Source of the DNA: Nitrospira moscoviensis
GTDB lineage: Bacteria; Nitrospirota; Nitrospiria; Nitrospirales; Nitrospiraceae
Assembly: GCF_001273775.1 (NCBI RefSeq)
Contig: NZ_CP011801.1
Coordinates: 1,776,001 to 1,840,000, forward strand
DNA length: 64,000 bases
Direction: 5' to 3'
In this document: piece by piece, positions 1 through 64,000 of the stretch
Numbering within the stretch: position 1 is the first letter of the stretch
Layout of the letters: each line of letters begins with the position of its first letter
The notes under the pieces: model-generated
What the model was told of the DNA's origin: nothing
What the model saw: the letters and a program-made list of their open reading frames with translations, nothing else
The model's database searches: none
Position numbers and translations under genes: made by a program

Positions 1-1
1 G

Positions 2-862
2 GCCATCGTCCAAGTCAGCGGCGGTCTCACGATTAGAGACTTGGCTCGTCGGATCGTCGAATCGCTTGATCCTGACAAGTATCCCCCCTCGCCCCTTGCG
101 GGAGAGGGCAGGGGTGAGGGGGGTTCCAAACGAGCCCGTCAAGAAGCAGCCAAGCCGTTCCAAGACCCGAAGCTGCGCGAATTGCTCATCGACATCAAGA
201 AGAAGAACGAACTCGTCATCGACCACGTGAGCCAGGATCAAGTCATCGAAGCAGGCTTCAGCGCCGAGGCGTTGGCTCGCGCCAGGACCATCGTGCAGTC
301 GTTCGAACAGTTCATCAAGCAGCACAAGGACGAGATCACCGCACTGCAAGTCCTCTACAGCAAGCCCTACAAACAGCGCCTCACGTTCGAGAACATCAAG
401 GAACTGGCCGACGCCATCGAGAAACCGCCCTATCTCTGGAATGAATCCCAACTCTGGCAAGCCTACGCGGCGCTGGAGAAGTCGAAGGTCAAAGGCGCAA
501 GCGGCAAACGCATCCTGACGGACCTGGTTTCGCTCGTCCGCTTCGCCATCCACCAGGACAACGAGCTGGTGCCGTTTCCCGAGCGGGTCAACGCCAACTT
601 CAATGCCTGGCTCGCTCAGCAACAAAGCATTCCTTCGCCCCTCATGGGAGAGGGCAAGGGTGAGGGGCTGCGGTTCACCCAGGAACAAATCCATTGGCTC
701 GAAATGATCCGCGATCACGTCGCCGCGAACCTCGCCATAGGCCCGGACGATTTCGAGTACGCGCCGTTTGCCCAAGAAGGCGGATTGGGCAAGGCCCATC
801 GATTGTTTCCAGAAGGCCTGCAGCCCATAATAGATGCGCTGAACGTGGCCCTGGTGGCCTAA
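2..862 (+). CDS. hsdR: Type I restriction enzyme R subunit, C-terminal part (5' end outside window)
   Basis: C-terminal part of HsdR, the ATP-dependent translocase/endonuclease subunit of a type I restriction-modification complex. The frame is open to the left edge, so the gene starts outside the window and the TTG at 41 is not its real start. About 286 residues are visible. They match the helical C-terminal region of the family, so the motor and nuclease domains are off-window. The end carries the family-typical block DDFEYAPF followed by GGLGKAH and a last helix. Two palindromic repeats lie inside the frame, at about residues 28-41 and 211-223, without breaking it. A toxin-antitoxin pair, a second copy of the hsdR end, hsdS and hsdM follow on the same strand. 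Confidence 0.85.
   Translation, partial: AIVQVSGGLTIRDLARRIVESLDPDKYPPSPLAGEGRGEGGSKRARQEAAKPFQDPKLRELLIDIKKKNELVIDHVSQDQVIEAGFSAEALARARTIVQSFEQFIKQHKDEITALQVLYSKPYKQRLTFENIKELADAIEKPPYLWNESQLWQAYAALEKSKVKGASGKRILTDLVSLVRFAIHQDNELVPFPERVNANFNAWLAQQQSIPSPLMGEGKGEGLRFTQEQIHWLEMIRDHVAANLAIGPDDFEYAPFAQEGGLGKAHRLFPEGLQPIIDALNVALVA
83..124. repeat. Palindromic repeat inserted in frame in hsdR (copy 1)
   Basis: A GC-rich imperfect inverted repeat: CCCCCTCGCCCC on the left is answered by GGGGTGAGGGGG on the right, around a centre reading TTGCGGGAGAGGGC. It is translated inside hsdR as PPSPLAGEGRGEGG, a low-complexity insert unlike the flanking helices. A second copy lies at 632-667. Confidence 0.75.
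632..667. repeat. Palindromic repeat inserted in frame in hsdR (copy 2)
   Basis: Same element and orientation as the copy at 83-124, with arms CCTTCGCCCCTC and AAGGGTGAGGGG and the shared core GGGAGAGGGCA. It is translated as IPSPLMGEGKGEG. Both copies use the same reading frame, so each inserts nearly the same peptide. Confidence 0.75.
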
Positions 863-972
863 GGAGAGGACTGAAGCGGGCGCAGGAACCGGCGATGCGC
901 CACGTGTGGGACAGCCAGGCCGACGAGGTTTGGAATGGCGTGTGAGCCTGCGGACATGGAGGAGGATGCACC

Positions 973-1203
973 ATGAAGGCTAATGCAAAGAAGATTCTGG
1001 AAGAGGCTATGCAGTTGGAGCCTGGCGCCCGTGCCATGATTGCCGAAACTCTCTTGGAGAGCCTCGACTTCGAGGAGGACTTTGAGATTTCGCAGGCGTG
1101 GCGGGAGGAGATTCAACGGCGCTGTGATCAGATCGATCGCGGGGAAGTGGAGTTGATCGACTCTGAGACAGTGATGGCTGAACTGCGGAAGAAGCACGCC
1201 TGA
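973..1203 (+). CDS. Addiction-module antitoxin component (Unstab_antitox/TIGR02574-like)
   Basis: A 76-residue acidic protein matching the putative addiction-module component family: an N-terminal helix with AKKILEEAMQLEPGAR, the segment ETLLESLD, and a C-terminal region with W.EEI..R that wraps the partner toxin. The start is supported by a GGAGG box at about 957-963, just upstream of the ATG. The stop overlaps the start of the next gene by one base, the usual translational coupling of such pairs. It presumably neutralises the ParE/RelE-like protein encoded next and represses its own promoter. The pair sits between two copies of the hsdR 3' end. Confidence 0.75.
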   Translation: MKANAKKILEEAMQLEPGARAMIAETLLESLDFEEDFEISQAWREEIQRRCDQIDRGEVELIDSETVMAELRKKHA

Positions 1204-1496
1204 TGCGGGTCCGGTGGCATGGGGAAGCTCGAATCGAGGCGGACGAGGCAGCGAGCTTTTACGGGGCAAGGCAACCGGGTCTTGACCGACGTTTTCTCGA
1301 CATCCTGGAAGATGCCCTCCAGAGAATCAGCCGTCGCCCCCAGATGTATCCGAAGGTTGAGGGCGCTATCCACAAGTGCAGGCTCCCTCGCTTCCCATAT
1401 GGGGTCATCTATCGGATGAAATCAGAGACAGTCGAAATCCTCGCGATCATGCACCTGAAGCGAGAGCCAGGGTATTGGAAGGCACGATCGCGATGA
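1203..1496 (+). CDS. RelE/ParE-family toxin
   Basis: A 97-residue basic protein with the RelE/ParE superfamily pattern: an N-terminal helix with EARIEADEAASFY, a central helix with RFLDILEDALQRI, the motif P..YP in RRPQMYPKVEG, and a C-terminal sheet with RLPRFPYGVIYR and EILAIMHLKREPGYW. The ATG overlaps the antitoxin TGA by one base. By family it could poison DNA gyrase (ParE) or cleave mRNA (RelE); the RFPYGVIYR and H..R.P.YW pattern is closest to the ParE-like plasmid-stabilisation group. Its length is normal and no catalytic region is missing, so it may be active. Confidence 0.75.
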   Translation: MRVRWHGEARIEADEAASFYGARQPGLDRRFLDILEDALQRISRRPQMYPKVEGAIHKCRLPRFPYGVIYRMKSETVEILAIMHLKREPGYWKARSR

Positions 1497-1517
1497 GTCG
1501 TGTCTCTTTGCCTGAGG

Positions 1518-1676
1518 ATGCCTGCGAACACGTCGCAGGCGAATCTCAGCATCGAGAAGGACGACTTTGAGCTGGCGCCGTTTAGTCGAGAAGGTGGGTT
1601 AGGGAAGGTGCATCAGGTCTTTGGGGGTGAGTTGAACAGGATTATTGATGAGTTGAACGGGGTACTGGCTGCATGA
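1518..1676 (+). pseudogene. hsdR: Second copy of the hsdR 3' end (remnant)
   Basis: A 52-codon open stretch with IEKDDFELAPFSREGGLGK near its middle and ending in IIDELNGVLAA. It aligns residue by residue with the end of the upstream hsdR (DDFEYAPFAQEGGLGK ... IIDALNVALVA) but is diverged at DNA level, so it is a different allele and not a recent copy. Its TGA overlaps the hsdS ATG, the coupling expected at an original hsdR-hsdS junction. The rest of that hsdR is absent. The toxin-antitoxin pair lies between the two tails. Confidence 0.75.
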
Positions 1677-3025
1677 CGAAAACATTAGAAGATATCTTTG
1701 AGCCCGCAATACCCATTGTGCCTGCGGGCTGGGATGTTTTGCCCTTTGAACAAGCTGCAGATGTAGTTTCCGACAAGGGCAAGCGAATTAAACAGGGGTC
1801 GTACCTGCCAGCCGGCGCGATTCCAATAATCGATCAAGGACAGGAGCCTATCGGAGGCTACACGAATGATCAGGACTTGGCTTATGAGGGTGGGCTGCCT
1901 GTTATTCTTTTTGGCGACCATACGCGATCGGTCAAGTACGTTGATAGGCGGTTTGCTGTTGGAGCCGAAGGTGTAAAGATTCTGAGGCCAAATGACGCCT
2001 ATGTTCCCAAGTTTTTTTACTACTTGCTTCGCTCGCTACAGATTCCGAGCCGAGGCTATAGCAGGCACTTTCAGTTTTTAAGAAAGTTTCATTTCCCACT
2101 TGCTCCATATAACCAACAGACCGCCATCGTCGCGGAGATTGAAAAGCAATTCTCCCGCCTCGACGAAGCCGTCGCCTCGCTCAAGCGCACCAAGGCCAGC
2201 CTCAAGCGTTACAAAGCCGCCGTCCTCAAAGCCGCCGTCGAAGGAAAACTGACCGAAGGCTGGCGCAAGCAGCATCCGGATGTCGAATCTGCCAGCAAAC
2301 TGCTCGAACGTATCCAGGCCGAACGTCGGACTAAGTGGAACGGCAGAGCAAAATATCAAGAGCCAGAGAAACCGGACGCCAGCAGGCTGGCTACTCTTCC
2401 GGAGGGATGGGTATGGACCAACATAGATCAACTCGCAGAGGTAGGAACGGGCGCCACGCCGAAGCGAGGCAAGGCGACGTATTACAGTGGTGGCCACATT
2501 CCATGGGTGACAAGTTCAGCTTTGAACAAAGAGCATGTAGACAAAGCCGATGAGTTTGTGACTGACACAGCCCTTAGAGAGACAAACCTTAGTCTCTATC
2601 CGCCTGGAACGCTCCTTCTTGCGATGTACGGCGAAGGAAGAACACGGGGGAAATGTTCTGTGTTGCGCATTCATGCAACCACCAACCAAGCCATTGCCGC
2701 CATCCAGTGTGCTGGCGAGATTCGGGATTACCTCAAGTTAGCAATCTGGAATCAATACGAAGATCTCAGACGGACCGCTTCCGGCGGGGTGCAGCCCAAT
2801 CTTAACTTGAGCCTCGTACGGGCCATTACGATTCCGGTCCCCCCTCTTTCAGAGCAAGTGCATATTGTTGCTGAAGTCGAGCGCCGCCTGTCCGTCATTG
2901 ACGAACTCGAAGGCACCGTCGAAGCCAACCTCACCCGCGCTGAACGCTTGAAGCAGAGTGTTCTCGCAAATGCTTTTTCCGGCAAGACTGGGTCATCCAA
3001 CTTGGTCAGAGAGATTAAGGAATGA
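1673..3025 (+). CDS. hsdS: Type I restriction-modification specificity subunit
   Basis: HsdS, 450 residues, the DNA-recognition subunit that directs both methylation and cleavage. The architecture is complete: target-recognition domain 1 at about 15-150, a conserved helical spacer at about 155-215 (AEIEKQFSRLDEAVASLKR), target-recognition domain 2 beginning LPEGWVWT at about 240-400, and a second conserved helix at about 400-435 (AEVERRLSVIDELEG). The two recognition domains differ, so a bipartite asymmetric target is expected. Base use changes sharply along the gene: the recognition domains are AT-richer than the helical spacers, which fits domain shuffling. The ATG overlaps the stop of the hsdR remnant, and the gene's own stop overlaps the next start. 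Confidence 0.9.
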   Translation: MTKTLEDIFEPAIPIVPAGWDVLPFEQAADVVSDKGKRIKQGSYLPAGAIPIIDQGQEPIGGYTNDQDLAYEGGLPVILFGDHTRSVKYVDRRFAVGAEGVKILRPNDAYVPKFFYYLLRSLQIPSRGYSRHFQFLRKFHFPLAPYNQQTAIVAEIEKQFSRLDEAVASLKRTKASLKRYKAAVLKAAVEGKLTEGWRKQHPDVESASKLLERIQAERRTKWNGRAKYQEPEKPDASRLATLPEGWVWTNIDQLAEVGTGATPKRGKATYYSGGHIPWVTSSALNKEHVDKADEFVTDTALRETNLSLYPPGTLLLAMYGEGRTRGKCSVLRIHATTNQAIAAIQCAGEIRDYLKLAIWNQYEDLRRTASGGVQPNLNLSLVRAITIPVPPLSEQVHIVAEVERRLSVIDELEGTVEANLTRAERLKQSVLANAFSGKTGSSNLVREIKE

Positions 3026-4890
3026 AGCTGGCAAGGTTAAGAATTCGAAACTTTCGTTGCTACAAGGATGAGATCGCCTTTGATTTTGATCAGCTGACGG
3101 CCTTTATTGGCAGGAATGACGTTGGCAAGTCGACGGTTATGGATGCCCTCGATATATTCCTAAACGATGGTGCGCCTGATAAGAATGATGCAAGCAAGAG
3201 CGGCGACGCGAAAGACCTGACAATTATCTGTGAATTCAGTGATCTCCCTACTGCTGCTGTTATTGATGAAGACTTTCCCACGACATTTGAAGCTGAGTAC
3301 CTACTTAACGCCGAAGGGCGATTAGAGATCCATAAGACATATAGCGGCCATACCGCTACTCCTAAATGCGTTAGCATTGGTGCGTTTGCTATTCATCCAA
3401 CCGCTGACATAGCTTCGGATTTACTACAGCTAAAGAACCCAGAACTTAAACAGCGAGCGAAGGAACTGAAAATCAGCCTGGACGGGATTGATCTGAAGAT
3501 AAATGCTCAATTGCGGCAGCGAATTCGGGAAGCAATCGGCGATCTGAAGCTTCAGCCGTCATTTGTTCCTCTGCATGAAGAGAATGCTAAAAAAGCGTGG
3601 GAAGGCATAAGGGCACACATGCCGGTATTTGCGCTATTCAAATCAGATAGAGCAAGTACCGACCAAGATCCTGAGGCGCAAGATCCGTTGAAGGCTGCTG
3701 TGAAGGAGGCTATCAAGGAGAAAGAGCATGAATTAAATGCCATCGTGACCCACGTTGAGACAGAAGTGAGGAGAATAGCGCAAAAGACTCTGGAAAAGCT
3801 AAGGGAAATGGACTCGAGTTTGGCGCAGAAGCTGACTGCCCAGTTTACGGCCCCAAAATGGGAGTCACTGTTCAAGGCAACCATTGCTGGGGACGACGAC
3901 ATTCCCATTAACAAGCGAGGAAGTGGTGTAAAGCGCCTAATTCTTTTAAATTTCTTCCGCGCAAAGGCTGAGATGCAGGGGAGAGAAAGAGACGGTGCCC
4001 CCATAATTTACGCCATCGAAGAACCTGAGACGAGCCAACACCCGCACAATCAGCGCATGTTAGTCAGTGCCTTGATGGATTTGGCCACTCAGAACCAAGT
4101 TATCATAACGACACACACGCCAATGCTCGCAAGGACGTTGCAGGATAGCTGTCTTCGCTACATTCACCAAAATGCAGACAAAACACGAGAGGTGCGTCGA
4201 GGTGGGCAAGATACTAATAAGGTGTTTGCTAATTCGTTAGGGGTTCTTCCAGATAACTCGATCAAGCTTTTTGTTGGAGTCGAAGGAAGACACGACATAA
4301 CTTTTCTTAAGCACCTGTCGAAGATCCTAAGATCCGCAGGTGTCAATGTCTTAGATCTGGAAGGCATGGAGCTTTCAGGCGAGTTAATCTTTTTCCCGCT
4401 GGGTGGATCATCCTTGGCATTGTGGACATCTCGCTTGGAACCGCTAGCGCGACCTGAATTTCACCTATTTGACCGTGATACTCAGCCGCCAGCAGCCGCG
4501 CGGTATCAAGCCGAAGCGAGTGCGGTCAACTTACGGGACAGGTGTAAGGCACTCATCACGGCAAAGAAGGAAATGGAAAATTATTTGCATTTTGAAGCGA
4601 TAAACGAAGCGTACTCTCAGTTCGGTATTGCCTTAGGTCTGACATCTAACTTTGGGGATTTCGATGATGTGCCTGCTTCGGTTGCCCAGAAGGTACATGC
4701 ACTTAACGGCAGTCAGAAGTTATGGGCCCAGTTGGATGACAACACACGCAAGAGAAAGATCTCCCAGGCGAAGGTCCATCTAAATGACCTTGCAGCCTCC
4801 CTTATGACAAAGTCACGTTTAGATCAAATTGATTCTGACGGAGACGTTATGGGTTGGTTTTCAGAAATGAAGAGGTTATCGAGTGTCTAG
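3022..4890 (+). CDS. OLD-family ATP-dependent nuclease (ABC-ATPase plus TOPRIM)
   Basis: A 622-residue protein with an N-terminal SMC/RecF-like ATPase: Walker A GRNDVGKST at about 30-38, a coiled stretch near 230-270, and Walker B YAIEEPETSQHP near 330. A C-terminal TOPRIM domain follows, with FVGVEGRHD near 416, FHLFDRD near 483 and KKEMENYL near 512. This is the layout of OLD nucleases and of single-chain relatives of the PARIS and Gabija ATPase/nuclease systems. The gene overlaps hsdS by 4 bases and hsdM by 8 bases, so it is translated as part of the hsd operon. Its base use is clearly more AT-rich than hsdM, which suggests separate acquisition. A role in anti-phage defence together with the restriction system is inference. 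Confidence 0.85.
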   Translation: MKLARLRIRNFRCYKDEIAFDFDQLTAFIGRNDVGKSTVMDALDIFLNDGAPDKNDASKSGDAKDLTIICEFSDLPTAAVIDEDFPTTFEAEYLLNAEGRLEIHKTYSGHTATPKCVSIGAFAIHPTADIASDLLQLKNPELKQRAKELKISLDGIDLKINAQLRQRIREAIGDLKLQPSFVPLHEENAKKAWEGIRAHMPVFALFKSDRASTDQDPEAQDPLKAAVKEAIKEKEHELNAIVTHVETEVRRIAQKTLEKLREMDSSLAQKLTAQFTAPKWESLFKATIAGDDDIPINKRGSGVKRLILLNFFRAKAEMQGRERDGAPIIYAIEEPETSQHPHNQRMLVSALMDLATQNQVIITTHTPMLARTLQDSCLRYIHQNADKTREVRRGGQDTNKVFANSLGVLPDNSIKLFVGVEGRHDITFLKHLSKILRSAGVNVLDLEGMELSGELIFFPLGGSSLALWTSRLEPLARPEFHLFDRDTQPPAAARYQAEASAVNLRDRCKALITAKKEMENYLHFEAINEAYSQFGIALGLTSNFGDFDDVPASVAQKVHALNGSQKLWAQLDDNTRKRKISQAKVHLNDLAASLMTKSRLDQIDSDGDVMGWFSEMKRLSSV

Positions 4891-6388
4891 CAGTGGTATT
4901 CAAATCGTCCAAAAACTTTGGAACTACTGCAGCGTTCTGCGTGACGACGGCATGAGCTACGGCGACTACGTCGAGCAGTTGACGTATTTGCTGTTCCTCA
5001 AGATGGCGGATGAGCGGACGAAGCCGCCGTATAACCAGCCGAGTCCCATTCCTGACAAATATAGTTGGCCGAGCCTGCTCAAGAAGGACGGTGATGAGCT
5101 GTTCGACCACTACCGCCACAGCTTGGAGAGGCTCGGCAACGAGAAGGGTTTGCTCGGACTGATCTTCAACAAGTCGCAGAACAAATTCCAGGACCCCGCC
5201 AAGCTGCGCCGCTTGATCGTGGACCTGATCGACAAGGAAGACTGGTCGGCGATGAGCGCCGACGTGAAGGGCGACGCCTACGAAGGGTTGCTCCAAAAGA
5301 ATGCCGAAGACGTGAAAGGTGGTGCCGGTCAGTACTTCACGCCGCGTCCGTTGATCCAGGCGATGGTGGACTGCGTTGCGCCGAAACCAGGTGACACGAT
5401 CTGTGACCCCGCCTGCGGAACCGGCGGATTTTTGCTCGCGGCGCACGACTATGTGGTGAAGCACAATCCGAATCTAACCAAGGCCGAAAAGAAGAAGCTC
5501 AAGCAGGAAACGTTGAAGGGCTATGAGTTGGTTCAGGGCGTCGTCCGCCTCTGCGCCATGAATCTCTTGCTGCACGGTATCGGCTCACAGGATTTTGAGC
5601 CGGTCGAAGCGGCAGACGCCCTGGCTTCAGATCCGAAGGACCGATTCAACGTCGTGCTGACCAATCCGCCGTTCGGCAAGAAGAGCAGCTACACGGTGGT
5701 CGGGCAGGAGGGTGAGGTCTCCAAGGAGCGTGAGACTTACGAGCGGGACGACTTCTGGGCGACGACCTCGAACAAGCAGCTCAATTTCGTTCAGCACGTG
5801 AAGACGATTTTGACAGTGAACGGCCGCGCTGCTGTCGTGGTGCCGGACAACGTGCTATTCGAGGGCGGAGCTGGCGAAACGGTCCGCCGAAAGCTGCTGC
5901 ACGACTGCGACGTCCATACGCTGCTCCGCTTGCCGACCGGCCTCTTCTATGCCCAAGGCGTGAAAGCCAACGTTCTGTTCTTCGACAAGAAGCCGGCCAG
6001 CGAAACACCCTGGACCAAGAAACTCTGGATCTACGACCTCCGTACCAACCAACACTTCACCCTCAAGACGAATCCGCTCAAGCGCGAGGACCTCAACGAA
6101 TTCGTGAAATGCTACAACCCGGCCAACCGCCACGACAGGAAAGCCACCTGGTCCGAAAAGAAACCAGACGGCCGCTGGCGCGCCTACCCCTACGATGAGC
6201 TAGTCGCTCGCGACAAAGCCAGCCTCGACATCTTCTGGCTCAAAGACGAATCCCTCGAAGCCTCCGACAACTTGCCCGATCCAGACGTGATCGCGCAGGA
6301 GATCGTCGACGACCTCGAAGCGGCGCTGGAACAGTTCAGACTGATAGCGAACGATCTCGGGCCGGCAGCTACAAACCAAGCGGAATAG
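4883..6388 (+). CDS. hsdM: Type I restriction-modification DNA methyltransferase subunit
   Basis: HsdM, 501 residues, an N6-adenine methyltransferase that pairs with HsdS. It has the N-terminal HsdM helical domain (YVEQLTYLLFLKMADE), the SAM-binding motif DPACGTGGFLLAA near residue 175, and the catalytic motif NPPFGKK near 260. The GTG start lies inside the end of the preceding nuclease gene (8-base overlap), which indicates translational coupling. The C-terminal region, with segments such as LWIYDLRTN and AWRAYPYDELVARDK-like blocks, is full length. With HsdS and the HsdR encoded upstream it would form a complete R-M system. Confidence 0.92.
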   Translation: MSSSGIQIVQKLWNYCSVLRDDGMSYGDYVEQLTYLLFLKMADERTKPPYNQPSPIPDKYSWPSLLKKDGDELFDHYRHSLERLGNEKGLLGLIFNKSQNKFQDPAKLRRLIVDLIDKEDWSAMSADVKGDAYEGLLQKNAEDVKGGAGQYFTPRPLIQAMVDCVAPKPGDTICDPACGTGGFLLAAHDYVVKHNPNLTKAEKKKLKQETLKGYELVQGVVRLCAMNLLLHGIGSQDFEPVEAADALASDPKDRFNVVLTNPPFGKKSSYTVVGQEGEVSKERETYERDDFWATTSNKQLNFVQHVKTILTVNGRAAVVVPDNVLFEGGAGETVRRKLLHDCDVHTLLRLPTGLFYAQGVKANVLFFDKKPASETPWTKKLWIYDLRTNQHFTLKTNPLKREDLNEFVKCYNPANRHDRKATWSEKKPDGRWRAYPYDELVARDKASLDIFWLKDESLEASDNLPDPDVIAQEIVDDLEAALEQFRLIANDLGPAATNQAE

Positions 6389-6428
6389 GCAAAGCCGTTA
6401 GCCTATCTGTCGGATCTAGAAAGACTGT

Positions 6429-7040
6429 ATGGCTGAATTTATCACGGCACTGTTTACTCACAGCGCAAACTTCATTTCGTGGATATGGGACTCAATCGGC
6501 GATCTCAATGATTTCGTACAAATTGTAGCGATCATCGTCACTGGCATTTGGGGGTATATTTTATTCATTCGTCAAAGACAGAGATATCCGCGAGCAAACC
6601 TAGCGCATCATATTACGCACACGCGTCTTGATGATGGAACGATCGTACTCCATGTTGATGTCACGCTGACGAACGCAGGCCAAGTGCTTTTAAAAATCGT
6701 CAAAGGACAGTTGCGGATTCAATATGTGAAGCCAGCTGGAAGAGATGTCCTCAAAGACGATCCAGGTCCCTTTCCCAGCAACAACGAACGAGAATTTCGG
6801 TGGCCATCAGACGAATGGGAAGAGACCCTCGGGGCATGCGAGGTCGAGCCCGGTGAGAACAACCAGTTTCATTACGACGTCAGATTGAAACAGGCCGTGG
6901 AGGTTGTGAAAGTCTATAGCTACTACAAAAATGAGGTGAAGAAAGGCAGGGACATCGGCTGGAACCTCACGACGCTCTACGACCTCAACGCTGCGCAGCA
7001 ACAAAGGGAGAAATCACTTATCCAGGAGGTGAATCCATGA
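6429..7040 (+). CDS. Membrane-anchored protein of unknown function in the hsd operon
   Basis: 203 residues, no family recognised. One hydrophobic segment at about residues 30-48 (VQIVAIIVTGIWGYILFI) is followed by the basic stretch RQRQRYPR, so the long C-terminal part should face the cytoplasm. That part looks like a beta-rich domain (ILHVDVTLTNAGQVLL, then RIQYVKP). The gene starts 40 bases after hsdM, in the same direction, and is AT-richer than hsdM, so it probably belongs to the same accessory unit as the OLD-like nuclease. Its stop overlaps the start of a 41-codon frame. A membrane-linked accessory role in defence is only a guess from context. Confidence 0.6.
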   Translation: MAEFITALFTHSANFISWIWDSIGDLNDFVQIVAIIVTGIWGYILFIRQRQRYPRANLAHHITHTRLDDGTIVLHVDVTLTNAGQVLLKIVKGQLRIQYVKPAGRDVLKDDPGPFPSNNEREFRWPSDEWEETLGACEVEPGENNQFHYDVRLKQAVEVVKVYSYYKNEVKKGRDIGWNLTTLYDLNAAQQQREKSLIQEVNP

Positions 7041-7162
7041 AGCTCAACGGACCCCGGAAAGGGTTAGACAAAAAGCAGGAGCTCCCCAAGCCTAGGCCAC
7101 AACCTATTTCACCGAACCCTGGTCCGGCGCCTCTTCAGGAGCCCCGTAAGCCGAGGCCATAG
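7037..7162 (+). CDS. Small proline-rich ORF (41 residues)
   Basis: A 41-codon frame with ATG overlapping the preceding stop (ATGA) and a good ribosome-binding site (AGGAGGTG) 7 bases upstream. The product is basic and proline-rich: an N-terminal KLNGPRKGLDKKQELP segment followed by PxP repeats ending EPRKPRP. It has no hydrophobic segment. The coupling and the strong site argue for translation. The function is unknown; it may be an accessory peptide of the membrane protein encoded just before it. Confidence 0.45.
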   Translation: MKLNGPRKGLDKKQELPKPRPQPISPNPGPAPLQEPRKPRP

Positions 7163-7182
7163 GACTGGAGGAATCGGGGGGT

Positions 7183-7308
7183 CAAATCCCCCATGGTGCA
7201 ACCTTCGAGGAAATTCACGAAGATTACCCAGACCTCGAACGCAACGATATTCGGCAGGCTCTTGAATATGCCGCGTGGTTGACTCAGGATGAAGTGTCCA
7301 CCTCATAA
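7183..7308 (+). pseudogene. DUF433-family antitoxin, 3' remnant
   Basis: An open stretch without a start codon, reading GATFEEIHEDYPDLERNDIR then QALEYAAWLTQDEV and a stop. This is the characteristic C-terminal half of DUF433 (VapB-like) proteins. The N-terminal half with the GxPxIxGTR motif is missing. No intact DUF5615-type partner toxin follows; only the codons MRFLL just after it (7323) recall such a start before the frame ends. Confidence 0.7.
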
Positions 7309-7506
7309 GGCTGCCCTATGATGCGCTTCTTGTTACCTCTTGGCTTGAGTGCAATTGTGCATCATGACTTGGAGTGAGACCACCACGAAATGAGTCTTCC
7401 GCCATCGTCCAAAAGCTTTGGAATGCAAGACTGGGGTCATTTGGGGCACAGATGACCGATGGCTAAGAAATAGAGTACAGTTTCCGCATCCTTCACGAGG
7501 CAATTC

Positions 7507-7851
7507 ATGGCTGAGCGAGTAGCCACTTCCGTTCCCGTTCAAGATTCCATCCGCGAAATGGTGCGGCGGATTGCCGCCCAATTTCACCCCGACAAGATAA
7601 TTCTATTCGGCTCGCACGCGCGAGGCCAGGCAGGTCCCGACAGCGACGTGGACCTCTTGATCGTCATGCCGGTGAAAGGCTCCAAGCGGCGGAAAGCGAC
7701 TGAAATCGACGGCGCGCTCGCGGATAGACGAATTCCCCTGGATCTCATCGTGGTGACTCCAGAAGAGTTTGAACGGGCTCGTCATCAGGTCGGGTCGGTC
7801 TTACGTCCCGCAGCGCTCGAGGGATTGGTCCTGTATGACCGAGCCGCGTGA
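7507..7851 (+). CDS. Minimal nucleotidyltransferase (MNT antitoxin of an MNT/HEPN pair)
   Basis: 114 residues with the minimal nucleotidyltransferase signature: FGSHARGQAGPDSDVDLLIV at about 36-55 supplies the GS motif and two metal-binding aspartates, and a third acidic residue is likely in PLDLIVV. In studied MNT/HEPN pairs such a protein AMPylates and silences the HEPN ribonuclease. The HEPN gene follows with a 17-base overlap but carries a frameshift. The reading frame here is intact. Confidence 0.8.
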   Translation: MAERVATSVPVQDSIREMVRRIAAQFHPDKIILFGSHARGQAGPDSDVDLLIVMPVKGSKRRKATEIDGALADRRIPLDLIVVTPEEFERARHQVGSVLRPAALEGLVLYDRAA

Positions 7852-8246
7852 CGCACTCCAGCAGGTCAGACAGTGGGTTGAAAAGGCAGAACATGATCTG
7901 CGAAACGCGGAACACACCCTCACCATCCGCGACGAAGACTGCCCGTTTGACACCGTCTGTTTTCATGCTCAGCAGTGTGTCGAGAAGTATCTGAAGGGCT
8001 GGCTTGCTTCTCGGCAGCTCGATGCTCCTCGATCCCATGATCTTGTGGTTTTGCTCAATCTCGCGCTGGCCGCTGGGCCTCGGCCTCAGTCCGCACGACG
8101 TGCAACCCCTGAATCGCTACACCATCGAAGCCCGATATCCCGGGGATTGGGACCCGATTGACCGGTCTGAGGCAGAGCAGGCCGTTGCGATGGCTCGCCA
8201 GGTACGAGAGTCGGTGCGGAAATTGTTGCCGCGCGAGGTGCTTTGA
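7835..8246 (+). pseudogene. HEPN-domain protein, frameshifted
   Basis: The gene starts at the ATG at 7835, inside the end of the nucleotidyltransferase gene. The first frame gives a HEPN N-terminal half (VEKAEHDLRNAEHTL, CFHAQQCVEKYLKGWL, SHDLVVLLNLAL). After one extra C near 8078-8079 the HEPN continues in the next frame with GLGLSPHDVQPLNRY, EARYPGDWDPID and an end AVAMARQVRESVRKLLP. Removing one base would restore a protein of about 136 residues. Either the toxin half is inactivated or this is a sequencing error in a GGGCC run. Confidence 0.75.
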
Positions 8247-8328
8247 GGGGACGACGGATGGCTTCTTTGAGACAGCAGTTTTCCAAAGCTTCGAGAAAAA
8301 GAAAAAATCGGCTGGGACAGGACTTTCT

Positions 8329-8763
8329 TTAGTATCGCCCTGGGCGGAGTCCCCACATCAGGGCCTCGAAGAGCCGTTCCACGTCGTCTGCCAAGTCATC
8401 GGCGAAGGTCATAGGCGAGGGGCGGCTCCCAAGCACTTCCGCCTGCTCCGGCACCAGCGGCTCGGGCCACGAGACTCGTGAACGGGGCCGGGTGGGGACC
8501 AACGGCTCCGGTTCGACGGCCATGGCTCGACGACTCGGGCGCCGGCGATCCAACGACGCATCGTAGGCTTCCCGCCTGTCCGGGTCGGACAGCACCTCGT
8601 AGGCTTCCTGAATCGCCTCGAATCGTTCGCGGCTGGGAACGCCGGCGTGGTCGGGGTGGGTTTGCTTGGCCAGCGTGCGGTAGGCGCTCTTGATGCGCGG
8701 AAGGGTCTCCGCCCGGGGGACGCCCAGCACGGCGTAGTAGTCTTTCTCCAGCGGCTCATGCAT
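8329..8763 (-). CDS. J-domain protein (DnaJ-like co-chaperone)
   Basis: 144 residues. The N-terminal J domain spans about residues 6-70: DYYAVLGVPR, the helix IKSAYRTLAKQTHPDH with the HPD tripeptide that stimulates Hsp70 ATPase, then FEAIQEAYEVLSDPDRREAYD. It lacks the G/F region, zinc fingers and substrate-binding domain of true DnaJ; the second half is a short unknown extension ending in LADDVERLFEALMWGLRPG. The start at 8763 places the J domain directly at the N-terminus; an upstream in-frame ATG at 8799 would add 12 residues. It probably recruits DnaK to a specific client. Confidence 0.85.
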   Translation of the reverse strand: MHEPLEKDYYAVLGVPRAETLPRIKSAYRTLAKQTHPDHAGVPSRERFEAIQEAYEVLSDPDRREAYDASLDRRRPSRRAMAVEPEPLVPTRPRSRVSWPEPLVPEQAEVLGSRPSPMTFADDLADDVERLFEALMWGLRPGRY

Positions 8764-8856
8764 ACCTAAAATCCTAGAACCGAGCGTGTCTGAAATCAAG
8801 CCGCGTCCGTTCTCCTCCTAGTGGCTTTCTGGGCGTTCATGTACAATGGCGTCACG

Positions 8857-9036
8857 ATGAATGAGCTATCCCGATCCGATCCTCCATCCCGCCGGCCCAG
8901 CAAGCTGGGCGAGCGACTGACACAGCAGAAGCTCGATGGGGCTCGGCGGCTCACTCCTGAACAACGCCTGCGGCTGGCGCTGGATCTCTCCGACGCCGCT
9001 GTTGCGTTGCGCCACGCGTGTTCCAAGAAGCGTTAA
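8857..9036 (+). CDS. Small protein, first gene of a decayed nucleotidyltransferase module
   Basis: A 59-residue basic protein, MNELSRSDPPSRRPSKLG followed by a helix LTPEQRLRLALDLSDAAVAL and an end RHACSKKR. Small helical proteins of this kind occur directly before AbiEii-like nucleotidyltransferase genes, with the same short overlap seen here with the next frame. The start at 8857 is chosen because the family-like part begins there; an in-frame start at 8821 would add 12 residues. Its last codons lie in a 46-base segment repeated at 10570-10616. Confidence 0.5.
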   Translation: MNELSRSDPPSRRPSKLGERLTQQKLDGARRLTPEQRLRLALDLSDAAVALRHACSKKR

Positions 9037-9055
9037 TCGAGAGCGTCACCAGGCT
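9009..9055. repeat. 46-base direct repeat, copy 1 (junction of a two-gene module)
   Basis: 26 identical bases (9009-9034, beginning GCGCCACGCGTGTTCC) are followed by about 20 bases with six mismatches to 10570-10616. In this copy the segment codes for the last residues RHACSKKR of the small protein and, in the overlapping frame, the first residues FQEAL of the nucleotidyltransferase. Confidence 0.8.
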
Positions 9056-9380
9056 GGAAGCGCGGCGTGATCCATCTCACGATCGGACCGTCGCCCGAGG
9101 TGGTGCCTCTTCAATTGGTCCTCTTTCCCCCGCGCTGACCGAGCTCATTTTTCATGACGTCGAGCAACTCTCCATCATGGGCCACATGGTGCCGACCGTT
9201 TCTTGGCAGGCGCTCGTCGTGCTGAAGCTCTATGCCGGCGGGCCACAAGATCGTCTCGATGCCGAACAGATTCTTCGGACGAAACAGCCTAGCGAGCGTG
9301 AGAGAGAGCACTTGAGAGGCATGGCGGATTCTGTCGGCCTTTCCAAAGAATGGCAAGCGTTGGCCGATGTCTTGCGCTGA
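9018..9380 (+). pseudogene. AbiEii-like nucleotidyltransferase with internal deletion
   Basis: The start MFQEALIESVTRLEAR and the end (PTVSWQALVVLKLYAGGPQD, then RLDAEQIL and GLSKEWQALADVL) match nucleotidyltransferases of the AbiEii/DUF6036 kind. The expected central part with the GGxA and D.D catalytic motifs is absent. Around 9070-9120 the better-matching peptide lies in another frame (VIHLTIGPSPEVVPLQ), which suggests a deletion plus a frameshift. An enzymatic function is unlikely. Confidence 0.55.
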
Positions 9381-9501
9381 CAGAGTACTTTTCATGGAGC
9401 ACCGGATGTGCGGCGTGACTGCGGAAGCCGGAGTCCCCGTCAAAGTCCCCGGCTTACCTTTCCCCGTCGCCCATCGCGGTGAATCGAAGCAGTTCTTGTC
9501 G

Positions 9502-9726
9502 TCAAGCCGCGTCGCGCACGGCCTCGAAATCCTCGTCCGAGGGAATAATCTGGCCGGCGGGCGTTCGGTCGAGTCGTGACAGAATCTCTTCCTCACTGGC
9601 GTTCGGCCCGGCCGCGATGCGGGCACGCGCGAGCGCGCGCGCCTGGGCCAGCCGGTACACACGCGCCTGCCGGGTCGTCTTCCGGTCCACGGTTTCCTCT
9701 CGTGCCTCTGGTTGTTGCCGTGTCAT
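9502..9726 (-). CDS. Small arginine-rich protein, possible antitoxin
   Basis: 74 residues, starting MTRQQPEAREETVDRKTTR, with a central helix YRLAQARALARARIAAGP, then ASEEEILSRLDRTP and an acidic end SDEDFEAVRDAA. The start is fixed by a clear AAGGAG box six bases before the ATG. No family was recognised. Size, charge layout and surroundings resemble an orphan antitoxin, but no toxin gene is adjacent. Confidence 0.5.
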   Translation of the reverse strand: MTRQQPEAREETVDRKTTRQARVYRLAQARALARARIAAGPNASEEEILSRLDRTPAGQIIPSDEDFEAVRDAA

Positions 9727-9844
9727 GGTCGTGCTCCTTTCGTGAGACTCGCCACATGAGTACCCATAACAATCCGATCCACTCTTTGTGTAGCTCGGCC
9801 AACCCCTGGGTGCCTTCAACGAATTGAGGAGAAGAAAAGGGCAG

Positions 9845-10036
9845 CTATTCGAAAGGTCTTCGGTAGCTGCGAGGCCAAATAGATTCAGCTTTGCGGTAGG
9901 GCAGGCGCGGCGGCTTTCGTACGATCGAGCGTCTGAACAATACCGCCAAGGCCGTGACTGAGAACGCTATTAGAAGCGGAAACCATGAACGGGTCACCTC
10001 GGAGGACGGCCCGGCTCCAGTCGCATGATACTCCAT
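9845..10036 (-). CDS. Possible small membrane protein
   Basis: A 63-residue frame with one plausible membrane segment (WFPLLIAFSVTALAVLF) and a basic tail (RRSIVRKPPRLPYRK). The ribosome-binding site is weak and no family is recognised, so it may not be translated. It is the only candidate I see in the roughly 470-base stretch 9727-10195; the rest of that stretch shows no coding signal. Confidence 0.25.
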   Translation of the reverse strand: MEYHATGAGPSSEVTRSWFPLLIAFSVTALAVLFRRSIVRKPPRLPYRKAESIWPRSYRRPFE

Positions 10037-10195
10037 TGCCTGCCGGCTTGAGTGCGGCGCTCTCTTACGAAGGAGCGCGAGCTGTGCCCGCCTGCATACC
10101 TTGCGATTCGGCGCGGAGTTCGTCTACCGTATCGGCGGTGTCCTGCTGTCTACGTGATCCTGTCGCTGCGTCCCCGATCGTTAGGAGGTTGAGCG

Positions 10196-10555
10196 ATGCT
10201 CGGGCAGATATGGGTGGAAGTGGTGGGGGATCTCATCATTGCGCGTGTGCGGGGTGAGCCCACCGAGTCACTTCTCAAAGAGTGCCAGGAGAAAGTCCTG
10301 TTTCTCGTCAAGGATGCGCGACGGGGGAAGGTGCTGTACGACACACTGGAAATGGAAGCGCCTCCGGTGGACGTGCCGCTCGCGCAACGGCAACTGGACG
10401 CCCAGCTCGGCCCGGTCACACTGCGCCGGGCGGTCGTCGTGCCGAACAGCAAGTTGGCGTACCTGGCCCGCTTGGCCTTCGGCGAAGGCGATTACCGTGT
10501 CTTCTATAATGACTTGTCATCCGCCATCAAATGGCTGAGTGAATCGACATTATGA
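10196..10555 (+). CDS. STAS/SpoIIAA-like small protein
   Basis: 119 residues, with beta strand WVEVVGDLIIARVRGEP, then helix KECQEKVLFLVKDA, strand KVLYDTLEME and later RRAVVVPNSKLAYLARLAFG, YRVFYNDLSSAIKWL. The alternating strand/helix order and the C-terminal AIKWL are typical of SpoIIAA/STAS-like proteins. No phosphorylatable serine can be assigned with certainty. A ribosome-binding site AGGAGG precedes the ATG. A copy of the 46-base repeat follows directly downstream. Confidence 0.6.
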   Translation: MLGQIWVEVVGDLIIARVRGEPTESLLKECQEKVLFLVKDARRGKVLYDTLEMEAPPVDVPLAQRQLDAQLGPVTLRRAVVVPNSKLAYLARLAFGEGDYRVFYNDLSSAIKWLSESTL

Positions 10556-10569
10556 GTGAGAAAAAGGTG

Positions 10570-10616
10570 GCGCCACGCGTGTTCCAAGAAGCGTTGATTT
10601 GAAGCATCACCAGGCG
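10570..10616. repeat. 46-base direct repeat, copy 2 (orphan module junction)
   Basis: Same sequence as 9009-9055. Here it encodes only a truncated RHACSKKR end and, in the overlapping frame, FQEALI followed by a stop. It is therefore a remnant of a second copy of the same two-gene module. Confidence 0.75.
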
Positions 10617-10620
10617 TCGT

Positions 10621-11187
10621 CTAGTTCTCGGCGACGATGTCCCGGCCCGTGCGGGCCCGCTGCGCTTTGATCGACTCCATGGCCTGGAAGAGTCGTTGCG
10701 CCGATTGCCGCCCGATCTCCTGCATGAGTCGGTAGGAGGCGGCGAGGGGTTCGGGCTCCAGCATGTCGGCCGGGCCGGTTCTCTGGTGAGCGGTGCAGGC
10801 CTTCATGTCCGCCGGCTCCACGCGCGACGACGGCGGCCGCTGGCCGGCGCGGGTCTGCCAGGCCAGGCCCAGCTTTTCCTCCAGAAAGTCCGTGAGCCAG
10901 GCCTGATCCGCCGGGGCCATTTCCTCCACTTCGATCGCAAACTCAAACTGCCGGACCCAGAGGACGGCGGCCCGCTCCACTCGGACCGGGTCTGTTTTGC
11001 CCGGGATCTGCAGTTGCAGCGTCAGCCGCATGCCCGGCGAGACGAGCATGGACCCCGCGATGCGCCAGCCGATGTGAGTGACGTCCAGGACGGTTCCTTC
11101 GGAAACGAATTCATCGTCGCCGTACACGACGGGCCAGCGGACCGGAAAGCGGCTGTGGCGGCGCATGGGATGGATCCGATTCGTCAT
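10621..11187 (-). CDS. PilZ-domain protein
   Basis: 188 residues. Residues about 8-100 form a PilZ domain: RRHSRFPVRWPVVY carries the arginine-rich c-di-GMP-binding start, followed by SEGTVLDVTHIGWRI, which replaces the usual D.S..G motif with D.T..G. The C-terminal 90 residues are a helical extension (LMQEIGRQSAQRLFQAMESI). The start at 11187 is preferred because GGAGG lies at the right distance; a start at 11202 would overlap that box. It may sense c-di-GMP in control of motility or surface behaviour, but it has no operon partner here. Confidence 0.75.
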   Translation of the reverse strand: MTNRIHPMRRHSRFPVRWPVVYGDDEFVSEGTVLDVTHIGWRIAGSMLVSPGMRLTLQLQIPGKTDPVRVERAAVLWVRQFEFAIEVEEMAPADQAWLTDFLEEKLGLAWQTRAGQRPPSSRVEPADMKACTAHQRTGPADMLEPEPLAASYRLMQEIGRQSAQRLFQAMESIKAQRARTGRDIVAEN

Positions 11188-11350
11188 GAGAGCTTCCTCC
11201 ATTTCAACCGTGTGGAAGAAGCCTATCCGGATCGGCGAAATCGGACATTACCCGAAGAGCGTACCCCGAAAGGGGGGAGAGAGGAGGCTGGATTTCACTG
11301 TTCCTCCGCGCTAGCCTAGAGCATCCATACCGACAAGCGCTGGAGGTGTT

Positions 11351-11950
11351 ATGACAAACCGAACGCTATTCCTCATCATGGTCGTCACCGCATGCTTCGT
11401 TCCCGCTCTCGCGGATGCCGGACGGCAAGCCGGCAAGAAAGGGGCGGTGAAGGAAGTGAAAAGTCTGTCCGAGGCGGAACAGACCAAGCTGGCCTTGAGC
11501 GCCGCGCCTTCGCATATCGCCAAGGACGCCGGCGTCATGATCTATGGGCCGGACGGGAAGCTCACGGAAACGAGGAAGAGCCAGAACGGCTTTACTTGTA
11601 TCCCGACCGTCATGAACCTGCCCGAACCAGATCCCATGTGCATGGATGCGGCCGTCCAGCAATGGATGAGCGATCTCATGAACAACGCCCCGAAGCCCAC
11701 CAACACGGTGCCCGGTATCGCTTACATGGCGCGCGGGGGCTCGCACTACGAAAAAGACGGTCAGGTCGTCATGTCGAGTGAAGGGGCGAAGGTGGTGTCC
11801 GAACCGCCGCACTGGATGGTGATGTGGCCGTTCGAAGCGGCGGCGACCAAGCTGCCGACCAAGCCCAATCCGTCCGGCGTGTACATCATGTTCGAGGGGA
11901 CGCCATACGCGCACCTAATGGTGTATCAGGACCCCGGCAAGATGAAGTAG
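11351..11950 (+). CDS. Secreted protein of unknown function
   Basis: 199 residues with a Sec signal peptide (TLFLIMVVTACFVPALADAG, cleavage probably near residue 22). The mature part is methionine-rich: SAAPSHIAKDAGVMIYGPDG, then NGFTCIPTVMNLPEPDPMC, WMSDLMNN and HWMVMWPFEAA. Two cysteines, about residues 83 and 97, could form a disulphide. No family with known function was recognised. It has its own ribosome-binding site (GGAGGTGTT) and stands alone between oppositely directed or distant genes. Confidence 0.65.
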   Translation: MTNRTLFLIMVVTACFVPALADAGRQAGKKGAVKEVKSLSEAEQTKLALSAAPSHIAKDAGVMIYGPDGKLTETRKSQNGFTCIPTVMNLPEPDPMCMDAAVQQWMSDLMNNAPKPTNTVPGIAYMARGGSHYEKDGQVVMSSEGAKVVSEPPHWMVMWPFEAAATKLPTKPNPSGVYIMFEGTPYAHLMVYQDPGKMK

Positions 11951-12455
11951 CGGTCCGCGATAAGCGGGCGGAGCCGATGGAACGGTTGTTCGCAGAGATG
12001 ATCCTGCAGAGCGGCGGGCCTTCTTAGGCGCCGGCGTTTTCCGGATGTCGGCCCTCATGGACTTTCCCTCCCGCTTCCCTTCGCGTACGCTGTCGGTATG
12101 GCTGTCCAGGACGAGTCTCTCATCCCAACAGTGCCATGAGCCACAACCGTCGTGCTCATGTATCGCTTTAAGTCTATGCAGTAACTAAGAGACGTTCGTT
12201 GAAGCGATCCCCGCTCTTTCTCTTCGCCGGCGTACTCCGCCACCGGCGGCGTCTCATCTGAGTGATTCCCGCCACACAGGGGACTTTTTCGTTCGTTCCC
12301 GATGCTTCCAGTAGCGAGCGCCGTTCCGGGCGAGCCGCTACCCCGGCGAGTTCATGGCGGTTTTGTCGGATGCCCACAATCGGCCGCGCCCTTCCGTGGG
12401 GCATTGATCTTGCGCCTCCTGCCGGCAGCACGATCACCTCTTAATCGGAGGGACT
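11951..12455. other. Intergenic stretch, no gene recognised
   Basis: About 500 bases between the secreted protein and the MlaC-like gene. No frame here shows a convincing start, ribosome-binding site or family-like peptide. Base composition is somewhat lower in GC around 12100-12300. The ribosome-binding site of the next gene (GGAGGG) lies at its right end. Confidence 0.5.
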
Positions 12456-13109
12456 ATGAACCCGATGGCAAGCACCCGTCGCCTCTTCGCCTGGAGCATC
12501 ATCATCGGGATGGCGGCGTGGCTCGCCGCCGCGGGGACGGCCGGGGCCGCCGCCCTGCAATCGCCGATGGAGTCGGTGCGCAGCACCATCGCGCAGGTGA
12601 TCGGCATTCTCACGAACGAGACGTTGAAACAGCCGGAGCGGATGGCCGAGCGGCGGCGGCGGATCGAGCAGGTGGTCCGCGAACGGGTAAGTTACGAAGA
12701 GATGGCGAAACAGGCCTTGGGCGGGCACTGGCTGAATCTGACGCGGCCTGAGCGGCAGGAGTTCGTGGATCTGTTCGTCCAGTTGCTCCGTGACTCGTTC
12801 GCCGGCAAGATCGACGCCTATACCGACGAGCAGGTGTTGTACCTCGCCGAGCTGCGGGACGACCGTGTCGCCGAAGTGCGGACGAAGCTCGCCGGACGCA
12901 AGATCGACACGCTGGTGGATTTTCGTCTGGCCGACCGCTCGGGCACGTGGCTCGTGTACGACGTCGTCATCGACGGCGCCAGCGTCGTCCGCAACTACCG
13001 GGCGCAGTTCGCCGCCATCATCCGGGATGTTTCGTATCCGGGGTTGGTCAAGCGAATGCGAGAAAAAGCCCTCCTTGTAAAAACCTTCGAAACGCCCGTG
13101 GCGCCGTAA
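12456..13109 (+). CDS. mlaC: MlaC/Ttg2D-family phospholipid-binding protein
   Basis: 217 residues. A signal peptide (about 1-32, ending GTAGAAA) precedes a MlaC domain: RSTIAQVIGILTNET, then RRRRIEQVVRERVSYEEMAKQ, ALGGHWLNLTRPERQEF, FVQLLRDSF and a C-terminal strand region DVVIDGASVVRNYRAQF. Proteins of this family carry phospholipids between the outer-membrane MlaA and inner-membrane MlaFEDB complexes. No other mla genes are next to it, so its partners must be elsewhere. The first ATG is chosen because of the GGAGGG box upstream. Confidence 0.85.
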   Translation: MNPMASTRRLFAWSIIIGMAAWLAAAGTAGAAALQSPMESVRSTIAQVIGILTNETLKQPERMAERRRRIEQVVRERVSYEEMAKQALGGHWLNLTRPERQEFVDLFVQLLRDSFAGKIDAYTDEQVLYLAELRDDRVAEVRTKLAGRKIDTLVDFRLADRSGTWLVYDVVIDGASVVRNYRAQFAAIIRDVSYPGLVKRMREKALLVKTFETPVAP

Positions 13110-13311
13110 CAGTGGACATTCTCCCCGCAGTTTGATTTCCATCCCCGCGACTCCGGCCGCAGCATCGGCATGCATTCCAAGGTCCGCGTGGGCTTTCTCC
13201 AGCGGCCGGGATGCAGGAGAGCCGGTATGCTCAACCAGGGTTCTTCCCAGGCCTGCGCCACGGTCAGGGGGAGCGATAGTAGGGGGCATCACGAAACGGG
13301 AGGGTCGTCCG

Positions 13312-13560
13312 ATGAGCATTCAACGAGCCGTGAAGGATTTCATCGCCGGGAGCCGGAGCCTGTATCGGCAGTTGCGCGAAGACGGGGAGGGACTCTCCGA
13401 CGTCGATCTGGTCGCGTTGCGCGAGCAATTGCACCTGCTCGATGCGGAGGCCGGCGACTTGCAGGACCGCAAGGAGTTCGGTTCCGCCGACGCCCTCTTT
13501 CTCTTCGACGGCCGGCGGCCGTCGGCGGCCAAACCCGTGGGCCGCCGGCACCACGGCTGA
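13312..13560 (+). CDS. Small hypothetical protein
   Basis: 82 residues, MSIQRAVKDFIAGSRSLYRQ, then LSDVDLVALREQLHLLDAEA and a basic end. No family known to me. It is soluble and helical. The box GGGAGGG lies just before the ATG. It is followed after 21 bases by the outer-membrane barrel gene and may share its transcript. Confidence 0.5.
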   Translation: MSIQRAVKDFIAGSRSLYRQLREDGEGLSDVDLVALREQLHLLDAEAGDLQDRKEFGSADALFLFDGRRPSAAKPVGRRHHG

Positions 13561-13581
13561 CGCTTGGGAGAGAGCGTCAGC

Positions 13582-14166
13582 ATGGGCCGCGAAAAAATTC
13601 TCTCGCCTGCGCGGCGTCTGCTCGTTCTCTGCTGGCTCGCCGGCGTTGCTCTGGCGGGCTCCGCTCCGGCCGGCGCCGGCGAGCCCGGGCCGGGACAATG
13701 GTCCGCCGGAGCGGGGCTCGGGTTTGTCGGCAATACGCCCGACGGCGCGGCGGAATTTGCCTTCAACGGCCACGCCGATTACTTTGTCGCCCCGCGGTTT
13801 TCCCTCGGTCCGTTGGCGCAGTACGCCGGCGCGGGGAACGATTTTCTGTTCGGCCTGTCGGCGCAAGCCAGGTATTGGTGGGACATCTCCGGGTTCGACC
13901 GTCCGGCGAAGCTCATCCTCCAAGGCGGCCTCGGTTTCGTCCGCGCCGGCATCAAGGATACCGACAGCGGCGTGGCGAACACGTATGGGTCGTTCTTGAT
14001 GCCGATCGGTGTCGGGATCGACTATGCCGTGACGCCCCGCTTGGCGCTCACGGCCGATTTCCTGCTCAACTTCACGTCGCTCGGCGAAACCGTCCGGATC
14101 GGAGGGCGGGAAGTCGATCTCCACACGAACGTGATGTCGGCATTCTACCTGGGCGTCCGCTTCTAA
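13582..14166 (+). CDS. Outer-membrane beta-barrel protein
   Basis: 194 residues. A signal peptide (PARRLLVLCWLAGVALAGSA) is followed by alternating amphipathic strands: GQWSAGAGLGFVGN, YFVAPRFSLGPLAQYAG, FGLSAQARYWWDIS, KLILQGGLGFVRAG, MPIGVGIDYAVTPRLALTAD, ending MSAFYLGVRF with the C-terminal aromatic residue expected for BAM-dependent insertion. The pattern fits an eight-stranded OmpW/OmpA-barrel-like protein. The start at 13582 is chosen because GGGAGAGAG lies upstream. The function is unknown. Confidence 0.7.
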   Translation: MGREKILSPARRLLVLCWLAGVALAGSAPAGAGEPGPGQWSAGAGLGFVGNTPDGAAEFAFNGHADYFVAPRFSLGPLAQYAGAGNDFLFGLSAQARYWWDISGFDRPAKLILQGGLGFVRAGIKDTDSGVANTYGSFLMPIGVGIDYAVTPRLALTADFLLNFTSLGETVRIGGREVDLHTNVMSAFYLGVRF

Positions 14167-14179
14167 TACAGGTCAGATC

Positions 14180-14198
14180 AGCCGCCCGATCAACCGAA
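14180..14198. repeat. 19-base direct repeat near tRNA-Thr, copy 1
   Basis: AGCCGCCCGATCAACCGAA, repeated with one mismatch at 14317-14335. Both copies lie between the barrel gene and the tRNA gene, in a segment without any coding signal. Confidence 0.7.
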
Positions 14199-14316
14199 CC
14201 ACTGGAGGGTTTTATCCCGTCGCCAAGAACAATTTGTAGGGGCTCCGGGTCGGGACAAGGAGATAAAGATTGCTGGAGGTGCGCATCCGGCGGCGTAATA
14301 CGATAAGCCTCAAATT

Positions 14317-14335
14317 AGCCGCCGGATCAACCGAA
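14317..14335. repeat. 19-base direct repeat near tRNA-Thr, copy 2
   Basis: AGCCGCCGGATCAACCGAA, one base different from 14180-14198. It ends 11 bases before the 3' end of the tRNA gene. Confidence 0.7.
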
Positions 14336-14346
14336 GGTTGGTATGG

Positions 14347-14419
14347 AGCTGGCGAGAGGAATCGAACCTCCAACCGGTGGTTTACAAAACCACTGCTCTG
14401 CCGATTGAGCTACGCCAGC
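14347..14419 (-). tRNA. tRNA-Thr (anticodon UGU)
   Basis: Read on the minus strand, a complete cloverleaf of 73 bases: acceptor stem GCTGGCG paired with CGCCAGC, D stem GCTC/GAGC, anticodon stem GTGGT/ACCAC enclosing the loop TTTGTAA (anticodon TGT), and T arm GGAGG-TTCGATT-CCTCT. The discriminator is T, and CCA is not encoded. Confidence 0.95.
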
Positions 14420-14522
14420 CTGCAAGAAGTTTCGCATAGTCACAGCACGCAATCAACGGATGGCACGTTAGATGCGGCTGTAGATGGCGTGCGGATTGGG
14501 AAGAGGCTGTGGAGCAAGAGAG

Positions 14523-17500
14523 CTAGCCGGCATCGAGCGCGAGGGCAATGGCGACACGCCCGTCTTCGGCCTTGGCATCCACGTTGACATCCTGCACGTA
14601 GATCCGTTCCGGGGGGATCCCTTCGCGGACCACGAGATAGTCCTCGATCTGTCTAGCCCGTTCCCGCCCCAGATCCCGGATCTCGTCGTCGTCCACCGCA
14701 ATGCCTTGAAGCAACCGATCCTTGAGCGCCTCCGGCGGGGCGGCCTCCCGCGCGGGCACCTTGCCGTACCTTTTGGCGTACATCGTTCGAATAAGGTCCG
14801 CCTCTTCGGCGTCGGTTAACTGCACCGCGCCGGAATCCTCTTGCGGCGGCGTGCTTCGTGGCCCTGCGGCTTTCATCGAGATCAGCTCACGGGTGAGCTT
14901 CCGGTTGGCGAGAGCGATCCGATCGGCTTCGGCATCCGCGGCGCCCGCGACTTCGAGCCGAAGCTCGGGGCGCTCGTGCAGGGCTTTCGCGAGTGCCGCG
15001 AGGTGCTTCTCGCCGGCCGGCGTCAGCGCTTTATCGCCGACTGGAAACGGCACCGCGCTCAACTCATCGTCATCTCCCCCCACGAGCCTCGCCACGGTCT
15101 GGAACGGCGCCATGGCGGCTTTTTTCACCACGTTCATGAGCGCACCGACCAACACTCGGCCGTACTGAAACTCGGGATCCTGCAGGTTACCGCGCACGGG
15201 GAGATCGATGTGGATTACGCCGTTCCGGTCCTTCAGCAACGCCACCGCCAGTTTCACCGGGAGTGAGGTGGCATCCGGACTCTCCACCTTGTCACCGAGG
15301 GTCAGCTGTTCGAGAACCACCTTGTTTTCCGCTTCGAGCGTGCTCTTGGAGAACTGGTACTGAAGGTCTACCGACGCCTTTCCCTGTTTGATGGCATACC
15401 CCGCGAACCGCATGGCATAGGGCGACAGCACGGTCAGGTCGACGTTTTTGAATCGCACGGAGACATCTGTAAAAGGGTCGTCGCTCAAGGGATTGATCCT
15501 GCCGTCAATAGACACAGGCGCATGGCGGCCGACATTCCCGCGCAGGCGGACGGCGGCTCGAGCCAGCGTCTGTGAAGAAAGCCCTGTGATGCCGCCACGG
15601 AGGCCTTCGATCCCTGTGTCGATACTCGGCTCGACCGAATAGTCGGCAAAATGGGCCGATCCATCGATCAGGCGCACGGCTTCCACCTGAATCGGGACAA
15701 GTCCCTGTCCCGGGGCGGCGGGCGCCACTCGAGTGCCGCCTTCGGAAGCGACGGAGTCGGCGCGCGTCATGATCTGCGAGACATTCGTAGTCCGATCCTG
15801 TCCGATGATGAATCGGAGATACGGCCGTTGCGCGACGACCTCCGCGATACCGATGTGCATCGGCTTCACGTCGACCTGTAAGCCGCGTACGTGCAACGCG
15901 TCCCATTTCAAGAAGTCCTGTTCTAACTGCCGGTCCTTGGTTCGGAGCTCCGTCACGCTGGCCTGTCCGGTAAAACGAATGACGGGCCTCTGGTCGGTCT
16001 CGCTCCGATACGACACATGGCCATCGAGTGTGGCGGCGCCGCTTTCGACGGAGAGCCGGGCCAGCTGATCCACATACGGCTGAAAGCCGGGAAGCTGAAG
16101 ATGTGACACCTGGACATCCATGTCGGCCGTCAGCGGCGCGGGCACGACGCTGCCTGCCGCCGTGACCATGCCCTTGTCATTAACCCGGACAGAGAGGGCG
16201 ACGGCAGCCTTGGCACCCGGCTCGTTGCTCAGGTTCCGAGCGGTGAAGCTCACCGGCTCGAACTCGACACGCACCGGCGGAAGCGTCTGACGATCTTCGA
16301 GCGCCAGGCTGTAGTTTTCGATGGAGACGCTGCCGATCGTCACACTCCATGAGGGCGTTCGAGGCGGTGCTTCCGCCTCTGCCATGCTCACAGGCGCTGC
16401 GTTCTGGGCACTGGCAAAGAGCTCTTGAACGTTGACTCGCCGCTGCTCATCGATCCATCCGATGACGTGCGCATCGCGGGAACGGAGCGAGGCGAATCCT
16501 ACACGTCGTGTGCCGAGATCTCCCTCGATCCCGGTCACTTCGAATAGCGGCACGGTGACGAGGGGGAGCGGATCGTCTTTTTCAGTCAGCCTCAAACCCG
16601 CCACCGTCATGGTGCCCCCGGTAAGCGAGGCCCGGAGAGCAGAGCCGTCCCACCCCACGTCGTAGTCGGCGCTCACATCGAGGATTCCGTCTGCAATTTC
16701 GAACCTCACGGCGTCCTGCACGTACTCCCACAAGGAGCGCATGCCGAGCTTGGCGATCCGCAGCGTACCGGTGGACTGCATGGGTGTGAAGTGGACAGAG
16801 CCCTCCCACTCGATCCGCTCGCCCGGGCCCATCTCTCCGGCGAGGCGCAGGGTATTGGGACTGTTTGCCACCGTACTGAAGTTCCGCAGCGTCACGGTCA
16901 CCGGGACAAGGTCCGCCGCGAAAGGCGTCGGCCTCGATTCGTCGTGGAATTCCACGATGCCTTGATCGATATGCAAACGCTCGATGAAAAGACTGGGCAG
17001 GCTGCGGGACTCGGGCACCGGCGCGGGCGTTTCCCGCCCGCTGTCTGAAGGAACAGAAGCGGGGAATAATTCAAGGAGATTGACCCGGCCCGCTTGGTCC
17101 ACCCTGAGGACGACAAAGGGGTAGCGCAGCGTGATGGCGGAGAAGGTTGGCGCCCAGTTGATGACCGACATCAGCTCCGCATTGACGTACAGTTCCTCGA
17201 ATCCGAGCAATGCGTGCGCATCGTCGCCCCACACGGCGAGATCGCGGATGGTGAGTGACAGCGTGAAGGGGTTGAGTCCGACCTCTTTCACCGTGACCGG
17301 ATGGCGGAGCCGTTCACTGAGGGTGGAGTCGAGGTAAGCACGGAAAATGGGCGGGGCGATGAGAAACCCAACGAGCGCGTACAGCACGAGGCAGGCCGCG
17401 AGGATTAGCGTCCACTTGGCGGCTCTGGCGGTGCCGGGAGTGAAGTGCTGAGGTCCTTGAGAATCCGAATGGGGTTCGGCTTTGACCTGTATCGGCCGGA

Positions 17501-17531
17501 ACTCCGGCTTCTCCAGCCTCCTCGGTATCAT
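14523..17531 (-). CDS. DUF748 (AsmA-like) envelope protein
   Basis: 1002 residues. A single N-terminal membrane anchor (about 39-60, LILAACLVLYALVGFLIAPP) is followed by a long periplasmic beta-rich repeat region typical of DUF748/AsmA-like proteins: RHPVTVKEVGLNPFTLSLTI near 80, VNLLELFP, VNVQELFAS, and the near-C-terminal block DPFTDVSVRFKNVDLTVLSP then YAMRFAGYAIKQGKASVDLQ. The C-terminal 200 residues (LTPAGEKHLAALAKALHERP, LRLEVAGAAD) recall an OmpA-like domain. AsmA-like proteins bridge the envelope and are implicated in lipid movement. It is monocistronic, ending close to the tRNA gene. Length and domain order are normal for the family. Confidence 0.8.
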   Translation of the reverse strand: MIPRRLEKPEFRPIQVKAEPHSDSQGPQHFTPGTARAAKWTLILAACLVLYALVGFLIAPPIFRAYLDSTLSERLRHPVTVKEVGLNPFTLSLTIRDLAVWGDDAHALLGFEELYVNAELMSVINWAPTFSAITLRYPFVVLRVDQAGRVNLLELFPASVPSDSGRETPAPVPESRSLPSLFIERLHIDQGIVEFHDESRPTPFAADLVPVTVTLRNFSTVANSPNTLRLAGEMGPGERIEWEGSVHFTPMQSTGTLRIAKLGMRSLWEYVQDAVRFEIADGILDVSADYDVGWDGSALRASLTGGTMTVAGLRLTEKDDPLPLVTVPLFEVTGIEGDLGTRRVGFASLRSRDAHVIGWIDEQRRVNVQELFASAQNAAPVSMAEAEAPPRTPSWSVTIGSVSIENYSLALEDRQTLPPVRVEFEPVSFTARNLSNEPGAKAAVALSVRVNDKGMVTAAGSVVPAPLTADMDVQVSHLQLPGFQPYVDQLARLSVESGAATLDGHVSYRSETDQRPVIRFTGQASVTELRTKDRQLEQDFLKWDALHVRGLQVDVKPMHIGIAEVVAQRPYLRFIIGQDRTTNVSQIMTRADSVASEGGTRVAPAAPGQGLVPIQVEAVRLIDGSAHFADYSVEPSIDTGIEGLRGGITGLSSQTLARAAVRLRGNVGRHAPVSIDGRINPLSDDPFTDVSVRFKNVDLTVLSPYAMRFAGYAIKQGKASVDLQYQFSKSTLEAENKVVLEQLTLGDKVESPDATSLPVKLAVALLKDRNGVIHIDLPVRGNLQDPEFQYGRVLVGALMNVVKKAAMAPFQTVARLVGGDDDELSAVPFPVGDKALTPAGEKHLAALAKALHERPELRLEVAGAADAEADRIALANRKLTRELISMKAAGPRSTPPQEDSGAVQLTDAEEADLIRTMYAKRYGKVPAREAAPPEALKDRLLQGIAVDDDEIRDLGRERARQIEDYLVVREGIPPERIYVQDVNVDAKAEDGRVAIALALDAG

Positions 17532-18007
17532 CGCAGGTCCCCTTGCCGATCATAGCCCCGAGCGCGTAGGTGATCTACTGTACCGAACCCTGGCCCTGAC
17601 TCTCGCGGAGAGGACACGGTAGCAAGGAGAGTCTTGCGAGTCGTCCTGGGCCTGATCCCTCGCAAGGAGGCGGTTACCTGGCGACCACCCTACACCGGGC
17701 GCTCAAGCTGAAAATAATTATTCTCCAGTACATACAGCGGCCTACGCTGTGGAAGGCTTCCGACCGCTTTGACACGCCGTCCGGTCGCGTGTACGGTGTG
17801 CAGAGCAACTACGCCACGCCGACTGTCCCATCTCTCGCGCTGCCGACCTGTTACACCGCGCGCCAGATTCCCCAGTCTCCGCCGCGTCGCCCCTCACGCG
17901 ATTGAGTCCTACGTCCGTCGAACGTCAGGCATGCCGGGTCCATCGTGTTGTAGTAGACCGCGGCATGAAAGGCTTTTGCGGCGCAGGAGACTCGGAAAGG
18001 ATCATCC
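17532..18007. other. Intergenic stretch, no intact gene recognised
   Basis: About 475 bases between the DUF748 gene, which reads away, and the oxidoreductase remnant. No frame has recognisable protein character. The ribosome-binding site of the remnant (GGAAAGGATC) is at its right edge. Confidence 0.5.
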
Positions 18008-18339
18008 ATGGAACAGCAGGCAATCCTCGGTACCAAGAACGCAAAGGGCTCGCCGACGAAGGCATTCGGGTCGGCCTGGTGAAGATCAAGACGCTGCGGC
18101 CCTGGCCGGAAGAGGAGCTGCGCGAAGCGACCAAGCACGCCGCGCACATCATCGTGCCCGAGTTCAACGTCATCGGCTGGATGGCGCGTGAAATCAAAGC
18201 CACCATCCCGCGCAGTGAACGGGTGGTCGCGGGGCCGCGCGTCTGCGGCGGCATGACGATGCCTCCCGAAATTATCGTGGAGGAGATCAAGAAGACGATC
18301 GGGCTGCGATCCGGCGTGCTGGCCGGACGAGGCAGTTGA
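18008..18339 (+). pseudogene. porA: 2-oxoacid:ferredoxin oxidoreductase alpha subunit, internally deleted
   Basis: Only the C-terminal domain of a PFOR/OFOR alpha subunit remains in frame: DEGIRVGLVKIKTLRPWPEE, then HIIVPEFNVIGWMAREIKA, GPRVCGGMTMPPEIIVEEIK. This is about 100 of the usual 380-400 residues. Just before it, in another frame, an ATG at 18008 with ribosome-binding site GGAAAGG starts MEQQAILGTKNAKG, which could be the original N-terminus. The junction near 18045 then marks an internal deletion with frameshift. The pyrimidine-binding half is missing, so the alpha subunit cannot be functional from this locus. Confidence 0.7.
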
Positions 18340-18427
18340 AGCGCCGGCAAGCCCGGTCGTGCGCGCACACATCGACAATCTTCAGCGCCGCAGGCGCGGC
18401 GCATAATGAGAGAAAGCGAGGGATCGG

Positions 18428-19318
18428 ATGAGCCTAAACTATGTGAAGTTCACGCCCGGGTTCGACCGGTTTATGCCGAAAGAATACCAGGACATGGTCA
18501 AGCAGGGTCCGTTTGGAAAGAAAACGACGGTGTCCCAGATGGGCACGTTCAAGGAGATTCTTGAGGAGCATCCGATGTGCGCCGGCTGCGCCATGACGCT
18601 GTTTATCCGGTTGGCCATCATCGCATTCCCCAATCCTGAAGACACGATTACGGTCGGCACGGCCGGCTGCGGGCGGCTCGCGATCTCACAAGCGGCGATT
18701 CCGTTCGTCTATGGGAACTATGGCGACCAGAACGGCGTGGCGAGCGGACTGTCGCGCGGCCTCCGCATCCGGTTCGGCGACCAACCGAAGGATGTGGTGG
18801 TCATGGCGGGCGACGGCGGCACCGCCGACATCGGATTCCAGCAGGTGCTCCATTCGTGGTTCCGCAAGGAACGGTTCACCACCATCATGCTGGACAACGA
18901 AGTGTACGGGAATACGGGCGGGCAGGAGAGCGGCATGACGACGAAAGGCGCGGTGCTCAAGATGGCTCCGCTCGGCAAGAAATTCGAAAAGATGGACATG
19001 GTCGCCATGGCGAAGCTGGCCGGCTGCGCTTATGTCGCCACGGTTGTGCCGAACAATCCACGGCGCGTAGAGAGCGTCATCAAGAAAGCGGTGCTGATCG
19101 CGCGCGAAGTGGGACCGACCTACATCCAGGCTTATACGTCTTGCAATATCGAATATGCCATTGCGACCGACAAGGTCATGGAAGACGCCAAGGCGGTGGA
19201 AGATGACCGCTACAAATTCCAGGAGTATGTGAGCGAGGACGCCAAGCAGTATTTGGCCGAGCGCTACGGGTATCGGGAGTTTCTCCCGAAGCCGGCTTCG
19301 AGCGGGGTAAAGGCGTAG
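18428..19318 (+). CDS. porB: 2-oxoacid:ferredoxin oxidoreductase beta subunit
   Basis: 296 residues. The beta subunit binds thiamine diphosphate and a 4Fe-4S cluster in pyruvate/2-oxoacid:ferredoxin oxidoreductases, which link acyl-CoA to reduced ferredoxin and in the reductive TCA cycle fix CO2. The TPP motif is intact: GDGGTADIGFQ at about 128-138 and LDNEVYGNTGGQ at about 155-166. Cluster-ligand cysteines are seen at about 51 and 54 (HPMCAGC), 81 (TAGCGR) and near 218 (TSCNIEYA). The ribosome-binding site GCGAGGG precedes the ATG. The alpha gene just upstream is deleted and no gamma or delta genes follow, so the subunit needs partners encoded elsewhere or is left over. Confidence 0.88.
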   Translation: MSLNYVKFTPGFDRFMPKEYQDMVKQGPFGKKTTVSQMGTFKEILEEHPMCAGCAMTLFIRLAIIAFPNPEDTITVGTAGCGRLAISQAAIPFVYGNYGDQNGVASGLSRGLRIRFGDQPKDVVVMAGDGGTADIGFQQVLHSWFRKERFTTIMLDNEVYGNTGGQESGMTTKGAVLKMAPLGKKFEKMDMVAMAKLAGCAYVATVVPNNPRRVESVIKKAVLIAREVGPTYIQAYTSCNIEYAIATDKVMEDAKAVEDDRYKFQEYVSEDAKQYLAERYGYREFLPKPASSGVKA

Positions 19319-19356
19319 CCAGGCCGAGCCGTATGTGCCGGCGGATTGGAGACCGG

Positions 19357-19674
19357 ATGAAGCGCCGCGGGCCCGCGAGGAGCGGGCTGTTCCTGCTGAC
19401 GGTGGTGTCGCTCGCATGCGCAAAGCCGGGCGACGTCACGCAGGCCTGGCTCGGCCATGGCGCAGGTGAACTGGCCAATGTGTGGGGGCAAGCGGGCGAA
19501 GCGTCGCTCATCCGGGGGGCGCATCATGATCATCCAATGACGACACCGGCGGATGTGGTGAGATTCCGGAGGAGAACGGCGCTCCCTGCGCACGGTTCCG
19601 GACCTGTCACGGAAAGGAGTCGCCGGGAGGATCGAACACTCACTTGCAATGATCGACGGACATCATTATCCTAG
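19357..19674 (+). CDS. Possible short secreted or lipoprotein, probably decayed
   Basis: 105 residues from the ATG at 19357. The start looks like a signal peptide (RSGLFLLTVVSLACAK) with a poor lipobox (SLAC). The next part (AWLGHGAGELANVWGQ) resembles the start of small lipoproteins with a W-G motif. The second half is arginine-rich and without pattern, as in a frame that continues past a frameshift. It occupies most of the 387-base gap between the oxidoreductase gene and the NtrC-type regulator. Confidence 0.3.
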   Translation: MKRRGPARSGLFLLTVVSLACAKPGDVTQAWLGHGAGELANVWGQAGEASLIRGAHHDHPMTTPADVVRFRRRTALPAHGSGPVTERSRREDRTLTCNDRRTSLS

Positions 19675-19704
19675 GCCGTCTTTTCGCTGGGTTCCTAGGC
19701 ACGG

Positions 19705-21117
19705 ATGAGTCACGCCCACATCTTAGTCATCGACGACGATCCGGCCGTTCGGGACATCCTTCAGGAAACCCTCGCCCAGGAAGGATACAGCGTCTCGCTT
19801 GCCGTCGACGGCGCGACGGGGCTCCAGCTCGCCAAAGATCAGCCCGTCCAGATCGCCCTCACGGACTATCAGCTGCCGGACATCGACGGCCTGGACATCA
19901 TCGATCGCCTGGCGCGGCTCGACGCCAAGATCATTCCCATCATGATGACGGGCTTCGGCACGATTCAAACCGCCGTCCGCGCGATGAAGGCGGGCGCGTT
20001 CGATTTCATCACGAAACCCTTCGACCCCGACACCGTCGCCGTCGTCGTGCGGAAGGCGGTGGAGTTCCACCGGCTCCGCCAGGAAAACCATCTGCTGCGC
20101 AAAGCGGTGCGCGAGCAGTATCAGCTGGAACAATTGGTCGGCACCAGCGAGCCCATGCGCCAGGTGCTCGACTTCGTGCGCAAGGTCGCGGACAGCGACA
20201 GCACCGTGATGATCCAGGGCGAGAGCGGCACCGGCAAGGAACTGGTCGCGCGGATGCTGCACTTCAACAGTCTGCGCAAGGACCGCCCGCTGGTGCCGGT
20301 CAATTGCGGAGCGATTCCCGAAACGCTGCTCGAATCGGAGCTCTTCGGCCATGAGAAGGGCGCGTTCACCGGCGCCACCCACACCCGCATGGGCCGGTTC
20401 GAGGTGGCGAACGGCGGCACGATCTTCCTCGACGAGATCGGGGAGATGAGCCTGCCGCTGCAAGTGAAGCTGCTCCGGGTCCTCCAGGAACGCGAGTTCG
20501 AACGGGTGGGCGGGAACCGGACGATTCACGTGGACGTCCGCATCGTGGCCGCGACGAATCAGGATCTGGAAAAGCTGGTGGAGGAGAAGCGCTTCCGGCA
20601 GGATCTGTTCTATCGGCTCAACGTGATTCCCATCGTCATTCCGCCGTTGCGCGAGCGCCGCAGCGATATTCCGCTCCTGATCGACCACTTTCTGGCCCGC
20701 TTCAACCGATCCAAACAGACGAACGTGACCGGGCTCGAGCCCGAGACGCTGCGCCTGCTGACGGACTACGACTGGCCGGGCAACATCCGTGAATTGGAAA
20801 ACATGGTCGAGCGCCTGGTCGTCTTGAAAAAGCAGGGCGTGCTGGCGGCGAGCGACCTGCCCGAAAAAATTTACCGGAAGCCGGCCGCCGCGCCGGAGTT
20901 GAAAGAACAGTTCATCCGTTTCAGCGAGGACGGCATCAACCTCTCCAGAGAAGTCGAACAATACGAACATCAACTCATCGTCGAGGCGCTGCGCAAGGCC
21001 AACGGCGTCACGACCAGGGCGGCGCAGCTGCTCCACCTGAACCGCACCACGCTGGTGGAAAAGCTCAAGCGGAAGGGCGTCGATCCGAAATCCCACGCCG
21101 AGGGCCTGCCGAATTGA
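19705..21117 (+). CDS. NtrC-family sigma54-dependent response regulator
   Basis: 470 residues in three domains. The receiver domain (about 4-118) has IDDDPAV, phosphoacceptor D near 53 in LTDYQLPDIDG, and K in ITKPF. The AAA+ domain (about 140-370) has Walker A GESGTGKE near 172, the sigma54-contacting GAFTGA near 219 and Walker B IFLDEIGEM. A Fis-type helix-turn-helix (about 420-460) ends TTRAAQLLHLNRTTLVEKLK. It would activate sigma54 promoters when phosphorylated. A good sigma54 promoter match lies 131 bases after its stop, before the TPR/kinase/regulator operon, and another before flgB, so it may be a FleQ/FlrA-like flagellar master regulator. It keeps the receiver aspartate, unlike many FleQ proteins. 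Confidence 0.9.
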   Translation: MSHAHILVIDDDPAVRDILQETLAQEGYSVSLAVDGATGLQLAKDQPVQIALTDYQLPDIDGLDIIDRLARLDAKIIPIMMTGFGTIQTAVRAMKAGAFDFITKPFDPDTVAVVVRKAVEFHRLRQENHLLRKAVREQYQLEQLVGTSEPMRQVLDFVRKVADSDSTVMIQGESGTGKELVARMLHFNSLRKDRPLVPVNCGAIPETLLESELFGHEKGAFTGATHTRMGRFEVANGGTIFLDEIGEMSLPLQVKLLRVLQEREFERVGGNRTIHVDVRIVAATNQDLEKLVEEKRFRQDLFYRLNVIPIVIPPLRERRSDIPLLIDHFLARFNRSKQTNVTGLEPETLRLLTDYDWPGNIRELENMVERLVVLKKQGVLAASDLPEKIYRKPAAAPELKEQFIRFSEDGINLSREVEQYEHQLIVEALRKANGVTTRAAQLLHLNRTTLVEKLKRKGVDPKSHAEGLPN

Positions 21118-21247
21118 TCCCTGCCCACGTCAAAGGCTTGACGGCTGGGCGGATTCCCTGACGGGCATTCTGACGCCGCAGCGGGCTCCGGTTCCCACCG
21201 GGCGAAATTTTCCCGGCTTTCAGCAGAATTGTCCTCTCCCGGCAAGG

Positions 21248-21263
21248 GGGCATGGTCTTTGCT
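21248..21263 (+). promoter_or_regulatory. Sigma54 (-24/-12) promoter before the TPR-kinase-regulator operon
   Basis: GGGCATGGTCTTTGCT matches the consensus TGGCACGNNNNTTGCW at all but two fixed positions, with the invariant GG and GC ten bases apart. Transcription would start near 21273, only about five bases before the GTG start of the TPR gene. Confidence 0.6.
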
Positions 21264-21277
21264 GACCGGCAAGGGCT

Positions 21278-23452
21278 GTGAATCGCCGTGCCGTACGATA
21301 TGCGCTGCTGATCCTCTGCTGGCTCGCCGTTCCTCCGTTGGCGGCGGGACAGCCAGCGCCGCGCCCGGCGGCAGAGAAACCGGCCCAGCCGAACGCGCCG
21401 GACCGCGGCTCTGCCGCGCAGCAGGCTGAACCGCCCGAACCGCCCGGTCCGCCGTTGCCCGATGAGGGCCCGCGCGGCGAGGGCCAGCCGCAGGGCATCG
21501 ACGGCCTCGCGTGGCAGGAAGGCCACGCGGCCTACGCCAAAGGAATGTGGGCGGACGCACGCCGCTCCTTCGAAACCATCGTCAAACAGTATCCCAACAG
21601 CCCGCTCCTCCCGTCGGCGCAGGCCTTTCTCATCGAATTGGCGCTCCGCGGCGACCGCACCAGTCAGGGGCGCACCGACGCCATTCACGCCTACAAAGCG
21701 CTGCTGAGAACTCATCCGCAGTCGCAGAACGCGCGCCGCGCCGCCTGGCGGATCGCGGACCTGTATCTGGAGCAAGGGCTGCTGCACGAAGCGCAGGCCG
21801 CCTATGAACAGGCGATGGCCAAATCGCTGCACTTGCCCTATGACGGTAATCGTGCCCTCCTGGGCCTGGGCTCCGCCTTCATGGCCATGCGCAAGTGGAA
21901 CGACGCGGAGCATGCCTTCGTCACGCTCCGGAAACGCGCCGATCATGACGCGCTGTCGCAGCGCGCGACGATCGGGCTGGCCCATGCGCTCTATCGCCAG
22001 CGCCGCGCGTCGGAGGCGCAGGCCTTTTACGACGTGGCCTACCGCCGGTGGACGAAACTCTTCCGGCTCGACCCGCTCGCCATGCAGCGGTTCGCCGTCA
22101 CGCTCGCGGCGCTGCATCACGACGCCTCCGCGCGGGACATCATGGTGCAGTTCTACAATCTCTATCCGCGCCACGAGTTCGCGCCGGCGGCCCTCCTGCA
22201 CGCGGGCGACAGCCTGGCGGCCGGTTCTCATCCGGCGCTCGCCGAATTCTTTTATGCGCTGCTTCCGTCCCTCTATCGCGACACGCCGCAGGAGACGATC
22301 GCGCGGATGCGCCTCGCGACCTTGCGCGCGGACCGCATCAAACCGGCCGGAGACAATTCGGTCGAATTGACCGTCGCGGCCATGATGCATCAGGCGCCCG
22401 TCCCCGACCAAACCGACGCGGCGTTTCGCGCCACGCTCCAGGCGATCGCCATTCAGCATGCCGAGGACCCGACCGGCACCGAAGCCCTCTTCCATCTCGG
22501 CCGGTATTACGAAAAGGCCGACGACATGGGCCGTGCGTTGATGATGTACAAGGAAGCGGCGCTGCGCAGCGGCCGTGCGGACGATCCCTGGCCGCTCAAG
22601 GCCTCCGAGCGGCTGGCGACGATCCTGAAGCCCTGGATGGAAGCGGCGTTGAAATCCCGCGACGATCTGACCGTCGTGACCCTCTTTCACCGGCACGGCC
22701 CGATCGCCGACCAATTGTACGCGCAGTCGCCGCTTTTGCTCGACATCGCCGAGGCCCATCGCCGCCTGGGATTTTCACTCGAGGCCGTCCGGTTGTATCA
22801 GCACTTGATCAAAACCACGAAGAACCCGGCCGTCGTGGAGCCGACGTTGGTGGGACTGGGCCGCACCTACCTGGATCAGCAGGACCCGCAGGCGGCGCGC
22901 AAAGTGCTGGAGCGCTACCGGTTCCAGTTTCCGGGCGGGCCGCACGACACCGACGTGTTGCGCCTGCTCGTCGATGCGTTGAAACGGCAGCGCGACTGGC
23001 AAGGGTTGCTCCTGCTCTCCCGCCATTGGTTGCAGCATCACCCGCAACATCCGGAGCGCCCGCGCATGTACATCAATCTGGCCGAGACCCTCGGGCAACT
23101 GGAGCAATTTGAAGAGTCGGCGCTGGCTTATCAGGAGGCGTTGAAGGCCGGCGCGACCCAGACCGCCGACGTGCTCCTGGCCTATGCCGACCAGTTGTCC
23201 CGGCTGGACCGCCACGAGCAGGCGATCGCGGCGTACCAGGCCGCGCTCGACAAAAAGCCGACGGCCCGGCAGGCGGAATGGGTGCATCTCCAGACCGCCA
23301 AACATTGGCAGGCCTTGAAGCAATACGATCGCGCCACCGTGGCGCTGGCGGAAGTCGGCGCCACCGACGACCAGCTCATCAATCGGTATTCATCGTCCTT
23401 GAAGGGCAGCGTGCAGTCCGCGCGCCGCCCGGCGGGTGAGGAGGGGCTATGA
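21278..23452 (+). CDS. Periplasmic tetratricopeptide-repeat protein
   Basis: 724 residues. A signal peptide (YALLILCWLAVPPLAAGQPA) is followed by a proline/alanine-rich linker (about 30-75), then TPR-type helical repeats along the rest of the protein: AYAKGMWADARRSFETIVKQ, DLYLEQGLLHEAQAAYEQAM, FHLGRYYEKADDMGRALMMY, LGRTYLDQQDPQAARKVLER, AYADQLSRLDRHEQAIAAYQ. Such proteins scaffold envelope complexes. The GTG start is kept because the signal peptide begins right there, although the predicted sigma54 start site leaves almost no leader. Its stop overlaps the next ATG (ATGA), so it is co-translated with the FleS/FleR-like pair and may take part in flagellar checkpoint signalling or motor assembly. 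Confidence 0.75.
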   Translation: MNRRAVRYALLILCWLAVPPLAAGQPAPRPAAEKPAQPNAPDRGSAAQQAEPPEPPGPPLPDEGPRGEGQPQGIDGLAWQEGHAAYAKGMWADARRSFETIVKQYPNSPLLPSAQAFLIELALRGDRTSQGRTDAIHAYKALLRTHPQSQNARRAAWRIADLYLEQGLLHEAQAAYEQAMAKSLHLPYDGNRALLGLGSAFMAMRKWNDAEHAFVTLRKRADHDALSQRATIGLAHALYRQRRASEAQAFYDVAYRRWTKLFRLDPLAMQRFAVTLAALHHDASARDIMVQFYNLYPRHEFAPAALLHAGDSLAAGSHPALAEFFYALLPSLYRDTPQETIARMRLATLRADRIKPAGDNSVELTVAAMMHQAPVPDQTDAAFRATLQAIAIQHAEDPTGTEALFHLGRYYEKADDMGRALMMYKEAALRSGRADDPWPLKASERLATILKPWMEAALKSRDDLTVVTLFHRHGPIADQLYAQSPLLLDIAEAHRRLGFSLEAVRLYQHLIKTTKNPAVVEPTLVGLGRTYLDQQDPQAARKVLERYRFQFPGGPHDTDVLRLLVDALKRQRDWQGLLLLSRHWLQHHPQHPERPRMYINLAETLGQLEQFEESALAYQEALKAGATQTADVLLAYADQLSRLDRHEQAIAAYQAALDKKPTARQAEWVHLQTAKHWQALKQYDRATVALAEVGATDDQLINRYSSSLKGSVQSARRPAGEEGL

Positions 23453-24702
23453 CGACAGCGACGTGGGATGCCGGTGAACGGGCCTTGCTGCAAGCGGCGT
23501 TTGAGAGCTTCGACGAGGCCGCCCACACGCTGCAGCAATCCTACAGCACGCTGACCGCGCGCGTGGAGCAAATGGATCTCGAGCTGGCGCAGAGCAACGA
23601 GGCCCTGCGGCGCCAGCTCCACGTCAACGAGGCCATGCGCAGACATCTGGACGGCATTCTGGAATCGCTCTCCACCGGCGTCCTGGTTCTGGACGGCGCC
23701 GGCGTCGTCACCCGCGCCAACGGTGCGGCCGCCGCTTTCTTGGGCGCCGGACACGCCGGCGATCTGCAGGGTCGCCCGGCGGAGGACGTCTTGCGGGCCG
23801 CCGGATTGACGTCGTCCGACCGGCCGCAGCGGATCGGATCCAGAGTCGTGACGATCACCGGCGCGCCGCTCACGGCGGAGGCGGGCGGCGCGTCGGGGAG
23901 CCTCGTGCTGCTGCACGACGTCACCCGCGTCTGCCTGCTGGAAGAGCAACTGCGGCGCCGCGAGCGGCTGGCGGCGATGGGGGAGATGATCGGCCGCATC
24001 GCCCACGAAATCCGCAATCCGCTCGGCAGCGTCGAACTCTTCGCCTCGATGGTGAGGCGGGATTCGGCCGACCGTCCCTCCGTGCAGCGATACGCCGAAC
24101 AGATTTCCCAGTCCGTGCACGCGATGGACCGCCTCTTGGCCAACCTCCTCCTCTATACCAGGCCCGATCGCGCCCCGCGCGCCTGGCATCACGCGGAGCA
24201 ACTGATCCTCGACTCGCTGACCTTGGCGGCCCACGCCATCGCGAAAGCCCCGGTCGATATCCGCTTGGATCTCGATCCGCGCATCCCTTTGATCTGGTGC
24301 CACGAGGGTCAGATGAAACAGGTGTGCCTGAATCTCATCGTCAACGCCGTGCAAGCCATGCCGGCCGGAGGCCGGTTGACCGTCAGCCTCACGAACGAAG
24401 CGGAATCGGCGCTCGGCGTGCCGGCCGTTCGCCTGACGGTGGCCGACACCGGCGACGGAATCGATCCTTCCCATCGCTCGCGGATCTTCGATCCATTTTT
24501 CACGACCAAGGACGAAGGCACCGGCCTCGGCCTGGCGATCGTCCATGCCATCGTCGAAGCCCACCAGGGGCACATCGACGTCGACAGCGCGCCGGGCCGC
24601 GGCACCACGTTCACCCTCGTCTTGCCCCATCCGGCTCCGCTTCGCGCGCTTCCGCCGGCCGCCGTCCAAACGTGTGTCTGCGTCGAGGAGTCGGCCCAAT
24701 GA
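23449..24702 (+). CDS. Sensor histidine kinase (FleS/FlrB-like)
   Basis: 417 residues, soluble, without membrane segments. An N-terminal coiled region (VEQMDLELAQSNEALRRQ) precedes a PAS-like domain (about 65-165, GILESLSTGVLVLDGAG), a HisKA dimerisation domain with the phospho-histidine near 186 in GRIAHEIRNPLGSVELF, and a HATPase_c domain with N box CLNLIVNAVQAMPAGG, G1 VADTGDGID and G2 GTGLGLAIVHAIVEAH. A cytoplasmic PAS-type kinase located directly before a NtrC-family regulator and the flgB operon is the arrangement of FleS/FlrB, which respond to flagellar assembly state. It overlaps the genes on both sides by ATGA. Confidence 0.85.
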   Translation: MTTATWDAGERALLQAAFESFDEAAHTLQQSYSTLTARVEQMDLELAQSNEALRRQLHVNEAMRRHLDGILESLSTGVLVLDGAGVVTRANGAAAAFLGAGHAGDLQGRPAEDVLRAAGLTSSDRPQRIGSRVVTITGAPLTAEAGGASGSLVLLHDVTRVCLLEEQLRRRERLAAMGEMIGRIAHEIRNPLGSVELFASMVRRDSADRPSVQRYAEQISQSVHAMDRLLANLLLYTRPDRAPRAWHHAEQLILDSLTLAAHAIAKAPVDIRLDLDPRIPLIWCHEGQMKQVCLNLIVNAVQAMPAGGRLTVSLTNEAESALGVPAVRLTVADTGDGIDPSHRSRIFDPFFTTKDEGTGLGLAIVHAIVEAHQGHIDVDSAPGRGTTFTLVLPHPAPLRALPPAAVQTCVCVEESAQ

Positions 24703-26114
24703 ACGACCGCGACATCGAGAACCTCACCGGGGAGACACAGGACAGCGCCGAGCGGGTGCTCATCGTCGACGATGACCCATCGATGAGGACCGCGCTCATG
24801 GAATCCGTCCGCCGCCTCGGCTACGAGGTGCAGGGCGCGATCGACGGAGCCGACGCGCTGGAACGGATCGGCCGGTTTCGTCCCTGGCTCGTGCTGACGG
24901 ATTTGAAAATGCCGCGCATGACCGGCTTGGACGCCATCAAGGAGATGAAGGCCCGCGCGCCGCAGACCCTCATCGTGCTGATGACGGCGTACGGCACCGT
25001 CGAGACGGCCGTCGAGGCGATGAAGCAGGGAGCCAGCGAATATCTGCTGAAGCCCTTTTCGATGGATCTTCTCGAACGGGTGATTGCGAACCTCAAAGAA
25101 GGGCGCGAGAGCGGCGTCCCCCAGCCGGCCGGCATCCCGGAGCAGCGCGCCATCCTCACGCAGGACCCGGGCATGGCGAGGCTGCTGAGCACCATCGAAG
25201 GGGTCGCGGCCAGCCAGGCGACCGTCTTGATCCACGGGGAAAGCGGCACCGGCAAGGAGTTGCTGGCCCGCTTCATTCACAGCCGCAGCCCGCGCGCGCA
25301 CCGGCCGTTCATCGCGGTGAATTGCGCCGCCTTGCCGGACGGGCTCTTGGAGAGCGAGCTGTTCGGCCACGAACGCGGCGCCTTTACCGGCGCGCTCATC
25401 AGAAAGATCGGCAAATTCGAAATGGCCCATACCGGCACGTTGTTGCTGGACGAAATCAGCGAAATGAATCTGGGGTTGCAGGCCAAGCTCCTGCGCGTGC
25501 TGCAGGAGCGGGAAGTGGACCGGGTCGGCGGCCGCGAGCCGGTGCCGGTCAACATTCGCGTGATCGCCACCACCAACCGCACGCTCTACCGGGAAGTCGA
25601 GCAGGGGCGCTTCCGCGAAGACCTCTACTATCGCTTGAACGTCTTTCCGATCACGGTGCCGCCGCTGCGTGAGCGCCCGGTCGATATTCCGCTGCTGGCG
25701 CGGCATTTCGCGGCGCAGTCCGCCGCGCGCAACGGCCTCCCGCAGCCGGCGCTGTCCGAGGGCGCGATCGCCCATTTGCAGCGGCTGCCGTGGAAGGGCA
25801 ACGTGCGCGAGTTGGAGAACGTCATGGAGCGGGCCGTGCTGCTGGCGGGCCATGGGCCGATCCTCTCCGAACATTGTCCGACGGAAGCACGGGGAGAGGC
25901 GCCGCCACTCCCGGCTCCCATGGCGCCGGTCGCTGCGCCGTCGAACGGGTCCCTCTGGGAAATGGAGCGCGAGCTGATCTTTAAGACGCTCGCCCGGGTG
26001 AAGGACAACCGCACCCATGCAGCCAAAGAGCTGGGCATCAGCATCAGGACCCTGCGGAACAAGCTGCGCGAATATCGTGAGGCGGCGCCGCCCATGCCGG
26101 CGAGCCATCCCTAG
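24699..26114 (+). CDS. NtrC-family flagellar response regulator (FleR/FlrC-like)
   Basis: 471 residues. Receiver domain about 18-135 with VDDDPSM, phosphoacceptor D near 67 in LTDLKMPRMTG and LLKPF; AAA+ domain about 150-390 with GESGTGKE near 180, GAFTGA near 226 and LLLDEISEM; Fis-type helix-turn-helix at the end (NRTHAAKELGISIRTLRNKL). It overlaps the kinase gene by ATGA and is followed, 122 bases after its stop, by a strong sigma54 promoter and flgB. That position indicates it activates the basal-body operon as FleR/FlrC do for class III genes. The start is taken at 24699 because the receiver domain and coupling fit; the frame is open further upstream inside the kinase gene. Confidence 0.88.
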   Translation: MNDRDIENLTGETQDSAERVLIVDDDPSMRTALMESVRRLGYEVQGAIDGADALERIGRFRPWLVLTDLKMPRMTGLDAIKEMKARAPQTLIVLMTAYGTVETAVEAMKQGASEYLLKPFSMDLLERVIANLKEGRESGVPQPAGIPEQRAILTQDPGMARLLSTIEGVAASQATVLIHGESGTGKELLARFIHSRSPRAHRPFIAVNCAALPDGLLESELFGHERGAFTGALIRKIGKFEMAHTGTLLLDEISEMNLGLQAKLLRVLQEREVDRVGGREPVPVNIRVIATTNRTLYREVEQGRFREDLYYRLNVFPITVPPLRERPVDIPLLARHFAAQSAARNGLPQPALSEGAIAHLQRLPWKGNVRELENVMERAVLLAGHGPILSEHCPTEARGEAPPLPAPMAPVAAPSNGSLWEMERELIFKTLARVKDNRTHAAKELGISIRTLRNKLREYREAAPPMPASHP

Positions 26115-26235
26115 GGGGGGCGGTAAAGATTGCCGGGCGGCATTCGATGCCGGGTGATCGGCAGCCAGACAGCTTTGAGTCGGAAAGCATTGAGGTTCTG
26201 ATGTACTCACCGACGTCCTGCTCAACGCTGGACAG

Positions 26236-26251
26236 CGGCATCGACGTTGCA
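26236..26251 (+). promoter_or_regulatory. Sigma54 (-24/-12) promoter of the flgB operon
   Basis: CGGCATCGACGTTGCA: GGCA and TTGC are both present with the exact ten-base GG-GC spacing, and W is A. The transcript would start near 26261, about 36 bases before the flgB ATG. This fits control by the NtrC-type regulators encoded upstream. Confidence 0.65.
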
Positions 26252-26296
26252 CCGACTTATGAGCTTGCCCGAGCGGCAGAAACGAAAGGACTGGGC

Positions 26297-26707
26297 ATGA
26301 CGATCTTCGATCGAACCATGCAGTTGTTGCAACGGAGCCTGGATCTCCGCAGCGCCCGCCAGCGGGTCATCGCGTCCAATTTGGCGAACGAGGAAACCCC
26401 CGGCTATCGGGCCAACGAGCTCACGTTCATGGAGCAATTGCAGTCGGCGCACAAGGGGCGGCTTCCGGTGGCCCTCGCGGTGACGCAGTCCCGTCACATC
26501 GGCCCGCGCGGGCCGCAAGGCTACCAGGCCGTGGCCGGCAAGTTGAGCGAAGTACCGGCCGGAGATTTGCCGCTGGACGCCAACTCGGTCAACCTCGAGC
26601 TAGAGATGGCGAAGTTGTCGGACAACGCCATGCAGTACAACGCCGCCGCGTCGATCACGGCCATCCGGTTTCGGCAATTGCTGAACGCGATCCGGGATGC
26701 GAGGTAA
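26297..26707 (+). CDS. flgB: Flagellar basal-body rod protein FlgB
   Basis: 136 residues, a normal length for FlgB. It forms part of the proximal rod in the periplasm. Visible are the N-terminal rod-family signature ARQRVIASNLANEETPGYRA (about 20-39), ANSVNLELEMAKLSDNAMQY (about 98-117) and a hydrophobic heptad end (SITAIRFRQLLNAIRDA). The start at 26297 is chosen because the ribosome-binding site AAAGGA and the rod signature fit it; the frame continues upstream without support. It is the first gene of the basal-body/export operon. Confidence 0.93.
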   Translation: MTIFDRTMQLLQRSLDLRSARQRVIASNLANEETPGYRANELTFMEQLQSAHKGRLPVALAVTQSRHIGPRGPQGYQAVAGKLSEVPAGDLPLDANSVNLELEMAKLSDNAMQYNAAASITAIRFRQLLNAIRDAR

Positions 26708-26738
26708 ACAACTCAAAGCCGTCAGCTATCAGCCATCT

Positions 26739-26760
26739 GCGGTCGGCTCGGGCCGACCGC
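26739..26760. repeat. Hairpin between flgB and flgC
   Basis: Perfect eight-base arms GCGGTCGG and CCGACCGC with a six-base loop, set in a segment (26716-26770) that reads AGCCGTCAGCTATCAGCC on one side and CTGACAGCTC on the other. It looks like a REP-type extragenic repeat, not a terminator, since no T-run follows and flgC belongs to the same operon. Confidence 0.6.
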
Positions 26761-26784
26761 TGACAGCTCAATGAGGAGGTCATT

Positions 26785-27234
26785 ATGGAGATCACTGACA
26801 GTTTGGCCGTGTCCGTCTCCGGTCTCGACGCGCAGCGGCGGCGGCTCAACGTCATTGCGAGCAATCTGGCGAACGCCCAATCGACGAAGACGCCCAGCGG
26901 CGGTCCGTACAAACGCCGCGACGTGGTCTTCCGCTCGGCGCCGGTTCCGAACGCCTTTCAACGGATGTTTCGCCAAGTCGCGATCGGTCCGACGGCGCAC
27001 GCGCTGGAAGGCGTGTCGGTCGCCAAAGTGGTCGAAGATCAGAAGCCGGGCCAATTGGTCTACGATCCGCACCATCCCGACGCCGACCAGAAAGGCTTCG
27101 TCCGGCTGCCCAACGTGAACGTGATGGAAGAGATGGTCAATATGATCGGCGCGTCGCGCGCCTACGAAGCGAACGTGCAGGCCATCAACGCGACCCGCGC
27201 CATGTGGAACAAGGCGCTGGAGATCGGGAGGTAA
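26785..27234 (+). CDS. flgC: Flagellar basal-body rod protein FlgC
   Basis: 149 residues, the second proximal rod protein. The N-terminal signature LNVIASNLANAQSTKTPSG is at about 21-39, a central segment follows with YDPHHPDADQKGFVRLPNVN, and the C-terminal helix is EEMVNMIGASRAYEANVQAI. AGGAGGTC lies eight bases before the ATG. The gene ends two bases before fliE. Confidence 0.95.
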   Translation: MEITDSLAVSVSGLDAQRRRLNVIASNLANAQSTKTPSGGPYKRRDVVFRSAPVPNAFQRMFRQVAIGPTAHALEGVSVAKVVEDQKPGQLVYDPHHPDADQKGFVRLPNVNVMEEMVNMIGASRAYEANVQAINATRAMWNKALEIGR

Positions 27235-27236
27235 GC

Positions 27237-27536
27237 ATGAGTCAGATTCACGCGATTACTCAGGCGGCGCGCGCCATTCCGGATGTCGCCCCCGCGCCGC
27301 AGGGAACGCCGGACTCCGGCGGATTCATGGATCAACTCAAATCCGCCATCGGCAAGGCCAACGACGTCCAGATGCAAGCCAGCCAGGCGGTGGACGCCCT
27401 GATGACGGGCCAGACGCAGGATCTGCACCGCACCATGGTGGCGCTCCAGGAGGCGGACGTGTCCTTCCAGCTCATGATGCAGATCCGCAACAAGCTGGTG
27501 ACGGCGTACGAAGAAATTCAACGGATGCAGATCTGA
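27237..27536 (+). CDS. fliE: Flagellar hook-basal body complex protein FliE
   Basis: 99 residues. FliE links the MS ring to the rod. The conserved C-terminal half is clear: FMDQLKSAIGKANDVQMQAS, LHRTMVALQEADVSFQLMMQ and IRNKLVTAYEEIQRMQI. The start is at 27237 just after flgC, with GGGAGG upstream. It precedes fliF, the usual order. Confidence 0.95.
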   Translation: MSQIHAITQAARAIPDVAPAPQGTPDSGGFMDQLKSAIGKANDVQMQASQAVDALMTGQTQDLHRTMVALQEADVSFQLMMQIRNKLVTAYEEIQRMQI

Positions 27537-27566
27537 CAGGCGAGACAGCCGGGATAAATCACCGCC

Positions 27567-29129
27567 ATGTTCTCCAAATTCTCGATCAACCAACGGATGA
27601 TCATCCTCATCGCCCTGGCCGGCTCGGTCGCGGGCCTGATCGCTGTGGCGCTCTGGACCCAGCAGCCCGACATGCAGGTGCTGTTCACCAATTTGAACGG
27701 CGAGGACGCGGCGGCGATCATCGACAAGCTGAAAGAGACGAAGGTGCCCTATGAGACCACCGGCGGCGGCTCCACCGTGCTGGTCCCGAGCGCGCAGGTG
27801 CATGACCTGCGACTCCAGCTCGCCACGCAGGGTCTGCCGCACGGCGGGGGAGTCGGCTATGAGATTTTCGACCGGACCTCGATCGGCATGTCCGAATTCG
27901 TGCAAAAGCTGAATTACCGCCGCGCGCTGCAGGGCGAACTGGCCCGGACGATTGCGCAGATGCCGGAAGTCGAGCGGGCGCGCGTGCATCTTGCGATTCC
28001 GGAGCGCCGCCTCTTCGCCAACGAGCAGGACCGGGCCCGCGCCTCCGTCATCCTGTCGCTGCGCAACGGGCAACTGTTGACGAAAGCCCAGGTGCAGGGC
28101 GTCGTCCATCTCGTGGCCAGCAGCGTGGAGGGGCTCCAGACCCGCGACGTCACCGTGGTGGACGGGCACGGCAACATGCTGTCGTCCACCGCCGCGGCGG
28201 ATGAGACGGCCGGCTTGACCAACACGCAGTTGGAATATCAACGGGCGATCGAAAAGGACATTGAAACGCGGATTCAGACCATGCTGGAGCGGATCGTCGG
28301 CCTGAACAAGGCCGTCGTCCGCGTGTCGAGCGTGGTCGATTTCAGAAAGGTCGAGACGACCGAAGAGCGCTACGATCCGAACGGCCAGGTGGTGCGGAGC
28401 GAACAGCGCGGCCAGGAGAAATCCAACGGCGTGAACGGCGTGAGCGGCGGCGTGCCGGGCGTGCAGTCCAACGTGCCGCCGGGCACCGATCTGGAGCCGG
28501 CGCAGACCAGCTCCAGCAACAGCGCGACGAAAAACGAAACGGTCAACTACGAAATCAGCCGCACCGTGTCCCGCATCGTGGAGCCGATCGGGACCATCAA
28601 AAAGCTTTCCGTCGCCGTGCTGGTCGACGGTCTCTACGAGCCGGCGAAGGCCGCGGAGGCCGGCGCGACGGCCGGAGAGCCGGCCAAGAAGTACGTTCCA
28701 CGCTCCGAAGAGGACATGAAGCGGATCGAAGAGATCGTGAAGAAAGCCATGGGCTACAACGCCGAACGGCAGGATCAGGTGCAGGTGGTGAACGTGCAAT
28801 TCGGATTCGGGCCGGAGGAGCCCCAAACCGCCGCGGTCGAGGCGGTTGCCGAAGAGTCCAAGCCCTGGGTTCCGTACCTGCGCTACGCCGTCGGGGCGCT
28901 GTTGTTCCTGATGATTCTGCTCTTCGTCGTCCGGCCGCTGATCGCCATGCTCGGGGCTACGGCGGCCGCTCCGGAAATGGCGGCCGACGCGCCCGCATTG
29001 CCGGCCTCCGTCGGAGCCGTCGAGGCGTCCCTCGCCACCGGACCGGACCGCGCCCAGATCATCGATTTGGCGCGGAAGAATCCCGACACCACCGCCGTAG
29101 TCGTCAAGCAGTGGCTGAAAGGCGCGTAG
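27567..29129 (+). CDS. fliF: Flagellar MS-ring protein FliF
   Basis: 520 residues. Two membrane segments (about 11-30, MIILIALAGSVAGLIAVALW; and about 433-455, LLFLMILLFVVRPLIAML) flank a large periplasmic region with ring-building motifs: QVLFTNLNGEDAAAIIDKL, then YEIFDRTSIGMSEFVQKLNY and RALQGELARTIAQMPEVERA. A glycine-rich disordered loop spans about 285-330. The cytoplasmic tail ends TTAVVVKQWLKGA, the FliG-binding type. FliF polymerises in the inner membrane as the base of the flagellum and houses the export gate. fliG follows after 10 bases. Confidence 0.95.
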   Translation: MFSKFSINQRMIILIALAGSVAGLIAVALWTQQPDMQVLFTNLNGEDAAAIIDKLKETKVPYETTGGGSTVLVPSAQVHDLRLQLATQGLPHGGGVGYEIFDRTSIGMSEFVQKLNYRRALQGELARTIAQMPEVERARVHLAIPERRLFANEQDRARASVILSLRNGQLLTKAQVQGVVHLVASSVEGLQTRDVTVVDGHGNMLSSTAAADETAGLTNTQLEYQRAIEKDIETRIQTMLERIVGLNKAVVRVSSVVDFRKVETTEERYDPNGQVVRSEQRGQEKSNGVNGVSGGVPGVQSNVPPGTDLEPAQTSSSNSATKNETVNYEISRTVSRIVEPIGTIKKLSVAVLVDGLYEPAKAAEAGATAGEPAKKYVPRSEEDMKRIEEIVKKAMGYNAERQDQVQVVNVQFGFGPEEPQTAAVEAVAEESKPWVPYLRYAVGALLFLMILLFVVRPLIAMLGATAAAPEMAADAPALPASVGAVEASLATGPDRAQIIDLARKNPDTTAVVVKQWLKGA

Positions 29130-29139
29130 GGGCGGCGGC

Positions 29140-30132
29140 ATGGCCAAGCAACTCACGGGCGAACAAAAGGCGGCGATTCTCCTGCGGGCCATCGGCGAAG
29201 ACGCGGCCGCGCAAGTGATGCGGCAGCTGGATCCGAAGGAAATCAAGAAGCTCGGCAGCTTCATGAACGGCACGGCGCAAATCTCCAAAGAAGAAGAGGA
29301 TCTGGTCATTACCGATTTCAAGACGGCCAGCGCCTCGGGGGAAGTGCAATTCCAAGCCAAGGATTTCATCCGCACGATCCTCACGAAGGCCCTGGGTCCC
29401 GAGAAGGCGGCGCGCATCATCGAATCGATGTCGCGCAAGACCTATCCGGGCCTCGAAGCGTTGAAATGGGTCGACGTCAAATCGATCTCGCAATTGCTGA
29501 AAGTCGAGCACCCGCAGACCGTGGCGGTGGTGCTGGCCCATCTCGAAAGCGAGCAGGCCGGGCAGGTGTTGGCCTCTCTGCCGGAATCCATGCGGGCCGA
29601 CGTCGCCCTGCGCCTCGCCACCATGGAAGACGTGCAGCCGGACGTGCTGGAAGAGCTCAGTCAAACATTGCAAGAGGCGCTCTTGGCGAGCAAAGGTCTG
29701 GGGGCGCAGAGCATCGGCGGAGCCGAGGTGATGGCGGACATTCTGACCCGCATGGACAAGGCCAACGAGGGCAGCATCATGGCCAAGATCGCGGAGAAGA
29801 GCCAACCCTTGGCCGACGCGATCCGCGCCCTGATGTTCGTCTTCGACGATCTCATCAAGCTCGACGACCGCGGCATGCAGGAATTGATGAAGGAGATCAG
29901 CAAGGACGATCTCCCGCTGGCCTTGCGCGGCGCGAATCCCGACGTGCAGGCCAAGTTCTTCAAGAACATGTCGAGCCGCGCGGCGGACATGCTCAAGGAC
30001 GACATGGAGTCGAAAGGCCCCGTCAAGGTGTCCGACGTGGAAAAGGCGCAGCAGAACATTTTGAAGGTCTGCCGGAAGCTGGAAGAGGAAGGCCGCATCG
30101 TCGTCGCCGGCGCCGGAGAGGAGATGCTCTGA
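29140..30132 (+). CDS. fliG: Flagellar motor switch protein FliG
   Basis: 330 residues with the three FliG domains: N-terminal FliF-binding (GEQKAAILLRAIGEDAAAQV), middle domain with the EHPQT motif (LLKVEHPQTVAVVLAHLES near 125-143), and the C-terminal torque domain (MFVFDDLIKLDDRGMQELMK, near 235-254) with charged residues for MotA contact. Its stop overlaps the start of the next gene (TGATG). In the C ring it sets rotation direction together with FliM and FliN, which are not in this window. Confidence 0.95.
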   Translation: MAKQLTGEQKAAILLRAIGEDAAAQVMRQLDPKEIKKLGSFMNGTAQISKEEEDLVITDFKTASASGEVQFQAKDFIRTILTKALGPEKAARIIESMSRKTYPGLEALKWVDVKSISQLLKVEHPQTVAVVLAHLESEQAGQVLASLPESMRADVALRLATMEDVQPDVLEELSQTLQEALLASKGLGAQSIGGAEVMADILTRMDKANEGSIMAKIAEKSQPLADAIRALMFVFDDLIKLDDRGMQELMKEISKDDLPLALRGANPDVQAKFFKNMSSRAADMLKDDMESKGPVKVSDVEKAQQNILKVCRKLEEEGRIVVAGAGEEML

Positions 30133-31166
30133 TGGCGGCGGGAACGAGCGTGCAGGCGCCGGCCGCCGGGATCCGCCGGACCGCGCCCCGCCTGCCGGGC
30201 TCGATCGTGGCGGTGGACGACGACGAGATCATCCGCCGGCTGCTGCTCGAATTGTTCGCGCCGGAAGGCGTGCCCATCCGCCTCGCAGGATCGGCGCGCG
30301 AGGCCGTCGCGCTCATCACCCAGTCGGCGCCCGCGCTGCTCATTGTGGACGTGGCGCTGCCGGACGGCGACGGCGTCGCGGTGCTGGAGGAGGCGCAGCG
30401 GATCGACCCGCGGATCATCGGCGTGGTGATGACCGGCTCGCCCAGCGTCGAGCTGGCCGTGCGCGCCATGAAGGCCGGCGCGAGCGATTTCCTCATGAAG
30501 CCCGTGCAGAACGACGTGCTGCTGGCGACCGCGCGGCGGCTGCTGGAGCTGCACCGTCTGCGGGCCGAGGCCACGGTCGTGAAACAGGCGGCGGTGCGGT
30601 CCGGCGCGGTGCGGCTCCAGAGCCTGCCGCTCCAGACCTTCGGCGAGGACGGAACCCTGCGCGGGGAAGACGGGCTGACCGAGTTCGAGCGCGGGCTCCT
30701 CGAAGGGGAGCGGCGGGTGGAGGAACAACGGCGTCGGGAGCGCGCTCTGTTTGCCGACGCCGTGCGCCGGCTGGACGCCGCGCGCAGCGGACTGCAGCAG
30801 GCGATGGAGGAGGAGGTCGTCGCGCTGGCCTTTCAGATCGCCGGCAAAGTGCTGCGCGACGCGGCGCTGGAATCCAAGGAGCAGATCGTCGTCCAGGCCA
30901 AGGCTGCGGTCGCCGCGATCAAAGACTCCGGCTCGGTGACGATTCACGTCCATCCGGCCGACGCGCCGGCCCTCGAAGCGGCCCAATCCGAGGTGGCGGG
31001 GCAGCGTGACGTGGCCGTCACGCTGCGCATCGTGCCCGTCGCGTCGGCGCCGCGCGGCACCTGCGTCGTCCAGACGGAGAACCGGCTGATCGACGCCTCG
31101 CTGGACACGCAACTGCTGCGGCTGGGCGAAGCGTTGAAGGAAAGGAACCGCCGTGAAGCTCGGTGA
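30132..31166 (+). CDS. fliH: Receiver-domain::FliH fusion (flagellar export regulator)
   Basis: 344 residues in two parts. Residues about 23-140 are a CheY/NtrC-type receiver domain with all working residues: acidic cluster D29-D31 in VAVDDDEII, phosphoacceptor D73 in LIVDVALPDGDG, T101 in VVMTGSP and K123 in LMKPV. Residues about 180-344 are FliH: a charged coiled coil (FERGLLEGERRVEEQRRRE), then MEEEVVALAFQIAGKVLRDA and the end RGTCVVQTENRLIDASLDTQ. FliH normally is a stator-like regulator of the export ATPase FliI. It overlaps fliG by one base and fliI by 14 bases, so it is the only FliH of this operon. A phosphorylation input into export control is inference. Confidence 0.88.
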   Translation: MAAGTSVQAPAAGIRRTAPRLPGSIVAVDDDEIIRRLLLELFAPEGVPIRLAGSAREAVALITQSAPALLIVDVALPDGDGVAVLEEAQRIDPRIIGVVMTGSPSVELAVRAMKAGASDFLMKPVQNDVLLATARRLLELHRLRAEATVVKQAAVRSGAVRLQSLPLQTFGEDGTLRGEDGLTEFERGLLEGERRVEEQRRRERALFADAVRRLDAARSGLQQAMEEEVVALAFQIAGKVLRDAALESKEQIVVQAKAAVAAIKDSGSVTIHVHPADAPALEAAQSEVAGQRDVAVTLRIVPVASAPRGTCVVQTENRLIDASLDTQLLRLGEALKERNRREAR

Positions 31167-32460
31167 CGTGCTGGACGCCGTCGATCCGCTCGCGATTTCG
31201 GGACGCGTGGCCCAGGCGGTCGGCTTGGTGATCGAAGGCTACGGCCCCATGCGGACGGTCGGCGAGGTGTGCCAGATTTCCCGGGAAGACGGAGGCGGCA
31301 GCATTCCGGCGGAAGTCGTCGGCTTCCGCGGCGAACGCGTGCTGCTGATGCCGCTCGGCGAGATGCAGGGGATCGGCCCGGGCAGCCGCATTACCATGAC
31401 GGGCCAGGTGGCGCATCTTCCCGTGGGGCCGGGTTTGCTGGGCCGCGTGCTGAACGGATTGGGAGAACCGCTGGACGAGCTGGGACCCGTCCGTGCCACG
31501 GGCCGGTATCCGCTGTACACCGCGCCGCCCAATCCGCTCCATCGCGCGCGCATCACGATGCCGCTGGATCTGGGCATCCGCGCCATCAACGGATTCCTGA
31601 CGTGCGGGCAAGGGCAGAAGATGGGCATCTTCGCCGGCTCCGGCGTGGGGAAAAGCGTGCTGCTCGGGATGATCAGCCGCTATACGCAGGCCGACGTCAA
31701 CGTCATCGCCCTGATCGGGGAGCGCGGCCGCGAAGTGAAAGAATTTCTGGAACGCGACGTCGGGCCCGCCGCTCTGCAGCGGTCGGTCGTCGTCGTCGCC
31801 ACGTCGGATCAGGCGCCCCTCGTCCGGCTGCGGGCCTCCTTGGTCGCGACGGCGATCGCCGAGTATTTCCGCGACGCCGGCAAGCAGGTGCTCTTGCTGA
31901 TGGATTCGCTCACCCGCTTGGCCTACAGCCAGCGGGAAGTGGGGCTCGCCATCGGCGAACCGCCGACGACGAAAGGCTATACGCCGTCGGTCTTCGCCAT
32001 GCTGCCGAAGCTGTTGGAGCGCGTCGGCACCGGACCCGGCGCCGGGACCATCACCGGCCTCTACACGGTCCTGGTCGACGGGGACGACCTCAGCGATCCG
32101 ATTGCGGATACGGCGCGGTCGATCCTCGACGGCCACATCGTGCTGTCCCGCGCGCTCGCGGCCCGCAACCATTTTCCGGCCATCGATCTGCTCCAGAGCA
32201 CCAGCCGGGTCATGCGGGATATCGTGGGACGCGATCACGACCGGGCCGCGAGGGCCGTCCTCGAATTGATCGCGCGCTATCGGCAATCGGAGGATCTCGT
32301 GCTGCTCGGCGCCTACAAGCAGGGCATGAACCAGACGCTCGACCGGGCCGTGCAGGCGCAGGACGCGATCAACGCCTATTTGCGCCAGGATCTCGAGCAG
32401 GCGGCGCCGTTCGCCGCGTCGGTGCAGGGCCTGGCCGCGCTGGCCGCGCAATCGGCATGA
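31153..32460 (+). CDS. fliI: Flagellum-specific export ATPase FliI
   Basis: 435 residues, the ATPase of the flagellar type III export apparatus. Walker A AGSGVGKS lies near 161-168, Walker B (VLLLMDSLTRLAYSQREV) near 250-267, and the F1-beta-like signature SGRVIVE-type region is represented by TDTARSILDGHIVLSRALAA-like sequence (ADTARSILDGHIVLSRALAA). The GTG start lies 14 bases inside the fliH end, and the stop overlaps fliJ by ATGA. Length and motifs are normal. Confidence 0.95.
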   Translation: MKLGDVLDAVDPLAISGRVAQAVGLVIEGYGPMRTVGEVCQISREDGGGSIPAEVVGFRGERVLLMPLGEMQGIGPGSRITMTGQVAHLPVGPGLLGRVLNGLGEPLDELGPVRATGRYPLYTAPPNPLHRARITMPLDLGIRAINGFLTCGQGQKMGIFAGSGVGKSVLLGMISRYTQADVNVIALIGERGREVKEFLERDVGPAALQRSVVVVATSDQAPLVRLRASLVATAIAEYFRDAGKQVLLLMDSLTRLAYSQREVGLAIGEPPTTKGYTPSVFAMLPKLLERVGTGPGAGTITGLYTVLVDGDDLSDPIADTARSILDGHIVLSRALAARNHFPAIDLLQSTSRVMRDIVGRDHDRAARAVLELIARYRQSEDLVLLGAYKQGMNQTLDRAVQAQDAINAYLRQDLEQAAPFAASVQGLAALAAQSA

Positions 32461-32894
32461 GCCTCGAAGCGCTGCGCGCCTTGCGCGCACGAGCGGAGGA
32501 AGCCCTGACGATGGAGCTGGCCCGCATCGCGCATGAGCTGATCGACATGGAAGCACGGTGTGAAGCACTGGAGGCGGCGCGCGACACCGACGCCGCGGCC
32601 TATCGCATAGCGGTCGAGCGGGGGCTCGCGGTCGAAGCCGCTCTGGAATGGCATGCGCGTCTCGACGCGCACGAGGCGGCGCTCGCACAAACCCGTCAGG
32701 CCGTGCACCGGCTGCGCGCCTCGTGGAGCGGCGTTCAGGGGCAGCTGGTGGAAGCGAGCGTCGAACGAAAGATTCTGGATCGGCTGGCCGAACGGCGGCG
32801 CCGGGAGCGCCGGTTCGACGCCGACCGCCGCATCCAGCAGGCGTTGGATGACATCGCGCAGCACCGGCGTCGTGAACGGGGAACGGACGGATGA
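32457..32894 (+). CDS. fliJ: Flagellar export chaperone FliJ
   Basis: 145 residues, predicted to be almost entirely coiled coil (LEALRALRARAEEALTMELA, then ELIDMEARCEALEAARDTDA, and a basic end LDRLAERRRRERRFDADRR). Size, charge and position directly after fliI identify FliJ, the stalk-like protein that couples FliI to the export gate. Sequence identity in this family is low, so the call rests on position and coiled coil. It overlaps both neighbours by ATGA. Confidence 0.8.
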   Translation: MSLEALRALRARAEEALTMELARIAHELIDMEARCEALEAARDTDAAAYRIAVERGLAVEAALEWHARLDAHEAALAQTRQAVHRLRASWSGVQGQLVEASVERKILDRLAERRRRERRFDADRRIQQALDDIAQHRRRERGTDG

Positions 32895-33673
32895 GGACCA
32901 CACCGATGGCCGAGCGCCGAACCGACCGCATCATCCTGAGCCGCGCGAGCCGGGGCCGGCGGAGTCTGTCGCCGGCTCAACGCCGCTCGTACCTCTGGAC
33001 CCTCGCCGGCGGTCTCGTCGGGTCCACCGTTCTCCTCTGGATCATGGTGCAGTTGGGGCAGGCGTCCGATCCGAAAAGCAAGGCGACGCTCACGCCGGCG
33101 CGGCCATCCGAGCGATCCGCATCCCACGCCGCGCCGTCCTCACCCGTGGCGGAGTCCGAGATGGACGAGCAGTCCCTGGCGCCGCCGGCGCCGGCGCTCC
33201 AGGGACCGGCGCTGGATACGCCGCGGGAGATTCTCGACATGTTGGATCTCCGCAAACGCGATCTGGACCGGCGCGAGGAGGCGATACGCCAACAGGAGGA
33301 ACGGCTCATGATGGTCAAGGCGGAGATCGAGCAGCTCCTCACGAAAAACGAGGCGCTCGAACAGCGCCTTCAGCAAGCCCGCGCCAAGCAGGACCAGCAG
33401 GCCGCGGACGCGAAGGCGGAGCACACCAAGGCGCAACTCGAGCGCGAGCGCCGGGCTCAGGCGCACAAGAACGAGTACCAGGCTCAGCTGGCCAAGATGT
33501 ACGAAACCATGGCGCCGGAAGAAGCCGCCGCGCGTCTGGAGCGCATGCCCGATCGGAAGGCCGTCGAAATTCTCCGGCTGGTCAAGGGCAAGACCGCCGG
33601 GGCCATCCTCGCCCAAATCAAAGTCGACCGCGCCGCCAAGCTGACGGAGCAACTGCTCACCCTAGCGCCGTAA
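32891..33673 (+). CDS. MotE-like flagellar/MgtE-N domain membrane protein
   Basis: 260 residues: one membrane anchor (about 35-53, LWTLAGGLVGSTVLLWIMV), a proline/serine-rich linker, a long coiled coil (about 115-205, REEAIRQQEERLMMVKAEIE), and a C-terminal MgtE-N/FliG-like fold with LAKMYETMAPEEAAARLERM and MPDRKAVEILRLVKGKTAGA. MotE, a periplasmic partner of MotC, has this layout and often lies after fliJ. The ATG overlaps the fliJ stop. It is the last gene of the operon in this window; fliK, flgD, flgE and the rest are not here. Confidence 0.75.
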   Translation: MRTTPMAERRTDRIILSRASRGRRSLSPAQRRSYLWTLAGGLVGSTVLLWIMVQLGQASDPKSKATLTPARPSERSASHAAPSSPVAESEMDEQSLAPPAPALQGPALDTPREILDMLDLRKRDLDRREEAIRQQEERLMMVKAEIEQLLTKNEALEQRLQQARAKQDQQAADAKAEHTKAQLERERRAQAHKNEYQAQLAKMYETMAPEEAAARLERMPDRKAVEILRLVKGKTAGAILAQIKVDRAAKLTEQLLTLAP

Positions 33674-33760
33674 TCCAGCCCGACGAAGTCTCCGGAAGCC
33701 CTTGCTGCCCTGCCATCATTACAATAGTGTAAGGAATCTATTGTTTGGTAAGGAGCTTCT

Positions 33761-33817
33761 ATGCCGACTTCCACCATCACCAGCAAAGGACAGACCACCA
33801 TCCCAAAGGAGATTCGT
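33761..33817 (+). pseudogene. AbrB/MazE-type antitoxin, N-terminal remnant
   Basis: Nineteen codons with the start of a SpoVT/AbrB-fold antitoxin (TSTITSKGQTTIPKEIR), preceded by a good ribosome-binding site (AAGGAG). Directly after KEIR the family pattern ends and the frame runs on into unrelated sequence. No toxin gene follows. It lies in the 276-base gap after the flagellar operon, which otherwise shows nothing. Confidence 0.65.
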
Positions 33818-33949
33818 GGGCAAACTCGACGGCTTCGAGCTGTTATGAATGCCGCCCGTGACACGCCCATCATCGGCCCGAAGGCGTCTACGCATAAGTG
33901 GGCGTTGCCCGGCGCCGCGTGCCGTCGCCATGAGAAAGCCTTCTCTATT

Positions 33950-34585
33950 CTAGATGGCCCGCGCGTCCCCGTTGAAGGCCTTGCTCCGGTACTCGATCGT
34001 CAAGCGGCTGTGGTGGTTGCCGGTGAGCTCGACGGTGATGTCGCCGGTCAGTGTCGCCCAGGTCGCGGAATAGCGGAGATGGCCGATCTGTACTGCGACG
34101 CCCCAATAGTCCGGAAGCGTCTGATACAGATCATTGTTCCAGATCGTCTGGTCGGCATGAGGCGCTCCATAGGTTTCCGTGAGCGCCGCTTTCACCGCGG
34201 CATAGTACTCGATGAATTCGTTCAATCCGTTCACCGGCCGCTGCAGCACGACGTACTGGCCGCGCACCAGCGCGCCCTCGCGAAAGTCGTAGCCCTCCAC
34301 GACGCGATGGTCCAACAGCGTCCCGCCATAGATCAACGCGCCGCCGTCGTCCCGTTCGAGTTCCCGCGTCACCAGGCCCCTGATCGCCTCTTGATCGGCT
34401 CCCCACTGCGCGTCGAGAATTCCTAAAAAATCACCGACGTGCCGGGCGACTTCCGCCTGCGCGACGGCGGGATCGACGTCGTCGAAGGGAATTTCAAATG
34501 TGAGAGCCGGCGTCTCGGCACGGGCCACGCAGTGGAACGGCAGGATGGTGAACAGGAAACAGAGCAGGCGGCCGATGGATGTCAT
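33950..34585 (-). CDS. Secreted protein of unknown function
   Basis: 211 residues with a signal peptide (RLLCFLFTILPFHCVARAE). The mature part has an acidic start (FEIPFDDVDPAVAQAEVARH), a helix with FIEYYAAVKAALTETYG, then YQTLPDYWGVAVQIGHLRYS and a beta-rich end (ITVELTGNHHSRLTIEYRSK). No family was recognised. It stands alone, converging with the AbrB remnant. Confidence 0.6.
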   Translation of the reverse strand: MTSIGRLLCFLFTILPFHCVARAETPALTFEIPFDDVDPAVAQAEVARHVGDFLGILDAQWGADQEAIRGLVTRELERDDGGALIYGGTLLDHRVVEGYDFREGALVRGQYVVLQRPVNGLNEFIEYYAAVKAALTETYGAPHADQTIWNNDLYQTLPDYWGVAVQIGHLRYSATWATLTGDITVELTGNHHSRLTIEYRSKAFNGDARAI

Positions 34586-34648
34586 GGGGCGCCACCATAA
34601 TAGGAGCGCCGGCGGAGGTCTATCCTACGAAGGATGGGAGGAAGCCAT

Positions 34649-34735
34649 GTCTGTCTGGTCTATCTGGTCGGTCTCGTCTATCTCGTTGACCGGATAGCCG
34701 AATAGACCAGACAGACGAAATAGACCAGATAGACC
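34649..34735. repeat. Two nested perfect inverted repeats
   Basis: GTCTGTCTGGTCTAT (34649-34663) pairs perfectly with ATAGACCAGACAGAC (34702-34716). In a shifted register GGTCTATCTGGTC (34657-34669) pairs perfectly with GACCAGATAGACC (34723-34735). The left side is built of short CTGTCTGGTCTAT-like units. The two pairings share bases on the left arm and exclude each other. It lies between a secreted-protein gene, which reads left, and the 3' end of hrpB. Confidence 0.8.
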
Positions 34736-34736
34736 G

Positions 34737-37259
34737 TCATGTTCTCTTTTTCGTCCTCGCCGTCGGCTGTGCCGTGAGAGGGTCCTCCGGCCAGTGGTGT
34801 TTGGGATAGCGGCCGCGGAGCTCCTTGCGGACCTCCTGGTAGGCGTTGGCCCAGAAGCTGGCGAGATCTTTGGTGACCTGCACCGGCCGTTTGGCCGGGG
34901 AGAGCAGATGCACCATCACGGGAACCCGTCCGTCCGCCACCCGCGGCGTCTCCTTGCAGCCGAACATCTCTTGTAAGCGCACCGCCAGCACCGGCAGGTC
35001 CGGTTGCTCGTACTCGATGCGCAGCCTGGAGCCGCTCGGCACCGTCAGGTGCGTGGGGGCCAAGCGGTCCAGCTTGCGCTGCTGGTCCCAGGTGAGCAGC
35101 GCGTGCAGCGGCGGCGCCAGATCCAGCCGCTTCACCCGTTCGAGCGTAGTGAAGCCGGTCACAAAGGGGCCGAGCCATTCATCCAGCCTCCGCAGCAACG
35201 CCTCGTCCGACACGTCGGGCCAATCAGAATCGGGTCCGTCGAACCTTCTCAGAAAGGCGATCCGTGCCTGCCACTGCCGAAGCTCGGGAGTCCAGGCGAG
35301 CACGTCAAGTCCCGTCTCACGGATGCCTTGCAGCAAAGCGCCGGCCGTCGATGTGTCATCCGGTTTGGAGAGGGCCTCTTCGGACAGGATCAAAGCCCGG
35401 AGGCGGCGCCGCCGCGAGGCGCGAACGGCGCAGGCCTTCTCGTCCCAAGAGACCGACTCTTCCTGAGTGATGCGGTTTCCGTAGAGCGATTCGATCTCGC
35501 CGCGCGAAATGGGCGCCGCCAGATTGATTCTGGCCCACTGGGCGCCTCCATCCAGATCGGCGACGACGAGATAAGGTTCGGCGGCCAGTGGATCGGGTGC
35601 GGCGAAGAGCGCGCCTCGTCCGTTCGTCAAGAGATAGCGGCCGCCGTCGCCGGCCTGTCGCTGCGCAATGCGATCGGGATAGGCCAGCGCCAGGAGGATC
35701 CCGGCTGCATGGTCCGGGTCCGGCGTCTCTCGCTTGCTTCCGCCGGCCTGCCGGACAAGATGGCGCCGCCAAAGGTCCGCCGTCCGCTTGACGCGCTGGA
35801 GAGCACTGCGATCCACCGCGCCGCCGGCTGCGGCGTCGTGCCGTCCATGCACCACGTCGAGCCTCAGCCGGAGATCGGCATGCCGCGAGGCGGTGTGGCC
35901 CCGCAAGAGATCCCGCTCGCTCAACAGCGCGGCCAGGTCGCAGGCCAATTCGGTCAGCCCGAGCGGGATCGCCGCAATCAGCATGTGGGCCAGGCGGGGA
36001 TGCACCGGCAAGCCGGCCATGCGCCAGCCGTGCTCCGTGAGGCGGCCGTCCGCGGACAAGGCGCCGAGCTCGGTCAGGAGCTCCTTCGCCTGCGCCACCG
36101 AGCCGGTCGGAGGCGGGGTGACCCAGGATAATTGCGCCGGATCGTTCGTGCCCCACTGCGCCAGGTCGAGGATGAGCGGGGCCAGGTCGGCTTCCAGGAT
36201 CTCGGGCGGGCGGCGCGGCGCGAGTGCGGCCTGTTCCCGTTCAGTCCAGAGACGATAGCAGATGCCCGGCCCGGTTCGCCCCGCTCGGCCGCGGCGTTGC
36301 TCGGCGGAATCCTGCGTGACCCGGATCGTCTCCAGCCGCGTCAGGCCCGAACGGGGATCGAACCGCGGCACGCGCAGCCGCCCCGCATCGATCACGACGC
36401 GGACGCCGTCGATCGTCAGACTGGTCTCGGCGATCGACGTCGCCAGCACGACTTTCCTCGTGCCGGCCGGCGCCGGCTCGATCGCCGCATCCTGCGCCGC
36501 CTGCGGCAAGTCGCCGTGCAAGGGGGCGATTCGGACGGTCGGGCCGAGACCGGCATCGAGCAGCTTCCGTTCGACCCCGCGGATGTCCGCCATGCCGGGC
36601 AAGAAAACCAGGAGGCTGCCCTGGTCCTGCGCCAGCGCGCGGCGAACGATCTGCGTCACGGCTGCATCCAGATGGCCGGCCGGCGGCTGTTCCAGATAGC
36701 GCGTCTCCACCGGAAAGAGCCGGCCTTCGCAGACAATCACCGGCGCGTGACCCATCAGCGCCGCGATCGGGCCGCCATCCAATGTGGCGGACATGACGAG
36801 CAGCCTGAGATCCGGGCGGAAGAGCCGCTGCGTTTCCAGGCAGAGGGCCAGACCCGCATCGGCCTGCAGGCTCCGTTCATGGAATTCATCGAATAGCACG
36901 ATCGCGTACCGGCTCAATGCCGGATCGTCTTGCAGCAGCCTCGTCAACACACCTTCCGTCACGACTTCGATTGCGGTCTCCGGCCCGACCTTGCTGTCGA
37001 GCCGCATGCGATAGCCGACCGTCCGCCCGACCGGTTCCTTCAGCGAGGCCGCCATCCGGTGCGCGGCGGCGCGCGCGGCGAGCCGCCGGGGCTCCAGCAT
37101 CACGATCGTTTTGCCCTGCCGCCATGGCGCGTCGAGCAGAGCCAGCGGCACGCGCGTGGTTTTGCCCGCGCCGGGCGGCGCGGTGAGCAGCACATTCGGC
37201 CCCCCCGTGAGGGCTTGGCCGAGGGCCGGCAGAACGTCTTCAATCGGCAGACGCGACAT
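34737..37259 (-). CDS. hrpB: ATP-dependent helicase HrpB
   Basis: 840 residues, normal for HrpB, a DEAH-type RNA helicase. Walker A is TAPPGAGKTTRVPL near residue 26, the DExH box is DEFHERS near 123, motif III is VMSATLDGG, and motif VI is QRRGRAGRTGPG near 325. A helicase-associated HA2 region follows, and the family-specific C-terminal domain (about 500-830) contains VTKDLASFWANAYQEVRKEL and RGRYPKHHWPEDP, which is diagnostic for HrpB. It acts in the cytoplasm; its cellular role in most bacteria is not settled. The gene is monocistronic and in the opposite direction to its right neighbour. Confidence 0.93.
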   Translation of the reverse strand: MSRLPIEDVLPALGQALTGGPNVLLTAPPGAGKTTRVPLALLDAPWRQGKTIVMLEPRRLAARAAAHRMAASLKEPVGRTVGYRMRLDSKVGPETAIEVVTEGVLTRLLQDDPALSRYAIVLFDEFHERSLQADAGLALCLETQRLFRPDLRLLVMSATLDGGPIAALMGHAPVIVCEGRLFPVETRYLEQPPAGHLDAAVTQIVRRALAQDQGSLLVFLPGMADIRGVERKLLDAGLGPTVRIAPLHGDLPQAAQDAAIEPAPAGTRKVVLATSIAETSLTIDGVRVVIDAGRLRVPRFDPRSGLTRLETIRVTQDSAEQRRGRAGRTGPGICYRLWTEREQAALAPRRPPEILEADLAPLILDLAQWGTNDPAQLSWVTPPPTGSVAQAKELLTELGALSADGRLTEHGWRMAGLPVHPRLAHMLIAAIPLGLTELACDLAALLSERDLLRGHTASRHADLRLRLDVVHGRHDAAAGGAVDRSALQRVKRTADLWRRHLVRQAGGSKRETPDPDHAAGILLALAYPDRIAQRQAGDGGRYLLTNGRGALFAAPDPLAAEPYLVVADLDGGAQWARINLAAPISRGEIESLYGNRITQEESVSWDEKACAVRASRRRRLRALILSEEALSKPDDTSTAGALLQGIRETGLDVLAWTPELRQWQARIAFLRRFDGPDSDWPDVSDEALLRRLDEWLGPFVTGFTTLERVKRLDLAPPLHALLTWDQQRKLDRLAPTHLTVPSGSRLRIEYEQPDLPVLAVRLQEMFGCKETPRVADGRVPVMVHLLSPAKRPVQVTKDLASFWANAYQEVRKELRGRYPKHHWPEDPLTAQPTARTKKRT

Positions 37260-37316
37260 GGTAGGGTGGCGGAACTGTAACAGAGTCGGCGGGGAGAAAG
37301 GAAAGGCACGGCTACG

Positions 37317-37514
37317 ATGTCAGCTTATCGATGGACGACCGCGAGTCCGACGCAAGCCGGTTGGTATTGGTTCCGTGGACAGGCTCACGAAGCGGATCCG
37401 TTTATCGTGCTGGTGGATGAGGCGGGACAGTTTCAATGGCCGGACGGCGGATTTCAGGAGGTGAGCTTGGCGAAAGGCGAGTGGGCGGGGCCGATCGAAG
37501 AACCGGAAGAATAA
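37317..37514 (+). CDS. Small hypothetical protein
   Basis: 65 residues, tryptophan-rich: AYRWTTASPTQAGWYWFRGQ, then FIVLVDEAGQFQWPDGG and WAGPIEEPEE. The repeated W/Y in strand-like segments suggests a small beta fold. The family is unknown to me. It begins 57 bases from the start of hrpB, which reads the other way, so a divergent promoter region is likely between them. Confidence 0.6.
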   Translation: MSAYRWTTASPTQAGWYWFRGQAHEADPFIVLVDEAGQFQWPDGGFQEVSLAKGEWAGPIEEPEE

Positions 37515-37532
37515 GACGTGGGTCCTGTCACC

Positions 37533-37605
37533 GAGCCGGGAGTCCAGCCGGCTTCGTACCCCGCCCGGTGTGGGGCCCCGCTGCAGGCGGCTGGACTCCC
37601 GGCTC
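37533..37605. repeat. Perfect 18-base inverted repeat with 37-base loop
   Basis: GAGCCGGGAGTCCAGCCG (37533-37550) is exactly complementary to 37588-37605. The GC-rich loop can pair further (CCCCGCCC against GGGGCCCC-type runs). It follows the 65-residue gene by 19 bases. No T-run follows, so it is unlike a standard terminator; a REP-like extragenic repeat is more likely. Confidence 0.8.
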
Positions 37606-37720
37606 AGTGCCACCCGCGCAGAGGAAATTCGATCGGACAGGGAGAGGAGGAGACTACAAGCGAGCTTGGACGGATTATCCATACTTCGCCAATCACCAAA
37701 TCACTCAATCACCAAATTCT

Positions 37721-38023
37721 TTACCGTCGCAGTCCGCCTTTCAGCGGTTGCACGGAGGTCGTGATGCCTTGGGGGGTGACGAAGGCTTCGACCTTGTCGC
37801 CGGCTTTGATCCCGGGCTCCACGTCGGCCTGTTTGCCGAGGTTCAGGACGATTTCCTTCCCTTCCTTGTCTTTGACCACGACGCGGTCTTGATCGATTCG
37901 CAGCACCTCGCCTTCGATCGTGCCTTTCCGTTCCGGCTTACGTTCTTCCACGGCACCGAAGGCAGGGACGGCCGCGATGACGGCCAGCAACAACATCAGA
38001 GTGATCCAGAGATCGCGCAGCAT
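37721..38023 (-). CDS. Small secreted beta-domain protein
   Basis: 100 residues with a signal peptide (LWITLMLLLAVIAAVPAFGA) and a compact strand-rich domain: GTIEGEVLRIDQDRVVVKDK, EIVLNLGKQADVEPGIKAGD, KVEAFVTPQGITTSVQ. The pattern of alternating strands around a G-D-K-V turn suggests a small OB-like barrel as in DUF5666-type proteins. A protein with the same plan is encoded at 61961-62293. The function is unknown. Confidence 0.6.
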   Translation of the reverse strand: MLRDLWITLMLLLAVIAAVPAFGAVEERKPERKGTIEGEVLRIDQDRVVVKDKEGKEIVLNLGKQADVEPGIKAGDKVEAFVTPQGITTSVQPLKGGLRR

Positions 38024-38222
38024 AGAACTCCTCCTCGATAGGGCCTGGCACGGAAAGAAGCAAATCGAGGGCCAGTCATGTCCGTCATAACAGCGGGATA
38101 ATCGGCCGGCCGTCCGTTTGTCCCGCGAGACAGACTGTCATGGCCCCCGGAAAACCTGTCCCGCTTGACGGCCTTCACCGATCCCGATCATAGTGAGACT
38201 ATTTTCCGAAGGAGGACGACCG

Positions 38223-38909
38223 ATGGGGCGTTTGGGTGGAGATCCGATTCAGCGGTTGATGAGTTTGATGTTCAAGGCGCACCCCTGGCACGGGGTCTCG
38301 ATGGGGGACAAGGCGCCGGACATTGTGACGGCCTACATCGAAATCGTGCCGACCGACACGGTGAAATATGAAGTGGACAAGGAGAGCGGCTTCCTCAAGG
38401 TGGATCGCCCGCAGCGCTTCTCCAATTACTGTCCGGTGTACTATGGGCTGGTCCCCCAGACCTATTGCGGGGAGAAGGTCGCCGGATTGTTCGGCAAGCG
38501 GGCGAAGCGGAAGGGCATGGTGGGGGACGGCGATCCGCTGGACATCTGCGTGCTGACCGAAAAGACGATTCCGCACAGCGACATCCTCTTGACGGCCATT
38601 CCGATCGGCGGCTTCAGTTTGGCGGACGGCGGGGAAGCCGACGACAAGATCATCGCGGTGATGAAGAGCGACGCCGCTTACGGCGAGTACAAGGACATCG
38701 CCGACGTGCCGATCACGCTGATCGACCGCCTGCAGCATTATTTTCTGACGTACAAGCAGGCGCCCGGGACCGTGGAGCACAAGGTCGAAATCACCAGCGT
38801 CTACGGCCGCGACGAAGCGTTGAAAGTGATCCGCGCGAGCCACGCCGATTACCGGGCGAAGTTTCCCGAACTGGAATCGCTCTGGCCGGCGGGCATGGCG
38901 GAGCGATGA
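38223..38909 (+). CDS. ppa: Inorganic pyrophosphatase (soluble, family I)
   Basis: 228 residues. It hydrolyses pyrophosphate to phosphate in the cytoplasm and pulls biosynthetic reactions forward. The family I metal-binding core is DGDPLDICVLTE near 106-117; substrate-binding elements include KYEVDKESGFLKVDR, with K and E, and YGLVPQTYC. The C-terminal part KIIAVMKSDAAYGEY is longer than in the E. coli enzyme (about 175 residues). The start at 38223 has a perfect GAAGGAGG box; an upstream GTG at 38193 has none. The stop overlaps the ECF sigma factor start by ATGA. Confidence 0.9.
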   Translation: MGRLGGDPIQRLMSLMFKAHPWHGVSMGDKAPDIVTAYIEIVPTDTVKYEVDKESGFLKVDRPQRFSNYCPVYYGLVPQTYCGEKVAGLFGKRAKRKGMVGDGDPLDICVLTEKTIPHSDILLTAIPIGGFSLADGGEADDKIIAVMKSDAAYGEYKDIADVPITLIDRLQHYFLTYKQAPGTVEHKVEITSVYGRDEALKVIRASHADYRAKFPELESLWPAGMAER

Positions 38910-39514
38910 CCATGCGGCCTCGGGACGGGAACACGCCGCGGTCCGGCGCGGCCGCGGTCGGTGAGCCGGCCGCGCGGGACCTGCTCCGCGACCTGCTCGC
39001 GCGCGAGTCGGATTTCCGGAAATTTCTGCGCCGCCGCGTCGGCGACGACGCCGTCGCCGACGATCTGCTCCAGCAGAGTTTCATGCGGGCCGTCCAGCAG
39101 GCGCATCGGATCGAGCAGCCCGACCAGAGCGTCGCCTGGTTTTATCGCATCCTGCGCAACGCGGTGATCGACTATTATCGCGCCCATGCGGCCGAGAACA
39201 AGAAGATCGAGGCGTTCACGCAGGAGCTCCAGACGTCGGGCGACGATCAGACCCCGGCCCTGGACGAGCTGCGTCCCACCGTGTGCGCCTGCTTACAGCG
39301 CCTGTTGCCGGCGCTCCGGCCCGCCTATGCGGATGTGCTGCGGCGGGTCGATCTCCAAGGCGAGGAGCCGGCCGCCGTGGCGCAGGATGTGGGCGTGACC
39401 GTGAACAATCTCACCGTCCGCCTGCACCGTGCACGCCAAGCTCTCCGCAAGAGTTTGGAACAGGCCTGCGGCCTCTGTACCAAGCACGGTTGCCTGAACT
39501 GTACGTGCGAATAG
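38906..39514 (+). CDS. ECF-type RNA polymerase sigma factor with cysteine-rich tail
   Basis: 202 residues. Region 2 spans about 35-100 (FRKFLRRRVGDDAVADDLLQ, FMRAVQQ, then AWFYRILRNAVIDYYRAHA), and region 4 spans about 130-185 (LPALRPAYADVLRRVDLQGE then VTVNNLTVRLHRARQALRKS). The last 15 residues hold five cysteines, C188, C191, C196, C199 and C201 (CGLCTKHGCLNCTC), and two more lie at the start of region 4 (VCAC). No anti-sigma gene is adjacent. CorE-type ECF sigma factors use a C-terminal cysteine domain to sense copper or cadmium directly. The Cus-type efflux operon that begins 82 bases downstream supports a similar role here, by inference. Confidence 0.85.
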   Translation: MTMRPRDGNTPRSGAAAVGEPAARDLLRDLLARESDFRKFLRRRVGDDAVADDLLQQSFMRAVQQAHRIEQPDQSVAWFYRILRNAVIDYYRAHAAENKKIEAFTQELQTSGDDQTPALDELRPTVCACLQRLLPALRPAYADVLRRVDLQGEEPAAVAQDVGVTVNNLTVRLHRARQALRKSLEQACGLCTKHGCLNCTCE

Positions 39515-39596
39515 CCTCGCCGCAGTTCTTCTGCGACACTGGCGGCTCCCACCCTACTTGACGTGTCCGATTCAATTGAGCGACACTGACTCGCCT

Positions 39597-39953
39597 ATGA
39601 TGCGGAGAGCTCCCACCCACTGTCTTTCGCTGCTCTTGTTCTTCATGTTGTGTCAGGTGATCGGGACTATGTGCGCTTTGCCTGATCTCTCGATCGCGAC
39701 AGAGGCTGTGACGTTGGTGGAGGACAGCATGGTCTGTCCGATGGATGGCACGATCATGTGTCCGCCGTCGCTGACCTCCTCTCCGGAACGCCAGATGAAA
39801 AGCGGCGAGGCTGTCGATCTTGATCGCACGCCGATCGTGGCGGGCCTCCCAGTGATCCATGGCGCTCCTTCCGTTCCATCGGCGTGGTCCTGGAGCAGCG
39901 CCTTTTCCATTGTCCCCATCTCCATAGCCTCCTCCTCGGTCCTTCGGATCTGA
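39597..39953 (+). CDS. Small secreted Cys/Met-rich protein at the head of the cus operon
   Basis: 118 residues with a signal-like start (THCLSLLLFFMLCQVIGTMC). The next part holds potential soft-metal ligands in VCPMDGTIMCPPS. The C-terminal half is hydrophobic and serine-rich. Small cysteine/methionine-rich proteins are common as first genes in copper or silver efflux operons, but this one matches no named family I know. The start is set at the first of two adjacent ATGs (39597); an upstream TTG lacks support. cusC follows after 88 bases. Confidence 0.5.
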   Translation: MMRRAPTHCLSLLLFFMLCQVIGTMCALPDLSIATEAVTLVEDSMVCPMDGTIMCPPSLTSSPERQMKSGEAVDLDRTPIVAGLPVIHGAPSVPSAWSWSSAFSIVPISIASSSVLRI

Positions 39954-40041
39954 TTCCCATCTCCAGTGCTTCACTCGCCGCTTGGCCGCGCCGGTCAAGC
40001 GGGCGTTGATGCGTTTGTTCAACGCGGACTGGAGGTGTCGC

Positions 40042-41382
40042 ATGGACGACTCACGCGTTTGGAATGGCAGCGGTTGCATTGCCGGTTGTCTTCTTTCCAT
40101 GACCATGTTCTTCCCGGGGTTCTTGTGGGCGGCGGAGACCGGCAATCCGCTGTCTGCAGACGGAACGACACATGGCAGCCACACAGAGCCACGCATCGGT
40201 CTTGGCGGTTTGATCGACGAGCTGGAAGCCGCCAACCCGGAGATCAAAGCCGCGCGGCAGCGGTGGGAGGCAGCCAAGGCGGTGGTGCCTCAAGTCCAGA
40301 CATTACCCGATCCCAAGCTGCAGCTCGGCTATCAGCGGATGCCCATGGTGCCTCCCGTTGTGGAAGGCGCCATGTACGGATTCGGGCAAGACATTCCATT
40401 TCCCGGAAAACTCAGGCTCCGAGGCGAGGTGGCGGAACGCGACGCCGAACGGCTTGAGCAGGAGTATCAGGCGACCCGCCTCAGGCTGATCGCGGCCTTA
40501 AAAGAGGCCTACTACAGCCTGCATTTCGTCCACAAAAGCATCGAAATCGTCGGCAGCAACAAAGCGTTGCTGATGCAGTTCGAGAAGACGGCCAAGGCGC
40601 GGTACAGCGTGGGCCAAGCGGCGCAGCAGGATGTGTTCCGGGCGCAGGTGGAAATCTCGCGCGTCCTCGATCGGCTGGCGGTCTTGGATCAACAGATGGA
40701 AAGTCTCCATGCCGCCATCAATCGGCTCCTGAATCGCCCCCCCGCCGGACCGCTCGGCACTCCGGAAGAAATCCACACTACCATCCTCACGGTTCCATTA
40801 CACGAGTTGAATCGCCGAGCGGACGAATTGTCCCCCGCCTTGCGGGCCTCGGCGAAGGGCATTGATCGGTCGGAGCGATCCGTTTCGCTCGCCAAACGCC
40901 AGTACTTTCCCGATTTCGATGTCCAAGCACTCGGACTCCGGAACGATCGGATCAACGACAACGGCTACCAAGTCATCGTGGGCATCAAGATTCCCCTCTT
41001 TTATGAATCGAAGCAGAAACAAGGCGTGCGGGAAGCATTGGCGGGGCTCGAAGGAGCCCGGGAGGACTTCACCGCCACCAGGCAGGATCTCTTGTTTCAG
41101 GTGAAGGACGGGTTCGTCCAAGCCCAGCGAGCCGAGCGGCTGATCACCATCTTGCGTGACGCCATCATTCCGCAGGCCACGTTGGCGCTCCAAGCGGCCC
41201 AGGCCGGATACGCGGTGGGGAAAGTGGACTTTCTCACGCTGCTGAACAGCCTTCTGACGCTGCAGGACAGCCAGCTGGAACTCCATGGGGAAATGGTCAG
41301 TCACGAGCGGGCACTGGCCAGGCTCGAAGCGTTGACCGGCGGATCGTTGAACGCTCCGCTCCCGCAGAGGACATCCAGATGA
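40042..41382 (+). CDS. cusC: Outer-membrane efflux protein (CusC/TolC family)
   Basis: 446 residues. A signal peptide (GCIAGCLLSMTMFFPGFLWA) is followed by two OEP repeats. Typical segments are LEAANPEIKAARQRWEAAKA, LPDPKLQLGYQRMPM, LKEAYYSLHFVHKSIEIVG and, in the second repeat, LLFQVKDGFVQAQRAERLI with YAVGKVDFLTLLNSLLTLQD near the end. It should form the trimeric channel of the tripartite efflux pump. The ATG at 40042 is chosen for its TGGAGGTG box and because the signal peptide begins there. The stop overlaps the cusB start (ATGA). Confidence 0.9.
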   Translation: MDDSRVWNGSGCIAGCLLSMTMFFPGFLWAAETGNPLSADGTTHGSHTEPRIGLGGLIDELEAANPEIKAARQRWEAAKAVVPQVQTLPDPKLQLGYQRMPMVPPVVEGAMYGFGQDIPFPGKLRLRGEVAERDAERLEQEYQATRLRLIAALKEAYYSLHFVHKSIEIVGSNKALLMQFEKTAKARYSVGQAAQQDVFRAQVEISRVLDRLAVLDQQMESLHAAINRLLNRPPAGPLGTPEEIHTTILTVPLHELNRRADELSPALRASAKGIDRSERSVSLAKRQYFPDFDVQALGLRNDRINDNGYQVIVGIKIPLFYESKQKQGVREALAGLEGAREDFTATRQDLLFQVKDGFVQAQRAERLITILRDAIIPQATLALQAAQAGYAVGKVDFLTLLNSLLTLQDSQLELHGEMVSHERALARLEALTGGSLNAPLPQRTSR

Positions 41383-42635
41383 AGCATCGGCGAGTGGTCA
41401 TCGTCGGACTGGTAGGCTTCATCGCCATTGCGGCCCTAGGGGCCGCGCTGTTCCGGTCCATATTGTTCCCGCCGGGAGATTCGCGATCGGGAACCATGCA
41501 GGACATGCCCGGCATGGACCGACCGCGCGATGAGTCTGGCTCACCGAAGGCGTCCGAAGCCATGCCGGATATGGAGGGCATGCAGCAGCAGGCGGAGAAC
41601 GCGAAGGCGACTGAATCGGGAATGGTGGTGGTTCCGCAAGAGCGGCTGCAGACGATCGGCGTGCGCTATGAGCCGGTGACAGTCCGTCCCCTTGAAAAAG
41701 TCGTCCGGACGGTCGGGCGCGTGACGCCGGATGAGCGCCGCCTGGCCAAAGTCACCATCAAATTCCACGGCTGGATCGAACGGCTCTTCGTCAGCGCGAC
41801 CGGGGATCACGTGAAGAAGGGGCAGGAGCTGTTCACCATTTATAGCCCGGACTTGGTGGCGACACAGGAGGAATATCTGCTGGCGCTTCAGGGCAGAAGG
41901 CAGCTCGGAGAAAGCGAGTTCCCGGAGGTGGCCCGCAGTTCGCACGAATTGCTCAAGGCGACGCGGCATCGCTTACATCTCTGGGACATCACGGACGACC
42001 ACATCCGGGATTTGGAGCGGACGAAGCAGGTCACCAAGACCTTGCCGATCCATTCACCCATTACCGGCACGGTGATTCGCAAGGAAGTGCTGCAAGGCAC
42101 CCATGTGGAGCCGGGCGAAGAGTTGTATACCATCGCGGACCTGTCGCACATCTGGGTCCTGGCCGACATCTACGAGTACGAGCTGCCGTTTGTGAAGGTC
42201 GGCCAGCAGGCGGCCGTCACCCTGTCCTACGATCCCGGCACGGTCTTCACCGGCCGCGTGGGGTTCATCTATCCCACGTTGGACCCGAAAACCCGCACGG
42301 CGAAAGTGCGGTTCGAGCTGGACAACCCGGACGACAAACTGAAACCCGACATGTACGCCAACGTGGAATTGCGGGTCGATGTGGGCGCCCGCCTGGCGAT
42401 TCCACAGGAAGCCATCATCGAGTCAGGACACAAGCAGATCGTGTTTCTCCATCACGGCGGCGGGCGGCTCGAGCCGCGCTTGATCAAGACCGGCGTCCGA
42501 ACCGGCGAATGGACCGAAGTGCTGGAAGGCCTCAAGGAAGGCGACCACATCGTCACCTCGGCCAATTTCTTGATCGACAGCGAAAGCCGCCTGAAGTCGG
42601 CCGTCGACAGCATGGGCGGGATGGGCATGAAATAG
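41379..42635 (+). CDS. cusB: Periplasmic adaptor of RND metal efflux (CusB family)
   Basis: 418 residues. An N-terminal anchor (RVVIVGLVGFIAIAALGAAL) is followed by a methionine-rich stretch (MQDMPGMDRP, then MPDMEGMQQ), which fits Cu(I)/Ag(I) binding. The adaptor domains follow: KVVRTVGRVTPDERRLAKV (barrel), GWIERLFVSATGDHVKKGQE (lipoyl-like), a helical hairpin with QEEYLLALQGRRQLG, and the barrel/membrane-proximal part IPQEAIIESGHKQIVFL. It would connect CusA to CusC. Its start overlaps the cusC stop; a 90-base gap with a perfect hairpin separates it from cusA. Confidence 0.9.
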   Translation: MKHRRVVIVGLVGFIAIAALGAALFRSILFPPGDSRSGTMQDMPGMDRPRDESGSPKASEAMPDMEGMQQQAENAKATESGMVVVPQERLQTIGVRYEPVTVRPLEKVVRTVGRVTPDERRLAKVTIKFHGWIERLFVSATGDHVKKGQELFTIYSPDLVATQEEYLLALQGRRQLGESEFPEVARSSHELLKATRHRLHLWDITDDHIRDLERTKQVTKTLPIHSPITGTVIRKEVLQGTHVEPGEELYTIADLSHIWVLADIYEYELPFVKVGQQAAVTLSYDPGTVFTGRVGFIYPTLDPKTRTAKVRFELDNPDDKLKPDMYANVELRVDVGARLAIPQEAIIESGHKQIVFLHHGGGRLEPRLIKTGVRTGEWTEVLEGLKEGDHIVTSANFLIDSESRLKSAVDSMGGMGMK

Positions 42636-42647
42636 AACGGACGTTTG

Positions 42648-42700
42648 TCTTGTTTGTTTGGTTCATCCGGTTTGTCTGGTTGAACCAAACAAACAAGACA
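42648..42700. repeat. Perfect 19-base inverted repeat in the cusB-cusA gap
   Basis: GTCTTGTTTGTTTGGTTCA (42648-42666) is exactly complementary to 42682-42700, with a 15-base loop. After it, a further copy of the right-arm motif (AAACCAAACAAACC) continues to about 42715. The stem begins 13 bases after the cusB stop, and the element fills most of the gap. The short repeated units (TTGTTTG/CAAACAA) resemble in style the element at 34649-34735. Confidence 0.85.
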
Positions 42701-42725
42701 AACCAAACAAACCAAAAACAAGACC

Positions 42726-45700
42726 ATGGTTGCACGCATCATCGAGTTCAGCGCGAGGAACCGTTTCATCGTGTTCCTGCTCGTCTTCGCTTTTTCGGCC
42801 GTCGGGCTCTGGGCGATGTGGCAGACGCCGATCGACGCGCTGCCGGATATCTCCGATACGCAGGTCATCGTGTACACGACCTGGCCCGGCCGCTCGCCCG
42901 ATCTGATCGAAGACCAGATCACCTATCCGATTGTCACCGCCCTCCTGTCCGCCCCCAAAGTGACCGTCGTCCGCGGCTTCTCGGACTTCGGCTACTCGTA
43001 TGTCTATGTCCTGTTCAAAGACGGGACCGACATCTATTGGGCTCGGAGCCGCGTGCTGGAATACATGAATCAGTTGGCCGGCCGGCTGCCGGACGGCGTC
43101 ACCCCCCAGCTCGGTCCCGACGCGACGGGAGTCGGCTGGGTGTACCAATACGCGCTCGTCGATGAATCGGGACAACAAGACCTGGCGTCGTTGCGCAGCT
43201 TTCAGGACTGGTACCTCCGCTACTGGCTGCGCGCGGTGGAAGGGGTGGCGGAAGTGGCGAGCGTCGGCGGCTTCGTCCGCCAGTACCAGGTCAACCTCGA
43301 TCCCACGAAGGTCCTCGCCTACCGCCTGTCCATTCCCTCGATCGTGGAGACGATCAGACAGAGCAACAACGACGTCGGCGGCCGCGTCGTGGAGTTTTCC
43401 GGGATCGAATACGTCGTCCGCGGGCGGGGCTACATCAAGAAGACGGAGGACATCGAGAAGATCGCCGTAAGCGTAAACGAGAACGGTACGCCGATTTTGT
43501 TGCGCGACGTGGCGACCGTGCGGCTCGGACCGGACATGCGGCGAGGTCTCGTGGACCTGGACGGCAAGGGCGAAGTGGTGGGCGGCATCGTCGTCATGCG
43601 GTTCGGCGAGAACGCGGTGACCGTGATCGAGAGGGTGAAGGCCAAGCTCAAGGACCTCGAACCTTCCATGCCGAAGGGCGTGAAGGTGGTCGGGGTGTAT
43701 GATCGCAACGACCTGATCCGCGAATCGATCGCCACGGCGAACGAAAGCCTGCTGGAGGAACTGCTGGTCACGGCGCTCCTGATCGTCGCGTTTCTGCTGC
43801 ATGTGCGTTCCGCCGTCGTGCCGATCCTGACGCTGCCGATCGCGGTCCTGATCGCCTTCATTCCGATGTACCTGATGCAGATCGGCATCAACATCATGTC
43901 GCTCGGCGGGATCATCGTCGCGATCGGCGACATGGTCGATGCCGCCATCGTCATGGTGGACAACGCCCACAAGCGCTTGGAAGAGTGGGAGCGCGACGGG
44001 CGCCGAGGCGAGCGGCTGCAAGTCCTCATCGATTCGGCGAAGGAAGTCGGGCCGGCGATTTTTGCCTCGGTGCTGGTCATCGCGATTTCGTTCATCCCGG
44101 TCTTCGCCCTGGAAGCCCAGGAAGGGCGGATGTTCAAGCCGCTGGCTTGGACCAACAATCTCGCCATCGCCATGTGCGCCGTGCTCGCGATCACGTTGGT
44201 GCCGGCCTCGCTGCCGACGTTCATCCGGGGACGGATTGTCCCAGAGCGGCGCCACCCGGTGAGCCGGGGCTTGCAAGGCATGTATGCGCCGCTCTTGCGT
44301 TGGACGCTGGAGCACCGGGGCACCGTGGTCCTGCTGGCCGCGGGGCTCCTGCTCAGCATCGTGCCGGTCTATCAGCGTATGGGCTCCGAATTCATGCCGC
44401 CGCTCTACGAAGGGACCATGCTGTACATGCCTACGACGCTGCCGGGATTGTCCGTCACCGAGGCGGGCCGGCTGCTCCAGATCATGGATCGCAAGCTGCG
44501 AGCATTTCCGGAAGTGGAGCATGTCTTCGGGAAGGCCGGCCGGGCGGAAACCTCCACCGACCCGGCGCCGTTCAGCATGATGGAAGTGATCGTGGAGCTG
44601 AAACCGAAGGACCAGTGGCGCCCCGGCCTGAGCTATGAAGGCCTGGTCGACGAGATGGACCGGGCGCTGCAATTTCCCGGCGTGACCAACGCATGGACCA
44701 TGCCGATCCGAAACCGGATCGATATGCTCACCACCGGGATCCGCACGCCGGTGGGCATCAAGATCTTCGGCCCGGACCTCAAGCAGATAGAGCGACTCGG
44801 CGAGCACCTGGAGATGGTCCTCAAAGACGTCCCCGGTACACGGAGCGTGTATGCCGAGCGAGTCTCCGGCGGGTACTACCTGGATTTTGACATCAACCGA
44901 GACGAGATCGCCCGCTATGGCCTCACGCTGATGGACGTGGGCCGGACCATCGAAACCGCCATCGGCGGCGAAAACATCGCGGCCACCATCGAAGGACGGG
45001 AGCGGTATCCGATCAATGTGCGCTATCTCCGAGAGCTACGGGACGATCCGCAAAAACTCCAAAGGGTCTTGGTTCAAACGCCGACCGGCGCACAGGTGCC
45101 GCTGGCGCAACTCGCCACGTTGCGGTTTGTCAGCGGCCCTCCGATGATCCGGGATGAGAACGGCATGCTGGCCGGCTACGTCTTCCTGGACATGGCCGGT
45201 CGCGACGTGGGGAGCTACGTGGACGATCTCAAGCAGGCAGCGGCGGCGAAGGTGCAACTGCCGCCCGGCTATACGATCGTCTGGTCGGGGCAATATGAGT
45301 TCATGGAGCGGGCGAAAGAGCGACTGAAGCTCGTGGTGCCGCTGACGCTCATCATCATCTTCGTCGCCTTCTACTTCACGTTCCGTTCAGTCGCCGAGAC
45401 CTTCATGGTGATGGTCGGCGTGCCGCTCTCGCTGGTGGGCGCCGTCTGGTATCTGTCGGTGCTCGGATACAACATGAGCATCGCCGTGTGGGTCGGGATG
45501 ATCACCGTGGTGGGGACGGCGGCGGAAACGAGCGCCGTGATGTTGGCCTATCTGGACGAAGCCTGCGCGCGGCGCAAAGCGGCGGGCCGGCTCAAGACGG
45601 TGCAAGACGTCATAGATACGGTCCACATGGGCGCCGTGGAACGCATCAGGCCGATGGCGATGATCGGGTTCGTGGACGTGATCGGCCTGTTTCCGGTCAT

Positions 45701-45884
45701 GTGGGCCACGGGTACCGGCGCCGACGTGATGAAGCGCATCGCCGCCCCGCAGGTCGGCGGGGTCTTCTCCGCCATGATCCTGACGCTGTTCGTCATCCCG
45801 CCCGTCTACGTGATGTGGCGGTGGTGGAAAGAACGGACGTCAGGAGGCGGAGGTGACGGAAATGGAAGTGACGGGATTCGCTAG
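42726..45884 (+). CDS. cusA: Heavy-metal RND efflux pump (CusA family)
   Basis: 1052 residues, the proton-driven inner-membrane pump of a Cus-type tripartite system. Twelve membrane segments in the RND layout are visible; the first is FIVFLLVFAFSAVGLWAM, and clusters are near 340-540 and 870-1040. HME-RND motifs include YSYVYVLFKDGTDIYWARSR, ISFIPVFALEAQEGRMF, and the proton-relay region IGDMVDAAIVMVDNAHK. The porter segment MPIRNRIDMLTTGIRTPVGI matches CusA/SilA better than CzcA, so Cu(I)/Ag(I) is the likelier substrate. It ends overlapping by 4 bases with a convergent small gene. Confidence 0.93.
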   Translation: MVARIIEFSARNRFIVFLLVFAFSAVGLWAMWQTPIDALPDISDTQVIVYTTWPGRSPDLIEDQITYPIVTALLSAPKVTVVRGFSDFGYSYVYVLFKDGTDIYWARSRVLEYMNQLAGRLPDGVTPQLGPDATGVGWVYQYALVDESGQQDLASLRSFQDWYLRYWLRAVEGVAEVASVGGFVRQYQVNLDPTKVLAYRLSIPSIVETIRQSNNDVGGRVVEFSGIEYVVRGRGYIKKTEDIEKIAVSVNENGTPILLRDVATVRLGPDMRRGLVDLDGKGEVVGGIVVMRFGENAVTVIERVKAKLKDLEPSMPKGVKVVGVYDRNDLIRESIATANESLLEELLVTALLIVAFLLHVRSAVVPILTLPIAVLIAFIPMYLMQIGINIMSLGGIIVAIGDMVDAAIVMVDNAHKRLEEWERDGRRGERLQVLIDSAKEVGPAIFASVLVIAISFIPVFALEAQEGRMFKPLAWTNNLAIAMCAVLAITLVPASLPTFIRGRIVPERRHPVSRGLQGMYAPLLRWTLEHRGTVVLLAAGLLLSIVPVYQRMGSEFMPPLYEGTMLYMPTTLPGLSVTEAGRLLQIMDRKLRAFPEVEHVFGKAGRAETSTDPAPFSMMEVIVELKPKDQWRPGLSYEGLVDEMDRALQFPGVTNAWTMPIRNRIDMLTTGIRTPVGIKIFGPDLKQIERLGEHLEMVLKDVPGTRSVYAERVSGGYYLDFDINRDEIARYGLTLMDVGRTIETAIGGENIAATIEGRERYPINVRYLRELRDDPQKLQRVLVQTPTGAQVPLAQLATLRFVSGPPMIRDENGMLAGYVFLDMAGRDVGSYVDDLKQAAAAKVQLPPGYTIVWSGQYEFMERAKERLKLVVPLTLIIIFVAFYFTFRSVAETFMVMVGVPLSLVGAVWYLSVLGYNMSIAVWVGMITVVGTAAETSAVMLAYLDEACARRKAAGRLKTVQDVIDTVHMGAVERIRPMAMIGFVDVIGLFPVMWATGTGADVMKRIAAPQVGGVFSAMILTLFVIPPVYVMWRWWKERTSGGGGDGNGSDGIR

Positions 45885-46087
45885 TTTTGAGGCGGCAAGC
45901 GACGAGATCTTGGTTTGTCGCTCAAGCGTTCGTAGACTTCGAACTTCGTTTCCATCTTGACAAGGCGATGGTCAAGATCCCTGAGCATGCGGGTGAGCTC
46001 ATGGATGTCGTCCGAGAGGGTCGTGACTCGCTCTTCCAGCGTGATGATCTTGCGCAGCGCGGCGAGCGCGTCTCCGGCCCAACTCAT
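45881..46087 (-). CDS. Small coiled-coil protein paired with an RHH protein
   Basis: 68 residues with a single coiled coil (LRKIITLEERVTTLSDDIHE, then MLRDLDHRLVKMETKFEVYE) and a basic end. Its ATG overlaps the stop of the ribbon-helix-helix gene upstream (ATGA), so the two are translated together. It is too short for a typical toxin enzyme. A partner or oligomerisation role is possible; no family was recognised. Confidence 0.5.
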   Translation of the reverse strand: MSWAGDALAALRKIITLEERVTTLSDDIHELTRMLRDLDHRLVKMETKFEVYERLSDKPRSRRLPPQN

Positions 46088-46353
46088 CGCTTTCGGCTCA
46101 CCAGGCTGCGCTTCAGGCTGTTAACCGCCGCGTGGGCTTCGTCGAGCTTGCTGATCATGCGCGTCAACGCTTTGTCGGCTTCCCCGGCCAGGAGACCGAG
46201 CTGTAGTTCGCCCTCGTCGTCACGTTCCAAATGGCGATCCAATGCCGTCCGAATTTCATCGGACACCGTGGCTTGGCGTTGCTTGGCACGGCGCGAGAGG
46301 GCTTTCTTCTGCGAGGGCGTGAGATAAATCGATGTCATGACTTTGGCTGCCAT
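46084..46353 (-). CDS. Ribbon-helix-helix (CopG/Arc-like) protein
   Basis: 89 residues. The N-terminal part VMTSIYLTPSQKKALSRRAK followed by ATVSDEIRTALDRHLE is a ribbon-helix-helix DNA-binding fold, which acts as a dimeric repressor or antitoxin. The rest is helical (LLAGEADKALTRMISKLDEA). The start at 46353 has an AAGGAG box; a longer version from 46386 is unsupported. The pair with the 68-residue gene looks like an autoregulated two-gene module. Confidence 0.7.
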   Translation of the reverse strand: MAAKVMTSIYLTPSQKKALSRRAKQRQATVSDEIRTALDRHLERDDEGELQLGLLAGEADKALTRMISKLDEAHAAVNSLKRSLVSRKR

Positions 46354-46525
46354 ATCTTCTCCTTGATCGAGACACACGTATATCACACATATGTTGCGCC
46401 ATCAACCAGCATGAGTCTTGCTCGATGGGCCGTCTGGAGACGACACTTCTCGATAGCTTGCTGGGCTTGGAAGCACGCGGTGTCATAAGGGATGAGGCGA
46501 TATACTAAGGGCCTGACATCACCGG

Positions 46526-46642
46526 TTACGAGGATGAAGCCAGCGCCGCAGGCCGCACGAGTTCCGCCATCAAACGGTTGAACTTGTCCGGTTCTTCGGC
46601 CGGCGGTTCATGACCGGATTCTTCGAACCAGATGATTCTGAT
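46526..46642 (-). pseudogene. Alpha/beta-hydrolase C-terminal remnant
   Basis: Read on the minus strand, 38 codons give IIWFEESGHEPPAEEPDKFN followed by RLMAELV and a stop. The FEESGH block with the catalytic histidine and the following EEPDKFN is the standard end of alpha/beta-hydrolase-fold proteins. A stop codon closes the frame just upstream, so only the tail is left. The rest of the 46354-46891 gap shows no convincing gene. Confidence 0.65.
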
Positions 46643-46891
46643 TCAGACAATGTCCAATGGTCCATTGGCGTCGCGCCTCCGAGCCGCCATGGAAACGGCC
46701 TTGAATGCAAAGGGGGTCAGAAAGCCAGAGATCGAGATAGAGCGAATCGAAAACACCCAAAAAACCGTGATCGGAAAACGCCAATTGATCGTGGCCATGA
46801 GACGATGAAATCGATCATGTAGTCGCCACGCGAGATAGGCAGCTGCGAAGAAGGGAAGGCATACTTGAAAATAGTATGTTGAGGGTGGCGC

Positions 46892-48733
46892 ATGATCAGT
46901 GCCAAGGATCCAGTCTGCGGCATGACGGTCTTCAGGGAACAGGCAATGACCGCCGCCTATGAAGGCCGGACCTGGTATTTCTGTTCGGAGCTCTGCCGGC
47001 GATCCTTCCTGGCCGATCCCGAGCGATACCTGGGAGCACGTGAGCCGTCGGAAATTGTCAGCCCCTCCGCCCGGCGCATCGCCTACTTTACGATGGAGGC
47101 GGCGCTTGATCCTGCGATGCCGACGTACAGCGGAGGCTTGGGAGTCCTGGCCGGCGACACGTTGCGATCCTGCGCCGATCTTAAAATTCCCGTTGTGGGA
47201 GTGAGCTTGCTCTATTGGAAGGGCTACTTCGAGCAGAAGCTCGACGAATGGGGCAACCAACAGGAGCATCCGGTCACCTGGGAACCCGGAGGTCCGCTTC
47301 GTCTTCTGCCGGTCACGGTGTCTCTGACCATAGAAGGACGGACCGTCGTCGTCCAAGCCTGGCAGTACGAGCCCGTGGGTGTCACAGGCGGCAGGCTTCC
47401 GGTGCTTTTGTTGGATACCAATCGGCCCGAGAATGCCCCGGAAGACAGAGAGCTGACCTTTTGGCTCTACGGAGGTGACGAGCGCTACAGACTCGCGCAG
47501 GAAATCGTCCTCGGCATCGGAGGCGTCCGGATGCTCCAAGCCCTTGGGTACACCGAGATAGACCGGTTTCACATGAATGAAGGCCACGCCGCCTTATTGA
47601 CGCTTCAATTGCTACGGGATGCGACGCCGGTCGGTTCGACGGAGTGGGACTTCGCTGCGGTGAGGCGGCGCTGCGTCTTTACGACCCATACCCCGGTGCC
47701 GGCCGGCCACGATCAATTTGCCTATGATCTCGTCCGTTGCGTCATGGGAGACCTGCTCCCGCTGGAGGTCCTGCAGATGCTGGGTGGGAGGGACCGGCTC
47801 AACATGACGTTGCTTGGCTTCAACATGAGCACCCATATCAACGGCGTCGCCAAGCGACATGGCGAAGTTTCTCAAGAGATGTTTCCCGGATATGCCATCG
47901 ATTCCATCACGAACGGCATCCATTCGGTCGCCTGGACCTCCGAGCCGTTTCGGCAGCTCTATGATCGCGCGATTCCGGGGTGGCGAACCGATCCCTTCTC
48001 TCTTCGCTATGCGATCAGTCTGTCAAACCAGGACATCTGGGACGCTCACGTGCAGGCCAAGACGCGGTTGCTCGATGAGGTGAGGCGGCGCACGCAACGA
48101 CAGTTGAATCTTGACGCCTTCACGATCGGCTTCGCCCGACGGGCGACATTGTACAAACGGGCGGATCTGCTTCTGTCGGCTCCCCATGAATTGATCGAGA
48201 CGGTCAAGCAGGTGGGAGCTCTGCAGATCCTTTTCGCCGGTAAGGCCCATCCCAAGGATGAGCCCGGCAAGGAGATGATCCGGCGTGTCGTGCAAGCAGC
48301 CAAGCAGCTGGAACGGGATGTCACGATCCTCTACCTCGACAACTACGAACTGCTGCTCGCTCGACTGATGACCGCCGGCGTGGATCTGTGGCTCAACACC
48401 CCGCAACGGCCGTTGGAAGCCTCCGGCACGTCCGGCATGAAGGCGGCGCACAACGGCGTGCCAAGTCTGAGCGTCTTGGACGGGTGGTGGCTGGAAGGCC
48501 ACATCGAAGGCGTGACGGGCTGGTCGATCGGCTCACGAACCATGGCCCAGAAGCCCGATCAGCCGGAGGAGGCGCGAGAGCTGTATCAGAAGCTGCGCTG
48601 GACGATCATGCCGATGTACTACCGGTCGCGGGATCATTGGATCGATGTCATGCGGCAGACGATCGCGCTCAACGCCTCCTTCTTCAACACTCACCGCATG
48701 GTGCAGCAGTACGCGGCCAATGCGTATGTGTGA
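46892..48733 (+). CDS. YHS-domain::alpha-glucan phosphorylase fusion
   Basis: 613 residues. Residues about 5-47 form a YHS domain with DPVCGMTV (C9) and YFCSELCRRSF (C31, C35), a small metal-binding module usually found in copper transport proteins. From about residue 58 a short-type alpha-glucan phosphorylase follows: RRIAYFTMEAALDPAMPTYS with GGLGVLAGDTLRSCADL, then DRFHMNEGHAALLTLQLL, and the pyridoxal-phosphate lysine K517 in GTSGMKAAHNG. It would release glucose 1-phosphate from glycogen or maltodextrin in the cytoplasm. The junction is in one frame with no start between the parts. The neighbours are metal-related genes and not glycogen genes. Regulation of the enzyme by a metal is only a suggestion. 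Confidence 0.85.
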   Translation: MISAKDPVCGMTVFREQAMTAAYEGRTWYFCSELCRRSFLADPERYLGAREPSEIVSPSARRIAYFTMEAALDPAMPTYSGGLGVLAGDTLRSCADLKIPVVGVSLLYWKGYFEQKLDEWGNQQEHPVTWEPGGPLRLLPVTVSLTIEGRTVVVQAWQYEPVGVTGGRLPVLLLDTNRPENAPEDRELTFWLYGGDERYRLAQEIVLGIGGVRMLQALGYTEIDRFHMNEGHAALLTLQLLRDATPVGSTEWDFAAVRRRCVFTTHTPVPAGHDQFAYDLVRCVMGDLLPLEVLQMLGGRDRLNMTLLGFNMSTHINGVAKRHGEVSQEMFPGYAIDSITNGIHSVAWTSEPFRQLYDRAIPGWRTDPFSLRYAISLSNQDIWDAHVQAKTRLLDEVRRRTQRQLNLDAFTIGFARRATLYKRADLLLSAPHELIETVKQVGALQILFAGKAHPKDEPGKEMIRRVVQAAKQLERDVTILYLDNYELLLARLMTAGVDLWLNTPQRPLEASGTSGMKAAHNGVPSLSVLDGWWLEGHIEGVTGWSIGSRTMAQKPDQPEEARELYQKLRWTIMPMYYRSRDHWIDVMRQTIALNASFFNTHRMVQQYAANAYV

Positions 48734-48783
48734 CACGTCTTCCGGCGGAGCACGACCCGGCTGCCCAGAGTAAGAGCTTCTGC

Positions 48784-49049
48784 ATGACGCGCTCCCTGGA
48801 GCGCCAGTTCGGCTCGAACCTCGACCGCGGCCTGACTCAGACGGAGGCCGAGCGTCGGCTTGCCTCGGCCCGGTCCGAACGAGCAGCCTGAGGCGCCGCA
48901 GCCTGCGCCTCTCACGATGTTTCTGACGCAATTCTCCGGCTTGATCATCTGGGTCCTGCTCGGCGCCGCGGTGGTGTCCGGTTTGTTGCAGGAATGGATC
49001 GACGCGGCGGCGATCGTGGCAATCATGATCCCGAACGCGTTGCTGTGTA
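48784..49049 (+). pseudogene. P-type cation ATPase, N-terminal fragment with frameshift
   Basis: The first frame reads MTRSLERQFGSNLDRGLTQT then EAERRLAS, the start of a type II P-type ATPase. Near 48870 the match moves to another frame with GPNEQPEAPQPAPLTMFLTQ and then FSGLIIWVLLGAAVVSGLLQ, EWIDAAAIVAIMIPNALL, the first two membrane helices. The gene breaks off at about 49050, where the thioredoxin-like gene of the opposite strand ends. All catalytic parts (DKTGT, TGD) are missing. Confidence 0.75.
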
Positions 49050-49328
49050 CTATGGCCGTCCGATCCCTGCGGCTTGGAGTGCGGCCGCATCAATCGGACC
49101 TCTACGGCAGCAGTCCAGCAGCCTGTCATCGACCGCCACCGCCGGGACGGCGGTCATGCCATAGCGGGCCGCTTTGTCCCGGCATTCGTTGGTCGCACAG
49201 CCTTCCCGAAGATCGTACACCTGCACTTCGCAAGTGGGGCAGGCGAGAGATTTCACGAGACTGACGGTCGTGGCACAGAGTGGACAACCGGACGTAAACA
49301 CTTCAACGCGTCGCTTGTGAGTCGTCAT
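49050..49328 (-). CDS. Cysteine-rich thioredoxin-like protein
   Basis: 92 residues with a thioredoxin/glutaredoxin-like start: VEVFTSGCPLCATT gives a CxxC at 15-18, and GMTAVPAVAVDD carries the cis-proline. Additional cysteines at 30, 33, 44, 49, 73 and 74 (LACPTC, CATNEC, LLDCC) are unusual for a redoxin and could bind metal. It overlaps the MerR-type gene upstream on the same strand by 26 bases, so both belong to one transcript. A role in handling a thiol-reactive metal is likely from context. Confidence 0.7.
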   Translation of the reverse strand: MTTHKRRVEVFTSGCPLCATTVSLVKSLACPTCEVQVYDLREGCATNECRDKAARYGMTAVPAVAVDDRLLDCCRRGPIDAAALQAAGIGRP

Positions 49329-49743
49329 TGTGCCTCCTCCTGTGTTCTTCCAAGTTGTGGATGATGGGACATCTCGCTTCCAGCGTGCCGCTCTCGCATG
49401 AACGGATCAACGTCCGGAGCGAGCGGCCGAGGGCCTGTAGTTGGCGCACTTTTCGGTTCACCTCGGCGAGCTTTTCACGCGCCTTTCGCTGCACCGCACC
49501 GCGCGGTGCCGAGGCATTCACGCGGAGATTCAGCAACTCCCTGATCTCGCGCAGGGTGAAGCCCAACGCCTGCGCGTTTTTGATGAAGTGCAGGCGCCGG
49601 ATTTCGTCTCGGCTATAGAGTCGATAGCCGGACGGTCGGCGAGCAATCGGCTTGAGAAGGTGAAGTCGCTCATAGTAACGAACCGTTTGCACGGTGATGC
49701 CGGTCGCTCCGGCCACTTGCCCGATTGTCAGCTCCGAGCTCAT
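49303..49743 (-). CDS. MerR-family metal-responsive regulator
   Basis: 146 residues. The N-terminal winged helix (about 5-72) is typical: LTIGQVAGATGITVQTVRYY, RRPSGYRLYSRDEIRRLHFI, GFTLREIRELL. A dimerisation helix precedes the metal loop with C116 and C125 (RSCESGTLEARCPII), spaced as C117 and C126 of Tn501 MerR. The position of MerR C82 is not cysteine (NASAPRGAVQ). It is therefore a relative of MerR/ZntR/CadR regulators with altered ligand set, and mercury specificity is doubtful. An overlong-spacer promoter with operator dyad lies just upstream and should drive this gene and the thioredoxin-like gene. Confidence 0.85.
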   Translation of the reverse strand: MSSELTIGQVAGATGITVQTVRYYERLHLLKPIARRPSGYRLYSRDEIRRLHFIKNAQALGFTLREIRELLNLRVNASAPRGAVQRKAREKLAEVNRKVRQLQALGRSLRTLIRSCESGTLEARCPIIHNLEEHRRRHNDDSQATR

Positions 49744-49761
49744 CGCAGTGCCTCGTTACAT

Positions 49762-49793
49762 ACGCTACACCCTGTACCACGGTACAAAGTCAA
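49762..49793 (-). promoter_or_regulatory. MerR-type promoter/operator
   Basis: On the minus strand, -35 TTGACT (49793-49788) and -10 TAGCGT (49767-49762) are separated by 20 bases, longer than the normal 17. The spacer carries the perfect dyad TGTACC-AC-GGTACA at 49773-49786. This is the geometry MerR-family activators untwist. The start codon of the regulator lies 19 bases downstream. Confidence 0.75.
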
Positions 49794-49973
49794 GAGGGGA
49801 ATCAGGCGGCATGGCGGTCCTGAGTCTCACGCTATGGACGTTGCAGCGTGTCACTCGGAATACTGGCGTGCCTCTTTTCGATGCTTTGACATCGAGGAGT
49901 AAGGTGTTCTCTCAAGTTCTCCCCAGCTACGTATCAAAGTCGGGCTTCCGGCGGGGTGGGACAACCAGGAGCT

Positions 49974-50720
49974 TTAACTCCTCGGGCAGTTTTTTGCCAC
50001 TCGATAGCCTGCCGCTTCCGCTTCCGCTGCGCTGTTGAACTTCACTCGGTTCTTTGCAGCCACCTGGCTGTAATTGGGACAGTCTGGACGGTGATAGATA
50101 TGGCTGTGGCGGTTCCCAATGATCGGGAGCGTCAGAGTATTCGGTTGGTCTGTGGGCGGACTGCGCTCCGCCGATGAGCCAAGGCTGGGAGGACGTCTGT
50201 CGAGCAGGGCGAAATCGGAAGGATCAAGCGGTTGACCACGCCGGAGCTTGCGAAAGACCCAGGGCGGGATAGGGTCGGCGTCTCTCCACAGTTCCTTTTT
50301 GGAGGCTCTTGCCTCATTCTCCAGTGTTGCGAGTTCTTCATTGTCTGGCGCGTACCTTCGGAACCACCAAGCCAGCCCTGCCTTGACCAACTGGTGGTTG
50401 AGGAGACGCCCGTCAGGAAGGATCACATCGGCAATCGTTCGCCCGAACGCATCCGAGCCATGAGCCTGCACCGTCACCGTTTTGTGGTAGGCGAGCTTGG
50501 TGGTGAATTCCTTGGCCCGGCGCCCATAGGCTTGCCCTTCCTCCGGACAGTCGATTCCGTAGAGCCGAACATCTTCATTTAGGCCGTTATGACGGACGAT
50601 GAGATCATCACCGTCGATCACGCTGATCACTCGGGCGGTGAACTCCTCGGCAGCTGCGGTTGGGGATAGCGGAAGGATGAGGAGCCATGAGACGACGAAA
50701 CGAGGCAACAGCAGGACCAT
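49974..50720 (-). CDS. Secreted staphylococcal-nuclease-like protein with C-terminal zinc-binding-like domain
   Basis: 248 residues: signal peptide (VVSWLLILPLSPTAAAE), then an SNase domain (about 28-150) with FTARVISVIDGDDLIVRHNG, VRLYGIDCPEEGQAYGRRAK, the catalytic-type R and E in DAFGRTIADVILPDGR and LVKAGLAWWFRRYAPD. After a linker, the C-terminal 45 residues (GNRHSHIYHRPDCPNY and FNSAAEAEAAGYRVAKNC) form an Ada-like metal-binding domain often attached to such nucleases. It should be a calcium-dependent nuclease exported to the periplasm or outside. The ATG at 50720 is preferred to a GTG 12 bases upstream. Confidence 0.8.
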   Translation of the reverse strand: MVLLLPRFVVSWLLILPLSPTAAAEEFTARVISVIDGDDLIVRHNGLNEDVRLYGIDCPEEGQAYGRRAKEFTTKLAYHKTVTVQAHGSDAFGRTIADVILPDGRLLNHQLVKAGLAWWFRRYAPDNEELATLENEARASKKELWRDADPIPPWVFRKLRRGQPLDPSDFALLDRRPPSLGSSAERSPPTDQPNTLTLPIIGNRHSHIYHRPDCPNYSQVAAKNRVKFNSAAEAEAAGYRVAKNCPRS

Positions 50721-50765
50721 AACACACCCCAAAGAACGCCCGGCTGGAACCGGGGTCTGGAGGGA

Positions 50766-50921
50766 CTATCGCCGGAAGGCGATGACGTTATGCAAGGTTA
50801 GGCGATGGCTTTCAATGTTCCCAGCGGCTACATCAAGGTCGGGTATCCGGCGGCATGCGGGCGAGAACGCATCGCGCACCCGGTCAGCCAAGTCGACAGC
50901 GTCGGCGGCCGCAGGCTGTGC
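50766..50921 (-). pseudogene. HEPN-domain C-terminal remnant after the nucleotidyltransferase
   Basis: Directly after the stop of the nucleotidyltransferase gene, and in the same frame, 51 codons read QPAAADAVDLADRVRDAFSP and onward to IESHRLTLHNVIAFRR. The first part resembles the end of the HEPN protein at 8246 (AEQAVAMARQVRESVRKLLP). No start codon or N-terminal HEPN half is present. The call is tentative. Confidence 0.35.
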
Positions 50922-51260
50922 CTATCTTTCATAGAGGAGCTTGCCTTCGGCCAGCGCGGTAGAGATGAAGGCATTGGGAACAGCCTTCCACTCCTCGACT
51001 TCTTGGGGAGTCCATACGACGACATCCTTGGCAGGAAACACTCCGCAAAGCACCCGCCGATATCGCCCCGAACGCCGATAGCGCGGCAGGTCGGACTCTT
51101 CGATGATCAGCAGGTCCAAATCGCTGTCAGGACGGGCAGTACCCTTCGCATGGGAGCCGAACAGGACGATTTTGGTGGGTGAACCAACGGTAAGAATGCG
51201 ATGGACCACTTCTTCCAGGAGTTGGTCCGTGACCGGGGGGAATGTGAGAGCACCCGCCAT
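50922..51260 (-). CDS. Minimal nucleotidyltransferase (MNT-type)
   Basis: 112 residues. The nucleotidyltransferase core is intact: VGSPTKIVLFGSHAKGTARP with DSDLDLLIIEE at about 27-56 provides the GS motif and two aspartates, followed by VVWTPQEVEEW and a C-terminal helix ALAEGKLLYER. It is the same family as the protein at 7507-7851. No intact HEPN partner is next to it, only a possible remnant. Alone it could still modify other proteins or be a leftover antitoxin. The 244-base gap to its right (51261-51503) shows no gene. Confidence 0.8.
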   Translation of the reverse strand: MAGALTFPPVTDQLLEEVVHRILTVGSPTKIVLFGSHAKGTARPDSDLDLLIIEESDLPRYRRSGRYRRVLCGVFPAKDVVVWTPQEVEEWKAVPNAFISTALAEGKLLYER

Positions 51261-51503
51261 CCGCCGAGATCTCCGGTAAGTCGACGGCCGTCATGATAGC
51301 GAATGCCGCCGAGCTTTTCCACAGATACAGAGAGCAGTCGGCCTCTCTGCGCTGAGGAGTAACCCGTGCTGGATGAGACGGATGCCTGCGATGGCGAAAA
51401 CAGTTTATGCGGCAGTGGGTGCTTCGAAATACGCAGGATGGTCTTCTTGAAAGGAACCAGAAAAGACTCGCGGTACATTTCCGATTCTCCCTAATGCTTC
51501 GGT

Positions 51504-52208
51504 TCACCGGCGGGCCGTCCGACGTCTTCTCTCGCGATCCCTTTGAACGCTGTGATCCGCTTCGTACTCCTTGCTCTTAGGGGCGACGAAGACAATGCGC
51601 AGTTCACGCTGTTTGTCGCCCTCACCAGCACGCAAGATCAGATTGCCGCCCTTCTCGAATCGAAGGTCATTAAGTCTCTTTCTGAACTCTTCCATTCTGT
51701 TTGCTTGTCCACGAAATAGAGTCCTAATCGACTTCTCATATGTCCGGTCGAGGGCATCAATTACCGCTTCGCAATGTACATCAAGCGCCTCGTCTAGTTT
51801 GACGGCGCGGTTCCGATCACCACGATTTTCCGTCAGCGTACAAGTGAACCCCGCCAAGTCGATGCGGACTGGAACAAATGCCTGCTTGGAGTTCGACCCT
51901 GGTGCCAAAAAGTCCAAACTATGCGAGGCGAGCTGGTGTCGTAGCGTCCTTATTTCAAGCCCATGAAAGATACCCTTGATGTCTCGCGGATTTGGACAAT
52001 TCATCAGAAGGTATAGTTTCAGTACAGCCTGCTGCTGAATATATGCTGCGTTTAATACTCCATAGAGGCGAAGGTATTGTTCACCAATGTCTTCGTAGCG
52101 CGATGGACCATCGAGGCCGAACCGAAGGAAATTTGCAATGGCCAACGAGGCGTCACCGATGACGTCCATTGCTACGCAGACAAAGCTCCAGTCCGTCTCG
52201 GAGTTCAA
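51504..52208 (-). CDS. Hypothetical protein, possibly 5'-frameshifted
   Basis: 234 residues from a TTG at 52208, soluble, no family recognised. Blocks such as LRLYGVLNAAYIQQQAVLKL, IRTLRHQLASHSLDF and NRAVKLDEALDVHCEAVIDA suggest a helical protein; RHQLASH might be an RxxxxH-like motif of a HEPN relative. In the same frame the peptide continues upstream without a start (AFGGTRNILNKALQL). In another frame an ATG at 52314 with an AGAGG box gives MKKQIEILQSYADAFRDLVN. The two parts together could be one gene with a frameshift near 52250. Base use is AT-richer than the chromosome average here. Confidence 0.5.
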   Translation of the reverse strand: MNSETDWSFVCVAMDVIGDASLAIANFLRFGLDGPSRYEDIGEQYLRLYGVLNAAYIQQQAVLKLYLLMNCPNPRDIKGIFHGLEIRTLRHQLASHSLDFLAPGSNSKQAFVPVRIDLAGFTCTLTENRGDRNRAVKLDEALDVHCEAVIDALDRTYEKSIRTLFRGQANRMEEFRKRLNDLRFEKGGNLILRAGEGDKQRELRIVFVAPKSKEYEADHSVQRDRERRRRTARR

Positions 52209-52326
52209 CTGCAGCGCTTTATTAAGGATGTTCCTTGTTCCGCCGAACGCATGAATTCACGAGATCTCGAAAAGCATCGGCGTACGATTGAAGAATCTCG
52301 ATTTGCTTCTTCATTTAACCTCTGCC

Positions 52327-52387
52327 GCATAACACTTCGGCTAATCGTCGCGGCGTAGTCGCGCTTGTGTTGGGCCGCTTGTTAGGC
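52327..52387 (-). other. Candidate integron attC recombination site
   Basis: On the minus strand the 61 bases begin GCCTAAC (fits the R'' core RYYYAAC) and end GTTATGC (near the R' core GTTRRRY). Inside, AAGCGGC after the left core is answered by GCCGAAGT before the right core; the pairing leaves one unpaired base, like the extrahelical base of attC. The site lies after the stop of the TPR-HEPN gene and 13 bases before a possible start codon of the next gene, the position expected in a cassette array. No integrase is in the window. Confidence 0.5.
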
Positions 52388-52440
52388 ACTAATCGCATAG
52401 TAGGAGACTACTGCCTCGGCCCCTCTTCCTCACCCCGAAT

Positions 52441-53988
52441 CTAGTCATGATCGGGAACGCATAGTCGCATCGTCAGAGGGCTACCCTTTGATAACCGCTT
52501 CTCACGAAGCTTGATCATCTCAACGAAGTAAAATAAGACAGCGCGTGTTAGTTGGAGTGTCTCGATTAACTGGTTCTCAAAAGCTCCACGCTCATAATGA
52601 TCGATGTGCCGACATTCACGACTCGACTTTGCGCCGAAGTCATGCAGCACGGCGAAGCGGTGTGTGGATGTGTTGCGGATTGACCGCTTGTTCTGTAGGA
52701 ATCCGCCCTCGGGGAGGTCGTAAGAGACTTCGGTCAAGGCAATCAGTGCGGTGTTCCCTAAGGCGATCTCACGGTGTATCTCAGGTTGCCAGGTCAGCGG
52801 TTCATCCCTCTTTGGCTTCACGAACCATCTCGTCTGAAAGTCGATTGACTTTGGGTCACCCGGAAGACCGAGATATTCGCTTGCCGCAACAGCAGTCTTG
52901 TCGAGCACATCCATACAGGACCGCTGGGACAGGGTAAGAACTGAAGACCGAATGCCGTAGGTTGCGTAGTCTAAGGTGTCGGAGTATTTCCCGCTGTCGG
53001 TAAGTTCCTCTTCCAGCGCCAGATACGCTAGAAACCGCGCCGTTAGGTAGTCAGCTTTAAGTACATTGAACATCGCGAAGATTGGCGGAACACCGTGCTC
53101 GGTGTTAATGGTCTCGGTAATGGTTTCGATGTGCAGCGAGTCCCAACGCTGCATCGCCAGGTCGAGGCCTTCAATGGTTGGTGTCAGGGCCAAGCGATGC
53201 TTCGCCACAAACCGCTGGTAGTTAGTAGCTGAAGATAAGTTTGGCAAAGCTCCGCTTTCAGTTCTCGTCTCTATCAACTCGGACAACTGTTTGTATGCCT
53301 GCTCTCCTGCCAGCTCTCGAATCCTCTCACGGTTCTCTCGCGCAGTTCTCAAGTGCCGCGCAGCAACTCCAAGCAGGACATCTCGGTTTCCCGTGCCTTC
53401 GTTTGCAAATCGGAGAAGAATTTTCGCGGCACCAGTGAGCGCAACCCCGTTAGTTGGGTCGCTCTCAAGCGCACTCAGATAGCAGTCGTACGCCTCGACA
53501 GAGCGGTATGCTTTTATAAGCGCGTTACCAAGATTGGTGAGTGCCTGAGAGGCGATGAATGAGCCAGCCTCTCCTTCTTCTGCAAATCGGTATAGGCGTC
53601 TGGCTTTGCGTCGCAGATCAGCCGTGTCGCAATACCAGGCCGGACCCGAATAGGAGCGGAGATCAGCCTTTCCCGTAAGTCCGTTAGCCAGAGAGTATTG
53701 GAGGTCACCACGGTTGGGGTCGCTATCCAGAAGGCGCTGAAGTAAGTTCACACCCTCGTCCACTGCTCGGACGTCATTTGCCGCGATTCCTCCGTCTATC
53801 AGGATCCCCACCCTTAGCGCATTGAGATCGCGTCCGTTTAACACATCATCAGGAGTGAGCGCACGTGCAGCTTCAATGGCCAACCGCGGATCTTGGTCGA
53901 TGAGCGCGTTTAGTGTAGCGTGGCATTCGCGGAACCGCCGTTCGACGTCCTTGGTATCCACGACCTTGTTCATCTTTTGGTGATCCAT
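52441..53988 (-). CDS. TPR protein with C-terminal HEPN domain (LA2681-like)
   Basis: 515 residues. The N-terminal 250 residues hold TPR-like helices: GDLQYSLANGLTGKADLRSY, ARRLYRFAEEGEAGSFIASQ, ALTNLGNALIKAYRSVEAYD. The C-terminal part matches LA2681-type HEPN proteins: CMDVLDKTAVAASEYLGLPG, WFVKPKRDE, NTALIALTEVSYDL and the block RSIRNTSTHRF near 440-450 with the R-N-x3-H pattern of HEPN ribonucleases. Such proteins are likely RNA-targeting effectors in defence or stress. Base use is AT-richer than the surroundings. A GTTGGAC heptamer five bases before the ATG and an attC-like site after the stop give it the outline of an integron cassette. Confidence 0.7.
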   Translation of the reverse strand: MDHQKMNKVVDTKDVERRFRECHATLNALIDQDPRLAIEAARALTPDDVLNGRDLNALRVGILIDGGIAANDVRAVDEGVNLLQRLLDSDPNRGDLQYSLANGLTGKADLRSYSGPAWYCDTADLRRKARRLYRFAEEGEAGSFIASQALTNLGNALIKAYRSVEAYDCYLSALESDPTNGVALTGAAKILLRFANEGTGNRDVLLGVAARHLRTARENRERIRELAGEQAYKQLSELIETRTESGALPNLSSATNYQRFVAKHRLALTPTIEGLDLAMQRWDSLHIETITETINTEHGVPPIFAMFNVLKADYLTARFLAYLALEEELTDSGKYSDTLDYATYGIRSSVLTLSQRSCMDVLDKTAVAASEYLGLPGDPKSIDFQTRWFVKPKRDEPLTWQPEIHREIALGNTALIALTEVSYDLPEGGFLQNKRSIRNTSTHRFAVLHDFGAKSSRECRHIDHYERGAFENQLIETLQLTRAVLFYFVEMIKLREKRLSKGSPLTMRLCVPDHD

Positions 53989-54117
53989 TACGCGTCCAAC
54001 GCCGGCCCCCAGCTGCCGTTACAAATGGGACTGAGGGAAGAGGAGACGCTGGAGGCGGGCACCAACAAGGCATTTAGCCGCTTCTTGTTGCCTTCTGCAG
54101 CCGGTAGGGCGGCTATC

Positions 54118-54801
54118 CTACGCAAGTCGCCTTGTCTCGATTGGATGAAAGTAGAGGTGAATAGCATCGAAGCCATGGGCCACAGGAACCAGACTCCCAT
54201 CGCGCCAGCGAACCATGCCGGAAGTCCGCGTAGCATCCACCACAAGCAGCAATTCCACTCGTGCGATCGCCTTGCGGTAGTTGGATAGCTTTGACGCCTT
54301 TTCATCGATAACCGGCCCGATGTCGTTGGTCGCCAACCATCCACGCCAGCCCACGGAGTTGTTGATGCAGACCCAGCGACGATACTGGCCGACCTCTGGC
54401 GGCAGCGAGGTCAAGTGGAACGGATAGTCGCGCACAGTGAACTGGCGTCTATTCCACGGATCGGCAGGGCGCGCAGCTCTGAGGCGATCGGCCAATGCGC
54501 CCGTGTTCGCATCGAAGCGGTCGGGGATCTGCGCCTTGACGAGAAGCGGCAACCCGTGTCGTGAATAGTAATCTGACGCCAGCCGCCTCAGGTACTGCAT
54601 ACGCCGGGACTCGGCGGCCTTTGACGGTGAACCAGCCGGGCCCTGATTGCGGAAGACCTGGGCAACCTCGATGCCAAACTGCACCTTTCCGTCCGAAATG
54701 AGGAAGTCGGGAGACTCGCGCTCCTCAACGATTACGTAGCTCGGGCCCAGGCGCTGCAGAAAGGCCCCCACAAAGATGCGCTCCTGAACTTTGGACGCCA
54801 T
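54118..54801 (-). CDS. PD-(D/E)XK-like protein of unknown function
   Basis: 227 residues. The N-terminal region has a likely PD-(D/E)XK core: EERESPDFLISDGKVQFGIE followed by VAQVFR, with an early glutamate, the D of PDF and the E of GIEV; the usual lysine is replaced by glutamine (EVAQ). This is the pattern of small restriction-like endonucleases whose exact role is unknown. The C-terminal half has RRWVCINNSVGWRGWLATND and LLLVVDATRTSGMVRW. It lies in the minus-strand accessory block with other nuclease-like genes. The 286-base gap to the next gene (54802-55086) is AT-rich and shows no gene. Confidence 0.55.
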   Translation of the reverse strand: MASKVQERIFVGAFLQRLGPSYVIVEERESPDFLISDGKVQFGIEVAQVFRNQGPAGSPSKAAESRRMQYLRRLASDYYSRHGLPLLVKAQIPDRFDANTGALADRLRAARPADPWNRRQFTVRDYPFHLTSLPPEVGQYRRWVCINNSVGWRGWLATNDIGPVIDEKASKLSNYRKAIARVELLLVVDATRTSGMVRWRDGSLVPVAHGFDAIHLYFHPIETRRLA

Positions 54802-55086
54802 GAGATCGCGCCAAAACTATGAAGTGAGCAGCCAAGACACTGAGCCTTCTAGCGGCCTATCTTGTGTAGTTCCTCAACCTGAAATGCATAAATCGCCTGG
54901 ATTCTCCTTGAAATAGCAGAGAGTGTCAACGTGGTCATATACAGAGAAGCCTGCACCACTCACGCAGCCTGGCTCTCCCGAGCCGGTCTGCAGGGCTGTC
55001 CATCCCATGTCCGCCTCACTGCCAACAAGCCCATGGTCTGGGCGCTTGCGCATGTACGATCAGGTGTCACGAGGGGAGGAGTGATC

Positions 55087-55416
55087 ATGGATAAGGCAAA
55101 GCGGAAGCGGCTTGAAGCGCGTGGGTGGCGAATCGGGATGGCAAGCGAGTTCTTGGGGCTGAATCCGGAAGAAGCCGCGCTGGTCGAGATGAAGGTGCGC
55201 CTGAGCCAGGCTTTGCGGGCGCGTCGCGAAGCTCGCGGCCTTTCGCAGGTCGCCCTTGCGAAGCGGCTGAGGTCGAGTCAGTCGCGTGTGGCGAAGATGG
55301 AGGCGGCGGATCAGACCGTCTCGATCGATTTGCTCCTACGAGGGTTGGTGATGCTCGGCGCGACGCCACGAGATATCGGGAAGGTCCTGGGGCGCAACTC
55401 CGGGGTGGCTGCGTGA
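55087..55416 (+). CDS. XRE-family helix-turn-helix protein
   Basis: 109 residues. A first helical part (KAKRKRLEARGWRIGMASEF) is followed by an HTH_XRE domain at about 38-95: LSQALRARREARGLSQVALA then KRLRSSQSRVAKMEAADQTV. The pattern Gxx-FL.L..E.A in the N-terminal part is typical for HigA-like antitoxin regulators. The start has the box GAGGGGAGGAG. No toxin gene is adjacent; a fragment of a nuclease gene follows on the other strand. Confidence 0.75.
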   Translation: MDKAKRKRLEARGWRIGMASEFLGLNPEEAALVEMKVRLSQALRARREARGLSQVALAKRLRSSQSRVAKMEAADQTVSIDLLLRGLVMLGATPRDIGKVLGRNSGVAA

Positions 55417-55461
55417 TCAGTCTGGACGGCGGTAGATATGGCTGCGGCGGTTTGGATCGCC
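55417..55461 (-). pseudogene. Fragment of an SNase C-terminal domain
   Basis: Read on the minus strand, GDPNRRSHIYRRPD followed by a stop, matching GNRHSHIYHRPDC of the nuclease at 49974-50720. The DNA CTGGACGGxxxTAGATATGG is shared by both places. It is the only part of that gene present here. Confidence 0.6.
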
Positions 55462-55582
55462 AGCATCCGAGTCATACACGCTGCGCGTGCAATTTTTCTG
55501 TTGCGAGGTCCGCACGGCGCTGTCACTTCAGCAGCCTCCCGATGACCGCGTTCCTCACGCGTTCTTGGATAGGCGGTCTCGA

Positions 55583-55972
55583 TCAGGGACGCGACAGGCG
55601 CGCGGCACGAAGCTCCTCGACATGCAACTCAGCCCAATTGTGCAGAGCGCGCAGGGGATCAATGAGTGTCTGTCCTAACGTCGTCAACGAATACTCCACC
55701 TTGGGCGGAACCGTGGGATAGACCGTTCGCTCGACAAGCCCGTCGCGTTCCAAACTCCTCAGCGTCTGTGTCAGCATCTTCTGAGAGATTCCCTGGAGCT
55801 GCCGCTGCAACTCCCGGTGTCGCTTGGGGCCGTTCGCCAATCCGCAGATAATCAAGGCCGTCCACTTATTGGCAATACGCCCAAGCACTTCTTGCGTCGA
55901 AGTGAGGGGACTCTGTGATCGTCCTCGAGGCACCGGAAAGTACCTATAGCACAGAGCGGTGCCCTCTTCCAA
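55583..55972 (-). CDS. HxlR-family transcriptional regulator
   Basis: 129 residues with the HxlR winged helix: STQEVLGRIANKWTALIICG, RELQRQLQGISQKMLTQTLR and SLERDGLVERTVYPTVPPKV, EYSLTTLGQTL. Many HxlR proteins sense electrophiles or redox state through a cysteine near the N-terminus; here one is present (C8, LCYRYF). The start is uncertain: a TTG at 55972 or a GTG at 55933. It is divergent from the FrnE-like gene, so it probably controls that operon from the shared region. Confidence 0.85.
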   Translation of the reverse strand: MEEGTALCYRYFPVPRGRSQSPLTSTQEVLGRIANKWTALIICGLANGPKRHRELQRQLQGISQKMLTQTLRSLERDGLVERTVYPTVPPKVEYSLTTLGQTLIDPLRALHNWAELHVEELRAARLSRP

Positions 55973-56025
55973 ACCGCCCGCTGAGTGTTATCACTGTGCA
56001 CGTCATCCACGAGAAAGGGGACGCT

Positions 56026-56679
56026 ATGGCGTTCACGATCGATGTATTCTCCGACCTCATTTGCCCATGGTGCTACATCGGGAAACGGCGGCTTTCTCAG
56101 GCGCTCGCGCAACTCGGTCCCGACATGGAGACCGAGGTGCATTGGCGGCCGTTCCAATTGAACCCGGCCATGCCTCGCGAAGGCATGGATCGCCAGGCCT
56201 ACCGGACGGCGAAGTTCGGCAGTTGGGCGCGCTCGCAAGCACTCGACGCACAAGTGGCGCGCGCCGGCGTCGAAGTGGGGATCCAATTCGACTTTGATCG
56301 AATGGCACGCACCCCGAACACGTCGTTGGCTCATCGTCTGGTGGTGCTCGGCCGGCAGGAAAAGGTGGAAGACGCCGTTGTCGAACGCCTCTTTCGCGCC
56401 TATTTCACCGAAGGATACGACATCGGCAACGCGGATGTTCTCGTGGCCATGGCCGTGAAGAGCGGAATCGACGGCGAAACCGCGCGGCGGTATCTGGATA
56501 GCGACGAAGCAGTGCGCGAGCTGCAGGCGGAAGAGGCCCGAGCGCGCAACCTCGGCATCACGGGTGTGCCGTTTTTTGTGCTCAACGACGTGCATGCGAT
56601 GTCGGGAGCGCAGCCTGCCGAGGTTTTGGCCGCGGGCATTCGGAAAGTCTTGGAGAGGGGGGCGAGCAGTGCTCGCTGA
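56026..56679 (+). CDS. DsbA-family oxidoreductase (FrnE-like)
   Basis: 217 residues, cytoplasmic (no signal peptide). The redox motif is CPWC in FSDLICPWCYIGKRRL near residues 11-14; FrnE-type features are HWRPFQLNPAMPREGMDR, NTSLAHRLVVLGRQEKVEDA and the cis-proline loop LGITGVPFFVLNDVHAMSGA. Such proteins act as disulphide oxidoreductases or isomerases. The start at 56026 has an AAAGGGG box; the frame is open upstream. A flavin monooxygenase gene follows five bases later, and the HxlR gene is divergent. The three may form an electrophile or oxidative-stress unit. Confidence 0.85.
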   Translation: MAFTIDVFSDLICPWCYIGKRRLSQALAQLGPDMETEVHWRPFQLNPAMPREGMDRQAYRTAKFGSWARSQALDAQVARAGVEVGIQFDFDRMARTPNTSLAHRLVVLGRQEKVEDAVVERLFRAYFTEGYDIGNADVLVAMAVKSGIDGETARRYLDSDEAVRELQAEEARARNLGITGVPFFVLNDVHAMSGAQPAEVLAAGIRKVLERGASSAR

Positions 56680-56684
56680 GGCAC

Positions 56685-57838
56685 ATGCCGACGAAACACA
56701 AACGCGCCACAGTGATTGGAGGCTCCTTGGCCGGCCTCTTCGCGGGTGCGCTGCTCCACCGTGGCGGCTGGGAGGTGCAGGTCTATGAGCGCTCTCCGCG
56801 AGAGCTCGAAAGCCGCGGCGGCGGCATCGTCCTGCAGCCCGAGGTAGTGGAGGTCTTTCGGCGACTCGAACTGGACCCGGATGGCCCGGCGGGTGTCTGG
56901 GCCAGGGAGCGCATCTTCCTGGATCGAGCCGGACGAATCGCGCAGCGGATGACCGTGCTGCAAAAGCAGACGTCCTGGAACGCGATCTATCGCGCTCTGC
57001 GCACCGTGTTCCCATAGACCGGTATCACCAGGGAGCCACGTTCCGTACGCTCCGGCAAACGCCTGATCACGTGCGGGCCACCATCGACGGCGTCGGCGAG
57101 GTGGAGAGCGAGCTGCTGATCAGCGCCGACGGGGGCGGCTCGGCGGTCCGCGGGGTTGTGCTGCCGGACATACGCGCTCAGTATGCCGGGTATGTGGCGT
57201 TTCGTGGCCTTGTGCCTGAAGAGCAGCTGCCTCGAGCAGCGGCCGACCTTCTTCGCGACCGGTTCACCTTCTTCGAGTACCCGCGCTCGCACATGCTCGT
57301 GTACCTGGTGGCGCGCGAGGATTTATCCGTGGCGCCCGGGTCGCGCCGCTACAACTGGGTCTGGTATCGCAATGCCGACGAGGAGACCGAGCTTGAGCCA
57401 ATGCTCACTGATCGCACCGGACTACGCCGTGAAAGCGGGGTCGCGCCGGGCATGCTGGCGCCTGAAGTCGAGCGAGTGCTACGCGAAGCCGCTCGTGAGC
57501 AGCTCCCATGGCCCATGCGCATGCTGATAGAGGCAACACGGGAGCCGTTTGTGCAGGCGATCGTGGATCTGGAAGTGCCGCGCATGGTGCATGGACGCGT
57601 GGCGCTCCTCGGGGATGCCGCATTCGTGCCGCGTCCACATACAGCCGCGAGTACGTCGAAGGCGGCCGCAAACGTGCTGGCGTTGGTCGAGGCCCTCGAA
57701 GCAGAGCCGGATGTGACCCATGCGCTGCGGAAGTGGGAGCCGGGCCAACTGCAACTCGGACGCTACTTGCGCCGCTGGGGCCAGATGCTCGGGGACCGCT
57801 CCCAGTTTCCGGATCGCGGGGAAACAGTCCAGTGGTGA
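56685..57838 (+). pseudogene. FAD-dependent monooxygenase, frameshifted
   Basis: The first frame gives an FAD-binding N-terminal part (ATVIGGSLAGLFAGALLHRG, then VYERSPRELESRGGGIVLQP) and ends at a TAG at 57015. The same protein continues in another frame with DRYHQGATFRTL, then LLISADGGGSAVRGVVLPDI, MVHGRVALLGDAAFVPRPHT, the second FAD motif. Removing two bases (TA) near 57015 would join the halves into about 384 residues, normal for class A flavin hydroxylases. Both halves are well preserved, so the break is recent or an assembly error. Confidence 0.8.
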
Positions 57839-57900
57839 GGAGAAGGGACCTGAATGTCTCGACGAGGCGCTCGACTCTGTCGAGAAAGGAGGAGGGAAAG

Positions 57901-58413
57901 ATGATGACCGGAGACAATCACGCCCATCACGAGCATGGACATCACCAGCACCACGCCATGGCGGAAGACGGCGCGTCCCTCAACCGCCTTGCGGTCTCGG
58001 CCACGGTCCATTGCTTGACCGGTTGCGCCATCGGGGAGGTATTGGGCATGGTCATCGGGACTGCGCTGGGGTGGAGCAATTGGCCGACCGTCGCGTTGGC
58101 GGTCGTGCTCGCCTTCGTGTTCGGCTACGCCCTCACGCTCTGGCCGCTGCGCCGGGCCGGGATAGCGTGGGGGACGGCGTTGGGGCTCGCCTTCGCGTCC
58201 GACACGGTGTCCATCACGATCATGGAGCTCGTGGACAACGCGGTCATGCTGGCCATCCCGGGAGCCATGGAGGCGGGGTTGACGGATTTCTTGTTCTGGG
58301 GCAGCTTGGCGGTCTCGCTGATCGTGGCGGGTGTCGCGGCCTTTCCTGTGAACCGCTGGCTCATCGCGCAAGGGAAGGGGCACGCGGTGGTCCATGCGCA
58401 CCATGGTCACTGA
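57901..58413 (+). CDS. Multi-pass membrane protein with histidine-rich ends (DUF4396-like)
   Basis: 170 residues. The N-terminus is rich in histidine (NHAHHEHGHHQHHAM) and the C-terminus ends HAVVHAHHGH. In between lie four hydrophobic segments: CAIGEVLGMVIGTALGW, VALAVVLAFVFGYALTLW, WGTALGLAFASDTVSITIM and FWGSLAVSLIVAGVAAFPV. This matches DUF4396 membrane proteins. The histidine clusters suggest metal binding, but no transport function is established. The box GGAGGAGGG precedes the ATG. The lipoprotein gene begins 9 bases later. Confidence 0.75.
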   Translation: MMTGDNHAHHEHGHHQHHAMAEDGASLNRLAVSATVHCLTGCAIGEVLGMVIGTALGWSNWPTVALAVVLAFVFGYALTLWPLRRAGIAWGTALGLAFASDTVSITIMELVDNAVMLAIPGAMEAGLTDFLFWGSLAVSLIVAGVAAFPVNRWLIAQGKGHAVVHAHHGH

Positions 58414-58422
58414 TGAGACGGA

Positions 58423-59373
58423 ATGATGAAAGGCGCGTTCATACGGACGGCGGTGATCCTGGCGGCGGCCATGATCGCGCTCGCCGCCTGCGCCCAGTTC
58501 GAGCCGCGCGACAAGCGGTTCTACTACCGCGCGCTCTGGAACTTTTCGTTGCGCGAAGATCTGGCCGAGCTGGACAGCGAATTCAACGGCGTGGATTTCG
58601 GCCATTCGAATCTGTACGAAAATTTGTTGTTGACCGGCGGCAAGGACGTGCCGGCCATCGAGGACCGCGCCCGGAAGGAGACGCTGGCGTTCATCGCGAC
58701 CAAGCCGCGACTGAATCCGAACGAAGAGGCGATCGCGCCGAATTACATGAAACTCGCCTGGCGTGCGCAGAACACCTTCGACGAGGCGCATGCGCTGCAC
58801 CGGGCGACCTACGACATCATGGTGTCCGACGAACGGGACAAGGATCGGGCTATCAAGAACGTGCTGGCCTACTACCAGGAGAGTCCGTATGCCATCACGG
58901 CCAAGCGGCTCGATCATCACCGGCTGGACCGATTTCCCTATTCCAAAACGTTCCGCGCGCGATTTCCACTCTTCAACGCGACGATCTGGGCCTACCACTA
59001 TCTGCAGGTCGCCGTGTATGACCCGCTGCAGGCCGCGCCGGATCTCGCGGCGAAGACCCGAGCGGTCCGGCCGATTCTCGGGACCTATCGCGGCTATCTG
59101 GCACGACCGCCGATCGAATGGACCTTCATGCCGCTCACCGCGGAGCTGAGCCCCGCGTTCGCCGCGCGCTATCCGGAGGTGGCCAATATCTTCGACAACC
59201 TGCACATGCTGCACGACAACATCAGCGACATCCTGGCCTCCGAACTGCTGCCGACGTGGGACGCCAAGCGGGCGGAAATCTATCGAGTCGTGAATACGTA
59301 CTACCTGGCGAGCGCCGACGCGACCAATCCGATGATCGCGACGCCGACCGCAGACCGGGAGCACCGGCATTGA
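58423..59373 (+). CDS. Lipoprotein of unknown function
   Basis: 316 residues with a clear lipoprotein signal (TAVILAAAMIALAACAQ; cleavage before C23). The mature part is helical and rich in aromatic residues: DKRFYYRALWNFSLREDLAE, LAWRAQNTFDEAHALHRATY, FPLFNATIWAYHYLQVAVYD, NIFDNLHMLHDNISDILASE. No family known to me. Its stop overlaps the start of the outer-membrane barrel gene, so the two may work together in the outer membrane. Confidence 0.7.
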   Translation: MMKGAFIRTAVILAAAMIALAACAQFEPRDKRFYYRALWNFSLREDLAELDSEFNGVDFGHSNLYENLLLTGGKDVPAIEDRARKETLAFIATKPRLNPNEEAIAPNYMKLAWRAQNTFDEAHALHRATYDIMVSDERDKDRAIKNVLAYYQESPYAITAKRLDHHRLDRFPYSKTFRARFPLFNATIWAYHYLQVAVYDPLQAAPDLAAKTRAVRPILGTYRGYLARPPIEWTFMPLTAELSPAFAARYPEVANIFDNLHMLHDNISDILASELLPTWDAKRAEIYRVVNTYYLASADATNPMIATPTADREHRH

Positions 59374-60155
59374 AGAGGGCTCCGGCGCCATGGGCCATGC
59401 CGGCGGTCCTGGTCCCGCTGTTGCTGATGCCGGCGGCGGGATCGGCGCTGGATCACGACAATCTCGATCCCAACCGGCCCATCGCCATTGAAGACGCCTA
59501 CGCGATCCCGAAAGGCGAAATCGGGGTGGAAGGCGGCGTCCGTGTCACCGATCGACGGGAAGGCCGCACACGTGTGACCTTCCAGCCGCAAATTCTGTAC
59601 GGCGCCTTCGACAACACGCAGATTGAGATCCAGGGCGATCTGTTCAGCGATGCGCCGGCGGCGATCGGCCCGAGCAAGTCCGGCGATCTCCATTTGGCTG
59701 TCCTCTACAACTTCAATACGGAAACGACCCGCCTGCCGGCCCTGGCCGTCCGCGTCGGCACGGAATTCCCGACGGGGGTGAATTCTCAGGGCGTCGATAC
59801 GCAGGTGACGGGCATCGTGACGCGCTCCTTCGGCCGCCTGCGCGCGCATCTCAACGCGGGCTATCAATTTGCGGGTGCGCCCCGCGGGCAGGAGCGGCCG
59901 GGAGCGTATCGCGTCGTGGCGGCGGTGAGCTATCCGCTCGGCTATCCGCTTCGCTTCCGCGAAACGATCATCGCGAGTGTCTACACCCGCCAGGCCGACC
60001 TGCGTGGGCGGCGCAACCATACGGGCGTCGAAGCCGGCATCCGCCATCAATTCACTTCGCGGATCGTCCTGGACGCCGGCCTGGGAACGGAATTTCTCGG
60101 CCCCGCCGATCGGATCGCCTTTCAAGGCATCGTCGGCGTGTCGGTCGGGTTTTGA
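59370..60155 (+). CDS. Outer-membrane beta-barrel protein (phenol-degradation MetA/transporter-like)
   Basis: 261 residues: signal peptide (MPAVLVPLLLMPAAGSALDH), then a strand-rich barrel: GEIGVEGGVRVTDRREGRTR, QPQILYGAFDNTQIEIQGDL, LHLAVLYNFNTETTRLPALA, RVGTEFPTGVNSQG, ending VLDAGLGTEFLGP and GIVGVSVGF with a terminal phenylalanine. The EFPTG motif is typical of barrels of the Phenol_MetA_deg type. The TTG start overlaps the lipoprotein stop (TTGA); an ATG at 59397 is the alternative. Confidence 0.7.
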   Translation: MKRAPAPWAMPAVLVPLLLMPAAGSALDHDNLDPNRPIAIEDAYAIPKGEIGVEGGVRVTDRREGRTRVTFQPQILYGAFDNTQIEIQGDLFSDAPAAIGPSKSGDLHLAVLYNFNTETTRLPALAVRVGTEFPTGVNSQGVDTQVTGIVTRSFGRLRAHLNAGYQFAGAPRGQERPGAYRVVAAVSYPLGYPLRFRETIIASVYTRQADLRGRRNHTGVEAGIRHQFTSRIVLDAGLGTEFLGPADRIAFQGIVGVSVGF

Positions 60156-60297
60156 CCTTCCCCCAGTCGCGGCGCCAGGGGTTTCCCTGGTGCCCTGCCC
60201 CGAAGACCCTGGTATAGAGAACAAGACGGCGGGAGGTCCGTGGAAGGGGTCCTTCATGCCGGGGTGAGAGAACAACCGAGAACAGAGGAGGCGCAAG

Positions 60298-60933
60298 GTG
60301 AACCGATCCGCCCTGATCGCCGTGTCCGTCCTGTTGGCCGGGCTACTCTACGGCTGTGCGAAAGACGACGTGATTCCCATTGCCCTGTCGAAGGATTTCA
60401 TGCCGGTCTCCGGCCTGCGCATGGTGATCAGCGATTTTACGGACGCGCGGGTCGATCGCCGGCGTCTGGGCACGAGACAATCCTTCTTCGGATCCGAAGA
60501 CCTCTTCCAGATCAAGGACGAGACGCCGGGCCAAGCCGTCGCCAAGGCGCTCACGAAACACCTCACGCGAAACGGATGGCCGGTGGAATATGTCCTGGCG
60601 TCGGCCCGGCAGCAGGCCGGCGATGTCGCGATTTCGGGGACGATCGTGGAGCTGTCGCTCGATTCCACCCGCGGCCTCTTCACCACCGACATCGTGGCGA
60701 AGAGCAAGCTCGCGATCCAGGCCGCGAACAAAGACGGCAGCACCCTGACCTACACCGTCAACGGCGACGGCCGCTACAACGTGTGGTGGTTCGAGGAGCA
60801 GGACGCGCAGGAACTGATGCGGGATGTGCTGGAGCACAGCTTCGATAAGTTCGTCGGCATTACGACGTTCGACGCGGCGGGGCTGCGGTTCCGGCAACCG
60901 GGCGAGCGTCCGTCCGGTGACGGCGGACGCTGA
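60298..60933 (+). CDS. YajG-like lipoprotein
   Basis: 211 residues from a GTG. The lipoprotein signal is clear (LIAVSVLLAGLLYGCAKDD, cleavage before C20). The mature part has the alternating pattern of YajG-like proteins: LRMVISDFTDARVDRRRLG, QAVAKALTKHLTRNGWPVEY, GDVAISGTIVELSLDSTRGL, AQELMRDVLEHSFDKFVG. The function is unknown; related proteins sit at the outer membrane. It follows the barrel gene by 142 bases and has a GGAGGCG box. Confidence 0.7.
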   Translation: MNRSALIAVSVLLAGLLYGCAKDDVIPIALSKDFMPVSGLRMVISDFTDARVDRRRLGTRQSFFGSEDLFQIKDETPGQAVAKALTKHLTRNGWPVEYVLASARQQAGDVAISGTIVELSLDSTRGLFTTDIVAKSKLAIQAANKDGSTLTYTVNGDGRYNVWWFEEQDAQELMRDVLEHSFDKFVGITTFDAAGLRFRQPGERPSGDGGR

Positions 60934-60963
60934 GAGCCCGCCGGCGTTCAGCGGCTCTGGTCC

Positions 60964-61833
60964 TCACGGCGGGAGCGCCACCCGGCGCAGCGCCGTCATG
61001 GGACCGTGTCGCCGCAGCGCCGCCAGCTGCGCGGGACTCTTTGCGAGCAGCGCCCCGGCGAAGCCGAGCGCATTGATCGAGACGCCCTCGAAGCATTCCT
61101 CGGATCGCGGCACCAGCAGCAGCCATTTGCGCGTCGCCAGCAGATTGTACGGCCCGGTCATCGCCTGGCTGCCGGTGCTCGCTTCCACCGACAAGCCGGC
61201 GGCGCGCAGCAGCGCCCGGTAGCAGGCATGCGCCGACGCGCCGCTGTCTTTCTCCGGATTGATCCAGTCGGCATCCATCGGGGCGCAGGCATGCCGGAAG
61301 GGCAGGCCGGGCACCGTTCCGACCGGATTTTCCATGTGCGTGAACCGCAACAACGGCTCGATCGGCAAGGGAGACAACCCCGTCTCGGCCAGCGGGACGA
61401 TCTGCAAATGTTTGTGAGCCTGACTGGCCCCGGCCTCCTGGCCGGCGTTGTAAAAGGCCAGGCCGTCGATCTCCGTCAGCGCCGCGAGGAGCGCCTCGCA
61501 ATCTTTTTGGGTGAGTTGCGCCCGCTGATCTTCGAACGCCCGTGTGACGATCAAGAGATGCGGTTCGAGGACGGAGTACTTGTTCAACAGCGCGACGTGG
61601 GTCGGGGAGATCGACGCTACGAACAGATCAGGATCGTAGGGCAGGAAGGGGTTCCGATTCGCCGGCGCCCCGCTCACTGGCTTGGCATTTGACTGCATGA
61701 CCTTGATCTGAAAGGCCACCCCATCCTGCTCGAGCACTTCGGTTATGGTATGGATGGAGTGGATCGCTCCCAGCCGGCGGGCGCGGGCCGCCCGCTCGTG
61801 CAAGGCCATCAACAGCGTGCCGGGCGTCAGCAC
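60964..61833 (-). CDS. Diadenosine tetraphosphate (Ap4A) phosphorylase / ATP adenylyltransferase
   Basis: 289 residues from a GTG. It cleaves Ap4A with phosphate to ATP and ADP (or the reverse) in the cytoplasm. The HIT-like active-site block is GASQAHKHLQIVPL near 160-173, preceded by FYNAGQEA. The N-terminal domain has LTPGTLLMALHERAARARRL and the C-terminal domain NLLATRKWLLLVPRSEECF. The start at 61833 matches where the family begins; the frame is open to 62043, and a GTG at 61986 with AGGAGG three bases before it would add 51 proline-rich residues overlapping the upstream gene. Confidence 0.85.
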   Translation of the reverse strand: MLTPGTLLMALHERAARARRLGAIHSIHTITEVLEQDGVAFQIKVMQSNAKPVSGAPANRNPFLPYDPDLFVASISPTHVALLNKYSVLEPHLLIVTRAFEDQRAQLTQKDCEALLAALTEIDGLAFYNAGQEAGASQAHKHLQIVPLAETGLSPLPIEPLLRFTHMENPVGTVPGLPFRHACAPMDADWINPEKDSGASAHACYRALLRAAGLSVEASTGSQAMTGPYNLLATRKWLLLVPRSEECFEGVSINALGFAGALLAKSPAQLAALRRHGPMTALRRVALPP

Positions 61834-61960
61834 ACGATCCTGTTCATCCGGCGGCTGCTGCGACGACGCTTGGGAAACTCTCCACGCCGGCGTCCGGTCC
61901 GCGGGAGCTGCCCCTCCCGTCGGCCGGCCTGCGCCTTCCGCCTGTCCGAGCCGCGGGCTG

Positions 61961-62293
61961 CTATTGGCCGTCTTCCCGGGCTTCACGTGCCTCCTGCCGG
62001 CCTCCGGAGTCGTTGGGTTTGACGATCTTGGTAATGCGGTCATCCGGATCCAATTCGATGCTTACTTGATCCCCCTGCGCAATGCGGTCGCCCTTCAGCA
62101 GATCGGGGTTTTCCACCGGGAGCGTCCACTTCTCGCCCTCCTTCGTGCGGAACGTCACCGTCCGCTCGGCACGATCGATGCCGATGATCGTGCTGCCGTT
62201 GAAGTTGGTGGCGGCCTCGCCGGTCTGGACCGCGGCCGCAGCCACGCCGAACGACCAGACAGCGATCACTATGAGTCGCAATAGGTTCATCAT
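61961..62293 (-). CDS. Small secreted beta-domain protein
   Basis: 110 residues with a signal peptide (LRLIVIAVWSFGVAAAAVQT) and a small strand-rich domain: STIIGIDRAERTVTFRTKEG, KWTLPVENPDLLKGDRIAQG, DQVSIELDPDDRITKIV. The plan is the same as in the protein at 37721-38023: signal peptide, strand turn with D, then G-D-x-V. GGAGG lies before two adjacent ATGs. The function is unknown. Confidence 0.6.
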   Translation of the reverse strand: MMNLLRLIVIAVWSFGVAAAAVQTGEAATNFNGSTIIGIDRAERTVTFRTKEGEKWTLPVENPDLLKGDRIAQGDQVSIELDPDDRITKIVKPNDSGGRQEAREAREDGQ

Positions 62294-62604
62294 GAAACCT
62301 CCGGGCCTGTATGGTGGTAGGGATGAAAGCCGACGAACTTACCGACGATCGCCGCAAATGTTCTGCCAGGAACGTGGAAAGACAAATCGTAACGATTGCG
62401 ACCGGTTGACCCGATCGCCGGGACGGGCACGGGCATCTTGTCCCGGCTCCGGCGGACATTCTGTCTTCCCATCGCCGGACGGGTTGACCGAGGCGGCGGC
62501 GACTTCCGATAATGCCCTCTCTGAAGGAGCTCTGTGAACATCCGGCGGCGGAAGAGCGCTACCTGAAAGACCTACGGAACAAGCAAGAGGGAAAGGCTGC
62601 ATTC

Positions 62605-62757
62605 ATGGACGATCTTGGATGGCTGCTCCTCGTCATCGGCCTCGGCTGGCTGGCGGCCGAATCGGCCCGCCGGTGGTATCGGCGCCGCGTCGCGTCCAGG
62701 CTGGCGGACCGGCTGCTCGAAGACGTCGTCAAAGGGAAGGACATGTTTCGGCGGTAG
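62605..62757 (+). CDS. Small membrane protein
   Basis: 50 residues: one membrane segment (LGWLLLVIGLGWLAAES) followed by a strongly basic stretch (RRWYRRRVASR) and a short helix (LADRLLEDVVKGKDMF). The box AGAGGGAAAGG supports the ATG at 62605; an in-frame ATG at 62512 would add 31 charged residues but has no such site. The family is unknown. Confidence 0.45.
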   Translation: MDDLGWLLLVIGLGWLAAESARRWYRRRVASRLADRLLEDVVKGKDMFRR

Positions 62758-62840
62758 GCGTCACGACTCCGGCGCCATGATGCCGGGGATATGATGCTCA
62801 GACGGCAGGCCGGCGGATGACAGCCGGCGCCGCGTGAATG

Positions 62841-63158
62841 CTACGGCGTGCTTTCCAGGAGGTCCACGAAGGCTTTCAGTCGCGACGACATCGCGGGCGC
62901 CATCCGGATAAATTCCAGTCCGCACCGGTGGTCGGCGACCCACCGCACGGCCGCCAGCTCCACCGCCACCGGCGGCATATCGTTCAGCAGAACCACTTCC
63001 AAGGACACGTACGCGGCCGCCGCCGGGAGCCGTTCGGCGGTCACGGCGCAGCCCTGGGCCGACAGATTGAGGATCGTCGCGCCGTGCCGGTCGTTTCCGA
63101 CGGCGTAGACTGCCGGAAGCTGGACGGCAAAACGCCGGCTTTGGCGAGGTCGCATCAT
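62841..63158 (-). CDS. PilZ-domain protein (single domain)
   Basis: 105 residues forming just one PilZ domain: RPRQSRRFAVQLPAVY has the RxxxR-type start, then GATILNLSAQGCAVTAERLP with N.S..G in the place of D.S..G, and VRWVADHRCGLEFIRM. It could bind c-di-GMP. It lies four bases from the stop of the GspE/PilB-type ATPase gene on the same strand, so it likely acts with a type IV pilus or type II secretion system, the classic context of PilZ proteins. Confidence 0.8.
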   Translation of the reverse strand: MMRPRQSRRFAVQLPAVYAVGNDRHGATILNLSAQGCAVTAERLPAAAAYVSLEVVLLNDMPPVAVELAAVRWVADHRCGLEFIRMAPAMSSRLKAFVDLLESTP

Positions 63159-63162
63159 TCCG

Positions 63163-64000
63163 CTACTGCATCGCCACCGCGCGGACCTGCCGATAGGAGG
63201 TGAGGCCGCGCAGGACCTTCTGGATGCCGTCCTGCAAAAGCGTCACCATTCCCTGGCGCATGGCGACGCCGACGATCTCGGCGGTCTTCGCTTTGGACTG
63301 GATCAGGCTCTTGACCTCGGGCGACCCCACCAGCAGTTCGTGGAGCGGAATGCGGCCCTTGAAGCCCGATCGGTTGCAGAACTCGCAACCTCGTCCCCGA
63401 TAGAACAGGAGGTCGGGCGTGTACGACAGGCCCATCCGGTTCCAGAACGCCGCCCCGTATCCCTGCACCAGTTCCTCGTATTCCTCCCGTGTCGGATGGT
63501 ACGGCTCCTTGCACTGTTCGCAGATCCGCTTGCACAGGCGCTTGGCGACGACGCCCAACATGGCGTCCGCGAAATTAAAGGAATCGCAGCCCATGTCCAG
63601 TAAGCGCGTGATCGTTTCGACGGCGCTGTTGGTGTGCAGCGTGCTCAGTACCAAGTGTCCCGTGAGCGACGCCTCGATGGCGATGTCCGCCGTCTCTTTA
63701 TCCCGCATCTCGCCGATCATGATGACGTCGGGGTCGGCGCGCAGAAAGGCGCGCAGGGCCGCGGAAAAGGTGAAGCCGATCTTCGGATGGACCTGCACCT
63801 GGCGCAACCCGTCCTGAGTGATTTCGATCGGATCTTCCGCCGTCCAAATTTTCCGCTCATCCGTGTTGATATGGCGCAGGAGCGCATGCAGCGTCGTGGT
63901 TTTTCCGGAGCCGGTGGGCCCGACGCACAGGATGATGCCGTGCGGCTTCTCCGCGAGCGCCTTGAGCTGGGCCAGGACGTCGGGGGGAAAGTCCATCGCT
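63163..64000 (-). CDS. Type II secretion / type IV pilus assembly ATPase, C-terminal part (5' end outside window)
   Basis: About 279 residues of a GspE/PilB-family ATPase; the frame is open to the right edge. Visible motifs: Walker A VGPTGSGKTTTLHALL, Asp box IWTAEDPIEITQDGLRQVQV, Walker B PDVIMIGEMRDKETADIAIE, His box TGHLVLSTLHTNSAVETITR, and the tetracysteine zinc region KRLCKRICEQCKEPY with RGCEFCNRSGFKGR. It drives pilus extension or pseudopilus assembly at the inner membrane. It is not PilT, because it has the zinc motif. PilB and GspE cannot be told apart from this part. Confidence 0.92.
   Translation of the reverse strand, partial: AMDFPPDVLAQLKALAEKPHGIILCVGPTGSGKTTTLHALLRHINTDERKIWTAEDPIEITQDGLRQVQVHPKIGFTFSAALRAFLRADPDVIMIGEMRDKETADIAIEASLTGHLVLSTLHTNSAVETITRLLDMGCDSFNFADAMLGVVAKRLCKRICEQCKEPYHPTREEYEELVQGYGAAFWNRMGLSYTPDLLFYRGRGCEFCNRSGFKGRIPLHELLVGSPEVKSLIQSKAKTAEIVGVAMRQGMVTLLQDGIQKVLRGLTSYRQVRAVAMQ

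What the first reader, a model, noticed from the sequence alone, without database searches (positions are those of the whole stretch)
3022..4890. OLD-like ATPase/TOPRIM nuclease translated within the hsd operon
A complete OLD-type nuclease overlaps hsdS by 4 bases and hsdM by 8 bases, so it is coupled to both. Its base composition is more AT-rich than hsdM. The arrangement suggests a composite defence system in which restriction and an ATPase-nuclease are co-expressed, possibly with the nuclease acting as back-up when restriction is inhibited, as proposed for PARIS-like systems.
Basis: partly seen in the sequence, partly recalled or inferred. Interest (0 to 1): 0.7.

Follow-up and report, generated by a model that had tools for sequence, protein, structure and literature searches.

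The report
OLD nuclease docked in restriction operon
A gene for an OLD-type ATPase-nuclease sits, co-translated, between the specificity and methylation genes of a bacterial restriction system, and in related bacteria the same spot nearly always holds a gene, usually a different toxin or anti-phage gene, so it looks like a docking site for interchangeable second-line defences.

Summary
Window 3022-4890 encodes a 622-aa OLD-family protein (ABC-type ATPase plus C-terminal TOPRIM) overlapping hsdS by 4 nt and hsdM by 8 nt. The arrangement is not unique: a Verrucomicrobia genome has hsdS-OLD-nSTAND3-hsdM with the same 4-nt overlap, and a separate OLD lineage lies in M-OLD-S-R order in other type I operons. 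About half of genome-derived relatives (14 of 30) sit in or beside type I, II or III restriction loci; the rest do not, so the protein can exist without restriction genes. The larger result is the slot itself: in 43 of 51 relatives with hsdS-hsdM order the junction carries cargo (OLD, OLD-like, Septu, DarTG, Fic, GmrSD, Schlafen-like, STAND, unknowns). Cargo is more AT-rich than hsdR and hsdM. Truncated hsdM 5' ends in the slot, and hsdR 3' ends before hsdS, look like scars of cargo turnover; the window has both kinds. Best reading: an exchangeable, co-expressed back-up effector. That restriction inhibition is the trigger is untested, and it is not PARIS. Defence genes embedded in type I operons are already published, so this is a new variant of a known kind.

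The parts
1..862 (+). 3' part of hsdR (type I restriction subunit; gene begins upstream of the window)
   Evidence: EcoEI_R_C Pfam match; continuous ORF in L004
973..1203 (+). antitoxin-like gene (Unstab_antitox), in the hsdR-hsdS junction
   Evidence: PF09720, 54 bits
1203..1496 (+). ParE/RelE-type toxin gene, in the hsdR-hsdS junction
   Evidence: PF05016; 90% identical in the same place in L129
1542..1676 (+). remnant of an hsdR 3' end (ends ...LNGVLAA*), overlapping the hsdS start by ATGA: probable recombination scar
   Evidence: direct repeat of own hsdR 3' end, E 2e-6; collinear with hsdR-hsdS of L131 at 79%; translation
1673..3025 (+). hsdS, specificity subunit (450 aa)
   Evidence: Methylase_S; PADLOC Specificity_I
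3022..4890 (+). OLD-family ATPase-TOPRIM protein (622 aa): Walker A GRNDVGKS 30-37, signature RGSGVKR 299-305, Walker B IYAIEEPE 329-336, H365, TOPRIM residues E421, D425, D484, D486, E519
4883..6388 (+). hsdM, N6-adenine methyltransferase subunit (501 aa, GTG start)
   Evidence: PF02384/PF12161
6429..7040 (+). 203-aa gene of unknown function just after hsdM, 48% GC; possible former or satellite cargo
   Evidence: no Pfam, PADLOC or NCBIfam match; GC
7389..7424 (+). remnant of an hsdM 5' end (CATCGTCCAAAAGCTTTGGAAT): probable recombination scar
   Evidence: 92% identical to the hsdM 5' end of L129; extends to 7336-7424 at 86% against L132

Best explanation
The gene is a second-line, probably abortive anti-phage effector of the OLD family. 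It is carried as exchangeable cargo in a docking site between hsdS and hsdM of a type I restriction-modification operon, and it is laid out to be made together with the restriction enzyme through overlapping stop and start codons. Inferred action: the ATPase part (SMC/OLD-type ABC fold) senses an abnormal DNA or infection state, and the TOPRIM part then cuts nucleic acid, so that a phage that gets past methylation-based restriction meets a second barrier. Restriction inhibition is one plausible trigger among several. Shown here: gene, domains, overlaps, recurrence, slot occupancy and truncated repeats that look like recombination scars. Inferred: expression, nuclease activity, phage defence, trigger.
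For: ATPase and TOPRIM motifs conserved across 19 aligned sequences, 38-72% identical to the window protein. Fold matches to GajA and Thermus OLD along the whole chain and to OLD/AriB/GajA TOPRIM domains. Conserved E421, D425, D484, D486 and E519 correspond by motif order to the TsOLD metal ligands E377, D381, D431, D433 and E480 (PMC7049728). Overlaps at both ends; same hsdS overlap in L035. 14 of 30 genome-derived OLD loci are linked to restriction genes of three types. Slot occupied in 43 of 51 relatives, with the first cargo gene within about 20 nt of the hsdS stop in 19 of the first 31 occupied loci. Cargo is often a known defence or toxin gene. Cargo GC3 below hsdM in 23 of 24 loci, p=2e-7. 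All 13 hsdM pieces found in slots are 5' ends. Published precedents: DarTG2 (PMC12255303), TgvAB (PMC11411939), OLD/TOPRIM in BREX loci (PMC12839542), PrrC (PMC12707154).
Against: No expression, nuclease or phage data. About half of the relatives stand without restriction genes nearby, for example on IncHI2 plasmids, so strict dependence on hsd is unlikely. OLD between hsdS and hsdM in this gene order was seen only twice. Cargo moves independently of hsdS: DarTG 95-98% identical while HsdS is 36-40%, which argues against a matched protein-protein partnership.
Confidence: 0.6

Rival explanations
1. True guard: OLD directly or indirectly monitors the HsdRMS enzyme and fires when a phage anti-restriction protein (Ocr/ArdA/Stp-like) inhibits it, as PrrC does in EcoprrI.
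For: Same type of embedding as prrC (PMC12707154); many slot cargoes are suicide-type toxins; co-translation layout.
Against: Relatives sit with type II and III systems or with no restriction genes; slot cargo is unrelated from genome to genome and not matched to hsdS; some cargoes (DarTG) bring their own antitoxin and hence probably their own trigger.
Confidence: 0.25
2. Independent passenger: a self-sufficient OLD defence gene that uses the hsd operon only as a landing and expression site, with a complementary but separate target range (as TgvAB does).
For: Stand-alone relatives are common; TgvAB protection was unaffected by inactivating restriction (PMC11411939); E. coli YbjD, a lone OLD, gives anti-phage phenotypes (PMC13261556); scars indicate cargo turnover.
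Against: Tight overlap at both ends and repeated, phylogenetically separate arrival at S/M junctions suggest that co-expression is selected.
Confidence: 0.4
3. Finisher nuclease: OLD degrades DNA ends made by HsdR cleavage.
For: TsOLD is a metal-dependent nuclease that degrades linear DNA (PMC7049728); P2 Old kills recBC cells, i.e. it acts when RecBCD is absent (PMC10568477).
Against: Many slot cargoes are not DNases (Fic, DarT, RelA/SpoT), so the slot is not a DNA-processing site; no direct evidence.
Confidence: 0.12
4. Chance insertion without function.
For: Low GC and scars fit recent horizontal arrival.
Against: Intact reading frame and catalytic motifs; recurrence; occupied slot in 43 of 51 relatives.
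Confidence: 0.05

Closest known systems
Class 1 OLD nucleases (P2 Old, Thermus scotoductus OLD, E. coli YbjD)
   Same: Single protein with ABC ATPase and C-terminal TOPRIM; no GajB helicase or reverse transcriptase partner; best sequence match in the PDB (76 bits)
   Different: Published Class 1 OLD genes are described as isolated and not near defence genes (PMC10568477); this one is inside a restriction operon
Gabija GajA (Class 2 OLD)
   Same: Top Foldseek match over the whole chain
   Different: No UvrD-like GajB next to it; weaker sequence match (52 bits)
PARIS (AriA/AriB)
   Same: OLD-type ATPase with TOPRIM nuclease; AriB fold Z 9.0; proposed back-up to restriction
   Different: One protein, not split; AriA matches at only 25 bits; no DUF4435 match; trigger unknown
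PrrC in EcoprrI
   Same: Accessory nuclease gene embedded in a type I operon
   Different: Anticodon RNase, not an OLD/TOPRIM protein
DarTG2 in the EPEC type I island (PMC12255303) and TgvAB in Vibrio cholerae VPI-2 (PMC11411939)
   Same: Whole defence modules embedded in type I operons; recombination hotspot suggested for the first
   Different: DarTG2 lies between hsdS and hsdR, not hsdS and hsdM; different effectors; no scar analysis in the passages read
OLD-ABC/TOPRIM back-up effectors of BREX (PMC12839542)
   Same: OLD-TOPRIM modules inside a methylation-based defence locus, proposed as back-up effectors
   Different: BREX, not type I restriction

Membership tests
OLD family (broad) | N-terminal ABC-type ATPase with Walker A, signature, Walker B and H-loop | tested here: met
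   AAA_15 240 bits; motifs; SMC/OLD fold
OLD family (broad) | C-terminal TOPRIM domain with conserved acidic metal ligands | tested here: met
   Domain model Z 9.4-10.4 to OLD C-termini; E421, D425, D484, D486, E519 conserved; equivalence to TsOLD ligands inferred from motif order
Class 1 OLD | No partner helicase or reverse transcriptase | tested here: met
   Neighbours are hsdS and hsdM
Class 1 OLD | Single isolated gene, not near other defence genes (PMC10568477) | tested here: not met
   Overlaps hsdS and hsdM
Gabija | GajB UvrD-like helicase adjacent | tested here: not met
   No helicase next to the gene; such a pair is seen in L147 instead
PARIS | AriA ATPase recognisable by sequence | tested here: inconclusive
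   PDB AriA at 25 bits only; PADLOC AriA hit of 203 bits, but the lengths of its two AriA models (373, 304) suggest they are the general AAA_15 and AAA_21 profiles
PARIS | AriB/DUF4435 nuclease | tested here: not met
   No DUF4435 match; fold resembles AriB, but OLD domains score as well or higher
PARIS | Triggered by Ocr, cleaves tRNA | not testable with these tools
   needs experiment
PrrC/RloC guard systems | Embedded in a type I operon | tested here: met
PrrC/RloC guard systems | Anticodon nuclease domain | tested here: not met
   C-terminus is TOPRIM
Defence genes embedded in type I operons | Foreign defence gene between hsd genes, same strand, layout for co-expression | tested here: met

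The most novel reading that the evidence does not exclude
The hsdS-hsdM junction of this widespread type I family is a dedicated cargo dock: unrelated suicide or back-up effectors are swapped in by recombination anchored on the hsdM 5' end (and hsdR 3' end), are translated with hsdS, and use the restriction enzyme's fate as a common trigger, so that one sensor serves many interchangeable effectors.
Probability: 0.2. Interest if true: 0.8.

Novelty: new variant of a known kind. Interest (0 to 1): 0.55.

Why it matters
Embedding of defence genes in type I operons has been reported mostly as single cases. Here one junction of one type I family is occupied in most sampled genomes by different effectors, with sequence scars that suggest how cargo is exchanged. 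That gives a way to find uncharacterised anti-phage genes (several cargoes of 450-880 aa matched no Pfam family) and a set of natural operons, with similar hsdR/hsdM and different effectors, for asking whether restriction inhibition triggers them. It also places an OLD protein of the lone, Class-1 type in a defence context, where the literature calls such genes isolated.

Tried and rejected
PARIS membership from the PADLOC AriA hit: not accepted, because the two AriA models have the lengths of the general Pfam AAA_15 and AAA_21 profiles and real AriA matches weakly. A model in which hsdS and cargo travel as one block: suggested by equal low GC3, but rejected because cargo 95-98% identical goes with HsdS of 36-40%. 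The residual GC correlation was not used, as both terms share hsdM. Foldseek TM-scores of the full model are low (0.3-0.4) because domain packing is uncertain (pTM 0.56), so the C-terminus was folded alone. Four of the 25 genome loci (L056-L059) matched only the N-terminus and were left out of the tree. Phage records gave one partial match. The TsOLD positions were mapped by motif order, not by a residue-level structural alignment. No library of accessory genes of type I operons was found in the papers held beyond those cited.

Full report
OBSERVATION. The ORF at 3022-4890 is real and complete. It starts inside the hsdS stop (ATGA, 4 nt) and ends 8 nt into a GTG-started hsdM that has AGAGG at good spacing. 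AlphaFold of the window protein with 18 relatives gave a good model (pLDDT 84); Foldseek's best full-length matches are GajA and Thermus scotoductus OLD. The C-terminal 247 residues folded alone (pLDDT 90) match OLD C-terminal domains (Z 9.4-10.4), AriB (9.0) and GajA (8.4), well above unrelated folds (about 5.5). Conserved acidic residues E421, D425, D484, D486 and E519 follow the order of the TsOLD metal ligands (PMC7049728). GC and GC3 are far below hsdR and hsdM.

RELATIVES OF THE OLD PROTEIN. Searches of 296 genomes of the phylum, of GTDB species genomes, of plasmids and of viral contigs gave about 50 full-length relatives. The window lies in a 4.6-Mb genome; one relative found both ways is recorded as Nitrospira japonica (L043, the same contig as L064), so the phylum is Nitrospirota. 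Of 30 genome-derived loci, 14 are linked to restriction genes: type I (window, L035, L052, L066; L037 on a weak hsdR fragment), type III (L041, L042, L043, L045, L054, L063), and type II or similar (L036 BsuBI/PstI enzyme, L050 HpaII with C5 methylase, L038 Eco57I-type methylase). The others, and the IncHI2 plasmid copies, show no restriction genes next to them in the stretches read. On the tree type I linkage needs at least four changes, with window/L035/L037 apart from L052/L066. L052 and L066 have the opposite order hsdM-OLD-hsdS-hsdR, so OLD has reached the S/M junction more than once.

THE SLOT. Searching with HsdM instead and reading the operons showed that relatives with order hsdR-hsdS-hsdM usually have something between hsdS and hsdM: 31 of 35 loci in the first set (Nitrospirota, the phylum of L035, and single loci from others) and 12 of 16 in the second (drawn from the phyla of L039 and L045), counting L199 as empty by eye. 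Cargo named by Pfam or PADLOC or by similarity to named cargo: OLD (window; L035, there with nSTAND3), an OLD-like protein 25% identical (L131), an ATPase-TOPRIM-like protein (L157), Septu PtuAB (L156), DarTG (L130, L135, L137, L140, L151), a GmrSD-type protein with a RelA/SpoT protein (L139), Fic (L143 with DUF6880; L177), RmrA-like (L152), Schlafen-like or HATPase proteins (L153, L173), STAND with a weak Cap4-nuclease match (L158), small gene pairs, and several unknowns (L134/L144, L136, L150, L163). L146 (AbiEii, Fic) and L164 (GmrSD) show similar genes just before hsdM, but hsdS was not found there and they are not in the counts. In 19 of 31 occupied loci of the first set the first cargo gene starts within about 20 nt of the hsdS stop.

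TURNOVER. Backbone proteins are conserved while the cargo differs: window and L131 share HsdM 87%, HsdR 83%, HsdS 55%, but their cargo proteins are 25% identical. Cargo GC3 is lower than hsdM in 23 of 24 loci (p=2e-7); hsdS GC3 is lower than hsdM in 20 of 20. Self-comparison of the loci found partial copies of hsdM in 11 of 52, nearly all 5' ends upstream of hsdM, and of hsdR in 7 of 37, six of them 3' ends between hsdR and hsdS; hsdS 1 of 40, other genes 12 of 229. All 13 HsdM pieces found within slots by tblastn are from the first 48 codons. The window carries an hsdR 3' remnant at 1542-1676, which keeps an ATGA overlap with hsdS behind an inserted Unstab_antitox/ParE pair, and a short hsdM 5' remnant at about 7389-7424. 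I read these as scars of recombination anchored on hsdM and hsdR; the recombination itself is inferred. Cargo and hsdS do not move as a unit: DarTG 95-98% identical occurs with HsdS 36-40% identical.

MECHANISM. Most likely a co-expressed second-line effector; the trigger is not known. Precedents for embedding: PrrC activated on inhibition of EcoprrI (PMC12707154), DarTG2 between hsdS and hsdR in EPEC with the site called a potential hotspot (PMC12255303), TgvAB which protects without restriction activity (PMC11411939), OLD/TOPRIM modules as back-up effectors in BREX (PMC12839542). PrrC supports a guard; TgvAB supports an independent passenger. The stand-alone relatives and the exchangeable cargoes make me favour a module that works on its own but gains from co-expression. 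The rivals 'guard' and 'passenger' are special cases of the best explanation that differ in the trigger, so their confidences are not exclusive of it.

LIMITS. Operon genes were called with a simple ORF finder and profiles built here; occupancy counts refer only to close HsdM relatives (about 54-94% identity) and largely to draft genomes; no matched census of other type I families was made (three R-M-S operons, L181-L183, have no cargo between M and S). Nothing about expression or activity was tested.

Noticed in passing
window 7507-8246: By eye, ORF 7507-7851 looks like an MNT-type nucleotidyltransferase and the overlapping ORFs after it like a HEPN protein, i.e. a possible MNT-HEPN toxin-antitoxin pair just after the hsd operon.
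   Followed up: no
window 6429-7040: 203-aa, AT-rich gene after hsdM with a hydrophobic N-terminus and no family match.
   Followed up: partly
L043, L045, L063, L041, L042: Recurrent cluster in several phyla: SNF2-type helicase, DUF2130, OLD, type III Mod and Res, sometimes a Schlafen-like protein, BRO-N or subtilase; may be a composite type III system.
   Followed up: partly
L035, L039, L108-L110; weakly L112 and L115: OLD paired with an nSTAND3 NTPase next door.
   Followed up: partly
L066 4811-11742: One type I operon with two cargoes: OLD between hsdM and hsdS, and a DarT-size gene plus a macro-domain protein between hsdS and hsdR.
   Followed up: partly
L147: Gabija-like OLD plus UvrD helicase directly beside an hsdM fragment.
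   Followed up: no
L137, L132: Several hsdM 5' remnants spaced about 0.6-1 kb apart in one slot, like layers of past cargo.
   Followed up: partly
L057, L058: Vibrio-type type I operons with an AAA_15 ATPase plus an HNH protein (Septu-like) between hsdS and hsdR.
   Followed up: partly
L074 (IncHI2 plasmids): A 36%-identical OLD protein is carried by many enterobacterial plasmids between a Tn7-like element and the sil genes, with no restriction genes next to it.
   Followed up: partly

Follow-up and report, generated by a model that had tools for sequence, protein, structure and literature searches.

Why should a glucan phosphorylase carry a YHS domain, and could that domain make glycogen use answer to metals? 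The question is raised by one gene in a 64,000-nucleotide stretch of the Nitrospira moscoviensis genome (contig NZ_CP011801.1, positions 1,776,001 to 1,840,000 of the forward strand; this whole stretch is called the window below, and coordinates count from its first letter). A first-pass annotation of the gene had offered two readings: glycogen use could be tied to metal status, or the domain could be a recent capture. The reading at which we arrived, partly by analogy, is that of a copper-responsive alpha-glucan phosphorylase belonging to heavy-metal (mainly copper) resistance islands, and we give it about an even chance of being right.

The gene (46892..48733, plus strand) is a single uninterrupted frame of 613 amino acids, and inspection of the sequence places a ribosome-binding-site-like GAGGG (46881..46885, plus strand) 6 bases 5' of its ATG. 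The YHS domain (Pfam PF04945) occupies residues 5-49 (46904..47038, plus strand) with 52.5 bits against a gathering cut-off of 30.3 (E 5e-14), and is followed by a linker (residues 50-61; 47039..47074, plus strand) and by the catalytic part of a short alpha-glucan phosphorylase (residues 62-613; 47075..48730, plus strand), to which the NCBIfam model TIGR02094 was matched at residues 63-612 with 534.9 bits against a curated cut-off of 191.7, over model positions 1-598 of 600. No DUF3417 was reported in the 613-residue protein by the Pfam profile search. The pyridoxal phosphate (PLP) lysine, K517 (codon 48440..48442, plus strand), sits in the motif EASGTSGMK and is the same in all 101 aligned sequences; a phmmer match of residues 297-535 to residues 433-698 of the rabbit enzyme (1a8i) suggests that it corresponds to rabbit K680, provided that no gap follows K517. 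The in-frame joining of a YHS domain to a complete short-type glucan phosphorylase, and the identity of the PLP lysine, had been proposed in the first-pass annotation; both are borne out by the stop-free frame, by two profiles scoring above their cut-offs and by the invariance of the lysine, and we regard a fused, working gene as nearly certain.

The three YHS cysteines lie where the first-pass annotation had put them, at C9 (46916..46918), C31 (46982..46984) and C35 (46994..46996), and we add D6 (46907..46909, like the others on the plus strand) as a fourth proposed metal ligand, equivalent to D178 of the Mycobacterium phlei YHS adenylyl cyclase (PMC4626032). All four residues are unchanged in 19 of 19 Nitrospirota sequences (alignment A1), a count that is less circular because the rows were chosen by whole-length similarity; a separate listing by YHS pattern gave 29/30, a figure that is partly circular since the pattern itself requires most of the ligand set. 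One YHS cysteine is gone from the Bathyarchaeota copy (L084), which has an aspartate at the C31 position. Within three groups of close relatives the linker had a dN/dS (Nei-Gojobori) of 0.64-0.80, compared with 0.11-0.22 for the YHS domain and 0.11-0.14 for the catalytic part; over all 19 sequences, where synonymous sites are near saturation, the values in this order were 0.72, 0.12 and 0.09. As judged from these ratios, purifying selection acts on the YHS codons almost as strongly as on the enzyme, and the linker is nearly free. Low dN/dS and preserved ligands are not what an untranslated leader would show, and they answer both objections that the first-pass annotation had anticipated, namely a translation start downstream of the YHS part and a lack of cysteine conservation among homologues. 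An annotation artefact, in which translation begins after the YHS domain, has also to contend with the GAGGG before the first ATG and with conservation across phyla, and we treat its probability as practically negligible. By analogy with other domains of its kind, the YHS domain quite probably binds metal, and D6, C9, C31 and C35 may hold Cu(I) or another soft metal like it.

An AlphaFold2 model built from 101 sequences (pLDDT 94.3, pTM 0.88) supersedes an earlier, poor model built from 19 sequences (pLDDT 63.7). Most of the YHS domain has pLDDT values of 90-95, and residues 51-54, within the linker, form the sole stretch below 50. The best Foldseek match was the glycogen phosphorylase of Segatella copri (9l6i; TM 0.84 by query), a TIGR02094 and GT35 protein that shares the core, the PLP lysine and the active-site motifs at 37% identity over 545 aligned residues; its 852-residue chain has about 100 residues before the core, whereas the fused protein lacks that part and has the YHS domain instead. 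The YHS part itself is hardly covered by the fold alignments: that with human liver phosphorylase first pairs model residue 50 with residue 65, and that with Escherichia coli MalP first pairs model residue 42 with residue 1. The first of these correspondences would put the YHS domain at the site of the animal enzyme's N-terminal arm, and the model, a single chain with a floppy linker, suggests that the domain takes the position filled in glycogen phosphorylase by the N-terminal regulatory arm. In the animal enzyme, serine 14 and some of the AMP control reside in that arm. The fused protein and the rabbit and human glycogen phosphorylases thus have a common fold, with an extra N-terminal domain at the animal enzyme's phosphorylation and AMP arm site; the fused protein is without the serine-14 arm, and a metal site would serve as its input domain. 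An Acidobacteria short phosphorylase (L088:4387-6603) has a Response_reg receiver domain (44.3 bits) in frame at its N-terminus, before the same core, so other input domains appear to be accepted at this end. Solved structures close to the YHS part were also sought, and the candidates were rejected: the best E value was 0.12, most hits were toluene monooxygenase and phenol hydroxylase chains, and ribosomal L24e came at E 0.68.

We found the full-length fused gene in 19 of 196 related genomes, the window's own included (loci L001 and L008-L025), all in two families of one order; two further genomes hold partial copies (G160, G168) and one an interrupted copy (G007). Two further relatives occur in the same 196 genomes: one, about 55% identical, is short and lacks YHS, and the other, about 44% identical, is the canonical form. 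In one locus (L042) a second YHS domain, closely like the fused kind, lies in a 290-residue frame and is possibly a broken second copy. Outside the phylum, the fused protein recurs on plasmids of Chroococcidiopsis, Aulosira, Leptolyngbya and Stanieria, with about 61% identity along 99% of its length (a fifth cyanobacterial plasmid record is from a second Leptolyngbya boryana strain); it is annotated as 'alpha-glucan family phosphorylase' in three of the four and as 'putative alpha-glucan phosphorylase' in the other, with YHS unmentioned. Scanning genomes of bacteria and archaea (at least 80 loci) brought in copies from Ignavibacteriales (L078), a deltaproteobacterium (L079), Candidatus Borrarchaeum (L080) and Bathyarchaeota (L084). 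A whole-genome search then gave a second Candidatus Borrarchaeum copy, so that this genome holds two YHS-phosphorylases (L210, L211), and the phylum of the Ignavibacteriales copy has a second genome with the fusion (2 of 198 genomes among the matches listed).

Whether this distribution reflects one fusion or several was read from a tree of 104 catalytic parts from which the YHS domain had been removed. Twenty-three of the 27 fused rows (19 from Nitrospirota and four from cyanobacterial plasmids) form one clade with an SH-aLRT of 100, and the remaining four fall in three other positions. The YHS label requires four changes on the tree, a number as low as which was reached in none of 500 shuffles (mean 24.2), and four changes were again required in a set of 94 rows with two extra loci. 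A single fused clade was rejected (log-likelihood 404 lower, p-AU 1.08e-85). These figures apply to a set without six loci in which the core start motif is missing from the followed frame (L055, L056, L103, L107, L141 and L153), and the first tree further omits 13 rows that were partial, broken, duplicated or divergent, as well as six of the ten long forms. Four gains are the simplest history of the YHS label on these sequences; we consider a single old fusion followed by many losses less likely, as it is less economical and as one clade is rejected. A recent capture of the domain is contradicted by the conserved ligands, by the well-supported clade common to Nitrospirota and cyanobacterial plasmids, and by a fusion that arose or persisted in three further lineages. 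As far as the sequences allow us to judge, the fusion is old, selected and recurrent, and often lies beside metal genes.

The position of the gene between a Cus efflux operon and a MerR module, as first described, is upheld. Upstream on the plus strand lie an outer membrane efflux protein (CusC-like; 39982..41382), a CusB-like adaptor (41379..42635) and a CusA-like heavy-metal RND pump (42726..45884). The gap between the CusA stop and the phosphorylase ATG is 1,007 bp, both genes being on the same strand, and it holds two small minus-strand ORFs (45881-46386), one with a weak ribbon-helix-helix match and the pair possibly an antitoxin-like insert; cotranscription with the Cus operon is therefore doubtful, and a sigma-70-like promoter was looked for here and not found. 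Downstream are a degenerate piece of a P2-type cation ATPase (48836..49045, plus strand; 52-53% identity over 62-70 residues), which is whole in two other loci (L038, L053) and was perhaps broken upon arrival of the MerR module, and then, on the minus strand, a thioredoxin/glutaredoxin-like protein (49050..49328; a weak match, below cut-off) beside the MerR-family regulator itself (49303..49743).

We scored linkage to metal genes more widely by the presence, within 6 kb, of CusA, CusB, a copper ATPase, a copper four-helix protein, a multicopper oxidase, DUF2933 or a stand-alone YHS protein. These markers were called by similarity to proteins from the window, other Nitrospirota loci and plasmid islands, and distant metal genes are missed as a result. 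In Nitrospirota, 13 of 19 fused loci had at least one marker, against 1 of 18 unfused short loci and none of 20 canonical ones; elsewhere, the counts were 3/8 for fused, 4/56 for unfused short and 3/4 for unfused plasmid loci. The six marker-free fused Nitrospirota loci are L039 (flank under 3 kb), L044, L046, L047, L049 and L050. Marker-free fused loci elsewhere (5 of 8) are L078, L080, L084, L157 and L159: a P2-type ATPase is in reach at L084 and further out at L080, and copper genes lie further out at both L157 (which also has a P2-type ATPase nearby) and L159. In a contrast test that leaves out long forms, the 13 rows omitted from the tree and eight rows with flanks under 5 kb (L039 among them), and for which the marker states of L188 and L210 were assigned by hand, 18 of 28 fused rows and 7 of 66 unfused rows had a marker. 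Only four independent contrasts are available (in random pairings about two agree and almost none oppose), which puts significance out of reach, and the trend toward metal linkage is not significant after allowing for kinship.

Around the cyanobacterial genes are copper ATPases, stand-alone YHS proteins, MerR, a multicopper oxidase and a copper-binding four-helix protein, with an S-adenosylmethionine (SAM) methyltransferase immediately upstream in three of the four loci. The deltaproteobacterial phosphorylase (L079) lies downstream of an HMA-HMA P-type ATPase and a cupredoxin, apparently in one operon, and one of the Candidatus Borrarchaeum genes (the second copy, L210) and an HMA-HMA ATPase gene are in divergent orientation, about 0.4 kb apart. 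At L207 and L208 the phosphorylase is followed by MerR, MerT-HMA and a MerA-like reductase, and a YHS-HMA ATPase lies about 5 kb before it. Downstream of the Ignavibacteriales gene (L078) are a heavy-metal-binding-domain protein, which was not counted as a marker, and an FtrD-like protein, and downstream of L080 and L084 are P2-type ATPases. Within Nitrospirota, an ICMT/PEMT-like membrane methyltransferase is near 12 of the 19 fused loci (for example, L041:12212-12952), often with DUF2933, and a GH57 glycoside hydrolase is near six; a phosphoketolase or acetate kinase gene is near one of the 19 fused loci and nine of the 18 unfused short ones. An ICMT/PEMT-like methyltransferase also recurs beside the fused genes on cyanobacterial plasmids. 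We conclude that the fused phosphorylase probably belongs to metal-resistance islands. The YHS domain is unnecessary for this link, because unfused short phosphorylases are in metal islands as well: on a Simkania plasmid (L161), an unfused GlgP starts two bases after CusA, with mercuric reductase next on the other strand. A defence function was also considered and found no support, as PADLOC gave no defence match.

The mechanism that we favor would run as follows. Cu(I) or a like soft metal would be held by the YHS domain through D6, C9, C31 and C35; from the position of the regulatory arm, the occupied domain would change phosphorylase activity, most likely switching it on, and under metal stress glucose-1-phosphate would be released from stored glycogen. 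Glucose-1-phosphate saves one ATP compared with free glucose, and this gain of one ATP per glucose would pay for efflux and reducing power. The precedent is the M. phlei YHS adenylyl cyclase, which is switched on by 1-10 uM Cu2+ with Mg2+ and by none of the other metals tried, and for which D178, C181, C204 and C208 are the proposed YHS ligands (PMC4626032). The spacing D6-x2-C9 and C31-x3-C35 equals that of the cyclase domain as given there, which is why we think that copper or a comparable metal may gate the phosphorylase, most likely by activating it. The two proteins are alike in their D-C-C-C ligands and in a short linker to the enzyme; they differ in that the M. phlei domain is C-terminal, its enzyme is a cyclase and the effect of copper on it was measured (PMC4626032), whereas for the phosphorylase such an effect is predicted. 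Allosteric activation by copper, which depends on this analogy, is in our estimation possible but somewhat short of probable. The coupling of glycogen to metal status proposed in the first-pass annotation is partly supported and may hold, fitting a recurrent fusion, conserved ligands, selection and metal-gene neighbours; its companion, the recent capture, is unsupported.

Other explanations share much of this evidence. The YHS domain could be a tether or a metal buffer, recruiting the phosphorylase to YHS copper ATPases or efflux proteins or sequestering metal, with catalysis unaltered. The same islands do contain stand-alone YHS proteins and YHS-bearing copper ATPases, and a linker that is free in sequence yet nearly constant in length (within Nitrospirota it hardly varies, and in the large fused clade it has about 12-13 residues) is compatible with a tether. 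In the archaeal copies, however, the end of the YHS domain runs directly into the first catalytic strand, an almost linkerless arrangement more in keeping with contact with the core than with loose tethering, and metal altered activity in the sole studied YHS enzyme that we found (PMC4626032); on balance a tether or buffer seems rather unlikely to us.

The fusion could also be a by-product of island recombination, YHS and phosphorylase genes being common enough in islands to fuse frequently, with a role for the domain that is only structural or in stability. Fusions do recur where both parts adjoin, and unfused short phosphorylases reside in metal islands such as the Simkania and Criblamydia plasmids, but purifying selection on the YHS domain nearly as strong as that on the enzyme, together with ligands invariant in all 19 sequences, makes such an origin an unlikely account of the domain. 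That the YHS domain holds zinc or iron constitutively, its link to copper genes being accidental, draws on the related TRASH domain of ribosomal L24e, which holds metal (Cd in the crystal, as told in PMC4626032), and on the absence of metal genes near some fused loci. Every fusion lineage has metal-transport neighbours, even if at two archaeal loci these are only P2-type ATPases, and we consider constitutive binding improbable. Regulation by metal remains our preferred reading of the YHS domain.

A literature search, with most subscription journals outside it, returned no paper joining a YHS domain with glycogen phosphorylase or phosphorylase; among the papers listed on YHS domains and copper, glucan phosphorylase or glycogen together with copper resistance, copper efflux clusters, phosphoketolase in heavy-metal islands, Nitrospira or Klebsiella plasmids, none concerned the fused protein. 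The parts are known, and the YHS-phosphorylase combination and its distribution appear to be undescribed in the literature searched. YHS-bearing copper P-type ATPases have the same small domain, in the same islands and the same genome, but are transporters and not sugar enzymes. If the favored mechanism is true, one protein would directly link metal stress to glycogen breakdown where animals have phosphorylation and AMP control, would help to account for the sugar enzymes carried by metal islands, and would offer a simple test bed for a small metal site governing a phosphorylase. It would also supply a candidate function for YHS domains, few of which have been assayed. Fused relatives tend to lie in copper and mercury resistance islands of both bacteria and archaea, and this suggests that some microbes link the consumption of their sugar stores with metal stress.

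A broader proposal is that islands bring their own metal-gated energy supply, in which a YHS-switched phosphorylase, joined in some islands by phosphoketolase and acetate kinase, would lead from glycogen to ATP while bypassing copper-poisoned enzymes such as GAPDH. In Staphylococcus aureus, GAPDH (PMC6350627) and PRPP synthetase (PMC10249872) are inhibited by copper, and some islands contain spare copies of these targets. A Criblamydia plasmid (L165) has a run of Cus efflux genes, a P-type ATPase, phosphoketolase, an unfused GlgP, PRPP synthetase, acetate kinase and a glucoamylase-family protein, and on a Pseudorhizobium plasmid a type II GAPDH precedes an unfused GlgP, with a heavy-metal ATPase about 6 kb away. 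A metal-gated bypass drawn from these two islands is speculative, and we rate it as doubtful.

In the window's own genome (one contig, 4.59 Mb) the canonical GlgP (L002, G000:C1:1120378-1124430) is split into two frames; the break, which could be decay or sequencing error, corresponds to about residue 475 in a relative of 730 residues. With the canonical gene broken in the assembly, our search found no uninterrupted alpha-glucan phosphorylase gene in this genome other than the fused one. The genome also holds one strong and one weak match to glycogen synthase, seven YHS domains above cut-off, and an acetate kinase-phosphoketolase pair with no phosphorylase within the surrounding 20 kb. Klebsiella plasmids are the commonest plasmid matches (263 of 534 records); among the matches listed, these and other enterobacterial plasmid proteins are of the canonical kind, on a separate branch, and in the two regions examined (L162 and L163) canonical glgP is part of a glgB-glgC-glgA-glgP-pgm operon. 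In the Citrobacter example (L163), this operon is flanked by a P-type ATPase and an ars operon.
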